64,000 nucleotides of DNA from Nesterenkonia sandarakina. GTDB taxonomy: Bacteria; Actinomycetota; Actinomycetes; Actinomycetales; Micrococcaceae. Of this stretch, positions 1 through 64,000 are shown one piece after another. The stretch spans positions 2,418,001 through 2,482,000 of the forward strand of contig NZ_JACCFQ010000001.1 in the NCBI RefSeq assembly GCF_013410215.1, read 5' to 3'. The position numbers and the translations under genes were made by a program. Numbering within the stretch: position 1 is the stretch's first letter; the number at the start of each line of letters is the position of its first letter. The notes under the pieces were generated by a model. That model did not search any database and was not told where the DNA came from. It saw only the letters and a list, made by a program, of their open reading frames with translations.

Positions 1-898
1 GCAGCACGGCGAGGAACCCGCCGATGGTGATCATGCCGGCGTCGAACCGCCATAGGGCCAGTCCGACGGCGGCGGTGATCATCACCAGGGAGAAGAGCGC
101 GTCGTTGACCAGGATCATCAGCTGGCTGCGTTTGAGCAGGGCCACCGCCTGGACCCGCAGCGCCGCGGCGGCTTCGGCCACACTGCGCCGACCGGCGTCC
201 TCGGCTCCGAGCAGCACCAGCCCGCCGAGCGAACGCAGCACCTCCTGGAACTTCGCCGTGGCCTGTGCCGCGAGACGGCGATAGGCGGCGGTGGGCCCGC
301 GGAAGCGTGCGAGGAAGAACCTCACCAGCACCGGGACCAGCAGCACCAGGACGAGCAGAACGACCGCGATCACCGGGTCCACGAAGATCCCCAGCAACAG
401 CAGCACCAGCGCCGGGGCGGTGAACGCCGCCAGCGCCGGGCCCAGGAATTCCGCGCGATACTCTGCGATGCGTTCCACTCCTCCGGTGAGCAGCTCCGCC
501 TCACCGGTGCCGGGTCGCCCGCCGGCGCTGGGCCGCCTGCCAGCGGCACCGGGTCGCCCACCGCCGGTGGCCGCATGGCCTGCAGCGCCTGTGGGTGCGG
601 CCTCGGCCGGATCACGGCCCAGGGCCGCCCGAATCCCGCTGCCGCGCCAGCGCATCTCCTCCACGGCGCGCAGTCGCGGCGGGACCGCCGCGGCGACCCC
701 GGCGCAGGTCACCGCAAGGATCCCGGCGACGCCGGCCAGCAGGAGCGCACCGGGGCTCTGCTGCTGGGCGAGCGCGGCGTCGAGGACCTGGCCCAGGGCG
801 AGGAACAGCGTGGCGAGCGCGATCGTGCGGATCCATTGCAGCGTGGTGGCGATCCACGCGCGGGGAGGCATGTCTTGCAGAAGCACGCCTTGAATCAT
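1..898 (-). CDS. ABC exporter transmembrane domain protein, cut by window edge
   Basis: The frame opens at ATG 898 and stays open to base 1, so about 299 N-terminal residues are seen and any ATPase domain lies outside. Two hydrophobic segments lie near residues 20-40 and 50-75. After a linker come the exporter-type stretch GEAELLTGGVERIAEY, a strongly hydrophobic pair of helices, and the region around FQEVLRSLGGLVLLGAED. This resembles the CydD/CydC-like type-1 exporter fold. The Gly/Ala/Pro/Arg-rich linker of about 35 residues (near residues 100-135) between the second membrane segment and the GEAELL stretch is unusual. Its start overlaps the stop of the upstream SGNH hydrolase gene (ATGA), so the two are probably translationally coupled. 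The substrate is unknown. Confidence 0.75.
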   Translation of the reverse strand, partial: MIQGVLLQDMPPRAWIATTLQWIRTIALATLFLALGQVLDAALAQQQSPGALLLAGVAGILAVTCAGVAAAVPPRLRAVEEMRWRGSGIRAALGRDPAEAAPTGAAGHAATGGGRPGAAGRRPSAGGRPGTGEAELLTGGVERIAEYRAEFLGPALAAFTAPALVLLLLGIFVDPVIAVVLLVLVLLVPVLVRFFLARFRGPTAAYRRLAAQATAKFQEVLRSLGGLVLLGAEDAGRRSVAEAAAALRVQAVALLKRSQLMILVNDALFSLVMITAAVGLALWRFDAGMITIGGFLAVL

Positions 899-2058
899 CC
901 CAGGTTCAGCGGGCCCCCGCGGGAGAGTGCAACATTTGCGAAGCGCTGCCCGATCCGCCGCTGCGCCCGGGTCTCGGGGTGCAGCTGATCCGCCATCGGC
1001 AGCTCAGCCTCATCGCTGGCCGCGAAGAGCTCCAGGCCATCGAGGAAATGCAGCTGCGGGTCCTGCGCCCGCCGGGACTGCACGATCTCGCGCAGCGTGC
1101 TGCGGATCACCTGCAGGGTGAGCTTCCCGGAGGACACCTCGGCCGGGTCGCCCATGGCGGAGAAGCGCGGACCGGAGTCCAGCAGCTGCATCTGCACCGG
1201 GCCGGGCCGGGTCTCCTGGATCGCGCAGTGCAATGGGGAGATCAGCAGCAGCGGTGTCTGCGCGTGGCGGCCCTCCCGGATCGTGTCGAGGAAACCGTGC
1301 ACCGCCGGGACGAAGGTGCGCAGCCGCATGGTGTCCCCGTTGGTGATGTTGATCCCGAGCTTCAGACTGATCACATCGGCCTCCGCGGAGCGGATCGTGC
1401 GGGCGGTGAACGGATCGAGCATCGCCTGACCGGCGAGCCCCAGGTTGGTGAGCTGGACCCCGGCCGTCTGAGCCGCGACCACGGGCCAGGTCCCGGTGGG
1501 GTGGGAGACCGCGAAGCCGTGGCTGATCGAGCTCCCGTGGTGCAGCCAGCGGGTGGTTCCCGCGGAGTCCGACGGGATCAGCTCGGCGTCCGATTCAAGC
1601 GCTGCCAGCTCGGTCCGCTCGTCGTGGGGCAGCCAGATCTGCACGTCGTGGGCGCCGGGCGGAAGCTGCGGCAGCTCGATCCGGGCGTCGGCTCCGACGC
1701 TGGTGGAGACCTCACCGGTGAGCGGGTCGCTGCGCCGGGTCGTGCCGACACCCTGCACGGGGGAGTGAAGCTGCGCATAGAGCTCCCCGTCGACTAACAC
1801 GTCGTAGAGTCCGCCCTTCGGGACCTGATCCCCGGTGACGTCGCGAGTCGGGTGGGTGATCAGCACCAGCGTGGTGGCCTCGGTGCGGAAGGTCAGATGG
1901 ACTCCGCTGGGCTGGGCGGCCACGCGCTCCACCCCGGGATCGGTGGTCTGACGCCGCGCGGCGGCGGGCAGCCGCCACGGCAGCAGCCCACGGTCGCTGA
2001 CCTGGTGTTCCAGCGCCCCGCGCAGCAGCGGAGCCAGTTCAGCGGCCGCAATCCTCAT
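895..2058 (-). CDS. SGNH/GDSL-family hydrolase with N-terminal beta-type domain
   Basis: This is a predicted serine esterase or lipase of the SGNH superfamily, about 387 residues. The first 165 residues look like an accessory beta-sandwich domain. The block I nucleophile sits in GSSISHG (Ser near 177), block II Gly in LGLAGQ, block III Asn in LGINITN, and the Asp-His pair in ADQLHPET near residue 360. There is no signal peptide, so it is probably cytoplasmic. I chose ATG 2058 because GGAGA lies 5 nt upstream; ATG 2070 would add four residues. It overlaps the downstream ABC transporter gene by ATGA. The substrate cannot be read from sequence; an acetylated sugar or lipid is plausible by family. 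Confidence 0.8.
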   Translation of the reverse strand: MRIAAAELAPLLRGALEHQVSDRGLLPWRLPAAARRQTTDPGVERVAAQPSGVHLTFRTEATTLVLITHPTRDVTGDQVPKGGLYDVLVDGELYAQLHSPVQGVGTTRRSDPLTGEVSTSVGADARIELPQLPPGAHDVQIWLPHDERTELAALESDAELIPSDSAGTTRWLHHGSSISHGFAVSHPTGTWPVVAAQTAGVQLTNLGLAGQAMLDPFTARTIRSAEADVISLKLGINITNGDTMRLRTFVPAVHGFLDTIREGRHAQTPLLLISPLHCAIQETRPGPVQMQLLDSGPRFSAMGDPAEVSSGKLTLQVIRSTLREIVQSRRAQDPQLHFLDGLELFAASDEAELPMADQLHPETRAQRRIGQRFANVALSRGGPLNLG

Positions 2059-2185
2059 ATCCGTCTCCATTCTCCAACGGCTCGCAGGCGCCGGTTCCGG
2101 CGGCTCGAGTCTCGCTGAAGGGTACCAACCCGGGCATCAGGGCTGTTCAACTGCTGTTAACCTTCCTGCTCAAGTGTGTGCGCTG

Positions 2186-3430
2186 ATGACTCAGCGTTCC
2201 CCACACCCCGAGGACGACGGCGCACCGCCGTCGGTCTCCCGCCATCCCGGCACCGTGGGGGAGGTGTTCCTGGTCTTCCTGCGCCTGGGACTGACCTCCT
2301 TCGGCGGCCCCGTGGCGCACCTGGCCTATTTCCGCGACGCCTTCGTCACCCACCGTCGCTGGCTCACCGAGAAGGCCTATGCCGACCTGGTGGGGCTGTG
2401 TCAGTTCCTGCCCGGCCCGGCGTCGAGCCAGGTGGGCATGGCCCTGGGCCTGCAGCGGGCCGGCTACCCCGGGATGCTCGCTGCCTGGTTCGCGTTCACG
2501 ATGCCCTCGGTGGTGCTGCTGGTCGCCTTCGCTCTGGGTCTCCAGCAGGCGGGGAATCTCGCCGAGGCCGGGTGGATCGATGGGCTCAAGGCCGCCGCGG
2601 TGGCCGTGGTCGCCCATGCGGTGCTCTCGATGGCCAAGACGCTGACCCCGGACGCACCCCGCGCCTCCATCGCCGCCGCCGCGATGGTGCTGGTGCTGCT
2701 GGTCCCGAACCCCTTCGTCACCGTGGCCGCGATCCTGCTGGCCGGGATCATCGGGTGGTTCTGGCTCCGTCCCCCGGAGAGCGGAGCCCGCCCCGAGGAC
2801 GCCTTCCCGGTGCGGGTCTCCCGGCGAGCCGCCTGGACCGCCTCAGGGGTCTTCCTCGGGCTGCTGGCGGGACTTCCGGTGCTCGCCGCCGCCACCGGGG
2901 CAGGCTGGGCGACGATGCTGGACTCCTTCTACCGCGCTGGGTCGCTGGTCTTCGGGGGCGGTCACGTGGTGCTGCCGCTGCTCCAGGCCGAGACCGTGCC
3001 GACCCTGGTGGACCCGGAGGTGTTCCTCGCCGGCTATGGCGCCGCACAGGCGGTCCCCGGTCCGCTGTTCACCTTCGCCGGATTCCTTGGCGCCTCCAGC
3101 ACCGGTGAGCCCTCAGGCCTGGTGGGCGCCGCCGTCGCGGTGCTGGCGATCTTCCTCCCCGCCGCGCTGCTGGTGATCGCGGCGCTGCCGTTCTGGGAGC
3201 GGCTGCGCGGCAGCACCTCCGCGCAGAAGGCGCTCATGGGGGTCAACGCCGGCGTCGTCGGCATCCTGGCCGCCGCGCTGTACACCCCGGTCTTCACCGC
3301 CGGCGTGCTCGAGGTAGGAATCGAGGCGCTGGTGCTCGCAGTGCTGGCCTTCGTCGCTTTGAACAGCTGGCGGGCACCGGCCTGGGCCGTGGTGATCGGC
3401 GCCGGTCTGCTCGGCGCGGTGCTGCTCTGA
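2186..3430 (+). CDS. chrA: Chromate transporter, ChrA family
   Basis: This is a two-domain (long-chain) CHR family membrane protein of about 414 residues that would export chromate. The N-terminal half has the signature region TSFGGPVAHLAYF followed by FLPGPASSQVG. The C-terminal half repeats it as GGGHVVLPLLQ and AVPGPLFTFAGFLGA. Each half carries about five to six hydrophobic segments. I use ATG 2186; a GTG at 2174 is in frame and neither has an obvious ribosome binding site. It stands alone, divergent from the SGNH hydrolase gene. The family assignment is firm; chromate as the actual substrate is inferred. Confidence 0.9.
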   Translation: MTQRSPHPEDDGAPPSVSRHPGTVGEVFLVFLRLGLTSFGGPVAHLAYFRDAFVTHRRWLTEKAYADLVGLCQFLPGPASSQVGMALGLQRAGYPGMLAAWFAFTMPSVVLLVAFALGLQQAGNLAEAGWIDGLKAAAVAVVAHAVLSMAKTLTPDAPRASIAAAAMVLVLLVPNPFVTVAAILLAGIIGWFWLRPPESGARPEDAFPVRVSRRAAWTASGVFLGLLAGLPVLAAATGAGWATMLDSFYRAGSLVFGGGHVVLPLLQAETVPTLVDPEVFLAGYGAAQAVPGPLFTFAGFLGASSTGEPSGLVGAAVAVLAIFLPAALLVIAALPFWERLRGSTSAQKALMGVNAGVVGILAAALYTPVFTAGVLEVGIEALVLAVLAFVALNSWRAPAWAVVIGAGLLGAVLL

Positions 3431-3528
3431 GGCCCGACTGGCCGAAGGGAGGATGTCGAGCCGATGGGCAGGACCGAGAGGTACAGTTCTGAGGTACTTG
3501 ACCGATCTGGCGAGGAGGACCCTGCCGC

Positions 3529-4689
3529 ATGCTGAGCTCCCAAGCTCGCGGACTGAGTCGTCTGTATGCCCTCGATGTGGCGCGGGCCGCGGCGGTCTTC
3601 GGCATGATCATCGTCAATGTCGGCCCGTACAACGACGACGGCTGGGCCTCGTGGATCGTGCGGGCGCTCAACGGTCGGGCCTCGATCCTCTTCGTGGTCC
3701 TCGCCGGCATCGGCGTCACGTTTCTGGCTCGCCGCTCGCTGACCAAGGGCATCACCCGGCGCAGCACGCTGCTCTGGCGCGGACTGCTGCTGCTGGGCCT
3801 GGGGCTGGGGCTGCAGACCCTGGAGCACGGGGTCAACGTGATCCTCTCCACCTACGCCGCACTGTTCTTCCTGGCCGCCTTCATGGTCAAGATGTCCACC
3901 CGGTGGCTGTTCTTCTCCGCCGCCGCCTCGGCGCTGCTGGGCCCGGTGCTGTGGATCCTGGCGCGGCAGAGCACCGATTTTCACATCGAGCCGGCTCAGA
4001 TCGGTGACTCCCCGTTCCAGATCCTGGGTGCCATCCTGATCTCCGGGCCTTACCCTCTGGTGGTCTGGATCGCGCCGTTCTTCCTCGGGGTCTGGCTGGG
4101 CCGTCAGCCGCTGGGCAACGCGAAGGTGCAGCGGCGCCTGGTCTACCTCGGAGCCATCACCGGGTTTGGCGCCTTCGGGGCCTCCGAGGTGCTGGTCCGG
4201 GTCCTGGGCGAGCCGGACACCTCTGAGGTCGGCTTCGACCGCCTGATCTCCGCGGTGGGCCATTCTCAGATGCCGCTGTGGCTGATCAGCTCCAGCGGCA
4301 GCGCGGTGATGGTGCTGGGGATCCTGCTCATCGTCGTGCCCTATTTCAACCAGCGGATCCGGCTGCTGGTCGCGGTGGGGCAGATGCCGCTCACCGCCTA
4401 TACCGCGCACCTGGTGATCATCGCGCTGTTGATCTACCCCGGGCCCCAGGAGCCGCTTCAGGGCTTCTTGATCAGCTGCGCGATCATGCTGGGGCTGATC
4501 CTCTTCGCCGTGGTCTGGATGGCGAACTTCCGCTACGGCCCACTGGAGACGCTGCTGCGCAAGACGCCGGCCTTCCTGCGAGTCAGCTACCGCCTCCCCG
4601 AACGGCACCGTCGCCGTCAGGTCGCCCGCCCCTACCCGCGCCGGGCGAAGCCCGGATCATCCATGGAACAGAAGCCGACGCCTTCCTGA
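3529..4689 (+). CDS. DUF418-type polytopic membrane protein
   Basis: This protein of 386 residues has about ten hydrophobic helices. It starts with the typical LYALDVARAAAVFGMIIVN segment of the DUF418/YeiB and heparan-acetyltransferase-like membrane acyltransferase group, and ends with the DUF418 block around GQMPLTAYTAHLVII and FRYGPLETLLR. Family members are suspected of moving acyl groups or small molecules across the membrane, but no function is proven. A purine-rich CGAGGAGGA lies about 10 nt before ATG 3529. It ends 12 bases before the gamma-glutamyltransferase gene, so the two probably share a transcript. The basic tail (RHRRRQVARPYPRRAK) is probably cytoplasmic. Confidence 0.8.
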   Translation: MLSSQARGLSRLYALDVARAAAVFGMIIVNVGPYNDDGWASWIVRALNGRASILFVVLAGIGVTFLARRSLTKGITRRSTLLWRGLLLLGLGLGLQTLEHGVNVILSTYAALFFLAAFMVKMSTRWLFFSAAASALLGPVLWILARQSTDFHIEPAQIGDSPFQILGAILISGPYPLVVWIAPFFLGVWLGRQPLGNAKVQRRLVYLGAITGFGAFGASEVLVRVLGEPDTSEVGFDRLISAVGHSQMPLWLISSSGSAVMVLGILLIVVPYFNQRIRLLVAVGQMPLTAYTAHLVIIALLIYPGPQEPLQGFLISCAIMLGLILFAVVWMANFRYGPLETLLRKTPAFLRVSYRLPERHRRRQVARPYPRRAKPGSSMEQKPTPS

Positions 4690-4701
4690 GGGAGACGAAA
4701 C

Positions 4702-6486
4702 ATGCAGCCGAAGAACCGCCCGCCGCGCCCACATTTGCTCCCGCCGCACCGGACAGGGACCCGACCGGCGCACAGCGCGCGGTTCCGCAGCCAAGCCATC
4801 CGAGCCACGGCGGTGCTGGCCAGCTTCGGTCTGCTCTCCGCCTGCGCCGCCGAGGAGGAGCCCCCGCCACCACCGCCGCCGGCACCCAGCGGAACCCCTG
4901 AAGAACCCACCAGCACCCCTGAGCCGGTGGAGGACACCCTCACCCAGCAGGGAGTCAGCGCGGGACACCCGCTCGCCGTCGAGGCTGGAGAACAGGTCCT
5001 CACCGAGGGCGGGAACTCCGTGGACGCCGCCATCGCCGCGGCCTTCGCGATGTCGGTGGTCGAACCCTTCGCATCGGGTCTCGGCGGCGGCGGATCGGTG
5101 GTCATCGCCGGACAGGACGGGGACCCGCTCTTCTATGACTACCGCGAGATGGTCGGTGTGGACGGGGAGATCCCAGAGACCGGCATCGGCGCCCCCGGCT
5201 TCGTCGCCGGCATGGGACGCCTGCACCAGGAGCACGGCAGCCTGGAGTGGGACCGATTGATCCAGCCTGCCCAGCAGCTCGCCTCCGAGGGCTTCGAGGT
5301 CTATGACTTTCTGGCCACCCGGATGACCGAGGACCTCGGCCCCGAGGCGATCGCCGGAGTCCAACCCTTCGAGGTCGACGGCGAGCCGCTGGAGGCCGGA
5401 GACCAGCTGGTCCAGACCGAGCTCGCCGGCACGCTGGAGACCCTCGCCGCCGAGGGCTGGGAGTCCTTCTACACCGGCAGCCTCGCCGAGCAGCTGACCC
5501 AGGTCGAGGGCATCGACGCGCAGACCCTGGCTGACTATGAGGTCACCGCCGCCGAGCCGGTCTCCGGGGAGTTCGGCGACTACCAGGTCCTCGCGGCCGC
5601 ACCGGCGCTGCCCGGCCCGGCCCTGGTGCAGCTGCTCCAGATCGCCGAGTCCCAGGGCGTCGCGGAGCTCGAGCCGGGGTCCGCCGAGTACGTCCAGACC
5701 CTCTCCGAGGCCTGGCTGGTCGCGGAGGAGACCGTGCTCACCGAGATTGGGGACCCCGCCTTCGTCGAGGTCCCGGTCGAGGAGATCACCGACGCGGAGT
5801 CCAACGCCGCCAGGGAGGTCTCCACACAGTCCGCGGCGCAGGATCCCGGTCAGGATTCCGCGCAGGCTCAGGGGGATGCTCCCCAGGCGCAGGCTGACAT
5901 CCCCCAGGCGCAGGCGCCGCAGGACGCCAACACCACGCATGTCTCGGTGGTCGACGATGAGGGCATCATGGTCTCGATGACCAACACGCTGACGAACTTC
6001 TGGGGCGCCGGTGAGGTCAGCGGAGGGTTCTTCCTGAACAACCAGCTCAGCAGGTTCGAAGCAGTGGACTCTCCGGCGAACCGACCCGAGCCGGGCCGGA
6101 AGTCCGTGACCTGGTCGATGCCCACCATCGTCCTGGATGACCAGCAGCGTCCGGTCCTGGGCATCGGCACCCCCGGGGGGCATCAGATCCTGAACATCAT
6201 GGGCACCGTGCTCACCCAGTGGGGGCTCCAGGACGCACCGCTGCAGGAGGCCGTGGACGGACTGCGTTTCCGGCTCATCGCAGAAGATGAGCTCCTGGTC
6301 CTCGACGACGAGCCGGACGAGCAGACCCGGGAGGCACTCGAGGACCTCGGCTGGGAGCTGCAGGTGTGGCCCGATGAATGGGGCGGCTTCGGCTCGGTCC
6401 AGGCGCTCGAGGTCGACTATGAGACCGGAGAGGTCGCCGGAGCTGATGATGACCGGCGCGTGGGCAGCCACACCGTGATCGACTGA
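4702..6486 (+). CDS. ggt: Gamma-glutamyltransferase-like lipoprotein
   Basis: This is an Ntn-hydrolase of 594 residues, exported as a lipoprotein: a basic N-terminus, a hydrophobic stretch and lipobox LLSAC with Cys48, then a Pro/Glu-rich tether. Large-subunit motifs include GGNSVDAAIAAAFA and ASGLGGGGS. Autocleavage is expected before Thr411 in NTTHVSVVD, and PGG in GIGTPGGHQ supplies the oxyanion glycines. Differences from the E. coli enzyme are visible: the Ser-Ser pair before the MSPT block is Thr-Trp here (SVTWSMPT), and the Asn two residues after the conserved Thr is Thr. A Gln/Ala/Asp-rich linker (about residues 375-409) sits just before the cleavage site. The gene has a GGGAG-type ribosome binding site before ATG 4702. 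The family is firm; the donor substrate may differ from glutathione. Confidence 0.88.
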   Translation: MQPKNRPPRPHLLPPHRTGTRPAHSARFRSQAIRATAVLASFGLLSACAAEEEPPPPPPPAPSGTPEEPTSTPEPVEDTLTQQGVSAGHPLAVEAGEQVLTEGGNSVDAAIAAAFAMSVVEPFASGLGGGGSVVIAGQDGDPLFYDYREMVGVDGEIPETGIGAPGFVAGMGRLHQEHGSLEWDRLIQPAQQLASEGFEVYDFLATRMTEDLGPEAIAGVQPFEVDGEPLEAGDQLVQTELAGTLETLAAEGWESFYTGSLAEQLTQVEGIDAQTLADYEVTAAEPVSGEFGDYQVLAAAPALPGPALVQLLQIAESQGVAELEPGSAEYVQTLSEAWLVAEETVLTEIGDPAFVEVPVEEITDAESNAAREVSTQSAAQDPGQDSAQAQGDAPQAQADIPQAQAPQDANTTHVSVVDDEGIMVSMTNTLTNFWGAGEVSGGFFLNNQLSRFEAVDSPANRPEPGRKSVTWSMPTIVLDDQQRPVLGIGTPGGHQILNIMGTVLTQWGLQDAPLQEAVDGLRFRLIAEDELLVLDDEPDEQTREALEDLGWELQVWPDEWGGFGSVQALEVDYETGEVAGADDDRRVGSHTVID

Positions 6487-6570
6487 CTGCCCTGCACCTG
6501 CACCTGGCTGCACGATCCCGGACCAGCCCTGGACCCGCCCTGGTGGCTGAGCGCGGCCGCGCTGGCCGAT

Positions 6571-6582
6571 TAGCATGGAGCC
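6571..6582 (+). promoter_or_regulatory. -10 hexamer TAGCAT, predicted leaderless thiD promoter
   Basis: TAGCAT (6571-6576) fits the actinobacterial TANNNT -10 pattern and ends 6 nt before ATG 6583, placing the transcription start at or next to the start codon. GGAG at 6577-6580 is too close to the ATG to be a good ribosome binding site. Confidence 0.5.
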
Positions 6583-7518
6583 ATGAGCCCTCTGTCACCG
6601 CGCAGCATCCCGAACATCCTCTCGATCGCCGGCACCGACCCCACCGGAGGGGCCGGGATCCAGGCGGACCTGAAGAGCATCGCCGCGCATCGTGGCTACG
6701 GGATGTGCGCGGTGACCGCGCTGGTGGCGCAGAACACCCAGGGGGTGCGGGAGATCCACCTGCCTCCGGTGAGCTTCCTGCGTGCCCAGCTGGATGCGGT
6801 CTCCGAAGATGTCGCAATCGACGCGATCAAGATCGGCATGCTGGGCACGGAGGACACCATCCGCGCCGTGGACGACTGGCTCGACAGCCTCGGTGCGCGC
6901 GGTGACGGCGGCGGCAGTGATCTCCTCGGCAGTGCCCACGGCGACCGCGGGGCTGGCACCCGGTCTTTGCCGGTGCTGGTGCTGGACCCGGTCATGGTCG
7001 CGACCTCCGGTGACCGACTGCTCGACGCCGCCGCAGAGTCTGCGCTGCTGGAGTTTCTGCACCGGGCGGATCTGATCACCCCGAACGTGCCGGAGCTGGC
7101 GCTGCTGGCCGGGGAGGAGCCCGCCGGTGATCCCGAGGGCCTGATCGCCCAGGCTCGCACCGTGGCCGATACGCACCAGGTGGTGGTCCTGGCCAAGGGC
7201 GGGCACCTGGATGACGCCTCGGCGCAGGAACTCGTGGTGGACACCCTGGTCTACCCTGCCCAGGCCGGTCTGCGCCCGGATGAGGAGCAGTTCGTCTCGC
7301 CCAGGATCCACACCCAGAACACGCACGGGACCGGATGTTCGGTCTCGGCGGCCCTGGCGACCCTGGCAGCCCGGGGCCTTAGCTTCTCGGCCGCGCTGCC
7401 GGTGGTCAAGGAGTGGATGACCGAAGCTCTGCAGGACTCTGAACGCCTCGACGTCGGACAGGGCCACGGCCCGATCCAGCATTTCGCGCAGCTCTGGGGC
7501 GGCTCAGCCGCGCAATGA
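6583..7518 (+). CDS. thiD: Hydroxymethylpyrimidine/phosphomethylpyrimidine kinase
   Basis: ThiD phosphorylates HMP and HMP-P to give HMP-PP for thiamine synthesis in the cytoplasm. The ribokinase-like fold is visible: IAGTDPTGGAGIQADLK at the N-terminus, KIGMLG near 85, VLDPVMVATSG, DLITPNVPELALL, KGGH, and the anion-hole motif NTHGTGCSVSAALA near residue 250. At 311 residues it is longer than the usual 260-280, mostly from a Gly/Asp/Ser-rich loop at about residues 105-128. No TPP riboswitch is evident upstream and no other thiamine gene is nearby. Its stop lies one base from the stop of the convergent alarmone synthetase gene. Confidence 0.92.
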   Translation: MSPLSPRSIPNILSIAGTDPTGGAGIQADLKSIAAHRGYGMCAVTALVAQNTQGVREIHLPPVSFLRAQLDAVSEDVAIDAIKIGMLGTEDTIRAVDDWLDSLGARGDGGGSDLLGSAHGDRGAGTRSLPVLVLDPVMVATSGDRLLDAAAESALLEFLHRADLITPNVPELALLAGEEPAGDPEGLIAQARTVADTHQVVVLAKGGHLDDASAQELVVDTLVYPAQAGLRPDEEQFVSPRIHTQNTHGTGCSVSAALATLAARGLSFSAALPVVKEWMTEALQDSERLDVGQGHGPIQHFAQLWGGSAAQ

Positions 7519-7519
7519 A

Positions 7520-8515
7520 TCAGCTCTGGGGCGACTCGTGGGGTCCGCCGGCGTGCTTGGCGATGTCCTCCCACTTCCAGGTGGTCCCCATCGCGTCATC
7601 GGAGGGGAACCATGCCCCGGTCGTCGCCCGATCCGGAGGAGTCGGCCCGGTGGCCCCCTGGCCGGAGACCGGCGCCTGATCCTTCAGCGCAGTCACCCGG
7701 TCCCGGATGGAGGCCATCTGCGCATCCAGTTCGGCGGCCTTCACGGCGGCGTCGCGGAGCTCATCGAGGATGTCCCCAGGGACCTCGCCGTCGTAGGTGT
7801 AGTAGATCTTGTGCTCCAGAGAAGCCCAGAAGTCCATCGCAACAGTGCGGATCTGGACCTCCACGTAGACGAACTCGGTGCGGTTGGAGAGGTAGACCGG
7901 GACCTGGACGATCACATGCAGGCTCTGGTACCCGTTGAGCTTGGGGTTGCGGATGTAGTCCTTGACCTCGACCACCCGCAGATCCGGCTGGCTGCAGAGC
8001 ATCTCCGCGACCCAGTAGGCATCGGAGACGAAGGAGCAGGTGATCCTGATTCCTGCGATGTCTCGGATGGAGTGCCGGATGCTCTCCAGTGTGGGTTCGC
8101 AGCCATAGCGCTGCACCTTGTCCAGGATCCGGTCCAGGGACTTCAGCCGGTAGTTCACATGCTCGATGGGGGAGTAGTCGCGGGTGTGTTCGAACTCCTC
8201 CCGCAGCACGTTGATCTTGGTCAGCACCTCATCCATGCCGAACTTATAGTGCAGCTGGAACTCGGTGAGCTGACGCCGGATGTCGACCATCCGGACCGCC
8301 ACCCCGTCGTTCTCCTCCCCGGCGCTGCTGTGCAGCTCTGAGAGCAGCTGCCGGTAGACCTCGGACTCGCTGCGCTGTGGCTTCTTCTCCGCAGGCGCCT
8401 GCGGGGCCAGATCCTTCCCGGGCGGCACCCGGAGCCTGGTGTTCAGCGAGACCTCGTCCGGGGCTTCAACGGGCAGAAACTGACTGTCTGTGGCAGGAGC
8501 GCGTCCAGCGGACAT
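7520..8515 (-). CDS. Small alarmone synthetase (RelA/SpoT synthetase domain)
   Basis: This GTP pyrophosphokinase family protein of 331 residues lacks HD hydrolase, TGS and ACT domains. The synthetase domain covers roughly residues 95-245, with YRLKSLDRILDKV, IRDIAGIRITCSFV, the substrate loop KDYIRNPKLNGYQSLHV, EVQIRT and MDFWASLEHKIYY. It would make (p)ppGpp from ATP and GTP or GDP. A disordered N-terminal tail of about 45 residues and a C-terminal helical tail flank the domain. GAGGAG precedes ATG 8515. It points away from the nrd operon and shares a 505-bp intergenic region with it. It resembles the RelQ/RelP class, but I cannot assign a subclass. Confidence 0.88.
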   Translation of the reverse strand: MSAGRAPATDSQFLPVEAPDEVSLNTRLRVPPGKDLAPQAPAEKKPQRSESEVYRQLLSELHSSAGEENDGVAVRMVDIRRQLTEFQLHYKFGMDEVLTKINVLREEFEHTRDYSPIEHVNYRLKSLDRILDKVQRYGCEPTLESIRHSIRDIAGIRITCSFVSDAYWVAEMLCSQPDLRVVEVKDYIRNPKLNGYQSLHVIVQVPVYLSNRTEFVYVEVQIRTVAMDFWASLEHKIYYTYDGEVPGDILDELRDAAVKAAELDAQMASIRDRVTALKDQAPVSGQGATGPTPPDRATTGAWFPSDDAMGTTWKWEDIAKHAGGPHESPQS

Positions 8516-8709
8516 GGGGGAAGTTCTCCTCTGGGGTCTCAGGATCTCACCACGGTGAGTCGTCGGTCACGGGACCGGTGCTTCGATTCTCGACCCTAAA
8601 CGCACTGGCTGTGAAGTCCCTCGAAGGCATGCCGGTGCGCGGTGGGTCTGCCCGCCGGATAGGCTGGACGCCGCAGCTCGGGCCCCAGAGGCTGCAGGGG
8701 AGACCTCAA

Positions 8710-8757
8710 CCACAACATCTGGTGAAAACCCGAGGACCCAGACGCAACATCTTCTTC
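8710..8757 (+). promoter_or_regulatory. Distal pair of NrdR-like boxes
   Basis: Box 1 (8710-8725) has the core CACAACATCTGGTG and box 2 (8742-8757) has GCAACATCTTCTT. Each matches about 10 of 16 positions of the NrdR consensus acaCwAtATaTwGtgt. Their equivalent bases are exactly 32 bp apart, the three-turn spacing expected for NrdR. The pair lies about 195 bp before the alarmone synthetase start and 264 bp before nrdH. Confidence 0.45.
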
Positions 8758-8821
8758 TCTGGGGCATCAGACACGCCGAGACACGCGCCGCTCACAGAAA
8801 CTTCTTCTTGGGAGTATCGGA

Positions 8822-8837
8822 CTCCACAGCTGTGGAG
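8822..8837. repeat. Perfect 16-bp palindrome CTCCACAGCTGTGGAG
   Basis: A perfect dyad with TCCACA in each arm. It shares TCCACAG with a second palindrome 64 bp downstream. It could be an operator; TCCACA is also the core of a DnaA box, though the flanks fit that poorly. Confidence 0.5.
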
Positions 8838-8886
8838 GAACGCCCAGTATGGGTGTCGGTTCCGCGTCATTGCAGGGGAGTCGCGG

Positions 8887-8903
8887 TCCACAGGTCCTGT
8901 GGA
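8887..8903. repeat. 17-bp hyphenated palindrome TCCACAGG-T-CCTGTGGA
   Basis: Perfect 8-bp arms around one central T. Its TCCACAG arm starts 64 bp (about six helical turns) after the equivalent arm of the first palindrome. It lies 29 bp upstream of the promoter-proximal NrdR-like pair. Confidence 0.5.
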
Positions 8904-8931
8904 GAGCCGGTGGAGAACTACACCGGTGCAA

Positions 8932-8979
8932 GTACATCATCTAGTGGCTGCTGATATCTGCAGACCCAAGATGTAGTAT
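8932..8979 (+). promoter_or_regulatory. Promoter-proximal NrdR-like box pair and nrdH -10 element
   Basis: Box 3 (8932-8947, core ACATCATCTAGTG) and box 4 (8964-8979, core CAAGATGTAGTAT) match about 10 and 12 of the 16 NrdR consensus positions and are again exactly 32 bp apart. TAGTAT at 8974-8979 fits a -10 hexamer and lies inside box 4, so NrdR bound there would cover the promoter. The predicted leader to the nrdH start is about 35 nt. Confidence 0.65.
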
Positions 8980-9020
8980 TGAGGCATAGCCAAAACGTCA
9001 CGTTCGAATCGGGGAGTCCC

Positions 9021-9272
9021 ATGTCTGTCACTGTCTACACCAAGCCCGCCTGCGTCCAGTGCAACGCCACTTACCGCGCCCTGGACAAGAACGGCGTGAC
9101 CTACGAGACCGTCGACATCACCCAGGATCCTGAGGCCCTGGAGCGGCTGCGCGGCCTGGGCTACATGCAGGCCCCCGTGGTCATCACCGAGGCCGATCAC
9201 TGGTCCGGATTCCGTCCCGACAAGATCTCCGAGCTGGCCGTACAGCACGCTGCGATCAGCTCGGTCGCCTGA
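9021..9272 (+). CDS. nrdH: Glutaredoxin-like NrdH redoxin
   Basis: This small redoxin of 83 residues delivers electrons to class Ib ribonucleotide reductase. The N-terminus [14 protein letters not shown] carries the redox pair Cys-Val-Gln-Cys, and the C-terminal half has the NrdH-type block [20 protein letters not shown] start it at ATG 9021 with GGGGAG at 9011-9016; an in-frame upstream extension to 8979 would run through the NrdR box and has no homologous look. It is the first gene of nrdHIEF and nrdI follows after 7 bases. Confidence 0.95.
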
Positions 9273-9279
9273 TGCAGCC

Positions 9280-9708
9280 GTGAACACCAGCGCACGGCTG
9301 ATCTACTTCTCCTCGGTGTCGAACAACACGCACCGCTTCGTGGAGAAGCTTCAGCGCGGGGCGGGGGAGGTCGCAAGGCTCCCACTGCGCACCAAGGATG
9401 AGACCCTGGCCGCGGAGCGCCCCTTCGTCTTGGTGCTTCCGTCCTACGGAGCCGACGCGGGCGAAGGCTCGGTGCCGAAACAGGTCATCAAGTTCCTCAA
9501 TGTCGAATCCAACAGGAACCTGCTGCGCGGAGTGATCGGCGCGGGCAACACGAATTTTCACGAGAGCTACTGCATCGCCGGGGACATCGTCGCCGCCAAG
9601 TGCCGAGTCCCTCACCTCTACAGATTCGAACTGATGGGCACCGCAGAAGACGTGGCCACAGTCGAATCGGGATTGGAAGAGTTTTGGAAACAGCAACCAA
9701 GCCATTGA
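9280..9708 (+). CDS. nrdI: Class Ib ribonucleotide reductase flavodoxin NrdI
   Basis: NrdI is the flavodoxin-like partner that helps build the dimanganese-tyrosyl radical cofactor of NrdF. The FMN phosphate loop appears as [16 protein letters not shown], followed by [22 protein letters not shown] and the NrdI-typical [16 protein letters not shown]. The 142-residue length is normal. The start is GTG 9280. The end runs close to or into nrdE, which fits tight translational coupling within the operon. Confidence 0.95.
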
Positions 9709-9749
9709 ACGCGGCGAGCACCGCACAGACCCAGCAGGGCGGGGCCTCC

Positions 9750-12945
<3,196 letters not shown>

Positions 12946-12964
12946 TCCACTCGTGCACCTACCC

Positions 12965-13759
12965 ATGACAGACACAGGGCCGCTCCAGGTCTATCGGCAG
13001 AGCGCCAGCCACGGCGCCGAGGCCGATCTGGAGCTGGCCCTGTCTCTGTTGCGACGCACGCGCGCCACGAGTCGAACCCGGGACGATCAGGGGCCGGCTG
13101 ACCGTGGGATCCCGCCGCTGCTGCGGCTCTACCGGCCGGAACCCACAGTGGCCTTCGGGCAGCGGGACGAGCGGCTTCCCGGTTTCGACGACGCCGCCCA
13201 GGTCTGCCGGGACGAAGGTTTCACACCGCTGGTGCGTCGCGCCGGGGGCCGCGCGGCGGCTTATCACCAGGGTTCACTGGTCATCGACCACATCGAGCCG
13301 GACCCCGATCCGATCCGGCACTCTCAGAGAAGGTTCACCGAGTTCGGCGAGCTGCTGCGCGAAGCGCTGGAGATCGCAGGCGTCACAGCCCGTCTGGGAC
13401 CGATCCCGGGGGAGTACTGCCCGGGCGATCATTCGGTCCACGGAATCTCACGGGAGCAACCGGATCTCAGGATCAAGCTCATCGGAACCGCCCAGCGAGT
13501 GATCAGCTCCGGCTGGTTGTTCTCTTCCTCGATCATTGTCGAGGACGGAGCCCCGATACGAAGGGTGCTCTCCGGCGCCTACGCGGCGCTCGGGATCCCC
13601 TGGGACCCACTCACCGCCGGTGCGATCACCGACCTCGGGGTGCAAACCACTGTGGAGCAGATCGAGGCGGCGGTGCTTGAGGTCTATCGCCGACGCTTCA
13701 CGCTGGAAGAGATCGACGAGCCCTCGCCGATCCCTTCCAGCGCCGCTGCACACGGCTGA
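12965..13759 (+). CDS. Lipoate-protein ligase A-like protein (BPL/LPL fold)
   Basis: This 264-residue protein has the biotin/lipoate ligase fold: RLYRPEPTVAFGQRD, then LVRRAGGRAAAYHQGSLVID matching the family RR-GGG-YH loop, and RIKLIGTAQRVISSGW containing the adenylate-contacting Lys of the family. Family members attach lipoate or octanoate to enzyme subunits, but some are only transferases. The middle Gly triplet of the loop is altered to Gly-Arg-Ala. It starts 19 bases after nrdF, so it may be read from the nrd promoter. GTG 12953 is an alternative start. No lipoate-dependent enzyme gene is in the window. Confidence 0.75.
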   Translation: MTDTGPLQVYRQSASHGAEADLELALSLLRRTRATSRTRDDQGPADRGIPPLLRLYRPEPTVAFGQRDERLPGFDDAAQVCRDEGFTPLVRRAGGRAAAYHQGSLVIDHIEPDPDPIRHSQRRFTEFGELLREALEIAGVTARLGPIPGEYCPGDHSVHGISREQPDLRIKLIGTAQRVISSGWLFSSSIIVEDGAPIRRVLSGAYAALGIPWDPLTAGAITDLGVQTTVEQIEAAVLEVYRRRFTLEEIDEPSPIPSSAAAHG

Positions 13760-13860
13760 GCAGCGTGTGCCGCTGATCAATCGCCGCCACTGCTCAATTG
13801 CTGCAGCCGCTCAGTGGCTGCACCGGATCAGTGGCTGCAACTGATCAGTTCAGCGGATGA

Positions 13861-14517
13861 TCACTCGCCGCGGTCGATCCAATCCTGCAGCTGCGGAGAC
13901 TCGGTCCCGATCGTGGTTGAGGGGCCGTGTCCGGTGTTGACCAGAGTCTCAGCCGGAAGCTGCTGGAACAGCCGAGTCCGGATCGACTCGATGATGGTCT
14001 CGAAGCTGGAGTAGGACCGGCCCGTCGCGCCGGGGCCTCCGGAGAACAGGGTGTCTCCGGAGAACAGCACCGGCTGGGTGGTCCCATCCGGTCCGGTCAG
14101 CGACTCGGAGTAGAAGCAGGTGGACCCGGGGGAGTGGCCGGGGGTGTGGATAGCCACCAGGGTGGCGTCTCCCACGGTGAACACGTCGCCGTCGCTGATG
14201 TGCACATCCGGCACGGTGCCCTCATGCACCGCGTCCCAGAGCATCTGATCCTCCGGGTTCAGATGGATCCTGCCGCCGAGGCGCTTCTGCACCTCCAGGG
14301 CCTGACTGATGTGGTCGTCGTGCCCGTGGGTGAGCAGGATCGCGCTCACGGCGCGCTCTCCCACGGCATTGGCCACGGCGTCGGCGTCGTGCGCCGGGTC
14401 GATGATGATCACCTCGTGCTCATCGCCGATGATCCAGATGTTGTTGTCCACATCCCAGGTTCCGCCGTCGAGGGAGAACGTTCCGGAGGTGACGAGATTC
14501 TCAAAGCTGGTGCTCAT
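13861..14517 (-). CDS. MBL-fold metallohydrolase next to mycothiol formaldehyde gene
   Basis: This beta-lactamase-fold hydrolase of 218 residues has the full metal motif THGHDDH, a later His in TPGHSPGS, Asp in FSGDTLF and the final His in NTGHGPST, so it should bind two metals, glyoxalase II style. I chose ATG 14517 because GAGGAA lies 4 nt upstream; a TTG at 14529 is in frame. It lies directly behind the mycothiol-dependent formaldehyde dehydrogenase gene, a pairing I recall from other actinobacteria. Hydrolysis of S-formylmycothiol to formate and mycothiol is the attractive role, but that is inference. Confidence 0.85.
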   Translation of the reverse strand: MSTSFENLVTSGTFSLDGGTWDVDNNIWIIGDEHEVIIIDPAHDADAVANAVGERAVSAILLTHGHDDHISQALEVQKRLGGRIHLNPEDQMLWDAVHEGTVPDVHISDGDVFTVGDATLVAIHTPGHSPGSTCFYSESLTGPDGTTQPVLFSGDTLFSGGPGATGRSYSSFETIIESIRTRLFQQLPAETLVNTGHGPSTTIGTESPQLQDWIDRGE

Positions 14518-14525
14518 GGGGTTCC

Positions 14526-15635
14526 TCAATTCTGCGTGGAGGACTGCAGCTCGACCACCGAGCGCAGCACCTCGCCGCGGTTCATCGTGTCGAAGGCTTC
14601 CTGGACCTGGTCGAGAGACACCCGTTCGGTGACGAAGGCGTCGAGGTCGAGATTGCCGTTGCGGTAGTGGCTGACCAGCATCGGGAAGTCTCGGGAGGGC
14701 AGGCAGTCGCCGTACCAGGAGGACTTCAGCGAGCCGCCGCGGCCGAAGACGTCAGCCAGTGGCAGCTCCAAGGTGTGGGAGGGGTCAGGGACCCCGACCA
14801 GCACCACGCGTCCGGCGAGATCGCGGGCGTAGAACGCCTGCTTATAGGTCTCGGGGCGGCCCACGGCGTCGATGACCAGATCAGCGCCGAATCCGCCGGT
14901 CAGCTCGCGGATGCTCTCCACGGCGTCGGACTCCTTGGAGTTGATCGTGTGGGTGGCGCCGAGCTCGGAGGCCTTGGTGAGCTTCCGCTCATCCAGGTCC
15001 ACGGCGATGATTGTGGTGGCTCCGGCCAGCTTCGCACCGAGCACGGCTGCGGTGCCCACCCCGCCGGCGCCGATCACGGCCACGGACTCGCCGCGCTTGA
15101 CCTCTCCGGTGTTGATCGCAGCACCGATGCCGGCCATGATTCCGCAGCCCAGCAGACCCACCGCAGCATTGGACTCGGCCGGGACATCTTCGATGAGGGT
15201 GCACTGTCCGGCGGCCACCAGGGTCTTCTCGGCGAAGGCTCCGATGCCCAGCGCCGCTTCAAGAGGCGTGCCGTCGGTGAGGGTCATCTGCTGCTGCGCA
15301 TTGTGGGTGTCGAAGCAGTACTTCGGCTCGCCCTTGCGGCAGGCGCGGCATTCCCCGCAGACCGCACGCCAGTTCAAGATCACGGTGTCCCCGACCTTGA
15401 CGTTGGTCACGCCCTCGCCGATCTCCGAGACCCGCCCGGTGGCCTCGTGGCCGAGCAGGTAGGGGAAGTTGTCTCCCACCTCACCCTGTTGGTAATGCTG
15501 GTCGGTCTGGCACACGCCGCAGGTCAGGACATCGACCACCACCTCGCCGGCGATCGGGTCCGGGACGATGATCTGCTCCAGGACGGCGGGACCGTCCTTC
15601 TCTTTGACGACGACGGCATTCACGGTCTGGGGCAT
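14526..15635 (-). CDS. mscR: S-(hydroxymethyl)mycothiol dehydrogenase
   Basis: This zinc-dependent medium-chain dehydrogenase of 369 residues oxidises the adduct of mycothiol and formaldehyde, doing for actinobacteria what glutathione-dependent formaldehyde dehydrogenase does elsewhere. Catalytic zinc ligands lie in [11 protein letters not shown] and LLGHEATG; the four structural-zinc Cys lie in [16 protein letters not shown]. The NAD motif is [17 protein letters not shown]. The C-terminal part, including [17 protein letters not shown], fits the MscR/AdhE2 group. It is probably the first gene of a two-gene detoxification operon with the MBL hydrolase. Confidence 0.92.
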
Positions 15636-15668
15636 TGCCAGCTCCTCAATATCTGCAGGTCACACGTT

Positions 15669-15687
15669 CGGCGCGGGTCCCGCGCCG
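15669..15687. terminator. Perfect 9-1-9 inverted repeat between VKOR and mscR
   Basis: CGGCGCGGG-T-CCCGCGCCG forms a GC-rich dyad 35 bases beyond the VKOR stop on the minus strand and 34 bases before mscR. It has no T-tract, so it could be a terminator for the VKOR gene or an operator for mscR. Confidence 0.45.
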
Positions 15688-15721
15688 GTTTCCACGATAT
15701 CTCAGCGGTGAGCGCTGAACC

Positions 15722-16333
15722 TCAGCCGGTGAAGGCCTGGGGGAACTGGAGGATGATGCTGCCCACCACCACCAGGTAGATCAGGACGATCGCCACCCAC
15801 CACCAGTCGGCGGAGAACTTCTGCAGCCCGGGACCCACCGGAAGCGCGCCGGTGGCGATGTTGCGCGCAGTCACGATCACGAACATCGGGATGACCGCCG
15901 CCCAGACCACCATGCAGTAGGGGCAGAGGGCGCCGATCACGAACACCGCCTGGGACCACAGCCAGATGCAGAAACCGAGTGCGAAGGTCACTCCGGCCTG
16001 CAGACCGAGCCAGTACCAGCGGGGCAGCGGGACCCGGCCGAGGATGGTCACCGCCACCAGGATGGCCAGCGGGAATCCCACGACGCCGAGGAAGATGTTC
16101 GGGAATCCGAAGCTCGAAGCCTGCCAGGAGTCCATGACCAGGCCACAGGAGACCCAGGGATTGATATCGCAGGCGGTGGTGTAGTCCGCATCACGCCAGA
16201 GCTGGATCCGCTCGTACATCAACAGCCCGCTGGCCACCGCCGCCACGATCGAGGTCAGCAGCAGCCAGACCCCTACCGATCGCGTGGAGGCGACGCGCGG
16301 GCGAATCAGCTGATCAGTTCGGTGTGGGGCCAT
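15722..16333 (-). CDS. Vitamin K epoxide reductase (VKOR) family membrane protein
   Basis: This bacterial VKOR homolog of 203 residues would reoxidise disulfide-bond-forming proteins using menaquinone. It has about five membrane helices. The loop Cys pair is Cys55 and Cys63 (ACDINPWVSCG), the conserved Ser is in SSFGFPN, and the active-site motif CPYC is at 137-140. No fused thioredoxin domain is present, so a separate DsbA-like partner should exist elsewhere. It starts at ATG 16333 with TAGAAT 6 nt upstream, so it is predicted to be leaderless. Confidence 0.92.
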   Translation of the reverse strand: MAPHRTDQLIRPRVASTRSVGVWLLLTSIVAAVASGLLMYERIQLWRDADYTTACDINPWVSCGLVMDSWQASSFGFPNIFLGVVGFPLAILVAVTILGRVPLPRWYWLGLQAGVTFALGFCIWLWSQAVFVIGALCPYCMVVWAAVIPMFVIVTARNIATGALPVGPGLQKFSADWWWVAIVLIYLVVVGSIILQFPQAFTG

Positions 16334-16345
16334 GCGGGGATTCTA
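16334..16345 (-). promoter_or_regulatory. -10 hexamer TAGAAT, predicted leaderless VKOR promoter
   Basis: On the minus strand TAGAAT (16345-16340) ends 6 nt before ATG 16333, which leaves no room for a ribosome binding site. No good -35 hexamer is visible. Confidence 0.55.
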
Positions 16346-16715
16346 CGCAAGATATCTGGAGCGGTATGCGATACTGAGTCACATCGGCGCGCGGACCACA
16401 CCCGCAGACCGAGAAGGCTTGTATGGCATCACCCCAGCCGCAGAGAACCCGCTGTGAGATACCGTCACTGCGGAGGCGAGGGAGCGATGAACAGCCACTG
16501 GAAGGCCGCGCAGAGCGCGCTCCGTGAGAATCGGAGCAGCGCCCGGAAAGCCAGTGGAGCTGGGCACAATAGGTTTGAGACAACATCAATATGTGGAATG
16601 AGCAGGTCGCACCCTTTGTGAGAGCCAGGGTCAACGCGACCGGCTGAATCCACCTAAGCAGAGCCGCAGATGCGGTGAGTGTGGCACCGTGGGAGCGGTC
16701 AGGAGCAACTCCATA
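16334..16715. other. Intergenic region and probable leader upstream of rne
   Basis: This 382-bp region separates divergent VKOR and rne. It includes a possible 44-codon ORF from ATG 16487 to stop 16621 with a purine-rich GGAGGCGAGGGAGCG directly upstream, beginning MNSHWKAAQSAL. Its product matches nothing I know, so it may be chance or a leader peptide. TAGGTT at 16571-16576 could be a -10 element for rne. Nothing else is recognised. Confidence 0.35.
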
Positions 16716-19700
16716 ATGTCCCACCCCGAGACCCCCGCAGACGACACCGCGGGCAACAACGACATCTTCAATCCGTTCAGTGCACCACAGCCGCCGAAGC
16801 AGAGCGCAGAGCCCGCCGCTGAGGCCGATGAGACGGATGCCGCTGGACCCACCGTGCAGGACGACGCCGTCAACGTCCTCTTCCAGGCGCCCGACCTTGC
16901 CACCGTCAAGGCTCGCAGCAGCGCCAGAGACGAGTCCACCGGCTCCCGGGAGGGCCGTTCCGGGAAGAACGATCGGTCCGAGCACAACGAGTCATCGCAG
17001 TCCGACGCAGGGCAGTCCAACAACCAGCAGTCCGGGAACCAGCAGGACCGGGCCTCGTCAGAGGAAGACTCGCAGGGCTGGGACTCCTCCTCGGATGAGG
17101 ACCAGGACGGCGACGGATCAGGGCGCCGGTCGCGTCGGAAGCGCCGCCGCGGCGGCCGGAACAAGAATCGCGGCTCCGAGGGTTCCTCGGACTCCGGCGA
17201 TTCCGGATCCTCGGACGCTGGACGCGGGCAGGATCCGACGGGTCAGCGCGACTCCGAGAGCAAGGACGATTCCAAAGGCTCGGCGTCGAAGAACGCCGAC
17301 TCCTCTGCCTCCGGTGAGCAGGGCCGCGCTGCCACCGGTGAGAACTCCGCCGAGGATGACTCGCCGGTGATCCGCAAGCGGCGGCGTCGTCGTCGTGGCA
17401 GCTCCGACCTTGAGGTGGAGTCCAACGAGGACGATGCTCACACCGTGACCCGGGTGCGCGCCCCGCGCGAAGCCGCAGAGGCTCCGGCGTCGGACAAGGT
17501 CACCGGGCTCAAGGGTTCCACTCGGCTTGAGGCCAAGCGGCAGCGCCGTCGCTCCTCCCGAGACACCGGTCGCCGTCGGCAGGTGATCACCGAGGCCGAG
17601 TTCCTGGCTCGCCGCGAGTCCGTGGACCGCAAGATGATCGTGCGCCAGCGGGGGGAGCGGATCCAGATCGGTGTGCTCGAAGACGGTGTGCTCGCTGAGC
17701 ACTACGTCTCGCACACCACCCAGGACTCCTTGATCGGCAACGTCTATCTGGGCAAGGTCCAGAACGTGCTGCCCTCCATGGAGGCTGCCTTCGTGGACAT
17801 CGGACGAGGCCGCAATGCCGTGCTCTACGCCGGTGAGGTCGACTGGGCCGCGTCCCGCCTCAACGGTGGACCCCGGAAGATCGAGAACGCCCTGAAGTCC
17901 GGGGACTCCGTGCTGGTCCAGGTCACCAAGGACCCGGTGGGACATAAGGGCGCCCGGCTCACCAGCCAGATCTCGCTGCCCGGCCGCTACCTGGTATTCG
18001 TCCCCGGCGGTTCGATGACCGGGATCTCACGGAAGCTGCCCGACACCGAGCGGGCCCGACTGAAGAAGGTCCTGAAGGATCACATGCCGGACAACGCCGG
18101 TGTGATCGTGCGCACCGCCGCCGAGGGTGCCTCAGAGGAGGAGCTGACCAACGACATCAACCGGCTGCGCGCGCTCTGGGAGCAGATCCAGCGCCAGTCC
18201 GAGGACAAGAAGGTCCTCGCACCCGAGCTCTTCTACGCCGAACCGGACCTGACCATCAAGGTGGTCCGCGACGTCTTCAACGAGGACTTCTCCTCCATGG
18301 AGGTCCAGGGCGAAGAGACCTGGGACAACATCGAGGCCTACGTCACCTATGTAGCCCCGCACCTGCTCGATCGGCTGCAGCAGTGGATCCCAGAGGAGCA
18401 GAAGAGCAACGACATCTTCGCCCACCACCGGATCGACGAGCAGCTGAACAAGGCGCTGGACCGCAAGGTCAACCTGCCCTCCGGCGGTTCGCTGGTCTTC
18501 GACCGCACCGAGGCGATGACCGTGGTCGATGTCAACACCGGCAAGTTCGTCGGATCCGGCGGAAACCTCGAGGAGACCGTCACCAAGAACAACCTCGAAG
18601 CCGCCGAGGAGCTGGTGCGCCAGCTGCGTCTGCGCGACATCGGTGGGATCATCGTGGTCGACTTCATCGACATGGTCCTCGAGGTCAACCGGGACCTGGT
18701 GCTGCGCCGCCTCGTCGAGTGCCTGGGCCGTGACCGGACCAAGCATCAGGTCGCCGAGGTGACCTCACTGGGGCTGATCCAGATGACGCGCAAGCGCATG
18801 GGCACCGGACTCCTGGAGGTGTTCTCCGAGGACTGCGAGCACTGTGCTGGACGCGGCGTGATCACCCACCCAGAGCCGGTGGAGCACGGCGGATCCTTCA
18901 CCTCACACGGGGAGCCGCAGAAGGCACGGGCGCCTAAGAAGCGGCGCAAGTCCAAGGGCCGCCGCCCCGAGGATGACCAGGACGCCGCCCAGCCCGCCCA
19001 GCAGTCGTCCCCCGAGGTCAGCGCAGAGGAGAAGCAGCGCCAGGAGAAGGCCCGCCAGGCGCTGGCTCAGGTCGCCGCCGCGACCGCCTCCAAGCACGCC
19101 GAGGAAGAGCAGCGCTCCACCGAGGGTGAGCGTGCCAAGGCCGAGGAGCCTGAGCAGAACCGCAACGACGGCGGCCGCGCCGGGCAGAACGCGCAGTCCG
19201 GCGCCGATTCCGGCACAGGCTCACGTCCGGCCCGCCGCCGAGGCCGCCGCAGCGCCAGCCAGCCCGCGGGCAGCACCGCGCAGAACAACACGGCGCAGAA
19301 CAACACGGCGCAGGAAAGCACCGCGCAGAACAGCTCCGGACCGGCCGACGCGGCCGCTTCGGACAGCGACGCCGGCACCCGTGCGGGCTCTGCCAAGGCC
19401 GAGGCCGGGCAGACCGACGCAGCCAAGGCCGACGCAGCGAAGTCCGGTGCTGCGAAGTCCGAATCCGGGACCTCCAAGGCCCCGGCGGCGTCCACGGATG
19501 CTCCGGCCGAGAAGGTGTTGCGGATCGGCGGCGAGGAGGTTCCGCTTCCGCGCGCCGAGAAGCGCGACCAGAAGGCTTCCGCCTCGGCGGGCGCCTCGGG
19601 CAAGGACAAGCAGGCCTCGCTGGACACCCTGGGTCAGGCGCTGGACTCGCGTGAACCGCGCAGCCCGGCACCGACCCGCCGTCGTCGTCGTGCCGCCGGA

Positions 19701-19883
19701 TCCGTCCAGGGAGCCTCCGGTGAGGTCCAGCAGATCGCCGCCGCAGAGAAGCCAGAGGGCAAGACCTTCTCTTCGGCTCAGACCGAGCAGGGCGCGGTCG
19801 AGACGCCGAAGAAGAAGCCGACCGGCGAGCCGGTGATGTTCGGCGTCGGGGTCAAGGCCGAGGAGATCTCCCGCCCCGAGTAG
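16716..19883 (+). CDS. rne: Ribonuclease E/G family endoribonuclease
   Basis: This RNase E/G of about 1055 residues processes and degrades RNA. The catalytic core lies in the middle, from about residue 300 to 730. The S1-like domain shows VLEDGVLAEHYV and GNVYLGKVQNVLPSMEAAFVD; the DNase I-like catalytic part shows TVVDVNTGKF and IIVVDFIDM; the zinc-link is EDCEHCAGRG. The long N-terminal tail is Ser/Asp/Arg-rich and the C-terminal tail is Ala/Lys/Glu-rich with short AQNNT-type repeats, both predicted disordered as in other actinobacterial enzymes. ATG 16716 follows AGGAG at 16701. It heads the rne-rplU-rpmA cluster, with a terminator before rplU. Confidence 0.93.
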   Translation: MSHPETPADDTAGNNDIFNPFSAPQPPKQSAEPAAEADETDAAGPTVQDDAVNVLFQAPDLATVKARSSARDESTGSREGRSGKNDRSEHNESSQSDAGQSNNQQSGNQQDRASSEEDSQGWDSSSDEDQDGDGSGRRSRRKRRRGGRNKNRGSEGSSDSGDSGSSDAGRGQDPTGQRDSESKDDSKGSASKNADSSASGEQGRAATGENSAEDDSPVIRKRRRRRRGSSDLEVESNEDDAHTVTRVRAPREAAEAPASDKVTGLKGSTRLEAKRQRRRSSRDTGRRRQVITEAEFLARRESVDRKMIVRQRGERIQIGVLEDGVLAEHYVSHTTQDSLIGNVYLGKVQNVLPSMEAAFVDIGRGRNAVLYAGEVDWAASRLNGGPRKIENALKSGDSVLVQVTKDPVGHKGARLTSQISLPGRYLVFVPGGSMTGISRKLPDTERARLKKVLKDHMPDNAGVIVRTAAEGASEEELTNDINRLRALWEQIQRQSEDKKVLAPELFYAEPDLTIKVVRDVFNEDFSSMEVQGEETWDNIEAYVTYVAPHLLDRLQQWIPEEQKSNDIFAHHRIDEQLNKALDRKVNLPSGGSLVFDRTEAMTVVDVNTGKFVGSGGNLEETVTKNNLEAAEELVRQLRLRDIGGIIVVDFIDMVLEVNRDLVLRRLVECLGRDRTKHQVAEVTSLGLIQMTRKRMGTGLLEVFSEDCEHCAGRGVITHPEPVEHGGSFTSHGEPQKARAPKKRRKSKGRRPEDDQDAAQPAQQSSPEVSAEEKQRQEKARQALAQVAAATASKHAEEEQRSTEGERAKAEEPEQNRNDGGRAGQNAQSGADSGTGSRPARRRGRRSASQPAGSTAQNNTAQNNTAQESTAQNSSGPADAAASDSDAGTRAGSAKAEAGQTDAAKADAAKSGAAKSESGTSKAPAASTDAPAEKVLRIGGEEVPLPRAEKRDQKASASAGASGKDKQASLDTLGQALDSREPRSPAPTRRRRRAAGSVQGASGEVQQIAAAEKPEGKTFSSAQTEQGAVETPKKKPTGEPVMFGVGVKAEEISRPE

Positions 19884-19891
19884 TCGGTGGG

Positions 19892-19929
19892 CCGAGCCCG
19901 CTCACCTCCTGGCGGGGAGGCGGGCTCGG
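19892..19929 (+). terminator. Hairpin after rne
   Basis: CCGAGCCCGC (19892-19901) pairs perfectly with GCGGGCTCGG (19920-19929), with further CCTCC/GGAGG pairing inside. It lies 8 bases after the rne stop. A weak T-containing tail follows. Confidence 0.65.
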
Positions 19930-20092
19930 TCAACTTGCTGTCCCCAGGCTCCTCGCGTAAGGTTGACCCTTGGTGTGATAAGCACCGACATGTCTTCCGC
20001 GCAGATCTGCGGAGAGTCTCCCTCGGGGAGATCACCCGCGATCTGCGCGATTGGTTTTAGTCCGAATGATCATCGAGAGAAGTGAGTCCCAA

Positions 20093-20401
20093 GTGGTGTA
20101 CGCGATTGTCCGCGCTGGCGGCCGCCAGGAAAAGGTTTCCGTTGGAGACCTCGTGACCGTTGACCGAGTTCCGGGCGCGGCAGGCAGCACCATTAAGCTG
20201 CCGGCAGTGATGCTGGTGGACGGGGACAAGGTCACTACCGCAGCAGATGAGCTCGCCAAGGTCTCGGTCGAGGCCGAGGTCCTGGAGAACATCCGCGGTA
20301 AGAAGATCGTCATTGAGAAGTTCAAGAACAAGACCGGCTACCGCAAGCGCCAGGGTCACCGTTCGGAACTCACCCGCATCAAGGTGACCTCGATCGCCTG
20401 A
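20093..20401 (+). CDS. rplU: 50S ribosomal protein L21
   Basis: L21 binds 23S rRNA in the large subunit. The protein of 102 residues shows the standard start [19 protein letters not shown] and the C-terminal signature [19 protein letters not shown]. The start is the first of two adjacent GTG codons at 20093, behind GAGAAGTGAG; the longer upstream frame has no L21 homology. The gene follows the rne terminator and runs into rpmA after 52 bases. Confidence 0.97.
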
Positions 20402-20453
20402 GGCGTTCCAGGTTCGCAGATTCCCCGTTCTTCCTGAGAGGTAGGCAGACCCA

Positions 20454-20708
20454 ATGGCACATAAAAAAGGTGCGAGCTCGACTCGCAACGGCCGCGATTC
20501 CAACGCCCAGTACCTGGGCGTGAAGCGCTTCGGCGGCCAGAACGTCTCCGCTGGCGAGATCCTGATCCGCCAGCGCGGCACCAAGTTCCACCCCGGCGTG
20601 AACGTCGGGCGCGGCGGCGATGACACCCTCTTCGCACTGGCCGAAGGCGCTGTCGAGTTCGGCAGCCGCCGCGGCCGGAAGGTCGTCAACATCGTCCCAG
20701 CAGCCTGA
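20454..20708 (+). CDS. rpmA: 50S ribosomal protein L27
   Basis: L27 reaches the peptidyl transferase centre with its N-terminal arm. The 84-residue protein starts [16 protein letters not shown] and contains the signature [21 protein letters not shown]. There is no cleavable N-terminal extension of the Firmicutes type. GAGAGGTAGG lies upstream of ATG 20454. A strong hairpin 29 bases after its stop separates it from obg. Confidence 0.98.
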
Positions 20709-20737
20709 TCCAGGCCTGCACAGACGTTTCGCACGTA

Positions 20738-20778
20738 AAGTCGAGGGTGGGCCCACTTGATGGGCCCACCCTCGACTT
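20738..20778 (+). terminator. Perfect 18-bp stem hairpin after rpmA
   Basis: AAGTCGAGGGTGGGCCCA (20738-20755), loop CTTGA, then the exact reverse complement (20761-20778). It is the most stable hairpin seen here and should end or attenuate the rplU-rpmA transcript before obg. The tail is only moderately T-rich. Confidence 0.85.
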
Positions 20779-20815
20779 GTCTTAAGTCAGAATTTTCTTC
20801 AAGGAGTCTCCCGCC

Positions 20816-22486
20816 ATGGCACATTTCGTCGACCGAGTGGTCCTCCACACCACAGGCGGTAACGGTGGCCACGGCTGCGTCTCCGTGCACCGCGAGAAGT
20901 TCAAGCCGCTCGGCGGCCCGGACGGCGGCAACGGCGGCGACGGCGGCTCCGTGGTCCTGGTGGTGGACCCGCAGACCACCACGCTGCTGGAGTACCACCA
21001 CCGCCCGCATCGCCATGGCGAGAACGGGGGAGTGGGCCAGGGTGACCTCAGGCACGGCACCCGTGGACCGGTGCTGGAGCTCCCGGTGCCCGAGGGGACC
21101 GTGGTGAAGGATCGCGAGGGCCGTGTCCTGGCCGACCTCGTCGAGCCCGGCGCACGGTTCACGATCGCTGAAGGCGGTCAGGGCGGGCTGGGCAACGCCT
21201 CGCTCGCCTCGAAGAAGCGCAAGGCCCCCGGCTTCGCGCTGCTGGGCACCCCGGGTGAGGCCAACGACGTCGTCCTGGAGCTGAAGTCCGTCGCGGACAT
21301 CGCCCTGGTCGGCTTCCCCTCTGCGGGCAAGTCGAGCCTGATCGCGGCGATGAGCGCCGCGCGGCCGAAGATCGCGGACTACCCGTTCACCACCCTGGTG
21401 CCGAACCTGGGAGTCGTCCAGGCCGGCGAGACCCGGTTCACCGTGGCCGATGTGCCCGGGCTGATCCCCGGAGCCGCCGAGGGCCGGGGCCTGGGACACG
21501 AGTTCCTGCGCCATGTGGAACGCTGCGCCGCCCTGGTCCACGTGCTCGACTGCGCCTCCCTGGAGACCGATCGTGACCCGCTGGGCGACCTCGATGCCAT
21601 CGAGGCCGAGCTCGCCGCCTACGCCCCGGACAAGGTCGAAGGTGCCGGTGGCACCGAGGACGCCTCCTCGAACGCGGTCCCGCTGAACGAGCGTCCCCGG
21701 CTGATCGCGCTGAACAAGACAGATCTCCCCGACGGGGCGGCGATGGCTGAGATGGTGCGGGCCGATCTCACGGCGCGCGGCTATCGGGTCTTCGATGTCT
21801 CCGCGCTGAACCGCGAGGGCCTGCGTGACCTGGGCTTCGCCATGGCCGAGCTGGTGCTGCAGGCGCGCGCCCAGCGCGAGATCGAACCCGCACCGGTGCC
21901 GGTCACGGTGCGGCCGCGGGCAGTGAACCGCAAGCAGTTCACCATCACCGCGGAGTCCAAGGGCGGGGAGCCGCTGTGGCGCGTGCGCGGTGACAAGCCC
22001 GAGCGCTGGATCCTGCAGACCGACTTCGGCAACGACGAGGCCGTGGGCTACCTGGCCGACCGCCTGGTCGCGGTGGGCATCGAGGATGAGCTCTTCAAGC
22101 AGGGCGCCAAGCCTGGCGATGCGGTGGTCATCGGCTCCGAGGCTGACGGCGTGGTCTTCGACTGGGAGCCCACCATGGCTGCCGGCGCCGAACACCTGGG
22201 CGGCCCGCGCGGCACCGACCTGCGCCTGGACGATCACTCCCGGCCCACTCGCGCGGAGAAGAAGCAGGAGCAGGCAGACCGTCGCGCCGCGAAGGCCGCG
22301 ACCCGCGCGGAGATGGACGTGGAGTACCGCACCCAGAACGGCGCGCCCACCAAACGCAAGGACGACGGGGCGCCGACCAGCGTCACCGATGAGGACGGGG
22401 TGGAGATCTTCTACCCGCACGGCAACCCGGATGATCTCCAGGACGAGGGCTTCGGCGCTGACCAGGAGGAGGCCGAGAGGCGATGA
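20816..22486 (+). CDS. obgE: Obg family GTPase (ObgE/CgtA)
   Basis: This GTPase acts in 50S assembly and stress adaptation. The Obg fold with Gly-rich loops covers residues 1-158 ([18 protein letters not shown]). The G domain follows with G1 GFPSAGKSS from residue 166, G2 in DYPFTTL, G3 DVPGL and G4 NKTD. An OCT domain lies near 370-440. At 556 residues it carries a charged C-terminal extension beyond OCT, ending in Asp/Glu-rich sequence. AAGGAG precedes ATG 20816. Its stop overlaps the proB start (ATGA). Confidence 0.97.
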
Positions 22487-23637
22487 GCACGCCCCGGCTG
22501 ACCGAATCGATGGTCGCCTCCCGGGGCGACCTGGTCGACGCCCGCCGTGTGGTCGTGAAGATCGGGTCCTCCTCGCTGACCACCCTTGACGGGGGGATCT
22601 CGGTGGACGCGCTGAACCGGCTGGTCGCCGACCTCCAGGTGCTGCGCGAACGCGGCACCGAGGTGGTCCTGGTCTCCTCCGGTGCGATCGCCGCGGGACT
22701 GGCCCCGCTGGGGCTGGGCATCAGGCCCGCCGACCTTGCCACCCAGCAGGCGGCGGCTGCCGTCGGGCAGGGACTGCTGCTGGCGCACTACACGCGTGCC
22801 TTCGCGCAGTACCAGACCACGGTCTCCCAGGTGCTGCTGACCGTGGAGGACCTGATGCGGCGCACCCAGTACACCAATGCGCTGCGCACCCTGGAGAAGC
22901 TGCTCAGCCTCGGCGCCGTGCCGGTGGTCAACGAGAACGACGCGGTGGCCACCCATGAGATCCGGTTCGGCGACAATGACAGGCTCGCCGCGCTGACCGC
23001 GAACCTGCTGCGCGCGGACGCCTTGATCCTGCTCTCCGATGTGGACGCGCTCTACGATGGTCCCCCGGATCAAGGTGGTGCACCGGTGGCGCACGTCTCC
23101 GGCCCAGCGGACCTCACCGGGGTGACCCTGGGTCGCCGTGGGAAGGCCGGGGTCGGCACCGGAGGCATGGTCACCAAGGTGGAAGCCGCCCAGATCGTCG
23201 CCTCCAGCGGCATCCCGGCCCTGCTGACCTCGGCCCCGAACGCCCGCAGACTCTTCCACGGCGAGCAGGTGGGCACCTTCTTCGAAGCCAGAGGACGACG
23301 CCGCGGCGCCCGGTCCGCCTGGATCGCCCACCTGGCCCACCCCAAGGGCCGGCTGAGCATCGACGACGGGGCGGTCGCCGCCGTCGTCGAGGGCCGCCGC
23401 TCGCTCCTGCCGGCCGGGATCCTCTCGCTCAGCGGTGACTTTGAGGCCTCGGACCCGGTGGAGATCACCGACCGCAGCGGCGCCGTGCGGGCCCGGGGAC
23501 TGGTCGGCTACTCGTCCACCGAGCTGCCACAGATGCTCGGTCGTTCCACCGCCGAGCTGGGCACTGAGCTGGGGCCGGAATATGAACGTGCAGTGATCCA
23601 CGCAGATGACATCGTCCGCATCGAGACTAGGCTGTGA
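22483..23637 (+). CDS. proB: Glutamate 5-kinase
   Basis: ProB phosphorylates glutamate in the first step of proline synthesis. The amino-acid kinase domain shows [11 protein letters not shown] at the start, [32 protein letters not shown] and LLSDVDALY, then [18 protein letters not shown] domain covers roughly residues 285-375. At 384 residues it is the long PUA-containing form. It overlaps obg by 4 bases at its start and meets proA at its end, so translational coupling across obg-proB-proA is likely. Confidence 0.97.
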
Positions 23638-23639
23638 AC

Positions 23640-25022
23640 ATGGCAGAAGATCAGCAGACCGAAAGCACCGCCACCGAAGCGTCCGCCGAGCAGAGCAAGC
23701 CGGACCCCGCTGCGGATTCCTCCGCGGAGACCGCGGCCGGGATCCGGGAGGTCGCCGCGCGCGCCCGGGACGCCTCCCGGGGCCTGCGTGGGCTGGACCG
23801 TGAGCACAAGGACCGGACCTTGGCCGCGGTGGCCTCGGGCCTGCGCGAGTCCATCGCGTCGCTGACCGAGGCGAACCAGGAGGACCTGGATCGTGGCCGT
23901 GAAGCCGGACTCAGTCGTTCCCTGCTGGATCGACTGGCGCTGAGCCAGGATCGCATCGAGGCCCTCGCCGCCTCCGTGGAGGAGATCATCGGCCTCGATG
24001 ACCCCGTGGGACGAGTGCTCCAGGGTCGCACGCTGCCCAACGGGCTGCGCCTGACCCAGGTCAGCGTCCCGCTCGGTGTCATGGGTGTGATCTACGAGGC
24101 CCGTCCCAACGTGACCGTGGACATCGCCGCGCTGGGACTGAAGTCCGGCAACGCCGTCATCCTGCGCGGTGGTTCCGCTGCACAGAAGACCAACGAGATG
24201 CTGCTGGCGATCATCCGCGACGCGCTGCGCACCACTGCGGTGCCGGTGGACGCGGTTCAATCGATCGACGGCTTCGGACGCGAGGGCGCGACCGCGCTGA
24301 TGACCCAGCGCGGCTCGGTGGACGTGCTCATCCCGCGCGGCGGCCACGAGCTGATCCAGCACGTGGTGCAGAACTCCCGGGTCCCGGTCATCGAGACCGG
24401 CGAGGGCAATGTGCACATCTACATCGACGCCGACGCCGATGCCGAGACCGCGCGCAACATCGTGGTCAACGCCAAGACCTCCCGGCCCAGCGTGTGCAAC
24501 GCGGCCGAGACCCTGCTGCTTCATGCCCAGGCCGCCGACGCCGGCCAGGAGGTGCTGCGCGGACTGCTGCGAAGCGGCGTGAACCTGCACCTCGACGCCA
24601 GGGCGCGGGAATGGCTGCCAGCAACTCAGCCCGAGAGCCTCACCGAGGATCCGGTGAAGTTCGGCACGGTCACCGAGGTCACCGAGGAAGACTTCGCCAC
24701 CGAATATCACGATCTCGAGATCGCGGTGGCAGTGGTGGACTCCCTCGACGAGGCCATCGAGCACATCACCCGCTTCTCCACCGGACACACCGAGGCGATC
24801 GTCACCGACTCGGTCTCCAACGCCGACCGGTTCGTCGCGGAGATCGATGCGGCAGCGGTGATCGTCAACGCCTCCACCCGCTTCACCGACGGCGGGCAGT
24901 TCGGTCTCGGCGCCGAGGTCGGGATCTCCACGCAGAAGATGCATGCCCGCGGTCCGATGGGCATGGCCGAGCTGACCACCACCAAGTGGGTCGTGCGCGG
25001 CGAGGGCCAGGTCCGCGCCTGA
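23640..25022 (+). CDS. proA: Glutamate-5-semialdehyde dehydrogenase
   Basis: ProA reduces gamma-glutamyl phosphate to the semialdehyde, the second step of proline synthesis. It has VPLGVMGVIYEARPNVTVD, the nucleotide-site LRGGSAA, and the catalytic Cys in RPSVCNAAETLL. The C-terminus GRGPMG-like block appears as ARGPMGMAELTTTKW. ATG 23640 gives 460 residues; an overlapping GTG at 23634 is possible. The first 35 residues are Glu/Ser/Ala-rich and probably disordered, longer than usual for ProA. Confidence 0.97.
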   Translation: MAEDQQTESTATEASAEQSKPDPAADSSAETAAGIREVAARARDASRGLRGLDREHKDRTLAAVASGLRESIASLTEANQEDLDRGREAGLSRSLLDRLALSQDRIEALAASVEEIIGLDDPVGRVLQGRTLPNGLRLTQVSVPLGVMGVIYEARPNVTVDIAALGLKSGNAVILRGGSAAQKTNEMLLAIIRDALRTTAVPVDAVQSIDGFGREGATALMTQRGSVDVLIPRGGHELIQHVVQNSRVPVIETGEGNVHIYIDADADAETARNIVVNAKTSRPSVCNAAETLLLHAQAADAGQEVLRGLLRSGVNLHLDARAREWLPATQPESLTEDPVKFGTVTEVTEEDFATEYHDLEIAVAVVDSLDEAIEHITRFSTGHTEAIVTDSVSNADRFVAEIDAAAVIVNASTRFTDGGQFGLGAEVGISTQKMHARGPMGMAELTTTKWVVRGEGQVRA

Positions 25023-25077
25023 TTCCGCGTAGACTGTTGACCGATCAATTCACGTTCGTCCCAGATGAGGGAGAAGC

Positions 25078-25263
25078 ATGCTCAACCTGCACGTCATCGC
25101 CACGGTCCTGGGGGCTGAGGCCCATGAAGCCAGCCCACTGCCCATCGACGCGATCTGGTACGGGCTGATCATGTTCGCACTGCTGATGTTCCTGCTGCTG
25201 ATCACCCTGAGCTTCGCCGGCAAGGGCCGCCAGCTGCCCGCCGAGCCGCACAGCGATCACTGA
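25078..25263 (+). CDS. Small single-pass membrane protein between proA and nadD
   Basis: This 61-residue protein has one strong hydrophobic helix (about residues 24-46, [22 protein letters not shown]) and a short polar tail with two His residues. ATG 25078 has GAGGGAGAAG upstream. TAGACT at 25030-25035 could be its own -10 element after proA. I recall similarly placed short membrane proteins in Micrococcaceae, but the function is unknown. nadD begins 5 bases later, so the two are probably cotranslated. Confidence 0.7.
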
Positions 25264-25268
25264 CCCTC

Positions 25269-25919
25269 TTGGAGCAGCGTCACCCGCACGTCGCGGCAAC
25301 CTCAGAGCGCCGATCCGGTCGGCTGCGACTGGGCATCATGGGTGGCACCTTCGACCCCATCCACCACGGACACCTGGTCGCGGCCAGCGAGGTCGCCACT
25401 GAGTTCGCGCTCGACGAGGTCATCTTCGTGCCCACCGGTCAGCCGTGGCAGAAGGCGGGGCGCGAAGTCGCACCCGCCGAGCACCGCTACCTGCTCACCG
25501 TGGTCGCCACCGCGGCGAACCCCCGCTTCACCGTCTCCCGGGTAGACATCGACCGCGGGGGAGCGACCTACACCATCGACACGCTGCGAGACTTCCGCAG
25601 GATGTATCCGGATGCCGAGCTGTTCTTCATCACCGGTGCCGACGCCATGGCGCAGATCATGTCCTGGAAGAACGTCGATGAGCTCTGGGAGCTCGCGCAC
25701 TTCGTCTCGGTGACCCGCCCCGGCTATATCTCCGAAGACTTCGGGCGCACCAACGAGATCTCACTCATGGAGATCCCGGCGATGGCCATCTCCTCCACCG
25801 ACTGCCGGGAACGGGTCCGGGCTGAGAAGCCGGTCTGGTACCTGGTGCCCGACGGCGTGGTGCAGTACATCGCCAAGCACCGGCTGTACCAGGCAGATTC
25901 AGCTGAGCCCGCGCGTTGA
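25269..25919 (+). CDS. nadD: Nicotinate-nucleotide adenylyltransferase
   Basis: NadD adenylates nicotinate mononucleotide in NAD synthesis. It has the nucleotidyltransferase signature [15 protein letters not shown] near residue 22, [23 protein letters not shown] and the [10 protein letters not shown] motif; family members normally have ISST-IR-R, so the Cys is a small variation. The start is TTG 25269, giving 216 residues; the first 19 residues are extra to the core. It precedes the acidic membrane protein and rsfS, a standard actinobacterial order. Confidence 0.95.
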
Positions 25920-26046
25920 GTGCTTCGCGCGCTCACGCCTCGGCATACGATGGATTCCGGTGCTCCAGAGTCGAGACCAATTTGATCAAGGGCAATGTTC
26001 CGCCTCAGACGCAACTGTCTGACCAGGGACTTCAGGAGGCTGCACG

Positions 26047-27468
26047 ATGACCGCAGAGAACACCGAGCCGAACGACGCGCCAGGTGGTGCAGATCTGCGC
26101 GCCCGCTATCTTCCGGTCTCACGCAAGGAGCTGCGCCGCCGTCGCGAGGCCGGGATTGCCGATGAGCCGCGCCCCACGCAGGCCCAGGAAGCGCCGACCG
26201 ATGCTCCGGTCGATTCCATGACGGCCGAGGAGTCCCCGGCTGCGGAGGACTCTGCGACGACGTCGGCGCCGGAGGAGTCCGGGACGGTTGAGGGGTCGGG
26301 GACTGAGGATGACCCCGAAGTGGCTGACCCCGAGGGCGAGCCTGACTCTGCGGCCGACGGCGGGGGCGAGGCAGACTCAGAGGCCGACTCAGAAACAGAC
26401 GCTGACTCAGAGGCTGACGCCGAGGCGCAGACCGATGCCGAGTCCAGCTCGGTTCCCACCTTCACCACCGGCTCGGAATCCACCTCCGGCCCCGGCCCCG
26501 GCGCACCAGGCCCCTGGGGCTTCAGCCTGCCCACGCCCCCCGCCTCCGAGCCTGCCGTGCCCACCGAGCCGGCCCTGCCCGCGGGCTCCGCATTGCTCGC
26601 CGAGACCTCTGAGCAGGGGTCCGAGGACGCAGCAACCGAACCCGCCACCGGGTCTGAGCCGGGCGGCACCTCAGAGGAGGTCCTCGAGGGTGGGCAGGCG
26701 GAGCCCGCGGAATTCTTCGGCAGCGAGGAGATCGAGGGTCCGGAGGACCGTGCGGAGACCGACCCCGCCGAGGATGAACTCTCGGCGGAACCCACCGAGG
26801 ACGAAGACCCCGCAGAAGCCACCGAGGGTCCCGCAGAAGGCGCCGAGGTCGACGCGGCCGCCACGGTCGAGCCTGGATCCCCTGCATCGCAGCCCGCGCA
26901 GCCCCGGCCTCAGGACCTCCCTGGTACCGATCTCGATGATCAGGACGAGGCGCCGGTCCCCGCATCCCGGAAGTCCCGCCGCGGTCTGCAGGTCACCGAG
27001 AACATCGCGGAGCTCTCCGCGGACAAGCTTGCGGAACTGCAGGAGATCAACGAGGCCGTCGCCGCCGCGGATGATCCGCACCGGGTGGACCCCGAGCTGC
27101 TGAAGAAGCAGCAGGCGCTGGCGGCCAGAGCCATGCAGGCCAATCAGGAGCGGCTGCGCAAGGAACAGGTCGCAGCAGATCGAGACGCCAAGGAGCGCCG
27201 TCGTCGTCTGCGACCGGAGTCCGAGGTGATCACCCGCAAGGCGCTCCGGGCCCATATGGAGTCCGACGAGACCGCTGAGCCCAGTGACTACGCGACCGGC
27301 TCCATCGAACCGATCCAGGCGCGGGGCGCCCATGGCCTCGAGATCGACGCCATGGTCGAGCACAGCACCCGCCAGGGAGCGCGTCAGTCCATGATGGGCT
27401 GGCTCGTGATCATTCTCGCCGTGCTGCTGGTCATCGCACTCGGTGTCGTACTCTCATTCATCCTCTAA
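26047..27468 (+). CDS. Acidic low-complexity protein with C-terminal membrane anchor
   Basis: This 473-residue protein has three visible parts. The N-terminus carries LRARYLPVSRKELRRRREAG, a basic patch. Residues about 50-310 are extremely acidic, with runs of Glu, Asp, Ser, Pro and Thr, including SEAD/SETD-type repeats. Residues 320-410 look helical and charged (KLAELQEINEAV, KKQQALAARAMQANQERL), possibly a coiled coil. It ends in a single hydrophobic helix at about 450-473, so it should be tail-anchored with the acidic part inside. It starts after AGGAGG and ends 11 bases before rsfS. No function is assignable. Confidence 0.75.
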   Translation: MTAENTEPNDAPGGADLRARYLPVSRKELRRRREAGIADEPRPTQAQEAPTDAPVDSMTAEESPAAEDSATTSAPEESGTVEGSGTEDDPEVADPEGEPDSAADGGGEADSEADSETDADSEADAEAQTDAESSSVPTFTTGSESTSGPGPGAPGPWGFSLPTPPASEPAVPTEPALPAGSALLAETSEQGSEDAATEPATGSEPGGTSEEVLEGGQAEPAEFFGSEEIEGPEDRAETDPAEDELSAEPTEDEDPAEATEGPAEGAEVDAAATVEPGSPASQPAQPRPQDLPGTDLDDQDEAPVPASRKSRRGLQVTENIAELSADKLAELQEINEAVAAADDPHRVDPELLKKQQALAARAMQANQERLRKEQVAADRDAKERRRRLRPESEVITRKALRAHMESDETAEPSDYATGSIEPIQARGAHGLEIDAMVEHSTRQGARQSMMGWLVIILAVLLVIALGVVLSFIL

Positions 27469-27479
27469 GCTTGGACGTC

Positions 27480-27851
27480 ATGGCTATCACCGAACTTGTG
27501 CTCTCTGAACTCCGCACCGCGGCCTCCGCTGCGGCGGATAAACTCGCGACGAACATCGTCGGGTTGGATGTGGGAGAGCGACTCGGCATCACCGATGCCT
27601 TCCTGGTCTGCTCGGCGCCCTCCGAACGGCAGATCGGCGCCATCGTCGATGAGGTGGAGCGCCAGCTCAAAGAGCAGCACGACTCCTCACCGCTGCGCCG
27701 AGAAGGCCGAGGCAGCGGCACCTGGGTGCTGCTGGACTACGGTCACATGGTCGTCCACGTCCAGCACGAGGAGGAGCGCGCCGTCTATGGCCTCGACAGG
27801 CTCTACGCCGACGTGGCCAAGGTCGACCTGCAGCTGCCCGCTGAGCAGTAG
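27480..27851 (+). CDS. rsfS: Ribosomal silencing factor RsfS
   Basis: RsfS binds L14 and blocks subunit joining when nutrients are scarce. The 123-residue protein shows NIVGLDVGERLGITDAFLVCS, the family block GSGTWVLLDYGHMVVHVQ, and EERAVYGLDRLYADV. I start it at ATG 27480 (MAITELVLSEL); TTG 27471 is in frame. It follows the acidic membrane protein closely and precedes tRNA-Ala. Confidence 0.95.
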   Translation: MAITELVLSELRTAASAAADKLATNIVGLDVGERLGITDAFLVCSAPSERQIGAIVDEVERQLKEQHDSSPLRREGRGSGTWVLLDYGHMVVHVQHEEERAVYGLDRLYADVAKVDLQLPAEQ

Positions 27852-27989
27852 AGCAACTCGCATCGCCCCAAGTCAGCGAGTTGTCGCGGTGACTCCACGG
27901 CACTGGGATCTCGATTTGCACAGCGATTCGGATTCACAGTAGAGTAGGGGAGTTGCCGCGGCGCAGATGCTGAGTCGCGGTGATGATCT

Positions 27990-28062
27990 GGGGGTATGGC
28001 GCAGCTGGTAGCGCGTCCGCATGGCATGCGGAAGGTCAGGGGTTCGAGTCCCCTTACCTCCA
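27990..28062 (+). tRNA. tRNA-Ala, anticodon GGC
   Basis: The cloverleaf is complete over 73 nt. The acceptor stem is GGGGGTA/TACCTCC with one G-T pair, the D arm GCGCAGCTGGTAGCGC, the anticodon stem TCCGC/GCGGA around loop ATGGCAT (anticodon GGC), and the T arm AGGGG TTCGAGT CCCCT. The discriminator is A. The 3' CCA is not encoded. Confidence 0.96.
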
Positions 28063-28072
28063 CAGATCAGTT

Positions 28073-28106
28073 GGCCCGGAGTCCACCAGGACTTCGGGCC
28101 TTCTTT
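28073..28106 (+). terminator. Rho-independent terminator after tRNA-Ala
   Basis: GGCCCGGAGTCC (28073-28084) and GGACTTCGGGCC (28089-28100) form a stem with one internal mismatch pair and loop ACCA, followed by TTCTTT. It begins 11 bases after the tRNA 3' end. Confidence 0.9.
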
Positions 28107-28232
28107 GTATGCGGAGTGCTTCCACGTGAGCTTCGTGGACGCCGGGGAAGTCAGGTGCGTCTTCCGCTGGCACGCCTGGTGGTCAGGGGTAGGCTTGAGT
28201 CGACCGTCACATCTGACCTCGGAGGTTCTCCC

Positions 28233-29222
28233 ATGCAGCATCGTGTCCTCGGCCGCACCGGCCGTGAAGTGTCCACCGTCGGCCTCGGCACCTGGCAGTT
28301 CGGCGGCGACTTCGGCCGGGTCGAGGAATCCGACGCCTTCGCGGTCATGGACGCTGCCGCCGAACACGGCGTCACCGTCTTCGACACCGCAGACGTCTAC
28401 GGCGACGGCCTCAGCGAGCAGCTCATCGGGAGCTGGCTTGCGAAGAACCCGGAGTGGCAGGGTCTGGTCGCCACCAAGATGATCCGCCGCGCCGAGGAGC
28501 CCAGCCTGGCGCACGCCACCGCCGAGAACTTCCAGGCCTGGATCGACCGCTCCCGGAAGAACCTCGGAGTCGACACCCTGGACCTGGTGCAGCTGCACTG
28601 TCCCGACGACGACGTCTACGCCTCAGACGCGGTCTTCGACCGCCTGGACGCATTGGTGGAATCAGGCGCCATCGCGCACTATGGCGTCAGCGTGGAGACC
28701 GTGGAGCAGGCGCTGAGTGCCATCGCCCGGCCGAATGTGGCCACGGTGCAGATCATCCTCAACGCATTCCGGCAGAAGCCGCTGGAGAAGGTGCTGCCAG
28801 CGGCCCAGGAAGCCGGGGTGGGCATCATCGCTCGCGTGCCGCTGGCGAGCGGACTGCTCAGCGGTCGCTACACCAAGGACACCACTTTCGAAGCTACCGA
28901 TCATCGCAGCTACAACCGCGCCGGTGAGGCCTTCGACGTGGGAGAGACCTTCTCCGGCGTCGACTTTGCCACCGGCGTCGAGGCGGCGGCGCAGTTCTCC
29001 GAGCTGGCCGAGCAGGAGGGCCTGAAGCCGACGACGGCGGCGCTGGCCTGGGTCATCCAGTCCGCGGGCGTGAGCACGGTCATCCCCGGCGCCCGGAATG
29101 CCGACCAGGCACGAGGCAATGCTGAGGCCGGGGGAGCTCCCCAGCTCTCAGATGACTTCCGATCCGCCGTGCGGAAGCTCTACGCCGATGAGATCGCGCC
29201 CTCGGTCCACGACCGCTGGTGA
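28233..29222 (+). CDS. Aldo/keto reductase
   Basis: This NADPH-dependent TIM-barrel oxidoreductase of 329 residues starts LGRTGREVSTVGLGTWQFGG. The catalytic Asp and Tyr lie in VFDTADVYGDGLSE, the Lys in LVATKMI, and the His in DLVQLHCP. The cofactor region near the C-terminus reads VSTVIPGARNADQARGN. GGAGGT at 28221-28226 fixes ATG 28233; the longer upstream frame overlaps the tRNA. It belongs to the YajO/general stress protein 69-like subgroup by appearance, substrate unknown. It is followed closely by the epimerase fusion gene. Confidence 0.9.
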   Translation: MQHRVLGRTGREVSTVGLGTWQFGGDFGRVEESDAFAVMDAAAEHGVTVFDTADVYGDGLSEQLIGSWLAKNPEWQGLVATKMIRRAEEPSLAHATAENFQAWIDRSRKNLGVDTLDLVQLHCPDDDVYASDAVFDRLDALVESGAIAHYGVSVETVEQALSAIARPNVATVQIILNAFRQKPLEKVLPAAQEAGVGIIARVPLASGLLSGRYTKDTTFEATDHRSYNRAGEAFDVGETFSGVDFATGVEAAAQFSELAEQEGLKPTTAALAWVIQSAGVSTVIPGARNADQARGNAEAGGAPQLSDDFRSAVRKLYADEIAPSVHDRW

Positions 29223-29286
29223 GTATCAGGGAACACGCCCGGCACTGAGACCCCCCCCAACCAGGCACCACCGAGCAGGAGGATTC

Positions 29287-30885
29287 ATGCGCATCGCCGT
29301 CATCGGAGCCACGGGGAATGTTGGAACAGCGGTGCTGCGGCACCTCAACGATCGGCCCGAGGTGGACAGCGTGCTGGGGATCGCGCGGCGCCTGCCGGAC
29401 ACCGACACGGCCCCCTACGCACAGACCCAGTGGCACCGCGCCGACATCCAGTACAGCGATGTCATCCCGGATCTTGCCAGCGCGCTCTCCGGCGTGGATG
29501 CGGTGATCCACCTGGCCTGGCTGATCCAACCGAACACGCAGCGCAGCCTGCTGCGTCGAGTCAACGTCGATGGGACCCGGCACGTGCTTCAGGCGGCTGC
29601 CCGGGCGGGTGTCCGCCAAGCCGTCGTCGCATCTTCGGTCGGGGTCTATTCTCCGGCCGGAGACGACACCGCCCACGATGAGCAGTGGCCCACCCAAGGG
29701 ATTCCTGGGTCCCACTACAGCGAAGACAAAGTGGCGCAGGAGCAGGTCATGGACGAGTTCCTGCGCGAGCATCCGGGCTTCTCGCTCGCCCGGCTGCGCC
29801 CCGGGCTGGTCTTTCAGCGCGAGGCGGGGTCAGAGATCCAGCGCTACTTCGCCGGTGAGCTGGCACCGGTGCAGCTGCTCAACCTCATCCGGCCCCCGGT
29901 GGTGCCAGTGCCTGCCGGGATTCGGGTCCAGGCGGTGCACGCAGACGACCTCGCCGCCGCCTATGCGCAGGCAGCGATCCTCGGGGCTCAGGGGGCTTTC
30001 AACATCTGTGCTGAGGATCTGCTCGACGGTGACGCCATCGCCAAGATCGTCTCCGGAGGGACGAGTCCAGGGGTGAAGCTTCCCCTGCCCGGGGCGGCGC
30101 TGCGTCCGCTGATCAAGGCCGCGCACCGTGCCCGGATCCTTCCCACGGATGAAGGCTGGTTGGACATGGGTCTGCACGTCCCGGTGATGGACAGCTCGCG
30201 CGCCAGGAACGAGTTGCAGTGGACGCCCCGGTATTCCGGAGCGCAGGCGCTGGAGGAACTCCTCGAGGGCATGGCGTCCGGCGTGGGGACCGCCTCTGTG
30301 CCGCTGCGACCCCGGGACCTCGACGCCTCGGGCCGGCCGGAGCTGCCTACGGCCGATCACACCCTGGGAGGCGAGGTCGATGCGCTGCTGCTGCGCCAAT
30401 ACCTGGCCGACCATCTCGCCGGGGCCACTGCCGGGACGAACCGAATCGGGCGCATGGCTGGGGACTACGTGGACACACCGGTCTTCCCTGAGATCTCGGA
30501 GGTGGCGGAAGCGGTCCGGCGGGAACGCGGGTTCCTCATCGAGCTGATCCGGCGGCAGGGCTTTGCCACGCCACCGGGCTCCACCACCATTGCCTGGCTG
30601 GGGGAGCGGGTCGGGCGACTCAAGCCCAATGGCCGGCTGCCCGGCGGGCGCTCTCCCTCCACGCTCGTGGTCGAGGCTGAGATGATGATCACCGGAGTGA
30701 CCGGCAAGCTCCACGGCTGGAAGGTCATGAAGGACCACGCCGAAGCACTCGGAGTCCACGCGCAGGTGTTTCAGGATCTCATCGAGGACGCCGAGCGCCA
30801 GCGTGAACAGCTCCAGAGCGTCCACGCCTATGCGCGCCGCCGGGCCTTCCGAAAGGACCGCGGCACCTTCGAGAAGACACGCTGA
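29287..30885 (+). CDS. NAD-dependent epimerase fused to a C-terminal helical domain
   Basis: This 532-residue protein combines two parts. Residues 1-345 are an extended short-chain dehydrogenase with NAD motif GATGNVGT (7-14), AVIHLAW, and catalytic Tyr-Lys in HYSEDK. Residues about 360-532 form a predicted four-helix domain starting LLLRQYLADHLAGATAGTNR and containing WLGERVGRLKPNGRL. I recall similar domains as separate actinobacterial proteins of unknown function. GCAGGAGG sits just before ATG 29287. The fusion suggests the two parts act together, perhaps in stress or lipid metabolism, but that is inference. Confidence 0.82.
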   Translation: MRIAVIGATGNVGTAVLRHLNDRPEVDSVLGIARRLPDTDTAPYAQTQWHRADIQYSDVIPDLASALSGVDAVIHLAWLIQPNTQRSLLRRVNVDGTRHVLQAAARAGVRQAVVASSVGVYSPAGDDTAHDEQWPTQGIPGSHYSEDKVAQEQVMDEFLREHPGFSLARLRPGLVFQREAGSEIQRYFAGELAPVQLLNLIRPPVVPVPAGIRVQAVHADDLAAAYAQAAILGAQGAFNICAEDLLDGDAIAKIVSGGTSPGVKLPLPGAALRPLIKAAHRARILPTDEGWLDMGLHVPVMDSSRARNELQWTPRYSGAQALEELLEGMASGVGTASVPLRPRDLDASGRPELPTADHTLGGEVDALLLRQYLADHLAGATAGTNRIGRMAGDYVDTPVFPEISEVAEAVRRERGFLIELIRRQGFATPPGSTTIAWLGERVGRLKPNGRLPGGRSPSTLVVEAEMMITGVTGKLHGWKVMKDHAEALGVHAQVFQDLIEDAERQREQLQSVHAYARRRAFRKDRGTFEKTR

Positions 30886-30891
30886 ACGCCT

Positions 30892-30915
30892 AGTTATGAA
30901 CTACTCGTAATAACT
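30892..30915. promoter_or_regulatory. A+T-rich inverted repeat upstream of katA
   Basis: AGTTAT (30892-30897) and ATAACT (30910-30915) are perfect arms around 12 bases, in an A+T-rich patch 124 bp before the catalase start. It could be a peroxide-regulator operator (Fur/PerR or OxyR type), but it matches no consensus closely. Confidence 0.35.
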
Positions 30916-31038
30916 TCTCGATCTTGCTAAGCTCGGAGGGTCCACCCCACAAGCCCGCTCAGCACGAGCCGGGCACGTCAGAGCACTCCTGCGTCCATCC
31001 GACGTGCGGGTCCTGGCTGCAGCGAAGAGGAGACCGAA

Positions 31039-32718
31039 TTGGCACAGACCGATCCGATCCTGACCACTCGACAGGGCCACCCTGTCACCAATAACCAGAA
31101 CCAGCGCACCGTGGGAAACCGCGGACCTGCCACGCTGGAGAACTACCAGTTCCTCGAGAAGATCAGTCACTTCGACCGGGAGCGCATCCCGGAGCGCGTG
31201 GTCCATGCCCGTGGCTTCGTCGCCTACGGCGAGTTCGAGGCCACCGGCATGATCGGCGACGAGCCGGCGTCGAAGTACACCCGCGCCAAGCTCTTCCAGG
31301 AGGCTGGCAAGAAGACCGACCTCGCCATCCGTTTCTCCACCGTCATCGGCGGCCGGGACTCCTCTGAGTCGGCCCGTGACCCTCGCGGCTTCGCCGTGAA
31401 GTTCTACACCGAGGATGGCAACTGGGACCTCGTGGGCAACAACCTGCCGGTGTTCTTCATCCGCGATGCGATCAAGTTCCCCGACGTGATCCACTCGCTG
31501 AAGCCGGATCCGATCACCTTCCGCCAGGAGCCCAACCGGATCCTGGACTTCATGGGTCAGACTCCTGAGTCCATGCACATGCTCACCCACCTCTTCAGCC
31601 CCCGAGGCATCCCGGCGACGTACCGCCACATGGAGGGCTTCGGTGTGAACACCTACAAGATGGTCAACGCCGAGGGCGAGACCGTCCTGGTGAAGTACCA
31701 CTTCCACCCCCGCGCCGGCGTCGCCTCCATGACCGAGGCAGAGTCCGCCAAGGTCCAGGGACAGGACCTCGGACACGCCTCGAAGGACCTCTTCGAGGCC
31801 ATCGAGCGCGGTGACTTCCCGCAGTGGGACGTCCACGTGCAGATCATGGAAGACCATGACCACCCCGAGCTCGGCTGGGACCCGCTGGATGACACCAAGA
31901 TCTGGCCCGAGGATCAGTTCCCGCTGCGCAAGATCGGCGTCATGACGCTGAACCGCAACGTGGGGGATCACCACAACGAGAACGAGCAGATCGCGATGGG
32001 CACCGGTGTGCTCGTCGACGGCCTGGACTTCTCCGACGACAAGATGCTGGTGGGACGCACGTTCTCCTACTCGGACGCCCAGCGCTACCGGGTGGGCCCG
32101 AACTACCTGCAGCTGCCGGTCAACCAGCCCAAGGGTCGCGATGGCCGGGTCTACACCCACCAGCGCGGCGGACTGATGTCCTTCGGCAACGATGTGCACC
32201 CCGAGCAGAACCCGCACGTGAACTACGAGCCGTCCATCCACAATGGGCTGCACGAGTCACCTGAGCACCAGCCGCAGAACGCGCCCGCCGTCGGCGGGAA
32301 GGTGGTCCGGGAGAACCTGGATCGCCGCAACGATTATCTGCAGGCTCGTGGCCGCTACAACACCATGATGGACTGGGAGCGCGATGAGCTGATCAACGTG
32401 CTCACCGGGATGCTGGAGCAGTCCGAGCGCGACGTGCAGGAGCGCATCGTGTGGCACTTCTTCATGATCCACGACGACTACGGTCAGCGGATCGCGAAGA
32501 ACATCGGCCTCACCGTGGAAGATGTCAAGCATCTGAAGCCGCTGGCCGTGCAGAACCTCACCGAGGAGGAGCAGCAGCGCCTGGCCAACCTCGGCAACAA
32601 CGGGGACACCATTGATCCCGAGGCGTGGGGCACCTGGACGGCTTCCGTGGAGAACCGTCAGGCCTCCGGGGAAGACGTGCTGGCCGGCAAGCTGGGAAGC
32701 CCCAGCTACAGCAGCTGA
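31039..32718 (+). CDS. katA: Monofunctional haem catalase
   Basis: This catalase of 559 residues breaks down hydrogen peroxide. The distal His56 lies in PERVVHARG, the conserved Asn in [15 protein letters not shown], and the proximal haem-ligand Tyr in [13 protein letters not shown]. The segment [21 protein letters not shown] is the usual catalase core. The start is TTG 31039 behind AAGAGGAGA. It ends before a long bidirectional hairpin shared with the convergent Rho_N-domain gene. The upstream region contains an A+T-rich inverted repeat. Confidence 0.96.
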
Positions 32719-32748
32719 TTCCTCAGCGCCGCTGAACCCTGGTTGAAC

Positions 32749-32790
32749 CAGTGATGGCCGGGACCCCCGCGGGGGTCCCGGCCATCACTG
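32749..32790. terminator. 42-bp perfect palindrome, bidirectional terminator
   Basis: The sequence from CAGTGATGGCCGGGACCCCC through its exact reverse complement forms a near-loopless perfect dyad. It lies between the stops of katA and the convergent Rho_N-domain gene, so it should terminate both. Confidence 0.88.
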
Positions 32791-32817
32791 TCTCAGTGCT
32801 CTTCGGCAGCTGCCGCC

Positions 32818-33075
32818 TCAGTGGTTGCGCAGCGCGTCGATCAGCTGATCCTTGTTCATCTCGGAGTAGCCGGTGAGACCGAGCTCCTTGGCGCGCTCCT
32901 GCAGCTGCGCGACCGTCCGGTCCTCGTAGTTCGGCGCCTCCCCGCCCTTCTCGCCCTCGCTGCTGCGACCTTCTCTGGCAGCGGCGTTGGCGATCCGAGC
33001 GGACTTCTCCTTGGAGTTGCCCTCCTCGCGGAGGCGTTCGTAGAGCTCTTCATCCTTCACGCTGGAGCGTGCCAT
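32818..33075 (-). CDS. Small Rho_N-domain stress-type protein
   Basis: This 85-residue protein has two parts. The N-terminal half [31 protein letters not shown] is a charged helical block seen in small actinobacterial stress proteins. The C-terminal half [32 protein letters not shown] is a Rho termination factor N-terminal (SAP-like) fold that may bind nucleic acid. AGGAAGGAA precedes ATG 33075. It is followed upstream, in the same direction, by a stress-type SDR and a zinc dehydrogenase. Confidence 0.8.
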
Positions 33076-33120
33076 GGCGGTGGTTCCTTCCTCGGTGTGG
33101 TCGGGGGACGTCAGTCCAGC

Positions 33121-34011
33121 TCAGAAGCCCTTGCCGCCGGTCACCGGGATCACAGAGCCCGAGACGTAGGAGGCCTCTTCGCTGGCGAGGTAGACGTAGG
33201 CCCCGGCGAGTTCCGCCGGCTGCCCTGGTCGGCCCAGGGGAGTGTCCTGCCCGAACTTCGCGACGCCGTCGAATCCGGTGGCCGGGATCAGGGGAGTCCA
33301 GATCGGTCCCGGTGCCACACCGTTGACGCGGATCCCCTTCTCCGCGAGCTCTGCGGCCATCGACTCGATGAAGGCCACCTGAGCGGCCTTGGACATCGCG
33401 TAGTCGAAGAGCGGGGCCTTGGGCTCCACGGCCTGGATGGAGGTGGTCACGATGATCGAGGCCCCTGGCGACAGGTGCGGCACCGCCTCCCGGGTCACCA
33501 CGATGTGGGCGATCAGGTTGGTCTCGAAGACCTTGCGCACCTCCGCTGTGGGCGTCACGTCGATGCCGTCGCGGGCCCGCTGGTAGGCAGCGTTGAGGAT
33601 CAGCACATCGATCCCGCCGAGGTCCTCCACGGCTCTGCGCACGATGCCCACGGCGCTGTCCTCCTCCGTGATGTCCACCGGGTAGGTCGCACAGATCCGT
33701 CCAGCCTCGCGCACGTGCTGAGCGGTGGTCTGGGCATCCTCTTCCTCCTCAGGGAGGTAGGCGATGGCGATGTCCGAGCCCTCCCGGGCGAACGCGATGG
33801 CGACGGCGCGGCCGATGCCGGAATCACCGCCGGTGATCAGGGTCCTGCGGCCAGTGAGCCGGCCGTGACCAACCCAGCTGGATTCTCCGTGGTCGGGATC
33901 CGGGCCGGTCGCCCCGGTCAGTCCTGGCTGATCGGACTGTTCCTGCTCGGGGAGGTCGCTGTGCCGGTACTTCGTGCGCGGGTCCTGCTGGGTGTAGGGG
34001 TTCGTCGTCAT
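33121..34011 (-). CDS. SDR oxidoreductase, general stress protein 39/YghA-like
   Basis: This short-chain dehydrogenase of 296 residues has a polar N-terminal tail of about 45 residues starting MTTNPYTQQDPRTKYRHSD. The cofactor loop is TGGDSGIG (60-67), NNAG is replaced by LNAAY, and the catalytic Tyr-Lys pair is in YAMSKAAQ. The C-terminus GPIWTPLIP and YVSGSVIPVTGG fits the YghA/YdaD group, often part of stress regulons. AAGGGATGAAGG upstream supports ATG 34011. Its substrate is unknown. Confidence 0.88.
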   Translation of the reverse strand: MTTNPYTQQDPRTKYRHSDLPEQEQSDQPGLTGATGPDPDHGESSWVGHGRLTGRRTLITGGDSGIGRAVAIAFAREGSDIAIAYLPEEEEDAQTTAQHVREAGRICATYPVDITEEDSAVGIVRRAVEDLGGIDVLILNAAYQRARDGIDVTPTAEVRKVFETNLIAHIVVTREAVPHLSPGASIIVTTSIQAVEPKAPLFDYAMSKAAQVAFIESMAAELAEKGIRVNGVAPGPIWTPLIPATGFDGVAKFGQDTPLGRPGQPAELAGAYVYLASEEASYVSGSVIPVTGGKGF

Positions 34012-34069
34012 GCCTTCATCCCTTCGAGTGATCGGTCCGACCCAGGGTCGGCGGGCCTGCTGATGTCGT

Positions 34070-35257
34070 TCAGACTGCTGACTTCGTGGGATCCAGGACG
34101 ACCTTGATGCAGCCGTCCTCCTTCTTCTGGAACATCTCGTAGGCACCGGGAGCCTCGCCGAGCGCCACGGTGTGCGTGATGAAGTCGTCCACACCCAAGG
34201 GATCGGCGGGATCCTCGACCAGCGGCAGGATCTGATCCACCCAGTTCTTCACATTGGCCTGGCCCATCTTCACCGTGATCTGCTTGTCGAACATGGTGAT
34301 CAGTGGCAGCGGGCTGGCGGCACCGCCGTAGACCCCGCTCAGTGAGATGGTGCCGCCGCGGCGCACCAGTTCGATCGCGGAGTACAGGGCTGCCAGGCGG
34401 TCCACCCCGACGGTCTGCATCATGGCCTTGCCTGCGGCGTCGGGCAGGAACTGGGCCGAGATCTGAGCCGCCTTGGCGATGGGGGAGCCGTGGGCCTCCA
34501 TGCCTACCGCGTCCACCACCCCGTCGGGGCCTCGCCCGCCGGTGGCTTCACGGATCTGGCTGATCGACTCCTCGCCGGTGTCGAAGACCATCACGCCATG
34601 GCGGGCTGCCATCTCGCGGCGCTCGGCCACAGGATCGATCGCGTAGACCTTCATGCCCTGATGCTTGGCGATGCGTGCGGCGAACTGGCCGATCGGGCCG
34701 AGCCCGATGATCGCGATGCTGTCTCCGCGCTGCAGCCCGGTGTAGGCCACACCCTGCCAGGCGGTGGGGATGACATCGGAGAGGAAGAGGTAGCGATGGT
34801 CGGGAAGCTCATTGCCCACCTTGATCGGGCTGTAGTCGGCGTGGGGGACCCGCAGGTACTCGGCCTGGCCCCCGGGAACCGCCCCGTACATCGCGGAGAA
34901 GCCGTAGAGCGCGGCTCCCATGCCCTGTTCGCGGACCTGCGTAACCTCACACTGGGTCTGCAGTCCACGCTGGCACATGTAGCAGCTGCCGCAGGAGATC
35001 TGGAACGGGATGACCACCCGGTCACCGGCGGTCAGGTTGGAGTCGGGGCCCGCCTCGACCACCCGTCCCATCGGCTCGTGACCCAGGATATCGCCGGGAG
35101 TCATGAACGGTCCGAGCACCTCGTAGAGGTGCAGGTCGGAGCCGCAGATGGCGGTGGAGGTGACTTCGATGATCGCGTCATTGGCCTGCTGAATCGTCGG
35201 ATCCGGCACTGTCTCGACACTTACCTTGTGGTGGCCCTGCCATGTCACTGCTTTCAC
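34070..35257 (-). CDS. Zinc-dependent alcohol dehydrogenase, formaldehyde dehydrogenase-like
   Basis: This medium-chain dehydrogenase of 395 residues resembles the glutathione-independent formaldehyde dehydrogenase group. The catalytic zinc site is TAICGSDLHLY with LGHEPMG; the structural zinc Cys are in SCGSCYMCQRGLQTQC; the NAD motif is GLGPIGQFAARIAK. The insert after the cofactor domain around AAQISAQFLPDAAGKAMMQ is typical of that group. The start is GTG 35257 with GAGGAGA upstream. It is the first gene of a minus-strand run leading to the SDR and Rho_N genes. Confidence 0.9.
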   Translation of the reverse strand: MKAVTWQGHHKVSVETVPDPTIQQANDAIIEVTSTAICGSDLHLYEVLGPFMTPGDILGHEPMGRVVEAGPDSNLTAGDRVVIPFQISCGSCYMCQRGLQTQCEVTQVREQGMGAALYGFSAMYGAVPGGQAEYLRVPHADYSPIKVGNELPDHRYLFLSDVIPTAWQGVAYTGLQRGDSIAIIGLGPIGQFAARIAKHQGMKVYAIDPVAERREMAARHGVMVFDTGEESISQIREATGGRGPDGVVDAVGMEAHGSPIAKAAQISAQFLPDAAGKAMMQTVGVDRLAALYSAIELVRRGGTISLSGVYGGAASPLPLITMFDKQITVKMGQANVKNWVDQILPLVEDPADPLGVDDFITHTVALGEAPGAYEMFQKKEDGCIKVVLDPTKSAV

Positions 35258-35393
35258 GTCGCGTCTCCTCAGAAGTTCTGCTGCGAGGCGTACTCGAAAG
35301 AGATGTCATGCATCAATTCCGTCATCACCCTTACAGGCTCTACGCTATCGGCTCGCAGCTGAGAGTGAGCTGAACACCAGCCGAATGTTGACC

Positions 35394-35807
35394 TCATCGC
35401 CCGGTGCCGAGGCGGCCGATCAGCCTGGTGAGCACACGCCGGCCGGTGAGCAGCGCGCCGAGCACGCCCAGCGCGACAAGGACGAAGGAGAATTCGGCGC
35501 CTCCGCCGCCGGCCAGGACCCGGCCTGCCATGCCCAGGACCACGGTGCCCAGGATCACGACGACGGCGTCCGGCCAGAGCCTGGAGGGGGCTCTCCAGAA
35601 CCGCACGGCGAGCGAGCTGATCAGCAGTCCCAGAAGAAACGGTGCGGCGGTCCCCAGCACATCGCCCAGCCCGAGCCCGGTCTCGTGGGACCGATTGCCC
35701 AGCGCGGCGAAGCCCACCACCAGGAGCGCGTCCAGGGCCAGCAGCAGCCAGGGGAGTGCGAGCTGACCCCGATGCCGGGGTGTCATCTGCTGAGAGGGGG
35801 AGCGCAT
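35394..35807 (-). CDS. DUF3054 membrane protein
   Basis: This 137-residue protein has four hydrophobic helices (LPWLLLALDALLVVGFAAL; LGTAAPFLLGLLISSL; DAVVVILGTVVLGMAGRVL; FSFVLVALGVLGALLTG) and the RFWRAPSRLW loop, matching DUF3054. Its function is unknown. The start is ATG 35807, with TAGACT 6 nt upstream, so it may be leaderless. The -10 element is part of 25-bp tandem repeats that reach back into the end of the preceding gene. Confidence 0.8.
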   Translation of the reverse strand: MRSPSQQMTPRHRGQLALPWLLLALDALLVVGFAALGNRSHETGLGLGDVLGTAAPFLLGLLISSLAVRFWRAPSRLWPDAVVVILGTVVLGMAGRVLAGGGGAEFSFVLVALGVLGALLTGRRVLTRLIGRLGTGR

Positions 35808-35819
35808 GTGCCGAGTCTA
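35808..35819 (-). promoter_or_regulatory. -10 hexamer TAGACT, predicted leaderless DUF3054 promoter
   Basis: On the minus strand TAGACT (35819-35814) is followed by CGGCAC and then ATG 35807, a 6-nt gap. Five of its six bases belong to the nearest 25-bp repeat copy. Confidence 0.5.
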
Positions 35820-35889
35820 GGTCGCGCCTGCGGGATCTGGTCTAGGACGTGCCTGCGGGATCTGGTCTAGGACGTGCCCGCGGGATCTG
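35815..35889. repeat. Three tandem 25-bp repeats
   Basis: Copies lie at 35815-35839, 35840-35864 and 35865-35889, differing at three to four positions. The unit on the minus strand begins CAGATCCCGC and ends CCTAGAC. The copy at 35865-35889 encodes the last residues and TAG stop of the cyclodeaminase-like gene; the other two fill the space to DUF3054. Confidence 0.95.
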
Positions 35890-36535
35890 TCGGGGCAGCG
35901 CGGTCATCGATCGAGGCGGTGCAGGCGTCGATGCGCTCGATCGCGGCCGTCAGGTCCTGCACGCTGGCCCAGAGCCTGGGGTGTGAGGCCTGGATCTGCT
36001 CCAGCGTGGAGCCGGAGGACTTCAGGGTGGCCAGGTCGAAGCTGGCATTGGTCCGAGCACCGGCGACGGCGGCACGCAGCGCACCGAAGGCGACGACGAC
36101 GTCGGCGATCAGCGCCTGCTTGCCGTGCTCTGCCAGCCAGGCCAGATCCTCGATGGCAGATACCGCGTGGTCACCGAGCTCCGCCGAGGACTGCGCAGCG
36201 CCGATGGCGGCCTCCCGGATCGCCTCCTCGCGCTCTGGTCCTGGATCCACCTTGAAGGCCGCGCCGAAGGCCTGGGAGGCGGTCGCGTCGTCGTCGGCCA
36301 GCTGGAGCGCGGTCCCCCGACGGTCCTGGGCTTGCGCGAGGATGGCGCTGAGCCTGTCCGCGCACTGCGCATCAGGCTCGGTGTATCCGGCCACCATGGA
36401 GGTCAGCGACGCGGCGATGGCCAGCATCACCCCGGCTCCGGCCCCGCCGCCGGGGGAGCCGGTGGCCTGGGACAACCCGTGGGTCCACTTGGCGACCGTG
36501 GAACGATGGGTGGTGATCGCTTCAGTCTCAGACAT
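35867..36535 (-). CDS. Cyclodeaminase/cyclohydrolase-like helical protein
   Basis: This 222-residue protein resembles the formiminotransferase-cyclodeaminase domain: GSPGGGAGAGVMLAIAASLTSMVAGYT near the N-terminus and then long alpha helices (ADDDATASQAFGAAF, AAIGAAQSSAELGDHAVSAIEDL). Family members act on folate one-carbon units or formimino groups; no folate partner gene is nearby. I start at ATG 36535 because residues upstream look non-homologous, although no clear ribosome binding site is seen. Its stop codon lies inside the 25-bp tandem repeat. Confidence 0.75.
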   Translation of the reverse strand: MSETEAITTHRSTVAKWTHGLSQATGSPGGGAGAGVMLAIAASLTSMVAGYTEPDAQCADRLSAILAQAQDRRGTALQLADDDATASQAFGAAFKVDPGPEREEAIREAAIGAAQSSAELGDHAVSAIEDLAWLAEHGKQALIADVVVAFGALRAAVAGARTNASFDLATLKSSGSTLEQIQASHPRLWASVQDLTAAIERIDACTASIDDRAAPTDPAGTS

Positions 36536-36782
36536 GGGCCCAGTGTGTCCTAGAAATCCGAGGAACCAAACGCCCCGGACGACGCGGCGGCTGAAATCCG
36601 TCACATCGGAGGGGATAGGCGGCTTTACTCGGAGTCATTAAACTGCAACAGTGAAATAGATATAGTTCCCGCAGACACGGATTAAACCGTGGAGATTGCG
36701 CCTGCCCACGCGAGGCCCGAGGCCGCGGAGCATGACGTCCCTCGCGCCCCAGTCCTCGCCGGGCCGGGCTGAGGTCCCTGCG

Positions 36783-37007
36783 ATGTCCACGAGATCAATC
36801 ATCATCATCGGCGTCGTCCTGTCGCTGGTGGCGCTCAGTCTGGGCATCGCTGGAGTGTTTCGCGCGGGCTCGGGCCAAGCAGTCTCGTCAGTGTGGCCGG
36901 TGCTGATTTCGCTGGCAGCGCTGCCCTTAGCGGCCATCGTTCACCGGCGACGGGTCCGGTGCCAGTCCGAGCGGGGAACCAGGGCCCAGAAGGGCAACCT
37001 GACATAA
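36783..37007 (+). CDS. Small two-helix membrane protein, hypothetical
   Basis: This 74-residue ORF starts MSTRSIIIIGVVLSLVALSLG and has a second hydrophobic segment (VWPVLISLAALPLAAIV), then a basic tail. GAGGT lies about 10 nt before ATG 36783. The surrounding 400 bases are lower in GC than the rest of the window. The two-helix layout supports a real gene, but no family is recognised. Confidence 0.5.
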   Translation: MSTRSIIIIGVVLSLVALSLGIAGVFRAGSGQAVSSVWPVLISLAALPLAAIVHRRRVRCQSERGTRAQKGNLT

Positions 37008-37163
37008 TGTAGATTATCGGCGCATTATATACGTGGCGGAGTTCTTGCGGCGCCTGACTGCCGGTTGGTTTATCCAGGCACTCAGGTCAACGCTGAAGGT
37101 GACACACGAACGCTGGATATTCAGGAACGGCCTAACGGCACTGAGCCGACCGAGTCGGAGCGA

Positions 37164-37176
37164 TAGCCTGGAACCT
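37164..37176 (+). promoter_or_regulatory. -10 hexamer TAGCCT, predicted leaderless promoter
   Basis: TAGCCT (37164-37169) ends 7 nt before GTG 37177. No ribosome binding site is present in between. Confidence 0.4.
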
Positions 37177-38118
37177 GTGACCTCACCCTGGCCCTTGATC
37201 TGTCCCTCCTGCGCCGCGCCGATGGACCTGGTGCGGGCACCTGACGCCCCGGGACACTCACCCCGGACTGAGCCGCAGCAGCAGAAATCCTCACCCCGCG
37301 CCCTACAGGCCCTCAGCTGCCCCGCTGGTCACCGCTTCGATGCGGCACGTCAGGGTTATGTCAACTTGCTCTCCGGGCGCGGGACACGCTTCACGCCCGA
37401 CTCCGCGCAGATGATCATGGCCCGGGAACGGGTCCAGAACGCCGGAGTCTTCGACGCACTGAGCACAGAGCTGACCCAGATCCTGGGCGAGCACACCGCC
37501 GCGCGGAGCCGCACTGATCCCGCTGTCCCGGCTGAGACCACGCACACCTCCGATCCAGCGATCTTCCTGGACTGCGGCGCCGGCACCGGACACTACCTGC
37601 ACCAGCTGCTCGATTCCTCCCCCGCATCCCGAGGCATCGCGCTGGACCTCTCTGTGGCGGGACTCAAGCGGGCGGCCCGCCACCGGCGAACGCTCGCGCT
37701 GGCCTGGGACCTCTGGCAGCCGCTCCCCCTGGCCTCGGATGCCGTGGACCTGCTCCTGGACGTCTTTGCCCCGCGCAACGTGGCCGAGTACGCCAGAGTT
37801 CTTCGCCCGGGTGGACTGGCAGTGGTGGTGACCCCCGGTGACGCGCACCTCGGGCAGCTCCGCTCGGCGGGCATGCTCAAGGTCCAGGGCGAGAAGCTGC
37901 GCCAGCTCGCGGAGCAGATGGCACCAGCCTTTGGCGTGGCGGAACTGAACGCCCAGGTCAAGGCGACAGTCCCGGTCGATGCCGGTCTCGCCGCCGATCT
38001 GGTCTTCATGGGTCCCGCCGGGCATCATCTCGACCTCGGCGCCCTGCGCAAGCAGCTTGCGGATGCTGGCGTGTCACATGTCACCATCGACCTCGACGTG
38101 AGCCTGTGGCGCAGATAG
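37177..38118 (+). CDS. RlmA/TlrB-like 23S rRNA (guanine-N1) methyltransferase
   Basis: This 313-residue protein has an N-terminal zinc hook (ICPSCAAPM and SCPAGHRFDAARQGYVNLL), then a Rossmann methyltransferase domain with SAM motif LDCGAGTGHYLHQLL, ALDLSVAGLKRAARH, and the post-motif DLLLDVFAPRNVAEYARVLRP. That order matches RlmA-type enzymes, which modify G745 or G748 in 23S rRNA, the latter giving tylosin resistance. GTG 37177 places the zinc hook at the N-terminus; the longer upstream frame adds 48 unrelated residues. The exact target base cannot be told. Confidence 0.85.
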   Translation: MTSPWPLICPSCAAPMDLVRAPDAPGHSPRTEPQQQKSSPRALQALSCPAGHRFDAARQGYVNLLSGRGTRFTPDSAQMIMARERVQNAGVFDALSTELTQILGEHTAARSRTDPAVPAETTHTSDPAIFLDCGAGTGHYLHQLLDSSPASRGIALDLSVAGLKRAARHRRTLALAWDLWQPLPLASDAVDLLLDVFAPRNVAEYARVLRPGGLAVVVTPGDAHLGQLRSAGMLKVQGEKLRQLAEQMAPAFGVAELNAQVKATVPVDAGLAADLVFMGPAGHHLDLGALRKQLADAGVSHVTIDLDVSLWRR

Positions 38119-38156
38119 TCTGAAGTCACGCGTGTATGGGCTGATGAGGAGCTGAG

Positions 38157-38672
38157 ATGATCGAATGGTTCGGCGATAACCTCTGGGCGCCCTGGCTGGC
38201 ACTGGCGCTGGGACTGCTGGTCCTCGAAGCCATCACCCTCGATCTGCTCTTCCTGATGCTCGCCGTCGGCGCCGGAGCAGCCACCACCGTGGCCCTTGCC
38301 GGTGGCGAGCCCTGGCTGCAGGTGCTCGTGGGCTGCGCCACGGCGCTGCTGATGCTCGGTGCCGTCCGGCCGATCGCACTGAAGCACCTGAAGAAGGGCC
38401 CGGCGAACCAGCTCACCAACATCGACCGGATGACCGGCATGGAGGCCCATGCCCTGGAGGCCATCACCGGCGACGCCGGCCTGGCCGAGGTCGACGGCGA
38501 CACCTGGACCGCGCGCACCACCGGAGGCCTGCGGATCGAGCCCGGAATGGACGCCGTCGTCGAGTCCGTGGAAGGCGCCATCGTCTACCTGCGGCCCAGC
38601 CGCGAGATCAACTGGGATGAGCCGGGACCCGACATCTCTGGGCCCAACACTCCCCGTTCGGAAGGCGCCTGA
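38157..38672 (+). CDS. NfeD-like membrane protein
   Basis: This 171-residue protein has two or three N-terminal membrane helices (WLALALGLLVLEAITLDLLFLMLAVGAGAA; WLQVLVGCATALLMLGAV), then a C-terminal OB-fold-type NfeD domain (MTGMEAHALEAITGDAGLAEVDGDTWTAR). NfeD proteins partner with SPFH proteins in membrane microdomains and proteolysis. The SPFH gene follows after 39 bases, so the pair is intact here. GAGCTGAG precedes ATG 38157. Confidence 0.9.
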   Translation: MIEWFGDNLWAPWLALALGLLVLEAITLDLLFLMLAVGAGAATTVALAGGEPWLQVLVGCATALLMLGAVRPIALKHLKKGPANQLTNIDRMTGMEAHALEAITGDAGLAEVDGDTWTARTTGGLRIEPGMDAVVESVEGAIVYLRPSREINWDEPGPDISGPNTPRSEGA

Positions 38673-38711
38673 GAGACCTTCAGGCGCGCCACTGATAGAG
38701 AACGGAACGTC

Positions 38712-39965
38712 ATGGAAGTCACTGCACTTGTAGTCCTCCTGGTCCTGGTAGCCCTGGTGGTGATCATCATCGCGCGCAGCGTGCGGATCGTGCCGCAGGC
38801 CCGCGCCGGACTGATCGAGCGCCTGGGCAAGTACCAGCGCACGCAGGGCCCGGGACTCACCCTGTTGGTCCCCTTCATCGACCGGCTGCTGCCGATGCTG
38901 GACATGCGCGAACAGGTCGTCTCCTTCCCGCCCCAGCCGGTGATCACCGAGGACAACCTGGTGGTCTCCATCGACACCGTGGTCTACTTCCAGATCACCG
39001 ATCCCAAGGCCGCCACCTACGAGATCCAGAACTACATCATCGCGGTGGAGCAGCTGACCACCACGACGCTGCGTAACGTGGTCGGTGGGCTGAACCTGGA
39101 AGAGGCTCTGACCTCGCGTGATCGGATCAACGGGCAGCTCCGCGGGGAGCTGGACAAGGTCACCGGGCGCTGGGGCATCCGGGTCGCCCGAGTCGAGCTC
39201 AAGGCCATCGAGCCGCCGCACTCCATCCAGGACTCCATGGAGAAGCAGATGCGCGCCGAGCGGGAGCGCCGCGCCGCGATCCTCACCGCCGAGGGCACCA
39301 AGCAGGCCGCGATCCTCACCGCTGAAGGTGAGCGTCAGGCCTCCATCCTCGCCGCCGAGGGCGATGCGCAGGCCAGGATCCTGGGCGCCAACGCCGAAGC
39401 ACAGGCTATCGAGACCGTGTTCAACGCGGTCCACGACTCCGAGCCCGGCCCGGAGCTGCTCTCCTACCAGTACCTGCAGATCCTTCCCGAGATCGCGAAG
39501 TCCGAGTCCAACACCATGTGGATGATCCCGGGCGAGTTCGGCGATGCGCTGAAGAACCTCGCAGGGGCCTTCGGAGGGCCGGAGTCCGCCGCCGCATCCG
39601 GCATCAGCCTGGAAGATCGCGAGTCCGAACGGGCAGCCCGATCGGAGCGGCTGAAGCAGCGTCGGCTGGAGAAGGCCCGGGAGTCCGAGCAGAATCAGGG
39701 CAAGCCGTCCATCTCTTCTGCCATCGCGGATATGGCCGAGTCTGCTCGCAGCACCTCGGTGACCGACGAGAACCCGCACTACACCAGTCGCCAGGAGATC
39801 GAGCAGGAGGCCCGCAAGGCGCGGGTCGGCAATGCACAGGTCGCCGAGTCACGCACCGACGCTCCCGCGCAGGACACTGCAGTCGCCCCGACGCAGGAGG
39901 CAGAGCTCACCGAGCAGCCGGTCTTCCAGCAGCAGCCTGAGCCGATGGAGGATCCGCAGCGCTGA
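38712..39965 (+). CDS. SPFH/band 7 domain membrane protein
   Basis: This 417-residue protein has an N-terminal membrane helix (residues 3-22) followed by the SPFH domain (IVPQARAGLIERLGKYQRT, TEDNLVVSIDTVVYFQITD, LRNVVGGLNLEEALTSRD). A long Ala/Glu/Arg coiled coil follows (MRAERERRAAILTAEGTKQ), with three imperfect AILTAEG repeats. The tail from about residue 290 is polar and probably disordered, ending Gln/Pro/Glu-rich. It is the QmcA/stomatin-like partner of NfeD and should oligomerise at the membrane. Confidence 0.93.
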   Translation: MEVTALVVLLVLVALVVIIIARSVRIVPQARAGLIERLGKYQRTQGPGLTLLVPFIDRLLPMLDMREQVVSFPPQPVITEDNLVVSIDTVVYFQITDPKAATYEIQNYIIAVEQLTTTTLRNVVGGLNLEEALTSRDRINGQLRGELDKVTGRWGIRVARVELKAIEPPHSIQDSMEKQMRAERERRAAILTAEGTKQAAILTAEGERQASILAAEGDAQARILGANAEAQAIETVFNAVHDSEPGPELLSYQYLQILPEIAKSESNTMWMIPGEFGDALKNLAGAFGGPESAAASGISLEDRESERAARSERLKQRRLEKARESEQNQGKPSISSAIADMAESARSTSVTDENPHYTSRQEIEQEARKARVGNAQVAESRTDAPAQDTAVAPTQEAELTEQPVFQQQPEPMEDPQR

Positions 39966-39973
39966 GCAAGGTG

Positions 39974-40000
39974 GGAATATCTCGGCGGTGCTTTAGAGTT
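39974..40000 (+). promoter_or_regulatory. SigR/SigH-like promoter upstream of rbpA
   Basis: GGAAT (39974-39978) and GTT (39998-40000) are separated by 19 bases, close to the GGAAT-N18-GTT consensus for redox-stress ECF sigma factors. In Streptomyces rbpA is known to be under SigR control. The ribosome binding site GGAGG is at 40032-40036. Confidence 0.6.
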
Positions 40001-40043
40001 GTACACCGAGAATGACTCTGCCCATCACACTGGAGGAAAATCG

Positions 40044-40385
40044 ATGAGCGATCGCAGTCTGCGCGGAATGCGCCTTGGTGCGCAGTCCATGGAAACGGAA
40101 CAGGGCGTTGAGCCTGCGCCCCGTCAGGAGATCGAGTACCTCACTGAGGACGGCGAGCGGATGCGGGTGATGTTCTCCGCCGAGGCCGACGTCCCCGCCA
40201 CCTGGGTCTCCCCCACCGGCAAGGAAGGTCTGCGCGTCGACGTCGACCGGCCCGAGGCGGAGCCGGAGAAGCCGGTCAGGACGCACTGGGACATGCTGCT
40301 GGAGCGTCGTTCCACGGAGGACCTCGAAGTGATCCTGCAGGATCGGCTCAAGCTGCTCAAGGAGCGCCGCGGCGAAGCCGCCTGA
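40044..40385 (+). CDS. rbpA: RNA polymerase-binding protein RbpA
   Basis: RbpA helps actinobacterial RNA polymerase form open complexes with group I and II sigma factors. The 113-residue protein shows SLRGMRLGAQSMETEQGVE at the start (tail and core junction), the core EYLTEDGERMRVMFSAEADVPATW, and the sigma-interacting domain RTHWDMLLERRSTEDLEVIL. The Cys pairs that bind zinc in Streptomyces RbpA are absent here. GGAGG at 40032-40036 supports ATG 40044. A terminator follows. Confidence 0.96.
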   Translation: MSDRSLRGMRLGAQSMETEQGVEPAPRQEIEYLTEDGERMRVMFSAEADVPATWVSPTGKEGLRVDVDRPEAEPEKPVRTHWDMLLERRSTEDLEVILQDRLKLLKERRGEAA

Positions 40386-40435
40386 CTCGACTCAGTGCAC
40401 CAGCCGGTTCAGCAGCACACCCTGCTGACCACACA

Positions 40436-40478
40436 AGGACGGCGTCTCTCCCCACGTGAGAGGGACGCCGTCCTCGTA
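40436..40478. terminator. Terminator between rbpA and convergent glycosyltransferase gene
   Basis: AGGACGGCGTC (40436-40446) pairs perfectly with GACGCCGTCCT (40464-40474), with inner CTCTC/GAGAG pairing, followed by CGTATTT. It is suited to both strands. Confidence 0.85.
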
Positions 40479-40538
40479 TTTCCGGTGGGCACGCGCGGGC
40501 TCGGCTCATCCCCGTGCTCGGATGGGCCGCGCGCAGGC

Positions 40539-41273
40539 TCAGCGCTGGCGCAGCTTCTGGGCCAAGGTGCGGGCTCGTGCACTCAGTCCCCAGCGGGTGA
40601 CGTTGACCATGGCCTCGACCACGATGTTCGAGCTCATCTTGGAGACCCCCTGGGTGCGCTCCACGAAGGTGATCGGCACCTCTGCGATGGTCTTGCCCAT
40701 CCCGGCCACCCGGAATGTCATGTCCACCTGGAAGCCGTAGCCCACTGATTCGATGCTGCTCAGGTCGATCTCTTCGAGCACTGAGCGGCGGAAGGCCCGG
40801 AACCCGGCGGTGATGTCGCGGACCTTGAGTCCCAGCATGGTCCGCGAGTAGAGGCTGCCGGCCCGCGAGATCGCGATCCGGTGCAGCGGCCAGTTCACCA
40901 CCGATCCGCCGGGCACCCAGCGTGAGCCGATGACCAGGTCCGCCTCGTCGATCTTTGCAAGCAGCTTCGGCAGCTGTTCGGGCTGATGCGACCCATCGGC
41001 GTCGAGTTCGACCAACACGTCGTAGCCGCGCTCGAGTCCCCAGCCGAACCCCGCGATATAGGCACCGCCGAGCCCGTTCTTGGCGGTGCGGTGCAGCACA
41101 TTGATCTGTGGATCCTCAGCGCTGAGCTCCTCGGCGAACTCACCGGTGCCGTCGGGACTGTTGTCATCGACGATGAGCACGTCTGAGTCCGGCACTGCCG
41201 CTCGCAGACGCGAGACGGTGCCGGGAAGGGCGTCGATCTCGTCATAGGTGGGGATGATCGTCAGGATCTTCAC
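40539..41273 (-). CDS. Polyprenol monophosphomannose synthase (GT2 family)
   Basis: This 244-residue GT2 glycosyltransferase would move mannose from GDP-mannose to polyprenyl phosphate, the donor for mannosylated lipids and proteins. Motifs are ILTIIPTYDEIDALPGTV, IVDDNSPDGTGEFAEEL, the DXD-type ELDADGSHQPEQLP, and ITAGFRAFRRSVLEEI. It has no C-terminal membrane domain, like the Mycobacterium Ppm1 catalytic part. The start is GTG 41273. It lies downstream of, but separated by 78 bases from, the amidohydrolase-like gene. Confidence 0.92.
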   Translation of the reverse strand: MKILTIIPTYDEIDALPGTVSRLRAAVPDSDVLIVDDNSPDGTGEFAEELSAEDPQINVLHRTAKNGLGGAYIAGFGWGLERGYDVLVELDADGSHQPEQLPKLLAKIDEADLVIGSRWVPGGSVVNWPLHRIAISRAGSLYSRTMLGLKVRDITAGFRAFRRSVLEEIDLSSIESVGYGFQVDMTFRVAGMGKTIAEVPITFVERTQGVSKMSSNIVVEAMVNVTRWGLSARARTLAQKLRQR

Positions 41274-41351
41274 GAGTTGCTTCGCGTCCTTCTGGGGGTT
41301 GTGGAGATGGTGGCAGTGGGTCGGGCACAGTCTACGGTCATGCGCTGGAGC

Positions 41352-42608
41352 TCATCTCCGGGAAGCAGGCTCGGCGCGGGGGTCCGAAGGGGCGACCTCG
41401 ACCCCGTCGATCACGGTGGAGATCAGCCGTGGCAGGCTCTGCCCGTCGAGGTAGGGCAGCAGCGGGGTGCGCGCCCGGACGTCGGTGCTCCACGCCGCGG
41501 TGCGCGAGTCTGGGGTCTGCACCGCCAGTGAGTCCACCTCCCAGATCGCGTAGCTTGCCCGTGCGCCTGGATCCAGCTGCGCGGAGGTCACTGGCGTGCC
41601 GCTGGACTCGGGCAGAGACCGGTACGCCCCGCGCGTCTGCGCGTTGAAGCCTGCCCGCACCGAGACCGGGTCGCTGGGGTGGTGGACGTGGGCGCTGACG
41701 GTGGACCAGGGGCTCTGCCCGGCCTCGGCGACGGCGCTGACCGGCACACCGACGCTCAGCGCCGTGGCCAGGTGTCCTGCTCCGCGCAGCACCACCTGGG
41801 CTCCGGTGTTCAGCAGCAACTCCCAGTCCTCCCGCGACGCCGAGTCGAAGCCATGCAGCACGGTGGGCAGCCCCCCTGGCGGGCTCTGCCGCTTGGAGCG
41901 CATCTCGGCGGTGGTGTCCACCAGCGCGGTCACCACGGTCGACGCGGTGGTGTCCTGATCCACCCGCAGAATCAGCTGACGCTGGGCCTGAGCGGCTGCG
42001 AGCCGGATGCCCAGCAGCTGCTCCAAGATCTCCTCAGCGGGCAGCTCCAGCGCGGCTGGGCGGTCGAGGATCGCGTCCACGGTCCGCAGCAGCTCGCTCG
42101 AGGCCCGCACTGCATCGAGCCGGTCTGCCACGCTCAGCTCATCCAGGCCGGTCAGCGCGAGCACCGGGTAGGCGCGCACCCCATGCTCGGCGGCTGCGCG
42201 GAAAGCGGCATTCAGCGATTCCTGGGCCGCGTCGGCGTCGCTCAGCGCGGAGCTGGAGAGCTCGACGCTGAGCCGGACGGCGCCGCAGCCCTGCGCTGCC
42301 GCCTCGTCGAGGGCAGCGGTGACCCGCTCCGACCAGGGCGTGTGCTCGGCGGAACCAGGTGCAGCGGGATCCACGGCGTCAGAAGCTGTGAGCTCGACCC
42401 AGCCGACGAAGGCCGGGGTGACCAGGGCGCGGTCCAGATCGTGGATGACCAGGTCGGGCTCCCTGCGCTCTGCGGCGGTCTCATCGGAACCTACCCAGGC
42501 GATCAGCCCGTCCTCGACCAGCATCGCGTCTGCGTAGGGCTCGGAGGGGGAATGGATCGTGCCGTTGGTCAGCAGCCGCGGCGGGTGGGCGGCACTGGTG
42601 CTAGTCAT
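41352..42608 (-). CDS. Amidohydrolase-like protein without the usual metal-binding His pair
   Basis: This 418-residue protein has the composite fold of amidohydrolases: N-terminal LLTNGTIHSPSEPYADAMLVEDGLIAWVGSD and C-terminal YAIWEVDSLAVQTPD plus LISTVIDGVEV. Where active members read PGFVDAHVH, this one has TPAFVGWVEL, so the first metal-binding HxH is missing. A single His remains in TVLHGFDSAS and an HVHH occurs later in an odd place. It may be catalytically dead or use other chemistry. Its start overlaps the end of the helicase gene by 8 bases. Confidence 0.75.
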   Translation of the reverse strand: MTSTSAAHPPRLLTNGTIHSPSEPYADAMLVEDGLIAWVGSDETAAERREPDLVIHDLDRALVTPAFVGWVELTASDAVDPAAPGSAEHTPWSERVTAALDEAAAQGCGAVRLSVELSSSALSDADAAQESLNAAFRAAAEHGVRAYPVLALTGLDELSVADRLDAVRASSELLRTVDAILDRPAALELPAEEILEQLLGIRLAAAQAQRQLILRVDQDTTASTVVTALVDTTAEMRSKRQSPPGGLPTVLHGFDSASREDWELLLNTGAQVVLRGAGHLATALSVGVPVSAVAEAGQSPWSTVSAHVHHPSDPVSVRAGFNAQTRGAYRSLPESSGTPVTSAQLDPGARASYAIWEVDSLAVQTPDSRTAAWSTDVRARTPLLPYLDGQSLPRLISTVIDGVEVAPSDPRAEPASRR

Positions 42609-45600
42609 CAGTTGGTTCCTCCAGGTTCTGATAGGCCACCGAGGAGTATGCCACCACTCCCCTGCCGATCAGCTGCACGGCCTCGGCGCAGCGCGCCGAG
42701 AGCTTCGCCGGGGTGTGTGGAATCTTGCTCATCTGGTCCAAGGTGTCGATGCACTGTTTGGTCCAGCGCACGAAGTCACCTGCCGCCAGGGGCGAGTCGT
42801 CCAAGGAGCTGCGCAGGCTCTTGCCTCCGGCCCAGGCATACATGGGCAGCACCAGACCCATCTCCGGGGCCGCCGTGGGCTCCAGATGATGCCGCTTCTC
42901 CAGGGCTTCAAGTTCAGCGTGAACCTCAATCCCGGTCTGCGCGGCCTGGCCCAGGCGCTTGGTCGGCATCACCGGCATGGCGCCTTCGTCCTCGCGTTTG
43001 GCCTGGTAGACCAGCACGGTGACGAACGCTGCCAGCTCCTGCGCGGTGAGCCCGGAGAGCACCCCGCGTTCCATCAACAGACCGGTGAACAGGTCTCGCT
43101 CCCCGTAGATCCGGCGCAGCTGCTGCCCGCGGTCTGTCACGGCGAACTCGGTGGCGAACCACTGCTCGGCGGTGAATCCAGGGCGTTGCAGCGCAGGGTC
43201 CGGAGCGGTCACGGCGGCGGAGTTCTCCGGCGGGACGTGGGGCATCAGTTCCGGGTCCACGGCCTCCATATGGCCGAGCTCGTGGAGGACCCCGCAGACC
43301 CGGTCGAAGGTCTTCGCGATGGAGCCGGTGCGGCGGTCGATCTTCAGCTTCAGCTGATCGATCTCGCGCTGCAGCTTCCAGGCGCGCTCGGCCCAGCGGG
43401 CGTGGTCCTCACGTTCGCTGCAGCCGTGACAGGGGTGGCGCTGCAAGGCGTTCTGCAGCTGCTCCAGCGACTCGGACTCGGAGTCCTCGGCGCGGAACCC
43501 GAATCCCGGGGCGGGCGCATTCGGGCGCGGCGGCACCCGCTCGTGCAGCGCGGCCCGCATCGAGGAGGCCAGGTCCCTGCGGACCTTGGGCACCTTCACC
43601 TGCGGCTTGCGCGGGAGCCGGATGCTGGCGATCACCTCCGGGGGCTGGGCGAAGTCCTCGGCGGTGATGTTGCGGAACTTGCCGTCGGCGGTGATCACCC
43701 CGGGGCGAGGGTCGTGCTCCGGGGCGCTGTGGACCACCAGAGAGTCCCCGAAGCCGCGCTTGCCGCCAACTTCGATGACGTCACCGGGCTGCAGTGCGGC
43801 CAGGACCCGGATGATCTCGCGGCGTCGCTGCCGGTGCCGCGCCTTGGCCTGGTCCTTCTCCGCCTCGTTCAGACGCCGACGCAGCGCGGCGTATTCTCGG
43901 AAGTCTCCGAGGTGACACGCCATCGCCTCCTCGTATCCGGCCATGGAGGACTCACGCTTCGCCACGTCCCGGGCGACCCCGACCACCGAACGGTCAGCCT
44001 GGAACTGCGCGAAGGAGGATTCCAGGATGGTGCGCGCCCGGCGTCGGCCGAACTGCGCCGTGAGGTTCACCGCCATGTTGTAGGAAGGCTTGAAGCTGGA
44101 GTTCAGCGGGTAGGTCCGCTTCGACGCCAGCCCCGCCACCTGACGCGGATCCATGCCGGGCTGCCAGACGACGACGGCGTGGCCCTCCACGTCGATTCCG
44201 CGCCGGCCGGCACGACCGGTGAGCTGGGTGTACTCCCCCGGGGTGACGTCGACGTGGGATTCGCCGTTGAACTTGTCCAGCTTCTCCAGCACCACGGTGC
44301 GGGCCGGCATGTTGATCCCCAGCGCAAGGGTCTCGGTGGCGAAGACCACTTTGAGCAGACCCTCCGCATAGAGCTGCTCCACGAGCTCCTTGAACGGGGG
44401 CAGCATCCCCGCGTGGTGTGCGGCGACCCCGTTGATCAGCGCCTCACGGAAGCTTTCGAATCCCAGGATGGAGAGATCCTCGGCCGGGAGGTCCCAGCCC
44501 ATCTGCTCCACCCGGGAGGTGATCTCGGCGGCCTCTTCACGGGTGGTCAGCACGATGCCGGCATTGAGGCACTGCTCCACGGCGGCTTCACAGCCCACCC
44601 GGGAGAAGATGAAGCCGATGCAGGGAAGCAGACCGTCACGGTCCAGGGCCCGGATCATCTTGGGACGGTTCAGCCGCGGGCGCCCTGCGGAGGAGCCCGA
44701 GACCCCGGAGACGTCGGAGGAGCCGGCTCGACTCCGGCTCGAGGAGCCGCCCCGGCTGGAGGAGGCGCTGCTGCTGAGCTCATGCCGCACTCCGGCGCCT
44801 GAGCGGCCGCGTCCTGCGCCGCGTGCAGGACCCGCACCGGGACCTCTGCCTCGGCCGCGTGAGCGGTGGCCGCCGCTGCGCCGCGAACTGGGCCCCTGGC
44901 TCTGATGGGCCAGGCGCTGCAGGTCGGGATTGACCAGCGTGGGCGCGTCGTCGTCCTCTTCATAGATGAACAGATCATGCAGCTGGTTCTCGACGAACAT
45001 GTGCTGCCACAGCGGCACCGGACGGTGCTCGGAGACCACCACGGAGGTCTCCCCGCGCACCGTGTCCAGCCAGGCGCCGAACTCTTCGGCGTTGGAGACC
45101 GTGGCCGAGAGCGCGACGACCTGCACGTGCTCCGGGAGGTGGATGATGACCTCCTCCCAGACCGCGCCCCGGAACCTGTCGGCCAGGTAGTGGACCTCAT
45201 CCATGACCACGTAGCCGAGATCACGCAGCGTCGCGGAGTCCTGGTAGAGCATGTTGCGCAGCACCTCGGTGGTCATCACCACGATCTGCGCCTCGGAGTT
45301 GATCGAGGTGTCACCGGTGAGCAGCCCCACCTTCTCGGTCCCGTGGTCCTCCACCAGCTCCTGATACTTCTGGTTCGAGAGCGCCTTGATCGGGGTGGTG
45401 TAGAAGGTCTTGGTGCCCTTGGCGAGTCCCAGGTGCACGGCGAACTCGCCGACGATCGTCTTGCCTGCCCCGGTGGGTGCCGCGACCAGCACAGCACGCC
45501 CGGCCTCCAGGTGCTGACAGGCCTGGACCTGGAACTCGTCGAGGTCGAAGGCCTGGGCCCGGCGGAAGGCCCCGAGGTGACTCTTGGCCTCTGCTGCTCG

Positions 45601-45639
45601 TCGACGTGACTCTGCGTAGCGCTCGGCCGGTGAACTCAT
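42601..45639 (-). CDS. helY: Ski2/Mtr4-like DEAD/DEAH RNA helicase HelY
   Basis: This superfamily 2 helicase has 1012 residues. RecA1 holds Walker A APTGAGKT (54-61), TPIKALSNQKYQEL, DEVH (147-150) and SAT. RecA2 holds CIGFIFSRVGCE, ATETLALGINMPARTVV and QLTGRAGRRGID. The C-terminal helical part ends in the typical Ski2-like GDFVRWTKQCIDTLDQM. An unusual Arg/Gly/Ser-rich insertion (about residues 248-322) sits between the RecA domains. TAGGCT lies 6 nt before ATG 45639. It is divergent from an MFS gene. Mycobacterial HelY is the closest named relative I recall. Confidence 0.92.
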   Translation of the reverse strand: MSSPAERYAESRRRAAEAKSHLGAFRRAQAFDLDEFQVQACQHLEAGRAVLVAAPTGAGKTIVGEFAVHLGLAKGTKTFYTTPIKALSNQKYQELVEDHGTEKVGLLTGDTSINSEAQIVVMTTEVLRNMLYQDSATLRDLGYVVMDEVHYLADRFRGAVWEEVIIHLPEHVQVVALSATVSNAEEFGAWLDTVRGETSVVVSEHRPVPLWQHMFVENQLHDLFIYEEDDDAPTLVNPDLQRLAHQSQGPSSRRSGGHRSRGRGRGPGAGPARGAGRGRSGAGVRHELSSSASSSRGGSSSRSRAGSSDVSGVSGSSAGRPRLNRPKMIRALDRDGLLPCIGFIFSRVGCEAAVEQCLNAGIVLTTREEAAEITSRVEQMGWDLPAEDLSILGFESFREALINGVAAHHAGMLPPFKELVEQLYAEGLLKVVFATETLALGINMPARTVVLEKLDKFNGESHVDVTPGEYTQLTGRAGRRGIDVEGHAVVVWQPGMDPRQVAGLASKRTYPLNSSFKPSYNMAVNLTAQFGRRRARTILESSFAQFQADRSVVGVARDVAKRESSMAGYEEAMACHLGDFREYAALRRRLNEAEKDQAKARHRQRRREIIRVLAALQPGDVIEVGGKRGFGDSLVVHSAPEHDPRPGVITADGKFRNITAEDFAQPPEVIASIRLPRKPQVKVPKVRRDLASSMRAALHERVPPRPNAPAPGFGFRAEDSESESLEQLQNALQRHPCHGCSEREDHARWAERAWKLQREIDQLKLKIDRRTGSIAKTFDRVCGVLHELGHMEAVDPELMPHVPPENSAAVTAPDPALQRPGFTAEQWFATEFAVTDRGQQLRRIYGERDLFTGLLMERGVLSGLTAQELAAFVTVLVYQAKREDEGAMPVMPTKRLGQAAQTGIEVHAELEALEKRHHLEPTAAPEMGLVLPMYAWAGGKSLRSSLDDSPLAAGDFVRWTKQCIDTLDQMSKIPHTPAKLSARCAEAVQLIGRGVVAYSSVAYQNLEEPTDD

Positions 45640-45651
45640 GGTGCCAGCCTA
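45640..45651 (-). promoter_or_regulatory. -10 hexamer TAGGCT, predicted leaderless helY promoter
   Basis: On the minus strand TAGGCT (45651-45646) is followed by GGCACC and then ATG 45639, a 6-nt gap with no ribosome binding site. Confidence 0.55.
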
Positions 45652-45828
45652 TGACATCCCCGCCTGGTGGTTCTCACCTGGCGCATGCGCCTGCCAGGGC
45701 CTTGTCCCGTGATCCGTCGCATCGCTGTGCCATGTCCCCTCGCTATATCTGTCCAAAGCCAGGGGATGTGGCAAAGGGATGCGACAGCCGGGCCGGGGTG
45801 TGCGAGCTCGGCGAGGGTGCCGGCTCGC

Positions 45829-45840
45829 TAGACTGCTGCG
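45829..45840 (+). promoter_or_regulatory. -10 hexamer TAGACT, predicted leaderless MFS promoter
   Basis: TAGACT (45829-45834) is followed by GCTGCG and ATG 45841, a 6-nt gap. A perfect GGCGCATGCGCC palindrome at 45680-45691 lies between the two divergent promoters. Confidence 0.55.
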
Positions 45841-47055
45841 ATGACCACGGCGCACTCCCCCCGGCGAGAGATCCTGCTGGGGGCGCTGCTGCCGGCGTTC
45901 ATCTTCAGCCTCGGAGCCGGTGCCATGATCCCGGTGCTGGCTCCCTTCGCCGTGGAGCGCGGAGCGAGCCTCGCCGTGGCGGGGATCATCGCAGCGATGC
46001 TTCCGGTGGGTCAGATCCTGGCGGATCTGCCCGCAGGCGCGCTGGCCGCCCGGGTCGGGGACCGTCGGGCGATGCTGATCGCGGCCGGCGCCGCGGCGAT
46101 CGGATTCCTCGCCGCGGGACTGGCACCCTCGCTGCTCACCCTGGGCGCCGCCGTCGGCCTGGTGGGGGCTGCGAACGCGGTCTTCCACCTGGCGCGGCAT
46201 TCCTACCTGACCGAGGTCACCCCGGTGCACCAGCGCGCTCGGGTGCTCTCCACCCTTGGCGGGGTGCATCGGATCGGGCAGTTCCTCGGGCCTTTCCTCG
46301 GGGCGGGGGTGCTGCTGCTGGGCGACCTGCGTGCGGTGTTCCTGCTGGCGCTGCTGACCGCCCTCGCCGCCGGTGTCACCGTGCTGCTGGCCCCGGAGAT
46401 CGACACCCGGCCTGCCAGGGCCCCGGGCGCCTCCCGCGCCGGGTTCACCCAGGTGATCGCCAGACACCGGGAGCTGCTGCTCACCCTGGGGGTGGCCTCC
46501 ATGCTGGTGGGAGCGATTCGCGGGGCCCGCCAGCAGGTGCTTCCGCTCTGGGGCGAGCACATCGGCCTGGACCCCACGACGATCTCGCTGCTCTTCGGCC
46601 TGGCCGGGGGCATCGACATGCTGCTGTTCTATCCGGCGGGGAAGATCATGGACCGGTTCGGGCGACTCTGGATCGGAGTGCCCTCGATGACCTGCCTCGG
46701 AGTGGCGATGGCCCTGGTGCCGCTGGCTCATTCGGTCCCGGTGCTGGCCGCTGTCGCGGTGCTGCTCGGTGTCAGCAACGGACTCGGCTCCGGGGTGATG
46801 ATGACCATCGCCTCGGACATCGCCCCGGCGGATGCGCGTCCGCAGTTCCTCGGTGCCTGGAGGCTGATGCAGGACTTCGGGATCGCCGCTGGTCCGCTGA
46901 CCCTCGCCGCCGGGGCTGCCCTGGGATCCTTGGCCGCCGGGGTCTGGGTGGCGGCGGCCATGGGACCGCTGGCCAGCGCCGGTCTGCTGCGCTGGCTGCC
47001 GCGGTACTCGGTCCACGCCAGTAGCCGCACCCGCCGAGCCGCCGGCATCGACTGA
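45841..47055 (+). CDS. MFS transporter
   Basis: This 404-residue major facilitator has about twelve membrane helices. The loop 2-3 motif appears as GALAARVGDRRAMLIAAG, and the equivalent after helix 8 as GKIMDRFGRLWIGVPS. The central loop is short. No substrate can be read from it; drug or sugar efflux families are both possible. It is divergent from helY with 201 bases between the two genes, and is followed by a hairpin before the convergent lacI-type gene. Confidence 0.88.
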   Translation: MTTAHSPRREILLGALLPAFIFSLGAGAMIPVLAPFAVERGASLAVAGIIAAMLPVGQILADLPAGALAARVGDRRAMLIAAGAAAIGFLAAGLAPSLLTLGAAVGLVGAANAVFHLARHSYLTEVTPVHQRARVLSTLGGVHRIGQFLGPFLGAGVLLLGDLRAVFLLALLTALAAGVTVLLAPEIDTRPARAPGASRAGFTQVIARHRELLLTLGVASMLVGAIRGARQQVLPLWGEHIGLDPTTISLLFGLAGGIDMLLFYPAGKIMDRFGRLWIGVPSMTCLGVAMALVPLAHSVPVLAAVAVLLGVSNGLGSGVMMTIASDIAPADARPQFLGAWRLMQDFGIAAGPLTLAAGAALGSLAAGVWVAAAMGPLASAGLLRWLPRYSVHASSRTRRAAGID

Positions 47056-47155
47056 GACACCCCCTGACCTTGCGGCGGTGGTTGTGCCCAGGCAGGCTCA
47101 CGCCCCGAACGGGTCAGCAGCCGGGCAGGCGGATTGGTCAGCGTTCTCGGCGAGC

Positions 47156-47205
47156 GGGCCAGCAGTCCAGTAGGCGGTCTGGCAGGCGGTCTGGACTGCT
47201 GACCC
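47156..47205. terminator. Long-stem hairpin between MFS gene and LacI regulator
   Basis: GGGCCAGCAGTCCAG (47156-47170) pairs with CTGGACTGCTGACCC (47191-47205) over 15 bp with one G-T pair and a 20-nt loop. It lies between converging genes. The loop holds a short direct repeat of AGGCGGTCTGG type. Confidence 0.7.
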
Positions 47206-47206
47206 G

Positions 47207-48229
47207 TCAGCGGTGCGGGGTCGCGGCCGCTCGAGCGGTGCTGCGGCGCACCAGGAGGTCGAACGGGAGGTCCAGCATCTCCGGCCGTTCGGCTCCGGAT
47301 TCCACGGCGGCGAGAATCAGCTTCGCCGCCGTCTCCCCCTGGTGCTGCGCGTGCTGATCCACCGTAGTCAGCTCGAAGAGCGCGCCGAGTTCGTGCCCGT
47401 CGATGCCCACCACGGAGAGCTCCTCGGGGACCGTGATGCCCAGCTCCCGCGCGGCCAGGACCGCGCCGATGGCCATCTCGTCGGAGGCTGCCACCAGCGC
47501 TGTCATCCCGGTTCCTGGCTGGCCCAGCAGCTGCCGGGCCGCATGGAAGCCCCCAGGGATCGTGAAGTCTGCCTCGGCGATGAGCTCGGGGTGGGTCGGC
47601 AGTCCGCGGCGTCGCAGCGCCCGATCGAAGCCCTCCCGACGCTGGCTCGGGACCTTGTAGTCGGCGTCGAAACCCTCAGCGCCGCCGATGAAGCCGAGCA
47701 CCTGATGGCCCAGCTCGAGCAGATGTGCCGTGGCGAGTTCGGTGATCGCCAGGTCATCGATCGCGACCCCGGGAAGCATCCCGGAGGTGCCCCCGATGAT
47801 CACCACCGGAATCTCCAGCCGCTGCAGCTCCATTTCCTCCCATTCGCTGAGCTCCAGCGCCACCACGACGACGGCGTCCACTCGGCGCCGACGCAGGAAG
47901 GCGCTGAAGATCTCTCGGCGCACCTCCGGGTCTCCGGTGACGTTGTAGAGCGTCACGTCATACCCCGCCCGGGTCGCCTCATCCGAGATCCCGGTGAGCA
48001 CGGTGTTGAAGAACCAGCGGTGCAGCTCCGGCATGATCACGCCCAGGTTGCGCATCCGCCCCGAGGCCAGGCTGGAGGCCGCGGAGGAGGCGACGTAGTC
48101 AAGGTCGGCGGCGACCTTCTGGATCTTCGCGCGCGTGCTCGCGGAGACGTTGCCCCGGCCGCTCAGGGCACGGGACACCGTCGCCGCGGACACGCCCGCT
48201 GCACGAGCGACGTCATCCAGGCTGGTCAT
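47207..48229 (-). CDS. LacI-family regulator of the maltose-type cluster
   Basis: This 340-residue repressor starts MTSLDDVARAAGVSAATVSRALSG, a canonical LacI helix-turn-helix and hinge. The ligand domain contains LGVIMPELHRWFFNTVLTGI, VAIDDLAITELATAHLLELGH and VVGIDGHELGALFELTTVDQ. Its ATG shares one base with the TGA stop of the alpha-glucosidase gene, so it is translated with it. It should bind the CAAGCGCTTG-type dyads in the divergent intergenic region and respond to maltose or a related glucoside. Confidence 0.92.
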   Translation of the reverse strand: MTSLDDVARAAGVSAATVSRALSGRGNVSASTRAKIQKVAADLDYVASSAASSLASGRMRNLGVIMPELHRWFFNTVLTGISDEATRAGYDVTLYNVTGDPEVRREIFSAFLRRRRVDAVVVVALELSEWEEMELQRLEIPVVIIGGTSGMLPGVAIDDLAITELATAHLLELGHQVLGFIGGAEGFDADYKVPSQRREGFDRALRRRGLPTHPELIAEADFTIPGGFHAARQLLGQPGTGMTALVAASDEMAIGAVLAARELGITVPEELSVVGIDGHELGALFELTTVDQHAQHQGETAAKLILAAVESGAERPEMLDLPFDLLVRRSTARAAATPHR

Positions 48230-49956
48230 CAGCCGGCGTGCCGACGCAGCCACACGGTGCAGTCCCCGGGCACCTGGTCGCCCTCCAGCGCCGAGCTTGC
48301 CAGCAGGACCTCGTGGCCGGTGGGCAGCGGGACCGAGGAGGTTCCGGTGTTCGCCAGCACCACCACATCCTGGTTGCTGAACATCAGCACATGCTCTGAG
48401 CGACCACCGAGCCAGTTCAGCTCACCGAGGCCCAGGTCATGCTCACTCCGCAGGCTGAGCATCCTGCGGTAGAGGCTCAGCGTGGAGTCTGGGTCGGCCT
48501 GCTGGACGTCTCGGGCGAGGCCCCTCCAGCGCTCGGGCTGCGGGAGCCAGGGCGTGCCGCCGGCGGTGAAGCCGAAGTCGTCGGCGTCGGCGGCCCAGGG
48601 CAGCGGGACCCGGCATCCGTCGCGGCCGTAGCGCTCTCCCGCCGTGCGGAACCAGGTCGGGTCCTGGCGTGCCTCATCGGGGAGGTCGTGGACCTCGTCC
48701 AGACCGAGCTCCTCCCCCTGGTAGATATAGGCGGAGCCTGGAAGGGCCAGCATCAGGGCGGTCGCGGCGCGGGCACGCGCCAGTCCGGTCTCTCGGTCCG
48801 GCAGGCCCGGATAGTCGGGGCCGATCCCGGTGCCCTGCGGGTTCTCTCCGGTCAGCGCCAGCCGGGTGGCGTGGCGCACCACGTCATGGTTCGAGAGCAC
48901 CCAGGTGCTCGGGGCCCCGACGGCGTTGAAGGCACGCAGTGAATCGTTGATGACGCCACGCAGCTGCTGCGCATCCCAGGAGGCCTCCAGGTACTGGAAG
49001 TTGAACGTCTGGTGCATCTCATCGGGGCGCACCCAGAGTGCCGCCTTCTCCACAGAGGAGACCCAGGCCTCGCCACAGAGCGCCCGGTCTCCGGCATACT
49101 CCTCCAACACCAGACGCCAGTCCCGGTACACCTCGTGGACCGCTGACTGCTCGAAGTACGGCGCCGGGGTCGCCTCGCCTCCCATCGACGCCGCGTCGGC
49201 ATCCGGGGTGTAGTCCGGGAAGTCCTGGTCCTTGACCAGCCCGTGGGCCACATCGACGCGGAAGCCGTCGACCCCACGATCCAGCCAGAAACGCAGAATC
49301 CGACGGAACTCCTGCTTGACCTCCTCCTGGGACCAGTCGAAGTCGGGCTGACTGGAGTCGAAGAGGTGCAGGTACCACTGGCCCGGGGTGCCGTCGGCCT
49401 CGGTGATCCGCGTCCACGCCGGGCCTCCGAAGATGGACTGCCAGTTGTTCGGCGGCTCCTGGCCCTCAGGGCCCTTGCCTTCACGGAAGATGTAGCGGGC
49501 CCGCTCCGGACTGCCCGGTGCCGCCGTGAGCGCCTGCTGGAACCACTCATGCTGATCCGAGGAGTGGTTCGGGACCAGATCGACGATGACCCGGATTCCG
49601 AGGCTGTGCGCCCGTGCCAGCAGCGCGTCGAAGTCGCTCAGAGTGCCGAAGATCGGGTCGACGTCACAATAGTCGGTGACGTCGTAGCCGGCGTCCTTCT
49701 GCGGAGAGGTCATGAAGGGACTGAGCCAGATCGCGTCCACCCCGAGGGCGTCCAGAGCCCCAAGTCGGGCGGTGATCCCCGGCAGGTCTCCGATCCCGTC
49801 TCCCGAGGAGTCGCTGAAGGAGCGCGGGTAGATCTGGTAGATCACTGCGCTGCGCCACCATTCGGCCGTCGTCCCCGGCCTCCGGGTCGTCTCGTCTGAA
49901 TCTGGCACGGCGTCGGTGGAGGCGTCGGGGCGACGCAGGTCCTGGTGAACAGTCAT
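48229..49956 (-). CDS. GH13 alpha-glucosidase
   Basis: This 575-residue glycoside hydrolase of the GH13 oligo-1,6-glucosidase/maltase group cleaves alpha-glucosides in the cytoplasm. Motif I is DLVPNHSS, the nucleophile is Asp235 in GFRVDVAHG, the acid/base is Glu296 in LCGEAWV and the stabiliser is Asp358 in SNHDVVRH. No signal peptide is present. Val in the nucleophile region context (VDVAHG) fits alpha-1,4 preference, but the linkage is inferred. An operator-type dyad lies 15 bases upstream, next to a TATATG -10 element. Confidence 0.92.
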   Translation of the reverse strand: MTVHQDLRRPDASTDAVPDSDETTRRPGTTAEWWRSAVIYQIYPRSFSDSSGDGIGDLPGITARLGALDALGVDAIWLSPFMTSPQKDAGYDVTDYCDVDPIFGTLSDFDALLARAHSLGIRVIVDLVPNHSSDQHEWFQQALTAAPGSPERARYIFREGKGPEGQEPPNNWQSIFGGPAWTRITEADGTPGQWYLHLFDSSQPDFDWSQEEVKQEFRRILRFWLDRGVDGFRVDVAHGLVKDQDFPDYTPDADAASMGGEATPAPYFEQSAVHEVYRDWRLVLEEYAGDRALCGEAWVSSVEKAALWVRPDEMHQTFNFQYLEASWDAQQLRGVINDSLRAFNAVGAPSTWVLSNHDVVRHATRLALTGENPQGTGIGPDYPGLPDRETGLARARAATALMLALPGSAYIYQGEELGLDEVHDLPDEARQDPTWFRTAGERYGRDGCRVPLPWAADADDFGFTAGGTPWLPQPERWRGLARDVQQADPDSTLSLYRRMLSLRSEHDLGLGELNWLGGRSEHVLMFSNQDVVVLANTGTSSVPLPTGHEVLLASSALEGDQVPGDCTVWLRRHAG

Positions 49957-49970
49957 GTCTCCAGCATATA

Positions 49971-49984
49971 TGCAAGCGCTTCCA
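49971..49984. promoter_or_regulatory. LacI-type operator TGCAAGCGCTTCCA
   Basis: The dyad GCAAGCGCTTCC centred near 49977 matches LacI-family operators with a central CG. It lies immediately upstream of the TATATG -10 of the alpha-glucosidase gene. Confidence 0.75.
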
Positions 49985-50002
49985 TGTCACCAGCAACCTG
50001 AG

Positions 50003-50016
50003 ACAACCGCTTGCAG
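50003..50016. promoter_or_regulatory. Weaker LacI-type half operator
   Basis: CAACCGCTTGCAG retains one good half (CGCTTGCA) of the flanking operators and one altered half. It could be an auxiliary site. Confidence 0.35.
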
Positions 50017-50146
50017 TCCTGGACGACATCCCGAAAGGGCAGAAAATGGCCTCATCATGAGGCATAAATGCTGGTCATCGCCGTGGCGTCGGGGATCATG
50101 ACACGCCACGCCATGGAGTTGCGCAGATCACATTCCCCTCGCATAC

Positions 50147-50160
50147 TGGAAGCGCTTGCA
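50147..50160. promoter_or_regulatory. LacI-type operator TGGAAGCGCTTGCA
   Basis: This is the exact reverse complement of the operator at 49971-49984. It directly follows CATACT, the likely malE -10, so binding would block malEFG initiation. Confidence 0.75.
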
Positions 50161-50210
50161 CTCAGGATGGCGGAGTGACCCACTCCGCTTCTTCACAGAG
50201 AGGGACACCG

Positions 50211-51518
50211 ATGACGGTGAACACCAGAGGAATCACAAGGCTGACCGCGCTTCTGGGGCTGGGAGCATTTGCGCTGACCGCCTGCGGCTCCGGAGGCGAC
50301 TCCGCCGAGCAGGGTTCAGGCGAATCTGCCGAGACCGAAGCCGCCGAAACCACCGAGGAGGAATCCTCGCAGTCTGAGTCCGGTGATGCGGCCGCCTCCG
50401 GCAGTCTGACCATCTGGGCCGACGCCAACCGCGCCGAGGTGCTCAACGAGGTGGCCTCGGACTTCGAGTCCGACACCGGCATCGCCGTGGAGATCGTGCA
50501 GCAGGACTTCGAGGAGATCCGGGACCAGTTCGTCTCCCAGGTGCCCACCGGAGAGGGCCCGGACATCGCCGTCGGCGCCCACGACTGGCTCGGTGTCCTG
50601 GTGAACAACGGTGTCGTGGCGCCCGTGGAGCTCGGCGACGCCGCCGGGGACTTCGAAGAGATCGCCGTGGACGCCTGGACCTATGAGGGGCAGACCTACG
50701 GCCTGCCGTACTCCATCGAGAACATCGCGCTGCTGCGCAACACCGAACTCGCCCCCGAGGCCCCTGCCGACTTCGACGAGATGATCCAGATGGGTGAAGA
50801 GGCCGGCACCGAGTACCCGTTCCTGGTCGGCCTGGACCCCAACGAGAGCGACCCGTATCACCTCTACCCGTTCCAGACCTCCTTCGGAGCTCCGGTCTTC
50901 GGCACGGCGGAGGACGGCAGCTATGACTCCTCGCAGCTGGCCATGGCCGACGCCGGCGGGGAGGAGTTCGCCGGCTGGCTCGCAGAACAGGGCGAGGCCG
51001 GGGTGCTGAACCTGAACATCGACGGGGACCTGGCCCAGGAGAGCTTCAACGACGGAAACTCCCCGTTCTTCCTGACCGGTCCCTGGAACGTGGACGGCGC
51101 GCGGGAGGCGGGCATCGACGTCGCCGTGGACCCGATTCCGGCCGCTGGTGACCAGGATGCGCAGCCATTCGCCGGTGTCCAGGGGTTCTTCCTCTCGGCA
51201 CAGAGTGAGAACGTCGTGGCCGCCAGCAACTTCCTGATCAACTATGTCGGCACCGCAGAGGTCCAGACGGCGCTGTATGAGACCGGCGGACGGGCCCCCG
51301 CCCTGACCGAGTCGTTCGAGCAGGCGCTGAGCGAGGACGAGATCGTCGCCGGCTTCGGCGAAGTCGGCGCTGAGGCCGTGCCGATGCCCGCCATCCCGGA
51401 GATGGGGGCGGTCTGGGACGACTGGGGCTCCAGCCAGGCCGCAATCATCAAGGGCGACGGCGACCCGGTGGAACTCTGGCAGAAGATGTCCGAAGACATC
51501 TCCTCAGCGATCGACTGA
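50211..51518 (+). CDS. malE: Maltose-type ABC transporter substrate-binding lipoprotein
   Basis: This 435-residue extracellular binding protein starts with a lipoprotein signal: hydrophobic LTALLGLGAFALTAC with the modified Cys25. A very acidic Ser/Glu/Ala linker (26-63) follows. The mature fold shows SLTIWADANRAEVLNEVASDFE, PDIAVGAHDWLGVLVNNGVV and FFLTGPWNVDGAREAGIDVAVDPIP, typical of MalE. ATG 50211 follows GAGAGGGA; an upstream in-frame ATG at 50175 would break the signal. It is the first gene of malEFG. Confidence 0.93.
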   Translation: MTVNTRGITRLTALLGLGAFALTACGSGGDSAEQGSGESAETEAAETTEEESSQSESGDAAASGSLTIWADANRAEVLNEVASDFESDTGIAVEIVQQDFEEIRDQFVSQVPTGEGPDIAVGAHDWLGVLVNNGVVAPVELGDAAGDFEEIAVDAWTYEGQTYGLPYSIENIALLRNTELAPEAPADFDEMIQMGEEAGTEYPFLVGLDPNESDPYHLYPFQTSFGAPVFGTAEDGSYDSSQLAMADAGGEEFAGWLAEQGEAGVLNLNIDGDLAQESFNDGNSPFFLTGPWNVDGAREAGIDVAVDPIPAAGDQDAQPFAGVQGFFLSAQSENVVAASNFLINYVGTAEVQTALYETGGRAPALTESFEQALSEDEIVAGFGEVGAEAVPMPAIPEMGAVWDDWGSSQAAIIKGDGDPVELWQKMSEDISSAID

Positions 51519-51521
51519 CCG

Positions 51522-53129
51522 ATGAGCGCACCGACCACCACCAGGCCCGATGAGCGCACCGTGCATGGGCGTCGTGCCCGCCGCACGGCCGAGAGCGCGA
51601 GCATCGGATGGAAGCTGCTGCTGCTGAAGATCACCGTGCTGGGGCTGCTCAACGCCGTCTCCGTCTACGCCGCGATGGTGCTCTTCTTCAACGAGCGGTG
51701 GATCATCGGCACCCTGGTGGTGGTCAGTGGCGCCATACTCACCTGGATCTATCTCCAGCGCGGCGCCCTGCCGGCGAAGTACCTCGCTCCGGGCGTGGTC
51801 TTCCTGCTGATCTTCCAGGTCTTCGTCATCCTCTACTCCGGCTACGTGGCGTTCACCAACTATGGGACCGGCCACAACAGCACCAAGGATCACGCGATCC
51901 ACGCCATCATGCTCCAGACCCAGGACCGCGTGCCCGATTCACCGACCTACCCGCTCACCGTGGTCGAAAGCTCCGATGAGCTCGGATTCGCGGTGACCAC
52001 CGAGGACGGCGAGATCCTGATCGGCTCCGCCGATGCGCCCCTGGAGGCCGTGGAGGGCGCCGTGGTCGAAGACGGTCGAGTGGTGCAGGTCCCAGATCAC
52101 CAGGTGCTCAGCTTCGCGGACCTGGTGGAACGTCAGCAGGAGCTGACCACCCTGGCCGTCCCGCTCTCCGATGACCCCAACGCCGGGGCGCTGCGCACCC
52201 AGGACGGGCAGCGCGCCTATGTCTACACCTCGCGGTTCGTCTACGACGAGTCCTCGGACACCATGACCAACACGCAGACCGGGCAGACCTACACCGACGG
52301 CGGAGAAGGCGCCTTCGTCACCGAGGCCGGCGAGGAGCTCATGCCCGGGTGGCGGGTCAATGTGGGGCTGGAGAACTTCGTGCGAGCGATCACCGAGGAG
52401 TCCATCCGGGGCCCGCTGCTCTACGTCACGACCTGGACCTTCGCTTTCGCGTTCCTCTCAGTGGCCAGCACCTTCATCCTGGGACTGTTCCTGGCGATCG
52501 TGTTCAACGATCCTCGGATGAAGTCCCGGAAGTATTACCGGCTGGTGATGATCCTGCCCTACGCATTCCCGGGCTTCCTCTCGGCGCTGGTCTGGGCCGG
52601 GATGATGAACCAGGAGTTCGGATTCATCAATAACGTGCTCTTCGGCGGCGCCGCGATCCCCTGGCTCTCCGACCCCTGGCTTGCCAAGCTGAGCATCCTG
52701 ATCGTAAACCTGTGGCTGGGCTTCCCGTATATGTTCCTGGTCTGCACCGGTGCGCTGCAGTCGATACCCGAGGAGCTCACCGAAGCCGCTCAGATGGATG
52801 GGGCCCGCCCCTTCCAGGCCTTCCGGCAGATCAAGTTCCCGCTGCTGCTGGTCTCCATCGCGCCGCTGCTGATCTCCTCCTTCGCCTTCAACTTCAACAA
52901 CTTCAACCTGGTGTACATGCTCACCGGTGGCGGTCCCCGAGACATCGAGGCTGGCATCAACGTGGGGTCCACAGACATCTTGATCTCCATGGTCTATAAG
53001 GTCGCGTTCGTGGGCTCCCAGAGTGACTATGGGCTGGCCAGCGCCTTCTCCATCCTGATCTTCTTCATCGTCGGAACGATCTCCGTGATCGCCTTCCGGC
53101 GCACCCGCGCTCTCGAGGAGCTGAACTGA
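51522..53129 (+). CDS. malF: Maltose-type ABC transporter permease MalF
   Basis: This 535-residue permease has about eight membrane helices and a large extracellular loop (about residues 120-280) of MalF P2 type between early helices. The ABC-contacting EAA loop is EELTEAAQMDGARPFQAFRQI. It begins ATG 51522, four bases after malE stops, and malG begins one base after its stop. The ATPase is missing from the cluster; a shared MsmK/UgpC-type ATPase elsewhere is likely. Confidence 0.93.
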   Translation: MSAPTTTRPDERTVHGRRARRTAESASIGWKLLLLKITVLGLLNAVSVYAAMVLFFNERWIIGTLVVVSGAILTWIYLQRGALPAKYLAPGVVFLLIFQVFVILYSGYVAFTNYGTGHNSTKDHAIHAIMLQTQDRVPDSPTYPLTVVESSDELGFAVTTEDGEILIGSADAPLEAVEGAVVEDGRVVQVPDHQVLSFADLVERQQELTTLAVPLSDDPNAGALRTQDGQRAYVYTSRFVYDESSDTMTNTQTGQTYTDGGEGAFVTEAGEELMPGWRVNVGLENFVRAITEESIRGPLLYVTTWTFAFAFLSVASTFILGLFLAIVFNDPRMKSRKYYRLVMILPYAFPGFLSALVWAGMMNQEFGFINNVLFGGAAIPWLSDPWLAKLSILIVNLWLGFPYMFLVCTGALQSIPEELTEAAQMDGARPFQAFRQIKFPLLLVSIAPLLISSFAFNFNNFNLVYMLTGGGPRDIEAGINVGSTDILISMVYKVAFVGSQSDYGLASAFSILIFFIVGTISVIAFRRTRALEELN

Positions 53130-53130
53130 G

Positions 53131-54069
53131 ATGGCCGTCGCCTTGGAACCCCAGACTCGCCGCCCGAACCGGGCACCCAGCACCCCCAGAGCGGCCAAGA
53201 GCGCCACTGCCCGCCGCCCGTTCCGGCGCTGGTTCTCCCAGACCGGGTGGCGGCACCTGGTCGGCGTCGCCGTCGTGATCTTCGCGGCCTTCCCGCTGGT
53301 CTATGTCTTCTCTGCCTCGCTGAACCCCGGTGGGACGCTGATCACGGCGAACACCTTGTTCGGGAATCTGAGCCTGAGCAGCTATGTGGACCTGTTCAAC
53401 CGACCGCAGCAGCCCTTCGCGGCCTGGTATGTCAACACGCTCTTCATCGGGTTCAGCGCCTCTGCAGGCAGCGTGCTGCTCGGGGCACTGGCCGCCTATG
53501 CGTTCTCCCGGATGCGCTTCACCGGACGCCGCTTCGGCCTGATCACCATCCTGCTGGTGCAGATGTTTCCGCAGCTGCTGGCCATGGTGGCCATCTTCCT
53601 GCTGATGCTCTCGATCGGAGAGATCTTCCCCGCCATCGGACTCAACAGCCAGATCGGTCTGATCCTGGTCTACCTCGGCGGCGCGCTGGGGGTGAACACC
53701 TACCTGATGTATGGCTTCTTCAACACCATCCCGACCTCCATCGACGAGGCTGCCCGCATCGACGGGGCTGGTCACGCGAGGATCTTCTTCACGATCATCC
53801 TCCCGCTGGTCTCCCCGATCCTGGCTGTGGTGGCGCTGCTGTCCCTGGTGGCCACGCTGAGCGAGTTCGTCATCGCCTCGGTGCTGCTGCGGGATCCGGA
53901 GAGGCAGACCCTGGCGGTGGGCCTCTACCAGTTCATCTCCCAGGAGACCTCGCAGAACTGGTCCATCTTCGCCGCCGGCGCGGTGCTCGCCGCGATCATT
54001 CCAGTGGCCCTGTTCCTGGCTCTGCAACGCTACATCGTCTCGGGGCTGGTCGCCGGCAGCGTGAAGTGA
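53131..54069 (+). CDS. malG: Maltose-type ABC transporter permease MalG
   Basis: This 312-residue permease has six membrane helices after a basic N-terminal tail. The EAA loop is TSIDEAARIDGAGHARIFFTI. Helical segments include VFSASLNPGGTLIT context, LLGALAAYAFSRMRF and LLSLVATLSEFVIASVLL. It is the last gene of malEFG. A 155-base gap with a separate promoter-like region precedes gdhA. Confidence 0.93.
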   Translation: MAVALEPQTRRPNRAPSTPRAAKSATARRPFRRWFSQTGWRHLVGVAVVIFAAFPLVYVFSASLNPGGTLITANTLFGNLSLSSYVDLFNRPQQPFAAWYVNTLFIGFSASAGSVLLGALAAYAFSRMRFTGRRFGLITILLVQMFPQLLAMVAIFLLMLSIGEIFPAIGLNSQIGLILVYLGGALGVNTYLMYGFFNTIPTSIDEAARIDGAGHARIFFTIILPLVSPILAVVALLSLVATLSEFVIASVLLRDPERQTLAVGLYQFISQETSQNWSIFAAGAVLAAIIPVALFLALQRYIVSGLVAGSVK

Positions 54070-54098
54070 GCCTCGCCCCGGCCCGGTGACGGCGCTGA

Positions 54099-55583
<1,485 letters not shown>

Positions 55584-55625
55584 GGCCCTAAGGGCTTCGG
55601 GGCCTCAGGGCCTCTTGGGCTGCTC

Positions 55626-55671
55626 AGCGCCTCAGGCTCGGCCGGTGATCTCCGACTGAGCCCGAGGCGCT
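55626..55671. terminator. Hairpin between gdhA and DUF779 gene
   Basis: AGCGCCTCAGGCT (55626-55638) pairs with AGCCCGAGGCGCT (55659-55671) with one mismatch. It lies between converging genes. The sequence before it is a run of GGCCTC-like repeats. Confidence 0.6.
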
Positions 55672-55694
55672 CTGAGACAAGACGGGCAGCCCGG

Positions 55695-56084
55695 TCAGCC
55701 GGTGGTCACCGGTTCCAGGGCCTGGGACTCCGCGTCGGTGAAGAGCCGGGAGCGGATGATGAACCTCAGCCCCGTGGGCCCTTCGATGCTGAACCCCGCC
55801 CCTCGGCCCGGCGCCACGTCGATGGTGATGTGTGTATGGGACCAGTATTGGAACTGTGCCTGCGAGATCCATACCGGCACCGGTTCCGGGGTTCCGGGCT
55901 CCAGCTGGCCCAGCAGCACATCTGCCGGGCCAGTCAGGAAGGTCCCCTGGGTGAAGCACATCGGAGCTGAACCGTCGCAGCAGCCTCCCGACTGATGGAA
56001 CATCAGCGGTTTCCCGTGACTCTCCCGCAGCTGGATCAGCAGCGCAGCGGCCTCGTCGGTGACGTCGATCCGTGAAGTACTCAT
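55695..56084 (-). CDS. DUF779 protein linked to aldehyde dehydrogenase
   Basis: This 129-residue protein belongs to DUF779 and is recognised by FHQSGGCCDGSAPMCF, which holds three Cys and could bind metal, and by SHTHITIDVAPGRGAGFSIEGP. DUF779 genes commonly follow acetaldehyde- or alcohol-linked aldehyde dehydrogenase genes, as here (33-base gap). The start ATG 56084 has GATGGAG upstream; nine more residues are in frame. The function is unknown; a role in maturing or protecting the dehydrogenase is speculation. Confidence 0.85.
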   Translation of the reverse strand: MSTSRIDVTDEAAALLIQLRESHGKPLMFHQSGGCCDGSAPMCFTQGTFLTGPADVLLGQLEPGTPEPVPVWISQAQFQYWSHTHITIDVAPGRGAGFSIEGPTGLRFIIRSRLFTDAESQALEPVTTG

Positions 56085-56117
56085 GACTCCATCATGCTCC
56101 TCTCCCTGCACCTCTGC

Positions 56118-57641
56118 CTAGAAGAAACCAAGCTTGTCCTCGCTGTAGCTCACCAGCATGTTCTTGGTCTGCTGGTAGTGCGAGAGCATCATCAGGTGGT
56201 TCTCGCGGCCGATCCCGGAGTTCTTATAGCCTCCGAAGGCGGCGTGCGCCGGGTACTGGTGGTAGCAGTTGGTCCAGACGCGTCCGGCCTGGATGTCCCG
56301 ACCGGCCCGGTAGGCGATGTTCGCCTCACGGGACCAGACCCCGGCGCCGAGCCCGTAGAGAGTGTCGTTGGCGATCGCGATGCCCTCCTCGTAGTCCTTG
56401 AACTCGGTGACCGAGACCACCGGGCCGAAGATCTCCTCCTGGAAGATCCGCATCGAGTTCTGTCCCTTGAAGATGGTCGGCTCCACGTAGTAGCCCTCAG
56501 CGAGGTCTCCGCCGAGGTCCGCCCGGTTTCCGCCGGTGAGCACCTCGGCGCCCTCCTGCTGACCGATGTCGATGTAGCTGAGGATCTTCTCCAGCTGATC
56601 GTTGCTGGCCTGAGCGCCGACCTGGGTGTCGGTGTCCAACGGGTTGCCCTGCTTGACCAGCTTGGTCCGCGCCACGGCCTTCTCCAGGAACTCCTCGTAG
56701 ATGCTGGACTGGATCAGCGCCCGTGAGGGGCAGGTGCAGACCTCACCCTGGTTCAGCGCGAACATCGTGAAGCCCTCGAGGGCCTTGTCGTAGAAGGCGT
56801 CGTCCTTCTGGGCCACATCCTCGAAGAAGAGGTTCGGACTCTTGCCTCCGAGCTCCAGGGTCATCGGGATCAGGTTCTGTGAGGCGTACTGCATGATCAG
56901 CCGGCCGGTGGTGGTCTCCCCGGTGAAGGCGATCTTGCGGATCCGGGGGCTGGAGGCCAGCGGAGCGCCGGCCTCGGCACCGAAGCCGTTGACCACGTTG
57001 AGCACTCCGGCCGGAAGCAGGTCTCCGATGAGCTCCATCAGGACCAGGATCGAGGCCGGGGTCTGTTCTGCGGGCTTGAGCACCACGGCGTTGCCGGCCG
57101 AAAGCGCGGGCGCCAGCTTCCACACCGCCATCAGAATCGGGAAGTTCCAGGGAATGATCTGTCCCACCACGCCGAGCGGCTCGTTGAAGTGGTAGGCCAC
57201 CGTGTCGCCGTCGATCTCGCTGATACCGCCCTCCTGTGCACGGATGGCGCCGGCGAAGTAGCGGAAGTGGTCCACCGCGAGCGGCAGGTCAGCCGCAAGG
57301 GTCTCGCGCACCGGCTTGCCGTTCTCCCAGGTCTCAGCGACCGCGAGCATCTCGAGGTTCTCCTCGATCCGGTCCGCGATCTTGTTCAGCACCACCGCCC
57401 GCTCGGCCACGGAGGTCTTGCCCCAGGCGGGCGCGGCCCGGTGGGCTGCGTCGAGGGCGAGCTCGATGTCTGCCGCCTTGGAGCGGGGGATCTCGGTGAA
57501 GGTCTTTCCGGTGACTGGTGAGGGGTTGTCGAAATACTCCCCGTCCACCGGTGCGACCCACTCTCCGCCGATGTAGTTCTCGTAGCGGGACTTGTAGCTC
57601 ATCAGCGCGCCGTCGGTTCCGGGCTGTGCATAGATGGTCAT
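56118..57641 (-). CDS. NAD-dependent aldehyde dehydrogenase (ExaC/AldA type)
   Basis: This 507-residue enzyme oxidises aldehydes, probably acetaldehyde, to acids. It shows the cofactor segment [26 protein letters not shown], the general-base Glu in LELGGKSPN, and the nucleophile region [11 protein letters not shown] with Cys. The C-terminus [19 protein letters not shown] is the ExaC-type ending. ATG 57641 is preceded by AAGGAA. It is followed by DUF779 and is divergent from a GAF-domain regulator that probably controls it. Confidence 0.94.
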
Positions 57642-57857
57642 GTCGGGTTCCTTCCCATGTCGCTGCGCCGGGCGATCCGCTCCGGGTGTTGAAGTCTCAC
57701 CGCCCGCGCTGTGGTGTGAATCACATATCATCAGCGTAGGACCATCGAGGTTGCAGCACCGTTGCATGGTTAGACTGTGAGGCAGCACACAGTGATCTGT
57801 GCTGCGCCGAACCGCCCGGCCGCGTCCGCGCGTGGCTGGGAGCGTCGAAGGAGTGCC

Positions 57858-59048
57858 ATGGAGGCCCTGCCCACCGAGCCGAAGACCTGGAACGCGCTGC
57901 CCCAAGCATTGCGCGATTCCTGGCTGCGTTCCGCCGGGGGTGTGCGTGATCCGATCAGCGCGCTGCCACCCATCGATCTCGACGACGCCGCGCTGCGCGA
58001 GTACCGGAAGCACCACCCGCTGCGGCTGGTGCTTCCGGTGCTGCGTCGACTCCTGATCGAACCTGCAGCCGAGGCGGGGCTGATCGTGGCGATCGGCGAT
58101 GCTGCGGGACGACTGCTCTGGGTGGAGGGGGCACGAGAGACCCTGCGCCAGGCCGAGCGCTCCGCCTTCCAGCCGGGCGCGAACTGGTCAGAGTCTGCGA
58201 TCGGGACCTCCGCCCCGGGTCTCGCGCTGGCCACCGGCCGCGGTGCGCAGGTGCACCGGGAACAGCACTTCTCCTACACCGCGCATCGGTTCTCCTGCTC
58301 CGCGGTGCCGGTCCGCGATCCCGGCACCGGGGGGCTGCTCGGTGTGGTGGACCTGACCGGGGATGCGCAGGCCGTCGCGGTGCATTCGCTGCCTCTGCTG
58401 CTGGCGGCCGTATCTGCCGCGGAGGCCGAGCTGAAGCTTCGCCCAGCCAGCATCGAGCAGATCACCGTCTCGACACTGGGGGCGAGCCCGGCCGAGCTGG
58501 TCAGCTCTGACACCCGGCAGCCACTGGGTCTGCGGCATGCTGAGATCCTGCTGCTGCTGGGCTGGCAGGCTGCCCGGGGTTCGCAGCGCGGGCTGGGCGC
58601 CGAGGAGCTCTCACACCTGCTCTACGGCGAGTCCGGTCATGAAGTGGCGGTCCGGGCGGAGCTGGTCCGGCTGCGACGCCTGCTCACCAAGCACCACGCC
58701 CCGGGCATCGACCTGCTCTCCCGTCCCTACCGACTCAGCGCGCCGGTGCTGCTGGACGCCGCGCAGGCCCATGCTGCGCTCTTCTCCGGTGATCGCCGTG
58801 CTGCTCTGGATCTCTATCAGGGCGAGCTGCTGCCCGGCAGCGAAGCCCCGGGGGTGCTCCGGATCCGCCGGGAACTCTCTGCGCTGCTGCGCGAGGCGGT
58901 GCTCGCCGACGGCTCCACCGATGACCTGTGGCGGTACCTCCAGCTGCCCGAGGCGCTCACCGACCAGGCCGCGATCCGCGCCGCGCTGCGCACCATGCCG
59001 CCGGACTCCCCGCACCGTGCTGTGCTGGTGGCCAGGACCGAGAGCTAG
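57858..59048 (+). CDS. GAF-domain transcriptional regulator with winged-helix part
   Basis: This 396-residue protein has a GAF-type sensor domain (about residues 50-190, with [21 protein letters not shown] and [25 protein letters not shown]). The C-terminal half has a winged-helix-like block ([53 protein letters not shown]) then short helices. This GAF plus winged-helix form is seen next to exaC-type aldehyde dehydrogenase genes, and it lacks an AAA+ domain. AAGGAG precedes ATG 57858. It probably activates the divergent aldehyde dehydrogenase operon. Confidence 0.85.
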
Positions 59049-59054
59049 GGCCGC

Positions 59055-59070
59055 GCCCTGCGCGCAGGGC
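59055..59070. terminator. 16-bp palindrome GCCCTGCGCGCAGGGC
   Basis: This perfect dyad lies 6 bases after the GAF regulator stop and just before the YigZ promoter-like TAGACT (59094-59099). There is no T-tract. Confidence 0.5.
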
Positions 59071-59107
59071 AATGCGCCCAGCCAACAGGGTCGTAGACTG
59101 CTGGGAC

Positions 59108-59842
59108 ATGTCCACCTTCACTCCTGGCCCCGATGCTGGGTCGTCGAGCCCGGAGCATGCTCGTCCCTATACCGTGCTGAGTCCGACCGCTAAGATCACC
59201 CACGAGGTGGAGCGCCGACGCTCGAAGTTCCGCGCCCATCTGGTCCGCTCCGAGAGTGAGGCATCCGCGCAGGCGTGGGTCGAGGAGCTGCGAAGGGCAT
59301 ACCCAGACGCGCGACATCATTGCAGCGCCTGGGTGCTCGGCCCGGAACGCAGGATCCAGCGCGCCCATGACGACGGCGAGCCTTCCGGCACGGCCGGGGC
59401 ACCCATCCTCGCGGCGCTGATGAAGTCAGAGATGCCCGACGGCGCTGCGGATCTCAGCGATGTGACCGCCGTGGTGCTGCGTTGGTTCGGCGGAACCCTG
59501 CTCGGCCCCGGTGGACTGGTCAGCGCCTACTCTGATGCGGTGTCCGGCGCGCTGCGAGGCGCCCAGGAGCAGGGGCAGCTGCGGGTCAGGGCTCCGATGC
59601 GAGGCTTCGAGGTCTCGGCGCCGATCTCCGAGGCGGGACGCTGGGAGCACGAGCTGCGCGCCGCAGGTGTGCTGGTCACCGAGACCGTCTACACCGACGA
59701 CGGCGCTCACGCCCGTATCCGGCTCTCGGTCCCGGATTCACAGACCCAGGTCGCTGACCTGCACCGCAGGATCGCGGCACTCAGCGCCGGAGCGGTGGCT
59801 CCGGAGCCGAGCACTGCGCATTGGGTGGACCGTCCTCGGTGA
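59108..59842 (+). CDS. YigZ/IMPACT family protein
   Basis: This 244-residue protein has an N-terminal Impact domain: SKFRAHLVRSESEASAQAWV, HHCSAWVLG, the signature DDGEPSGTAGAPIL and VVLRWFGGTLLGPGGLVSAYSDAV. A C-terminal ferredoxin-like DUF1949-type domain follows. The molecular function of bacterial YigZ is unknown. TAGACT lies 8 nt before ATG 59108, so the mRNA has almost no leader. Confidence 0.93.
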   Translation: MSTFTPGPDAGSSSPEHARPYTVLSPTAKITHEVERRRSKFRAHLVRSESEASAQAWVEELRRAYPDARHHCSAWVLGPERRIQRAHDDGEPSGTAGAPILAALMKSEMPDGAADLSDVTAVVLRWFGGTLLGPGGLVSAYSDAVSGALRGAQEQGQLRVRAPMRGFEVSAPISEAGRWEHELRAAGVLVTETVYTDDGAHARIRLSVPDSQTQVADLHRRIAALSAGAVAPEPSTAHWVDRPR

Positions 59843-59900
59843 CGCGGCAGCGGCTGGTGAGTCAGGCGCCGTCCCTCCCCCGCAGCCCTGGCCGGCCGGA

Positions 59901-60704
59901 TCAGGTGTCGAAGACGGTGGAGGCCGACGCGCGCCCCACCGAGGCCACCAGCTCCTCGGCGAGCACCCGAAGCTTCACGTTGCGGTGACTCGAGGCCTGT
60001 CGCAGGATGTCGAAGGCCGCCTGTTGGCTGCAGCGGTTCTGGGCCATCACCACTCCGATGGCGATGTCGATCGCGGTACGCGATTCCATGGCGGCCTTCA
60101 GGTGGGCCGCGTTCTCCGAATAGGCTGCCAGCCGCAGCGCGATCACGCCGACTTTGGATGCGAGCTCGGCGTAGCGTTGCGCGGCCTCGATCTCCGCGGG
60201 CCCGAAAGCCTCCGGCGTGCTGGTGTAGAGGTTCATCGCCGCCGCGGCCCCAGACTGCAGGGTCAGTGGGACAGCTAATACGCTGCGCATCCCGAATTCG
60301 CGGACAGCGGCCATATAACCGGGCCAGCGGCGCTCCGTGCGCACGTCCGCCACACTGATCACCGTATTGGTCCGCTGAGCCTCCAGGCACGGTCCTTCGT
60401 CGAAACCGGCCTGCACCTCGTCCAGACGGGCGGCCTCCGGGCTGCTGGCGGCGACCACGACATTGCGCTTCGCCCGATCCAGGATGATGCTGCACAGCAC
60501 CGGCTGGGTGCCGCTGAACCGTTCGGCGGAGACCTGCGCCAGCCCATGCAGGAAGCCGGAGAGGTCGGTGTCCTGCTGCAGCAGCACCTGCAGATCCGCA
60601 GGGACGTCCCGGTCCGGGGCCTTGATGTCGATGGCGTCGAGAACGGCGTCGTCGACATTGCCGGTGTCCAGGAACTCCTCGCCAAGCTTGGACTCTGTAC
60701 TCAT
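59901..60704 (-). CDS. GAF and ANTAR domain regulator
   Basis: This 267-residue protein has a GAF sensor domain (about 50-190, with LCSIILDRAKRNVVVAASS, FDEGPCLEAQRTNTVISVADV and SVLAVPLTLQSGAAAAMNLY) and a C-terminal ANTAR domain (HLKAAMESRTAIDIAIGVVMAQNRCSQQAAFDILRQASSHRN). ANTAR proteins bind paired hairpins in RNA leaders and act by antitermination. Its target is unknown. A direct repeat ACTTGA-AA-ACTTGA (60755-60767) lies in the upstream region. GGAGGTCACC precedes ATG 60704. Confidence 0.92.
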   Translation of the reverse strand: MSTESKLGEEFLDTGNVDDAVLDAIDIKAPDRDVPADLQVLLQQDTDLSGFLHGLAQVSAERFSGTQPVLCSIILDRAKRNVVVAASSPEAARLDEVQAGFDEGPCLEAQRTNTVISVADVRTERRWPGYMAAVREFGMRSVLAVPLTLQSGAAAAMNLYTSTPEAFGPAEIEAAQRYAELASKVGVIALRLAAYSENAAHLKAAMESRTAIDIAIGVVMAQNRCSQQAAFDILRQASSHRNVKLRVLAEELVASVGRASASTVFDT

Positions 60705-60998
60705 GGTGACCTCCGCTCCGAACGTGGGTGGCGCCGCGACGGCCCGCCCAGTTTACTTGAAAACTTGACGGCATTCGGTCTGGTCAGAGGGATGCCTGAC
60801 GGGTTCCCGGCAGAGAGCTCAGTGGCTACACTGAGGAACGAGTTCAGCGGTGGGCTCCCCTCCTGAACCGCGGGAGAGCACATGGTCCGCCCACCGCTCG
60901 GCGCCCCGCACAGCCCTTTGGCTTCCATCTCGAGAGTCTACGCACCGGTCGCCTCGGGGTTACAGACGGTTCGCCAGTGCCCCGAGAGGAGTGTGGCC

Positions 60999-61418
60999 AT
61001 GACCGAGATCGGAGACATCATGGCACCCATCGGTGCCACCATCCTGGGCACCCGGTCGCTGGCCGACGCTGCGCAGGTCCTCGATGAGTCCGACCCGGCG
61101 GTGGTCTTGAACCTGTCCTACCGGGCCACCGGGCTCATCACGTACGCGGATCTCATCGAGTCCCAGCGTCGGAATCCGCAGGGCTGGTCGAGGAGACGCT
61201 GCGCGGGTCTGGTGCGGACCACCGATCACCCGCTGCAACGCAACACCCCAGTCCGGGAGCTGCTGGTCAGCTCGGTCGTAGACCTCACCCGGCCGCAGCT
61301 GGTGATGGATGGTGATGAGCCAGCGGGCATCTTGGTTCCCGAGAGCGTCAGCGCCTGGCGTCGAGAGCACCAGATGATCCACGCAGCGAGGATCAGCCCA
61401 TCAGGGGGGACCCGATGA
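60999..61418 (+). CDS. Small CBS-like two-repeat protein
   Basis: This 139-residue protein shows two CBS-like halves. The first reads [24 protein letters not shown] then [21 protein letters not shown]; the second reads [20 protein letters not shown] then [18 protein letters not shown]. The match is weak but the order is right. Such proteins may bind adenosyl ligands. GAGAGGAG supports ATG 60999. TACACT at 60829-60834 is a possible -10. Its 3' end overlaps the ctaB 3' end by 26 bases on the opposite strand. Confidence 0.7.
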
Positions 61419-62376
61419 AGGGGTCCACCCAGAGCCCGATGAAGAGCAGGGTGAGGTAGAGGATCGAGAGGTGGAAGACCTTCATGGCCTTCTTGTCCGT
61501 GAGCGTGCCGTCCTCAGCCTGCCGATGCAGCACGTGAGCCTCATAGATGAACCATGCTCCTGAGACCAGCGCGAACGCGGTGTAGGTGATCCCGGCCCAG
61601 CCCAGCGGGATCAGCAGAAGCGAGCACATCACGGTCGCCCAGGCGTAGAGCACCACCTGGACCGAGACCGTCTGCGCTGTGGCCACGGCGCCCAGCATCG
61701 GGACATCCGCAGTCTGGTAGTCCGTCCGATACTTCATCGACAGCGGCCAGTAGTGCGGCGGGGTCCACAGGAAGATGATCACGAACAGCACCACAGCGGG
61801 CCATTCGAGGGTCTCGCGAACCGCAGCCCAGGCGATGACCACCGGGAAGCATCCGGCGATACCGCCCCAGATGATGTTCTGCTCGGTCCGTCGCTTCAGA
61901 ATCATCGTATAGACCACGACGTAGAAGAAGATGGCGGCAGCCCCGAGACCGGCCGCCAGCGGATTGGTCCCGAACCAGAGGACCGCGATCGCGGCGGCGC
62001 CCAGGACCGAGGCGAAGATCAGCGCCTCCCGTGGACTGAGCTCCCCCGTCACCAACGGACGCTTCTTGGTCCGGTTCATCAGCTTGTCCATATCGCGATC
62101 GATATAGCAGTTGAAGGCACCGGCGGAACCAGCCGCCATGGCACCGCCGACCAGTGTGGCCAGGGCCAGCCAGAAGTCCGGAACTCCCTGCTGAGCGAAG
62201 AACATCGTGGGCAGGGTGGTGACCAGCAGCAGCTCGATGACGCGCGGTTTGGTCAGCGACCAGTAGGCGGCCACCTTGCGTCGCCACTGCGGCTGCTCGT
62301 CCGCCGCGCCTTGGGCAGCAGAGGCTGCTCGGGCTGCAGAATCGCCGGTTCGGGCGACAGAAGTCTGTTGGGTCAC
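61393..62376 (-). CDS. ctaB: Protoheme IX farnesyltransferase (haem O synthase)
   Basis: CtaB joins farnesyl to haem B to make haem O for cytochrome oxidase. The 327-residue protein has about nine membrane helices. The Asp-rich motif is [20 protein letters not shown] near residue 85-105 and a second conserved loop is [18 protein letters not shown]. The N-terminal 35 residues are polar. The start is GTG 62376 with GAGCTGAG upstream. TACACT in the region 62421-62426 (minus strand) could be its -10. Confidence 0.95.
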
Positions 62377-62474
62377 GTCTCAGCTCACATGGGGTCGAGG
62401 TGCACTCGTCGTCGTCGTTCAGTGTACCGGTCGGACCAAGGCACATGAGGGCGAACCGGCCTCTTCGACGATTT

Positions 62475-62495
62475 ATTTCTACACCAGGTAGAAAT
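62475..62495. repeat. Inverted repeat ATTTCTAC-ACCAG-GTAGAAAT
   Basis: Perfect 8-bp A+T-rich arms around 5 bases, 99 bp upstream of ctaB and 78 bp beyond the topoisomerase stop. It may be an operator for ctaB or part of a terminator. Confidence 0.45.
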
Positions 62496-62535
62496 CACTG
62501 CGGTGTGTGAACGGGCCGGCGCAGCTCTCGCAGCG

Positions 62536-62558
62536 CGCCAGGCCGCTCAGCCCTGGCG
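62536..62558 (-). terminator. Hairpin after topoisomerase subunit gene
   Basis: CGCCAGG (62536-62542) and CCTGGCG (62552-62558) form a 7-bp stem 15 bases beyond the stop on the minus strand. Confidence 0.4.
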
Positions 62559-62572
62559 GGGCTCACCTGCAC

Positions 62573-64000
62573 TCAGGCGTCGATGCGGTCGCGATCCAGC
62601 GCCTGCGAGCCTTCGATGATGAAGTCCTTGCGCGGGGCGACCACGGACCCCATCAGCAGGTCGAACACGCGTTCAGCGGCCTCCGCGTCCTGTACCCGGA
62701 TTCGGCGCAGCGCGCGGTGCTGCGGGTCCATGGTGGTCTCCGAGAGCTGGTCTGCGTCCATCTCACCGAGGCCCTTATAGCGCTGGATCGGCTCTTTATA
62801 GTTCAACCCGTCCTGCTCGAGGCGGGCCAGCAGCTGATTCAGCTCGGCCTCCGAGTAGGTGTACTTGACCTCGTTGGCCTTCCGGCCCGGGTGGATCACC
62901 TCGACCCGGTGCAGCGGCGGCACAGCGGCGAAGACACGACCAGCCTCGATCATGGGGCGCATGTAGCGGAAGAACAGCGTGAGCAGCAGGGTCCGGATAT
63001 GGGCGCCGTCGACGTCGGCGTCGGTCATCAGCACCACCTTGCCGTAGCGGGCGGCCTCCAGGTCGAAGGATCGCCCCGAACCGGCCCCGATCACCTGGAG
63101 CAGCGCGGCGCACTCGGTGTTTGAGAGCATGTCCGCCACCGAGGCCTTCTGGACGTTGAGGATCTTGCCGCGGATGGGCAGCAGCGCCTGGAAGTCGGAG
63201 GAGCGGGCGAGCTTCGCGGTGCCCAGCGCCGAGTCCCCCTCCACGATGAACAGCTCGGTCTCGGCCACGCCCTTGGATCGGCACTCCACCAGTTTGGCGG
63301 GCATCGAGGAGGTCTCCAGGGCGTTCTTCCGGCGCTGGGTCTCTTTGTGCATGCGCGCCGAGATGCGGGACTTCATCTCGGCGACGACCTTTTCCAAGAC
63401 CGCGGTGGCCTGCTGCTTGTCACCGCGCTTGGTGGATCCCAGTCGGGTCTCGAGCTCCTTGCTGACCACCTTGGAGACGATCTGCCGTGCTGCCGGGGTG
63501 CCGAGGATCTCCTTGGTCTGCCCCTCGAACTGGGGTTCGGCGATGCGCACTGTGACCACTGCGGTGAGTCCGGCCAGCACATCATCCTTCTCAAGCTTGT
63601 CGCTGCCGGCCTTGAGCTTGCGGGCGTTGGACTCCACCGTCTTGCGCAGCGATTTCAGCAATGCCTGCTCGAAACCGGTCAGGTGGGTCCCGCCCTTGGG
63701 CGTGGCGATGATGTTGACGAAGCTGCGCACAGTGGTCTCGTAGCCGATCCCCCAGCGCAGGGCGATGTCCACCTCACAGTCCCGCTCCACGTCTTCCATA
63801 TGGCTGCGGCCGTCAGCGGCGAGCACGGGGATCCGTTCGGTGAACTTCCCGTGACCCTGGATGCGCCAGATGTCGGTCACGGACGCGTCCGCGGAGAGGT
63901 GTTCAGCAAACTCGCTGATACCGCCGTCGTACTGGAAGACCTCTTCCACGGGCTCGGCACCGCGCTCGTCGCGCACCGTGATGCGCAGCCCCGGAACCAG
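62573..64000 (-). CDS. parE: Type IIA DNA topoisomerase B subunit (ParE/GyrB), C-terminal part
   Basis: About 475 C-terminal residues are seen; the start lies beyond base 64000. The transducer domain shows WGIGYETTVRSFVNIIATPKGGTHLTGFE. The TOPRIM domain shows the catalytic Glu in LFIVEGDSALG and the metal motif LMTDADVDGAH. The C-terminus has PIQRYKGLGEMDADQL and VAPRKDFIIE. EGDSALG in place of EGDSAGG is a feature I associate with actinobacterial ParE-type rather than GyrB-type subunits. Assignment as topoisomerase IV rather than gyrase is therefore likely but not certain. Confidence 0.85.
   Translation of the reverse strand: MVPGLRITVRDERGAEPVEEVFQYDGGISEFAEHLSADASVTDIWRIQGHGKFTERIPVLAADGRSHMEDVERDCEVDIALRWGIGYETTVRSFVNIIATPKGGTHLTGFEQALLKSLRKTVESNARKLKAGSDKLEKDDVLAGLTAVVTVRIAEPQFEGQTKEILGTPAARQIVSKVVSKELETRLGSTKRGDKQQATAVLEKVVAEMKSRISARMHKETQRRKNALETSSMPAKLVECRSKGVAETELFIVEGDSALGTAKLARSSDFQALLPIRGKILNVQKASVADMLSNTECAALLQVIGAGSGRSFDLEAARYGKVVLMTDADVDGAHIRTLLLTLFFRYMRPMIEAGRVFAAVPPLHRVEVIHPGRKANEVKYTYSEAELNQLLARLEQDGLNYKEPIQRYKGLGEMDADQLSETTMDPQHRALRRIRVQDAEAAERVFDLLMGSVVAPRKDFIIEGSQALDRDRIDA

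Follow-up and report, generated by a model that had tools for sequence, protein, structure and literature searches.

A conserved, half-degenerate second NrdR box pair upstream of the nrdHIEF operon in Nesterenkonia

The nrdHIEF locus and its four NrdR-type boxes

The window, by which we mean the whole 64-kb stretch of DNA analyzed here, belongs to a Nesterenkonia genome of 3.0 Mb and carries a class Ib ribonucleotide reductase (RNR) operon in the gene order nrdH, nrdI, nrdE, nrdF, all on the + strand. nrdH, which codes for a glutaredoxin-like protein, lies at 9021-9272 (Pfam Glutaredoxin, 7.1e-16), nrdI at 9280-9708 (Flavodoxin_NdrI, 1.4e-43), nrdE, for the class Ib large subunit, at 9750-11894 (Ribonuc_red_lgC, 1.3e-160; start codon placed by eye) and nrdF, for the small subunit, at 11971-12945 (Ribonuc_red_sm, 2.9e-95). 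The nearest named relatives of NrdE are those of N. aurantiaca (97%) and N. sandarakina (96%). A search for the RNR large subunit gave one match genome-wide, nrdE being the only one found, and there is therefore no nrdJ beside nrdR. The regulator itself is encoded in the genome: NrdR is a protein of 167 amino acids with a zinc ribbon, in which the N-terminal CxxC pairs CPYC and CPQC can be read, and with the only ATP cone matched genome-wide. Upstream of nrdH, a divergent gene on the - strand (7520-8515) codes for a protein with a RelA/SpoT domain (Pfam RelA_SpoT, 5.8e-31), probably a small alarmone synthetase, and is preceded by a promoter-like sequence, TTCACA-18-GAGAAT, at 8615-8586 on the - strand.

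NrdR is a repressor that, as a tetramer loaded with ATP and dATP, binds a pair of boxes separated by about three helical turns (PMC12051234, PMC9110341). Four boxes of this type, all read on the + strand, lie in two pairs upstream of nrdH. They were scored with a symmetric 16-bp matrix for which 19 distinct proximal pairs, all from other genera and all with a box 2 that fits A[GC]ATGTAG[TC][AG]T, were used, and the matrix is therefore not informed by Nesterenkonia. The proximal pair consists of GTACATCATCTAGTGG at 8932-8947 (score 18.8) and ACCCAAGATGTAGTAT at 8964-8979 (22.4), the best single box in the window. The latter contains TAGTAT (8974-8979), which reads as a -10-like element, in agreement with the annotated placement of this pair over a predicted -10; a sigma-70 scan of 8500-9040 reported no promoter on the + strand. 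The distal pair, 222 bp further upstream, consists of CCACAACATCTGGTGA at 8710-8725, with a score of 14.5 the third best single box in the window, and of the half-degenerate ACGCAACATCTTCTTC at 8742-8757, with a score of 4.1. The core of distal box 1 fits the published pattern by reading, and it shares 14 of its 16 bases with CCACAACATCTTGTGG, a box that precedes nrdR in this genome. The distance between equivalent bases is 32 bp in either pair, as had been annotated, and the distal spacer of 16 bp falls within the 15-17 bp that correspond to about three helical turns. When all pairs in the window are ranked at spacings of 30-34, the proximal pair comes first (41.2) and the distal pair second (18.7), while the best pair in the 64 kb made without any of these four boxes reaches 5.7; the distal pair thus stands far above background in the matrix scan that the initial annotation had proposed as a check. 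A score of 18.7 was reached by none of 2900 shuffles of the upstream regions of 29 genomes of the genus (maximum 10.1). Moreover, ACATCT-N26-ACATCT has a single exact match in the 3.0-Mb genome, the distal pair, and one further match with one mismatch elsewhere.

The two pairs are not of equal quality. The published definition of an NrdR box has C.[AT].A[AT].[AT].G in both boxes (PMC12051234). In a search of the + strand, which recognizes 125 of 168 proximal pairs, the proximal pair was the only match in the window, at 8935, with both cores fitting and a box distance within 14-17 bp. No strict match was obtained at the distal site, because box 2 fails at the last G of the core, which is replaced by C, so that one of the two C-G pairs recognized by NrdR is missing. 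Since box 2 lacks this conserved G, the earlier description of "two complete pairs" is too strong here: two separate NrdR-type pairs do exist, but the distal one is incomplete in this strain, and the four box scores are very unequal. The correct wording is one complete pair and one conserved, half-degenerate pair.

Conservation and distribution of the distal pair

For 29 genomes of the genus (a thirtieth had no nrdH match), the sequence preceding the proximal pair was compared over up to 400 bp, and distal pairs were counted if they scored at least 9.1, about the 99.9% point of the 2900 shuffles. The proximal pair is present in all 29. A second pair passes in 16, in 15 of them at a spacing of 32 and in one at 31, and two of these genomes lie close to the threshold (9.7 and 9.1); all 16 pairs are found 190-245 bp upstream of proximal box 1. 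When the spacing is varied from 20 to 45 as a control, 15 of the 29 genomes pass at 32 bp and 0-2 at any other value, except for 35, where the six genomes that pass do so through these distal boxes taken with an offset of 3 bp. Permuting the columns of the matrix 500 times never gave 16 of 29 (mean 0.5); the maximum, from one permuted matrix, was 14. A chance origin of the distal pair is rejected on the strength of the shuffles, the permuted matrices and the spacing control.

Among the nine closest species, 8 of the 10 core positions of distal box 1 and 9 of the 10 of distal box 2 are invariant, as against 1 of 16 in the spacer (8726-8741) and 6 of 70 in the 70 bp upstream; for the proximal boxes the figures are 14 of 16 (box 1) and 16 of 16 (box 2). 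The stretch from 8758 to 8931, downstream to the proximal pair, is also well kept (98 of 174 positions), because of the DnaA-like and GACAC elements described below. The footprint of the distal pair is therefore clear against the spacer and the upstream side, and not against the downstream stretch. An alignment of relatives had been proposed as a second check, with conservation of the proximal pair alone as the outcome that would mark the distal pair as chance; what we find instead is a distal pair conserved upstream of RNR operons in relatives.

Conservation of an imperfect box also bears on whether the distal pair could be the decaying remnant of a full second operator, non-functional since box 2 lost a contact base. 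Strict second pairs upstream of the proximal pair are found in 4 of the 29 congeners (0.06 expected), and also in one of the four genomes of another Micrococcaceae genus (g23). The four congeners with a strict pair, the 13 of 29 with no distal pair by threshold, and the score of just 4.1 for box 2 here speak for such decay. A remnant should drift, yet the half-degenerate core of box 2 is almost invariant beside a spacer that changes freely, and we consider this explanation unlikely.

The distal pair lies 95 bp from the promoter-like site of the divergent RelA/SpoT-domain gene, and might serve that gene, tying alarmone synthesis to dNTP pools. The gene is divergent in this clade, and 8 of the 10 genus genomes that carry it there also have the distal pair. 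However, the other two have no distal pair, and half of the 16 genomes that have one (8) are without the gene in the 1.5 kb examined. Moreover, in the clade with the gene the distance from distal to proximal pair is constant, at 221-222 bp, while that from the distal pair to the start of the RelA/SpoT-domain gene varies from about 160 to 234 bp. The distal pair thus appears to follow nrdH, and the RelA/SpoT-domain gene is not favored as its owner, a role that we regard as quite improbable.

Outside the genus we examined the upstream sequences of 139 of the 186 genomes searched, in 31 Micrococcaceae genera and taken mostly from the matches listed. One locus (L073) is without nrdH; five named loci (L035-L039) belong to genomes of the genus that had been included before, and enter neither the matrix nor the counts; two (L196, L201) have ambiguous sequence ends and were oriented by score; and three sequences with a proximal score below 20 were excluded from the element counts and the spacing control, leaving 136. 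At the same threshold a second pair is found in 15 of the 139: in 8 of 9 sequences of genus g22, 2 of 4 of g23, 2 of 3 of g21, and one each in g8, g14 and g16. Named loci with the paired form include those of Paeniglutamicibacter antarcticus and P. psychrophenolicus. Of the 136 sequences, 12 pass at a spacing of 32, whereas every other value from 18 to 45 gives 0-4. The pairs of g8, g14 and g16 are doubtful on inspection: those of g8 (L133) and g14 (L229) combine a strong box with a poor mate and are probably single boxes, and that of g16 (L174) reads as one long inverted repeat. A strong single distal box takes the place of the pair in 5 of 7 sequences of g32 and 3 of 8 of g10. In 22 of the 31 other genera sampled no distal pair was found, and no strong single box in its place; missing there as well as in 13 congeners, the distal pair is therefore dispensable. 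By eye, loci such as L218-L222 and L133 show one near-perfect distal box some 195-205 bp before the proximal pair, often with a half-box, for instance GCACTAC or GTACTAG, about 21-22 bp further on, possibly a different arrangement of boxes.

In a few relatives (for example L011, L030, L159 and L163) a distal NrdR-type box, inspected by eye, apparently forms the loop of a terminator-like inverted repeat, and further conserved elements adjoin the distal pair. The distal sequences might then be sites of another regulator, or parts of a terminator, that resemble NrdR boxes by chance. A terminator or hairpin at the distal pair is rejected for the window, since no terminator-like site is found in 8500-9040 and the pair shows no unusual fold; moreover, the matrix that detects the pair was made solely with proximal NrdR pairs, none of them from Nesterenkonia, and the spacing that the distal boxes prefer is that of NrdR. 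Of the alternatives considered here this is the least credible. Distal pairs above threshold amount to 31 of 168 upstream sequences, in a phylum other than that of Listeria, where a double NrdR operator is known. This one promoter comes in several natural forms, with a strict distal pair, a half-degenerate one, a lone distal box or none at all, and on such a series the role of a second NrdR site can be tested.

Elements between the pairs and other candidate NrdR sites

Between the two pairs lies GACACGCCGAGACACGC (8770-8786, + strand), invariant at 17 of 17 positions in the nine closest species and WhiA-like in having two GACAC motifs 10 bp apart, which begin at 8770 and 8780. In Streptomyces, WhiA footprints have GACAC as their core, and one of the places bound by WhiA is upstream of nrdR. 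In the 230 bp that precede the proximal pair, the word GACACGCC occurs in 27 of the 29 genus sequences (0.2 expected) and 116 of the 136 other Micrococcaceae sequences (1.8 expected); it is not a rare word, having six copies in the window on both strands. A GACAC motif at a conserved place and a whiA gene, the one match to HTH_WhiA in the genome, are consistent with a putative WhiA site. The motif is short and therefore a weak test for such a site, and the spaced-repeat GACAC pattern read backwards has equally many matches.

Three further elements resemble degenerate DnaA boxes: the palindrome CTCCACAGCTGTGGAG at 8822-8837, largely conserved and overlapping a two-mismatch nonamer at 8831-8839; the inverted repeat GTCCACAGGTCCTGTGGA at 8886-8903, also largely conserved and overlapping two-mismatch nonamers at 8884-8892 and 8898-8906; and GGTGGAGAAC at 8909-8918 on the - strand, conserved, replaced by GGTGGATAAC in several relatives, and with a two-mismatch nonamer at 8909-8917. 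No nonamer with at most one mismatch to TTATCCACA or TTGTCCACA is present in 8770-8931, which has the four at two mismatches. Within 160 bp upstream of the proximal pair, at least one nonamer with at most one mismatch is found in 22 of the 29 genus sequences and 132 of the 136 others, and the mean number per sequence is 1.14 in the genus, as against 0.09 after shuffling, and 1.98 elsewhere, as against 0.08. We also observed that the conserved inverted repeats of 8815-8925 fold better than shuffles as single-stranded DNA (z -3.5). The WhiA-like and DnaA-like elements are leads and not identifications.

NrdR-type pairs are also found before other genes. At L001:1303-1349 a pair with a score of 34.6 and a spacing of 31 bp precedes nrdR (ATG at 1363), and in 25 of the 30 genus genomes, this one included, nrdR is preceded by two boxes whose cores both agree with the published pattern, which suggests that NrdR controls its own gene. 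In the dnaA-dnaN gap of the same genome, which has three exact copies of TTATCCACA, the NrdR-like sequences ATCCCAGATCTTGTGG and GCCGCTCATATGGTGG form a candidate pair 31 bp apart (L136:4547-4593), 168 bp upstream of dnaN. Among the nine closest species, eight have an identical box 1; box 2 is mostly preserved, and the spacer is variable. Within the genus a single box of at least 12.7, the 99% point of shuffles, is found upstream of dnaN in 18 of 28 loci, and many loci have a second, imperfect box at 31 bp; scored as pairs, these sites are mostly weak. A family-wide pair at this place is rejected, the best pair in 30 genomes of other genera scoring only 4.6.

Together, the DnaA-like and GACAC elements and the candidate dnaN pair suggest that RNR supply may be tied to replication in Actinobacteria. 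A bolder proposal, and one that we put forward only tentatively, is that NrdR acts as a replication-wide nucleotide sensor in Nesterenkonia. The nrdHIEF control region would then be a composite, in which two NrdR operators enclose DnaA-type and WhiA-type sites, and NrdR would also bind the dnaA-dnaN pair, which is conserved and adjoins the DnaA boxes of the likely origin. If so, the dNTP level would jointly govern the synthesis of RNR and the activity of the sliding clamp or the origin. A literature search in which few subscription papers were covered found no report of NrdR at dnaN or of WhiA at nrdHIEF.

Proposed function and comparison with known NrdR systems

We regard the distal pair as very probably a true NrdR operator, if a weaker one. 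We infer NrdR binding at both pairs, and a regulatory effect of the distal one, from sequence and conservation; the site is probably functional, because it is kept in many related species, and its lower affinity is suggested by the missing G of box 2. In Streptomyces, inverting both conserved GC pairs of one box lowered binding 50-fold, and inverting one GC pair in each box lowered it close to 60-fold (PMC9110341). Given such losses, NrdR might bind the distal pair too weakly for any effect; since the imperfect box 2 is itself conserved, we expect a site of reduced strength and not the absence of one. The reading that we favor, and hold to be likely, is that nrdHIEF has a normal NrdR operator over the -10-like element and a weaker, auxiliary distal operator that would tighten or fine-tune repression. 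When dATP is plentiful, NrdR tetramers with ATP and dATP would occupy the proximal pair and obstruct RNA polymerase; as the level of active NrdR rises, they would fill the weaker distal pair too, and repression would be tightened or fine-tuned. Contact between the two bound tetramers, by the looping or higher-order binding that had been suggested, is possible. The distances between the pairs cluster modestly at 10.5 bp (Rayleigh p 0.0025), the test having used ten distances of our choosing, one per clade; since about 15% of periods picked arbitrarily from 8 to 13 bp show such clustering as well, helical phasing is not taken as evidence of looping.

The E. coli nrdAB promoter combines NrdR boxes with DnaA binding upstream of an RNR operon (PMC12176259, PMC4898720); in contrast, the DnaA-like repeats found here are degenerate, with none within one mismatch, and are known from sequence alone. 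The nrdRJ and nrdAB promoters of Streptomyces coelicolor share with the Nesterenkonia sites the conserved C and G nine bases apart (PMC9110341) and the two boxes about three helical turns apart, and an NrdR pair precedes nrdR here too; however, they are described with one pair per promoter (PMC9110341), unlike nrdHIEF. No report of a double NrdR pair in Actinobacteria was found in the same literature search, whose sole published double NrdR operator is that of Listeria.

In Listeria monocytogenes two NrdR pairs precede nrdAB; NrdR binds to each of them in vitro, the binding to the distal one being 5-10 times weaker (PMC12051234). Its authors call the arrangement atypical, which agrees with the annotated view that a single pair is the usual layout, and describe its role as unclear; they regard repression as probably more stringent when both pairs are bound and suggest that the second site may serve to fine-tune it (PMC12051234). 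The likeness extends to two pairs before one RNR operon, to a proximal pair that overlaps the site of RNA polymerase in Listeria and putatively does so here (over the -10-like TAGTAT), to the spacers (15-16 bp in Listeria, 16 bp here) and to a distal pair that is the weaker of the two, by binding in Listeria and by the look of the sequence here. Listeria belongs to a different phylum, and its RNR operon differs from the class Ib nrdHIEF found here; the half-degenerate distal box 2 and the DnaA-box-like and GACAC elements between the pairs are features of the Nesterenkonia region. By analogy, the explanation offered for Listeria nrdAB, more stringent or fine-tuned repression, would also fit nrdHIEF.
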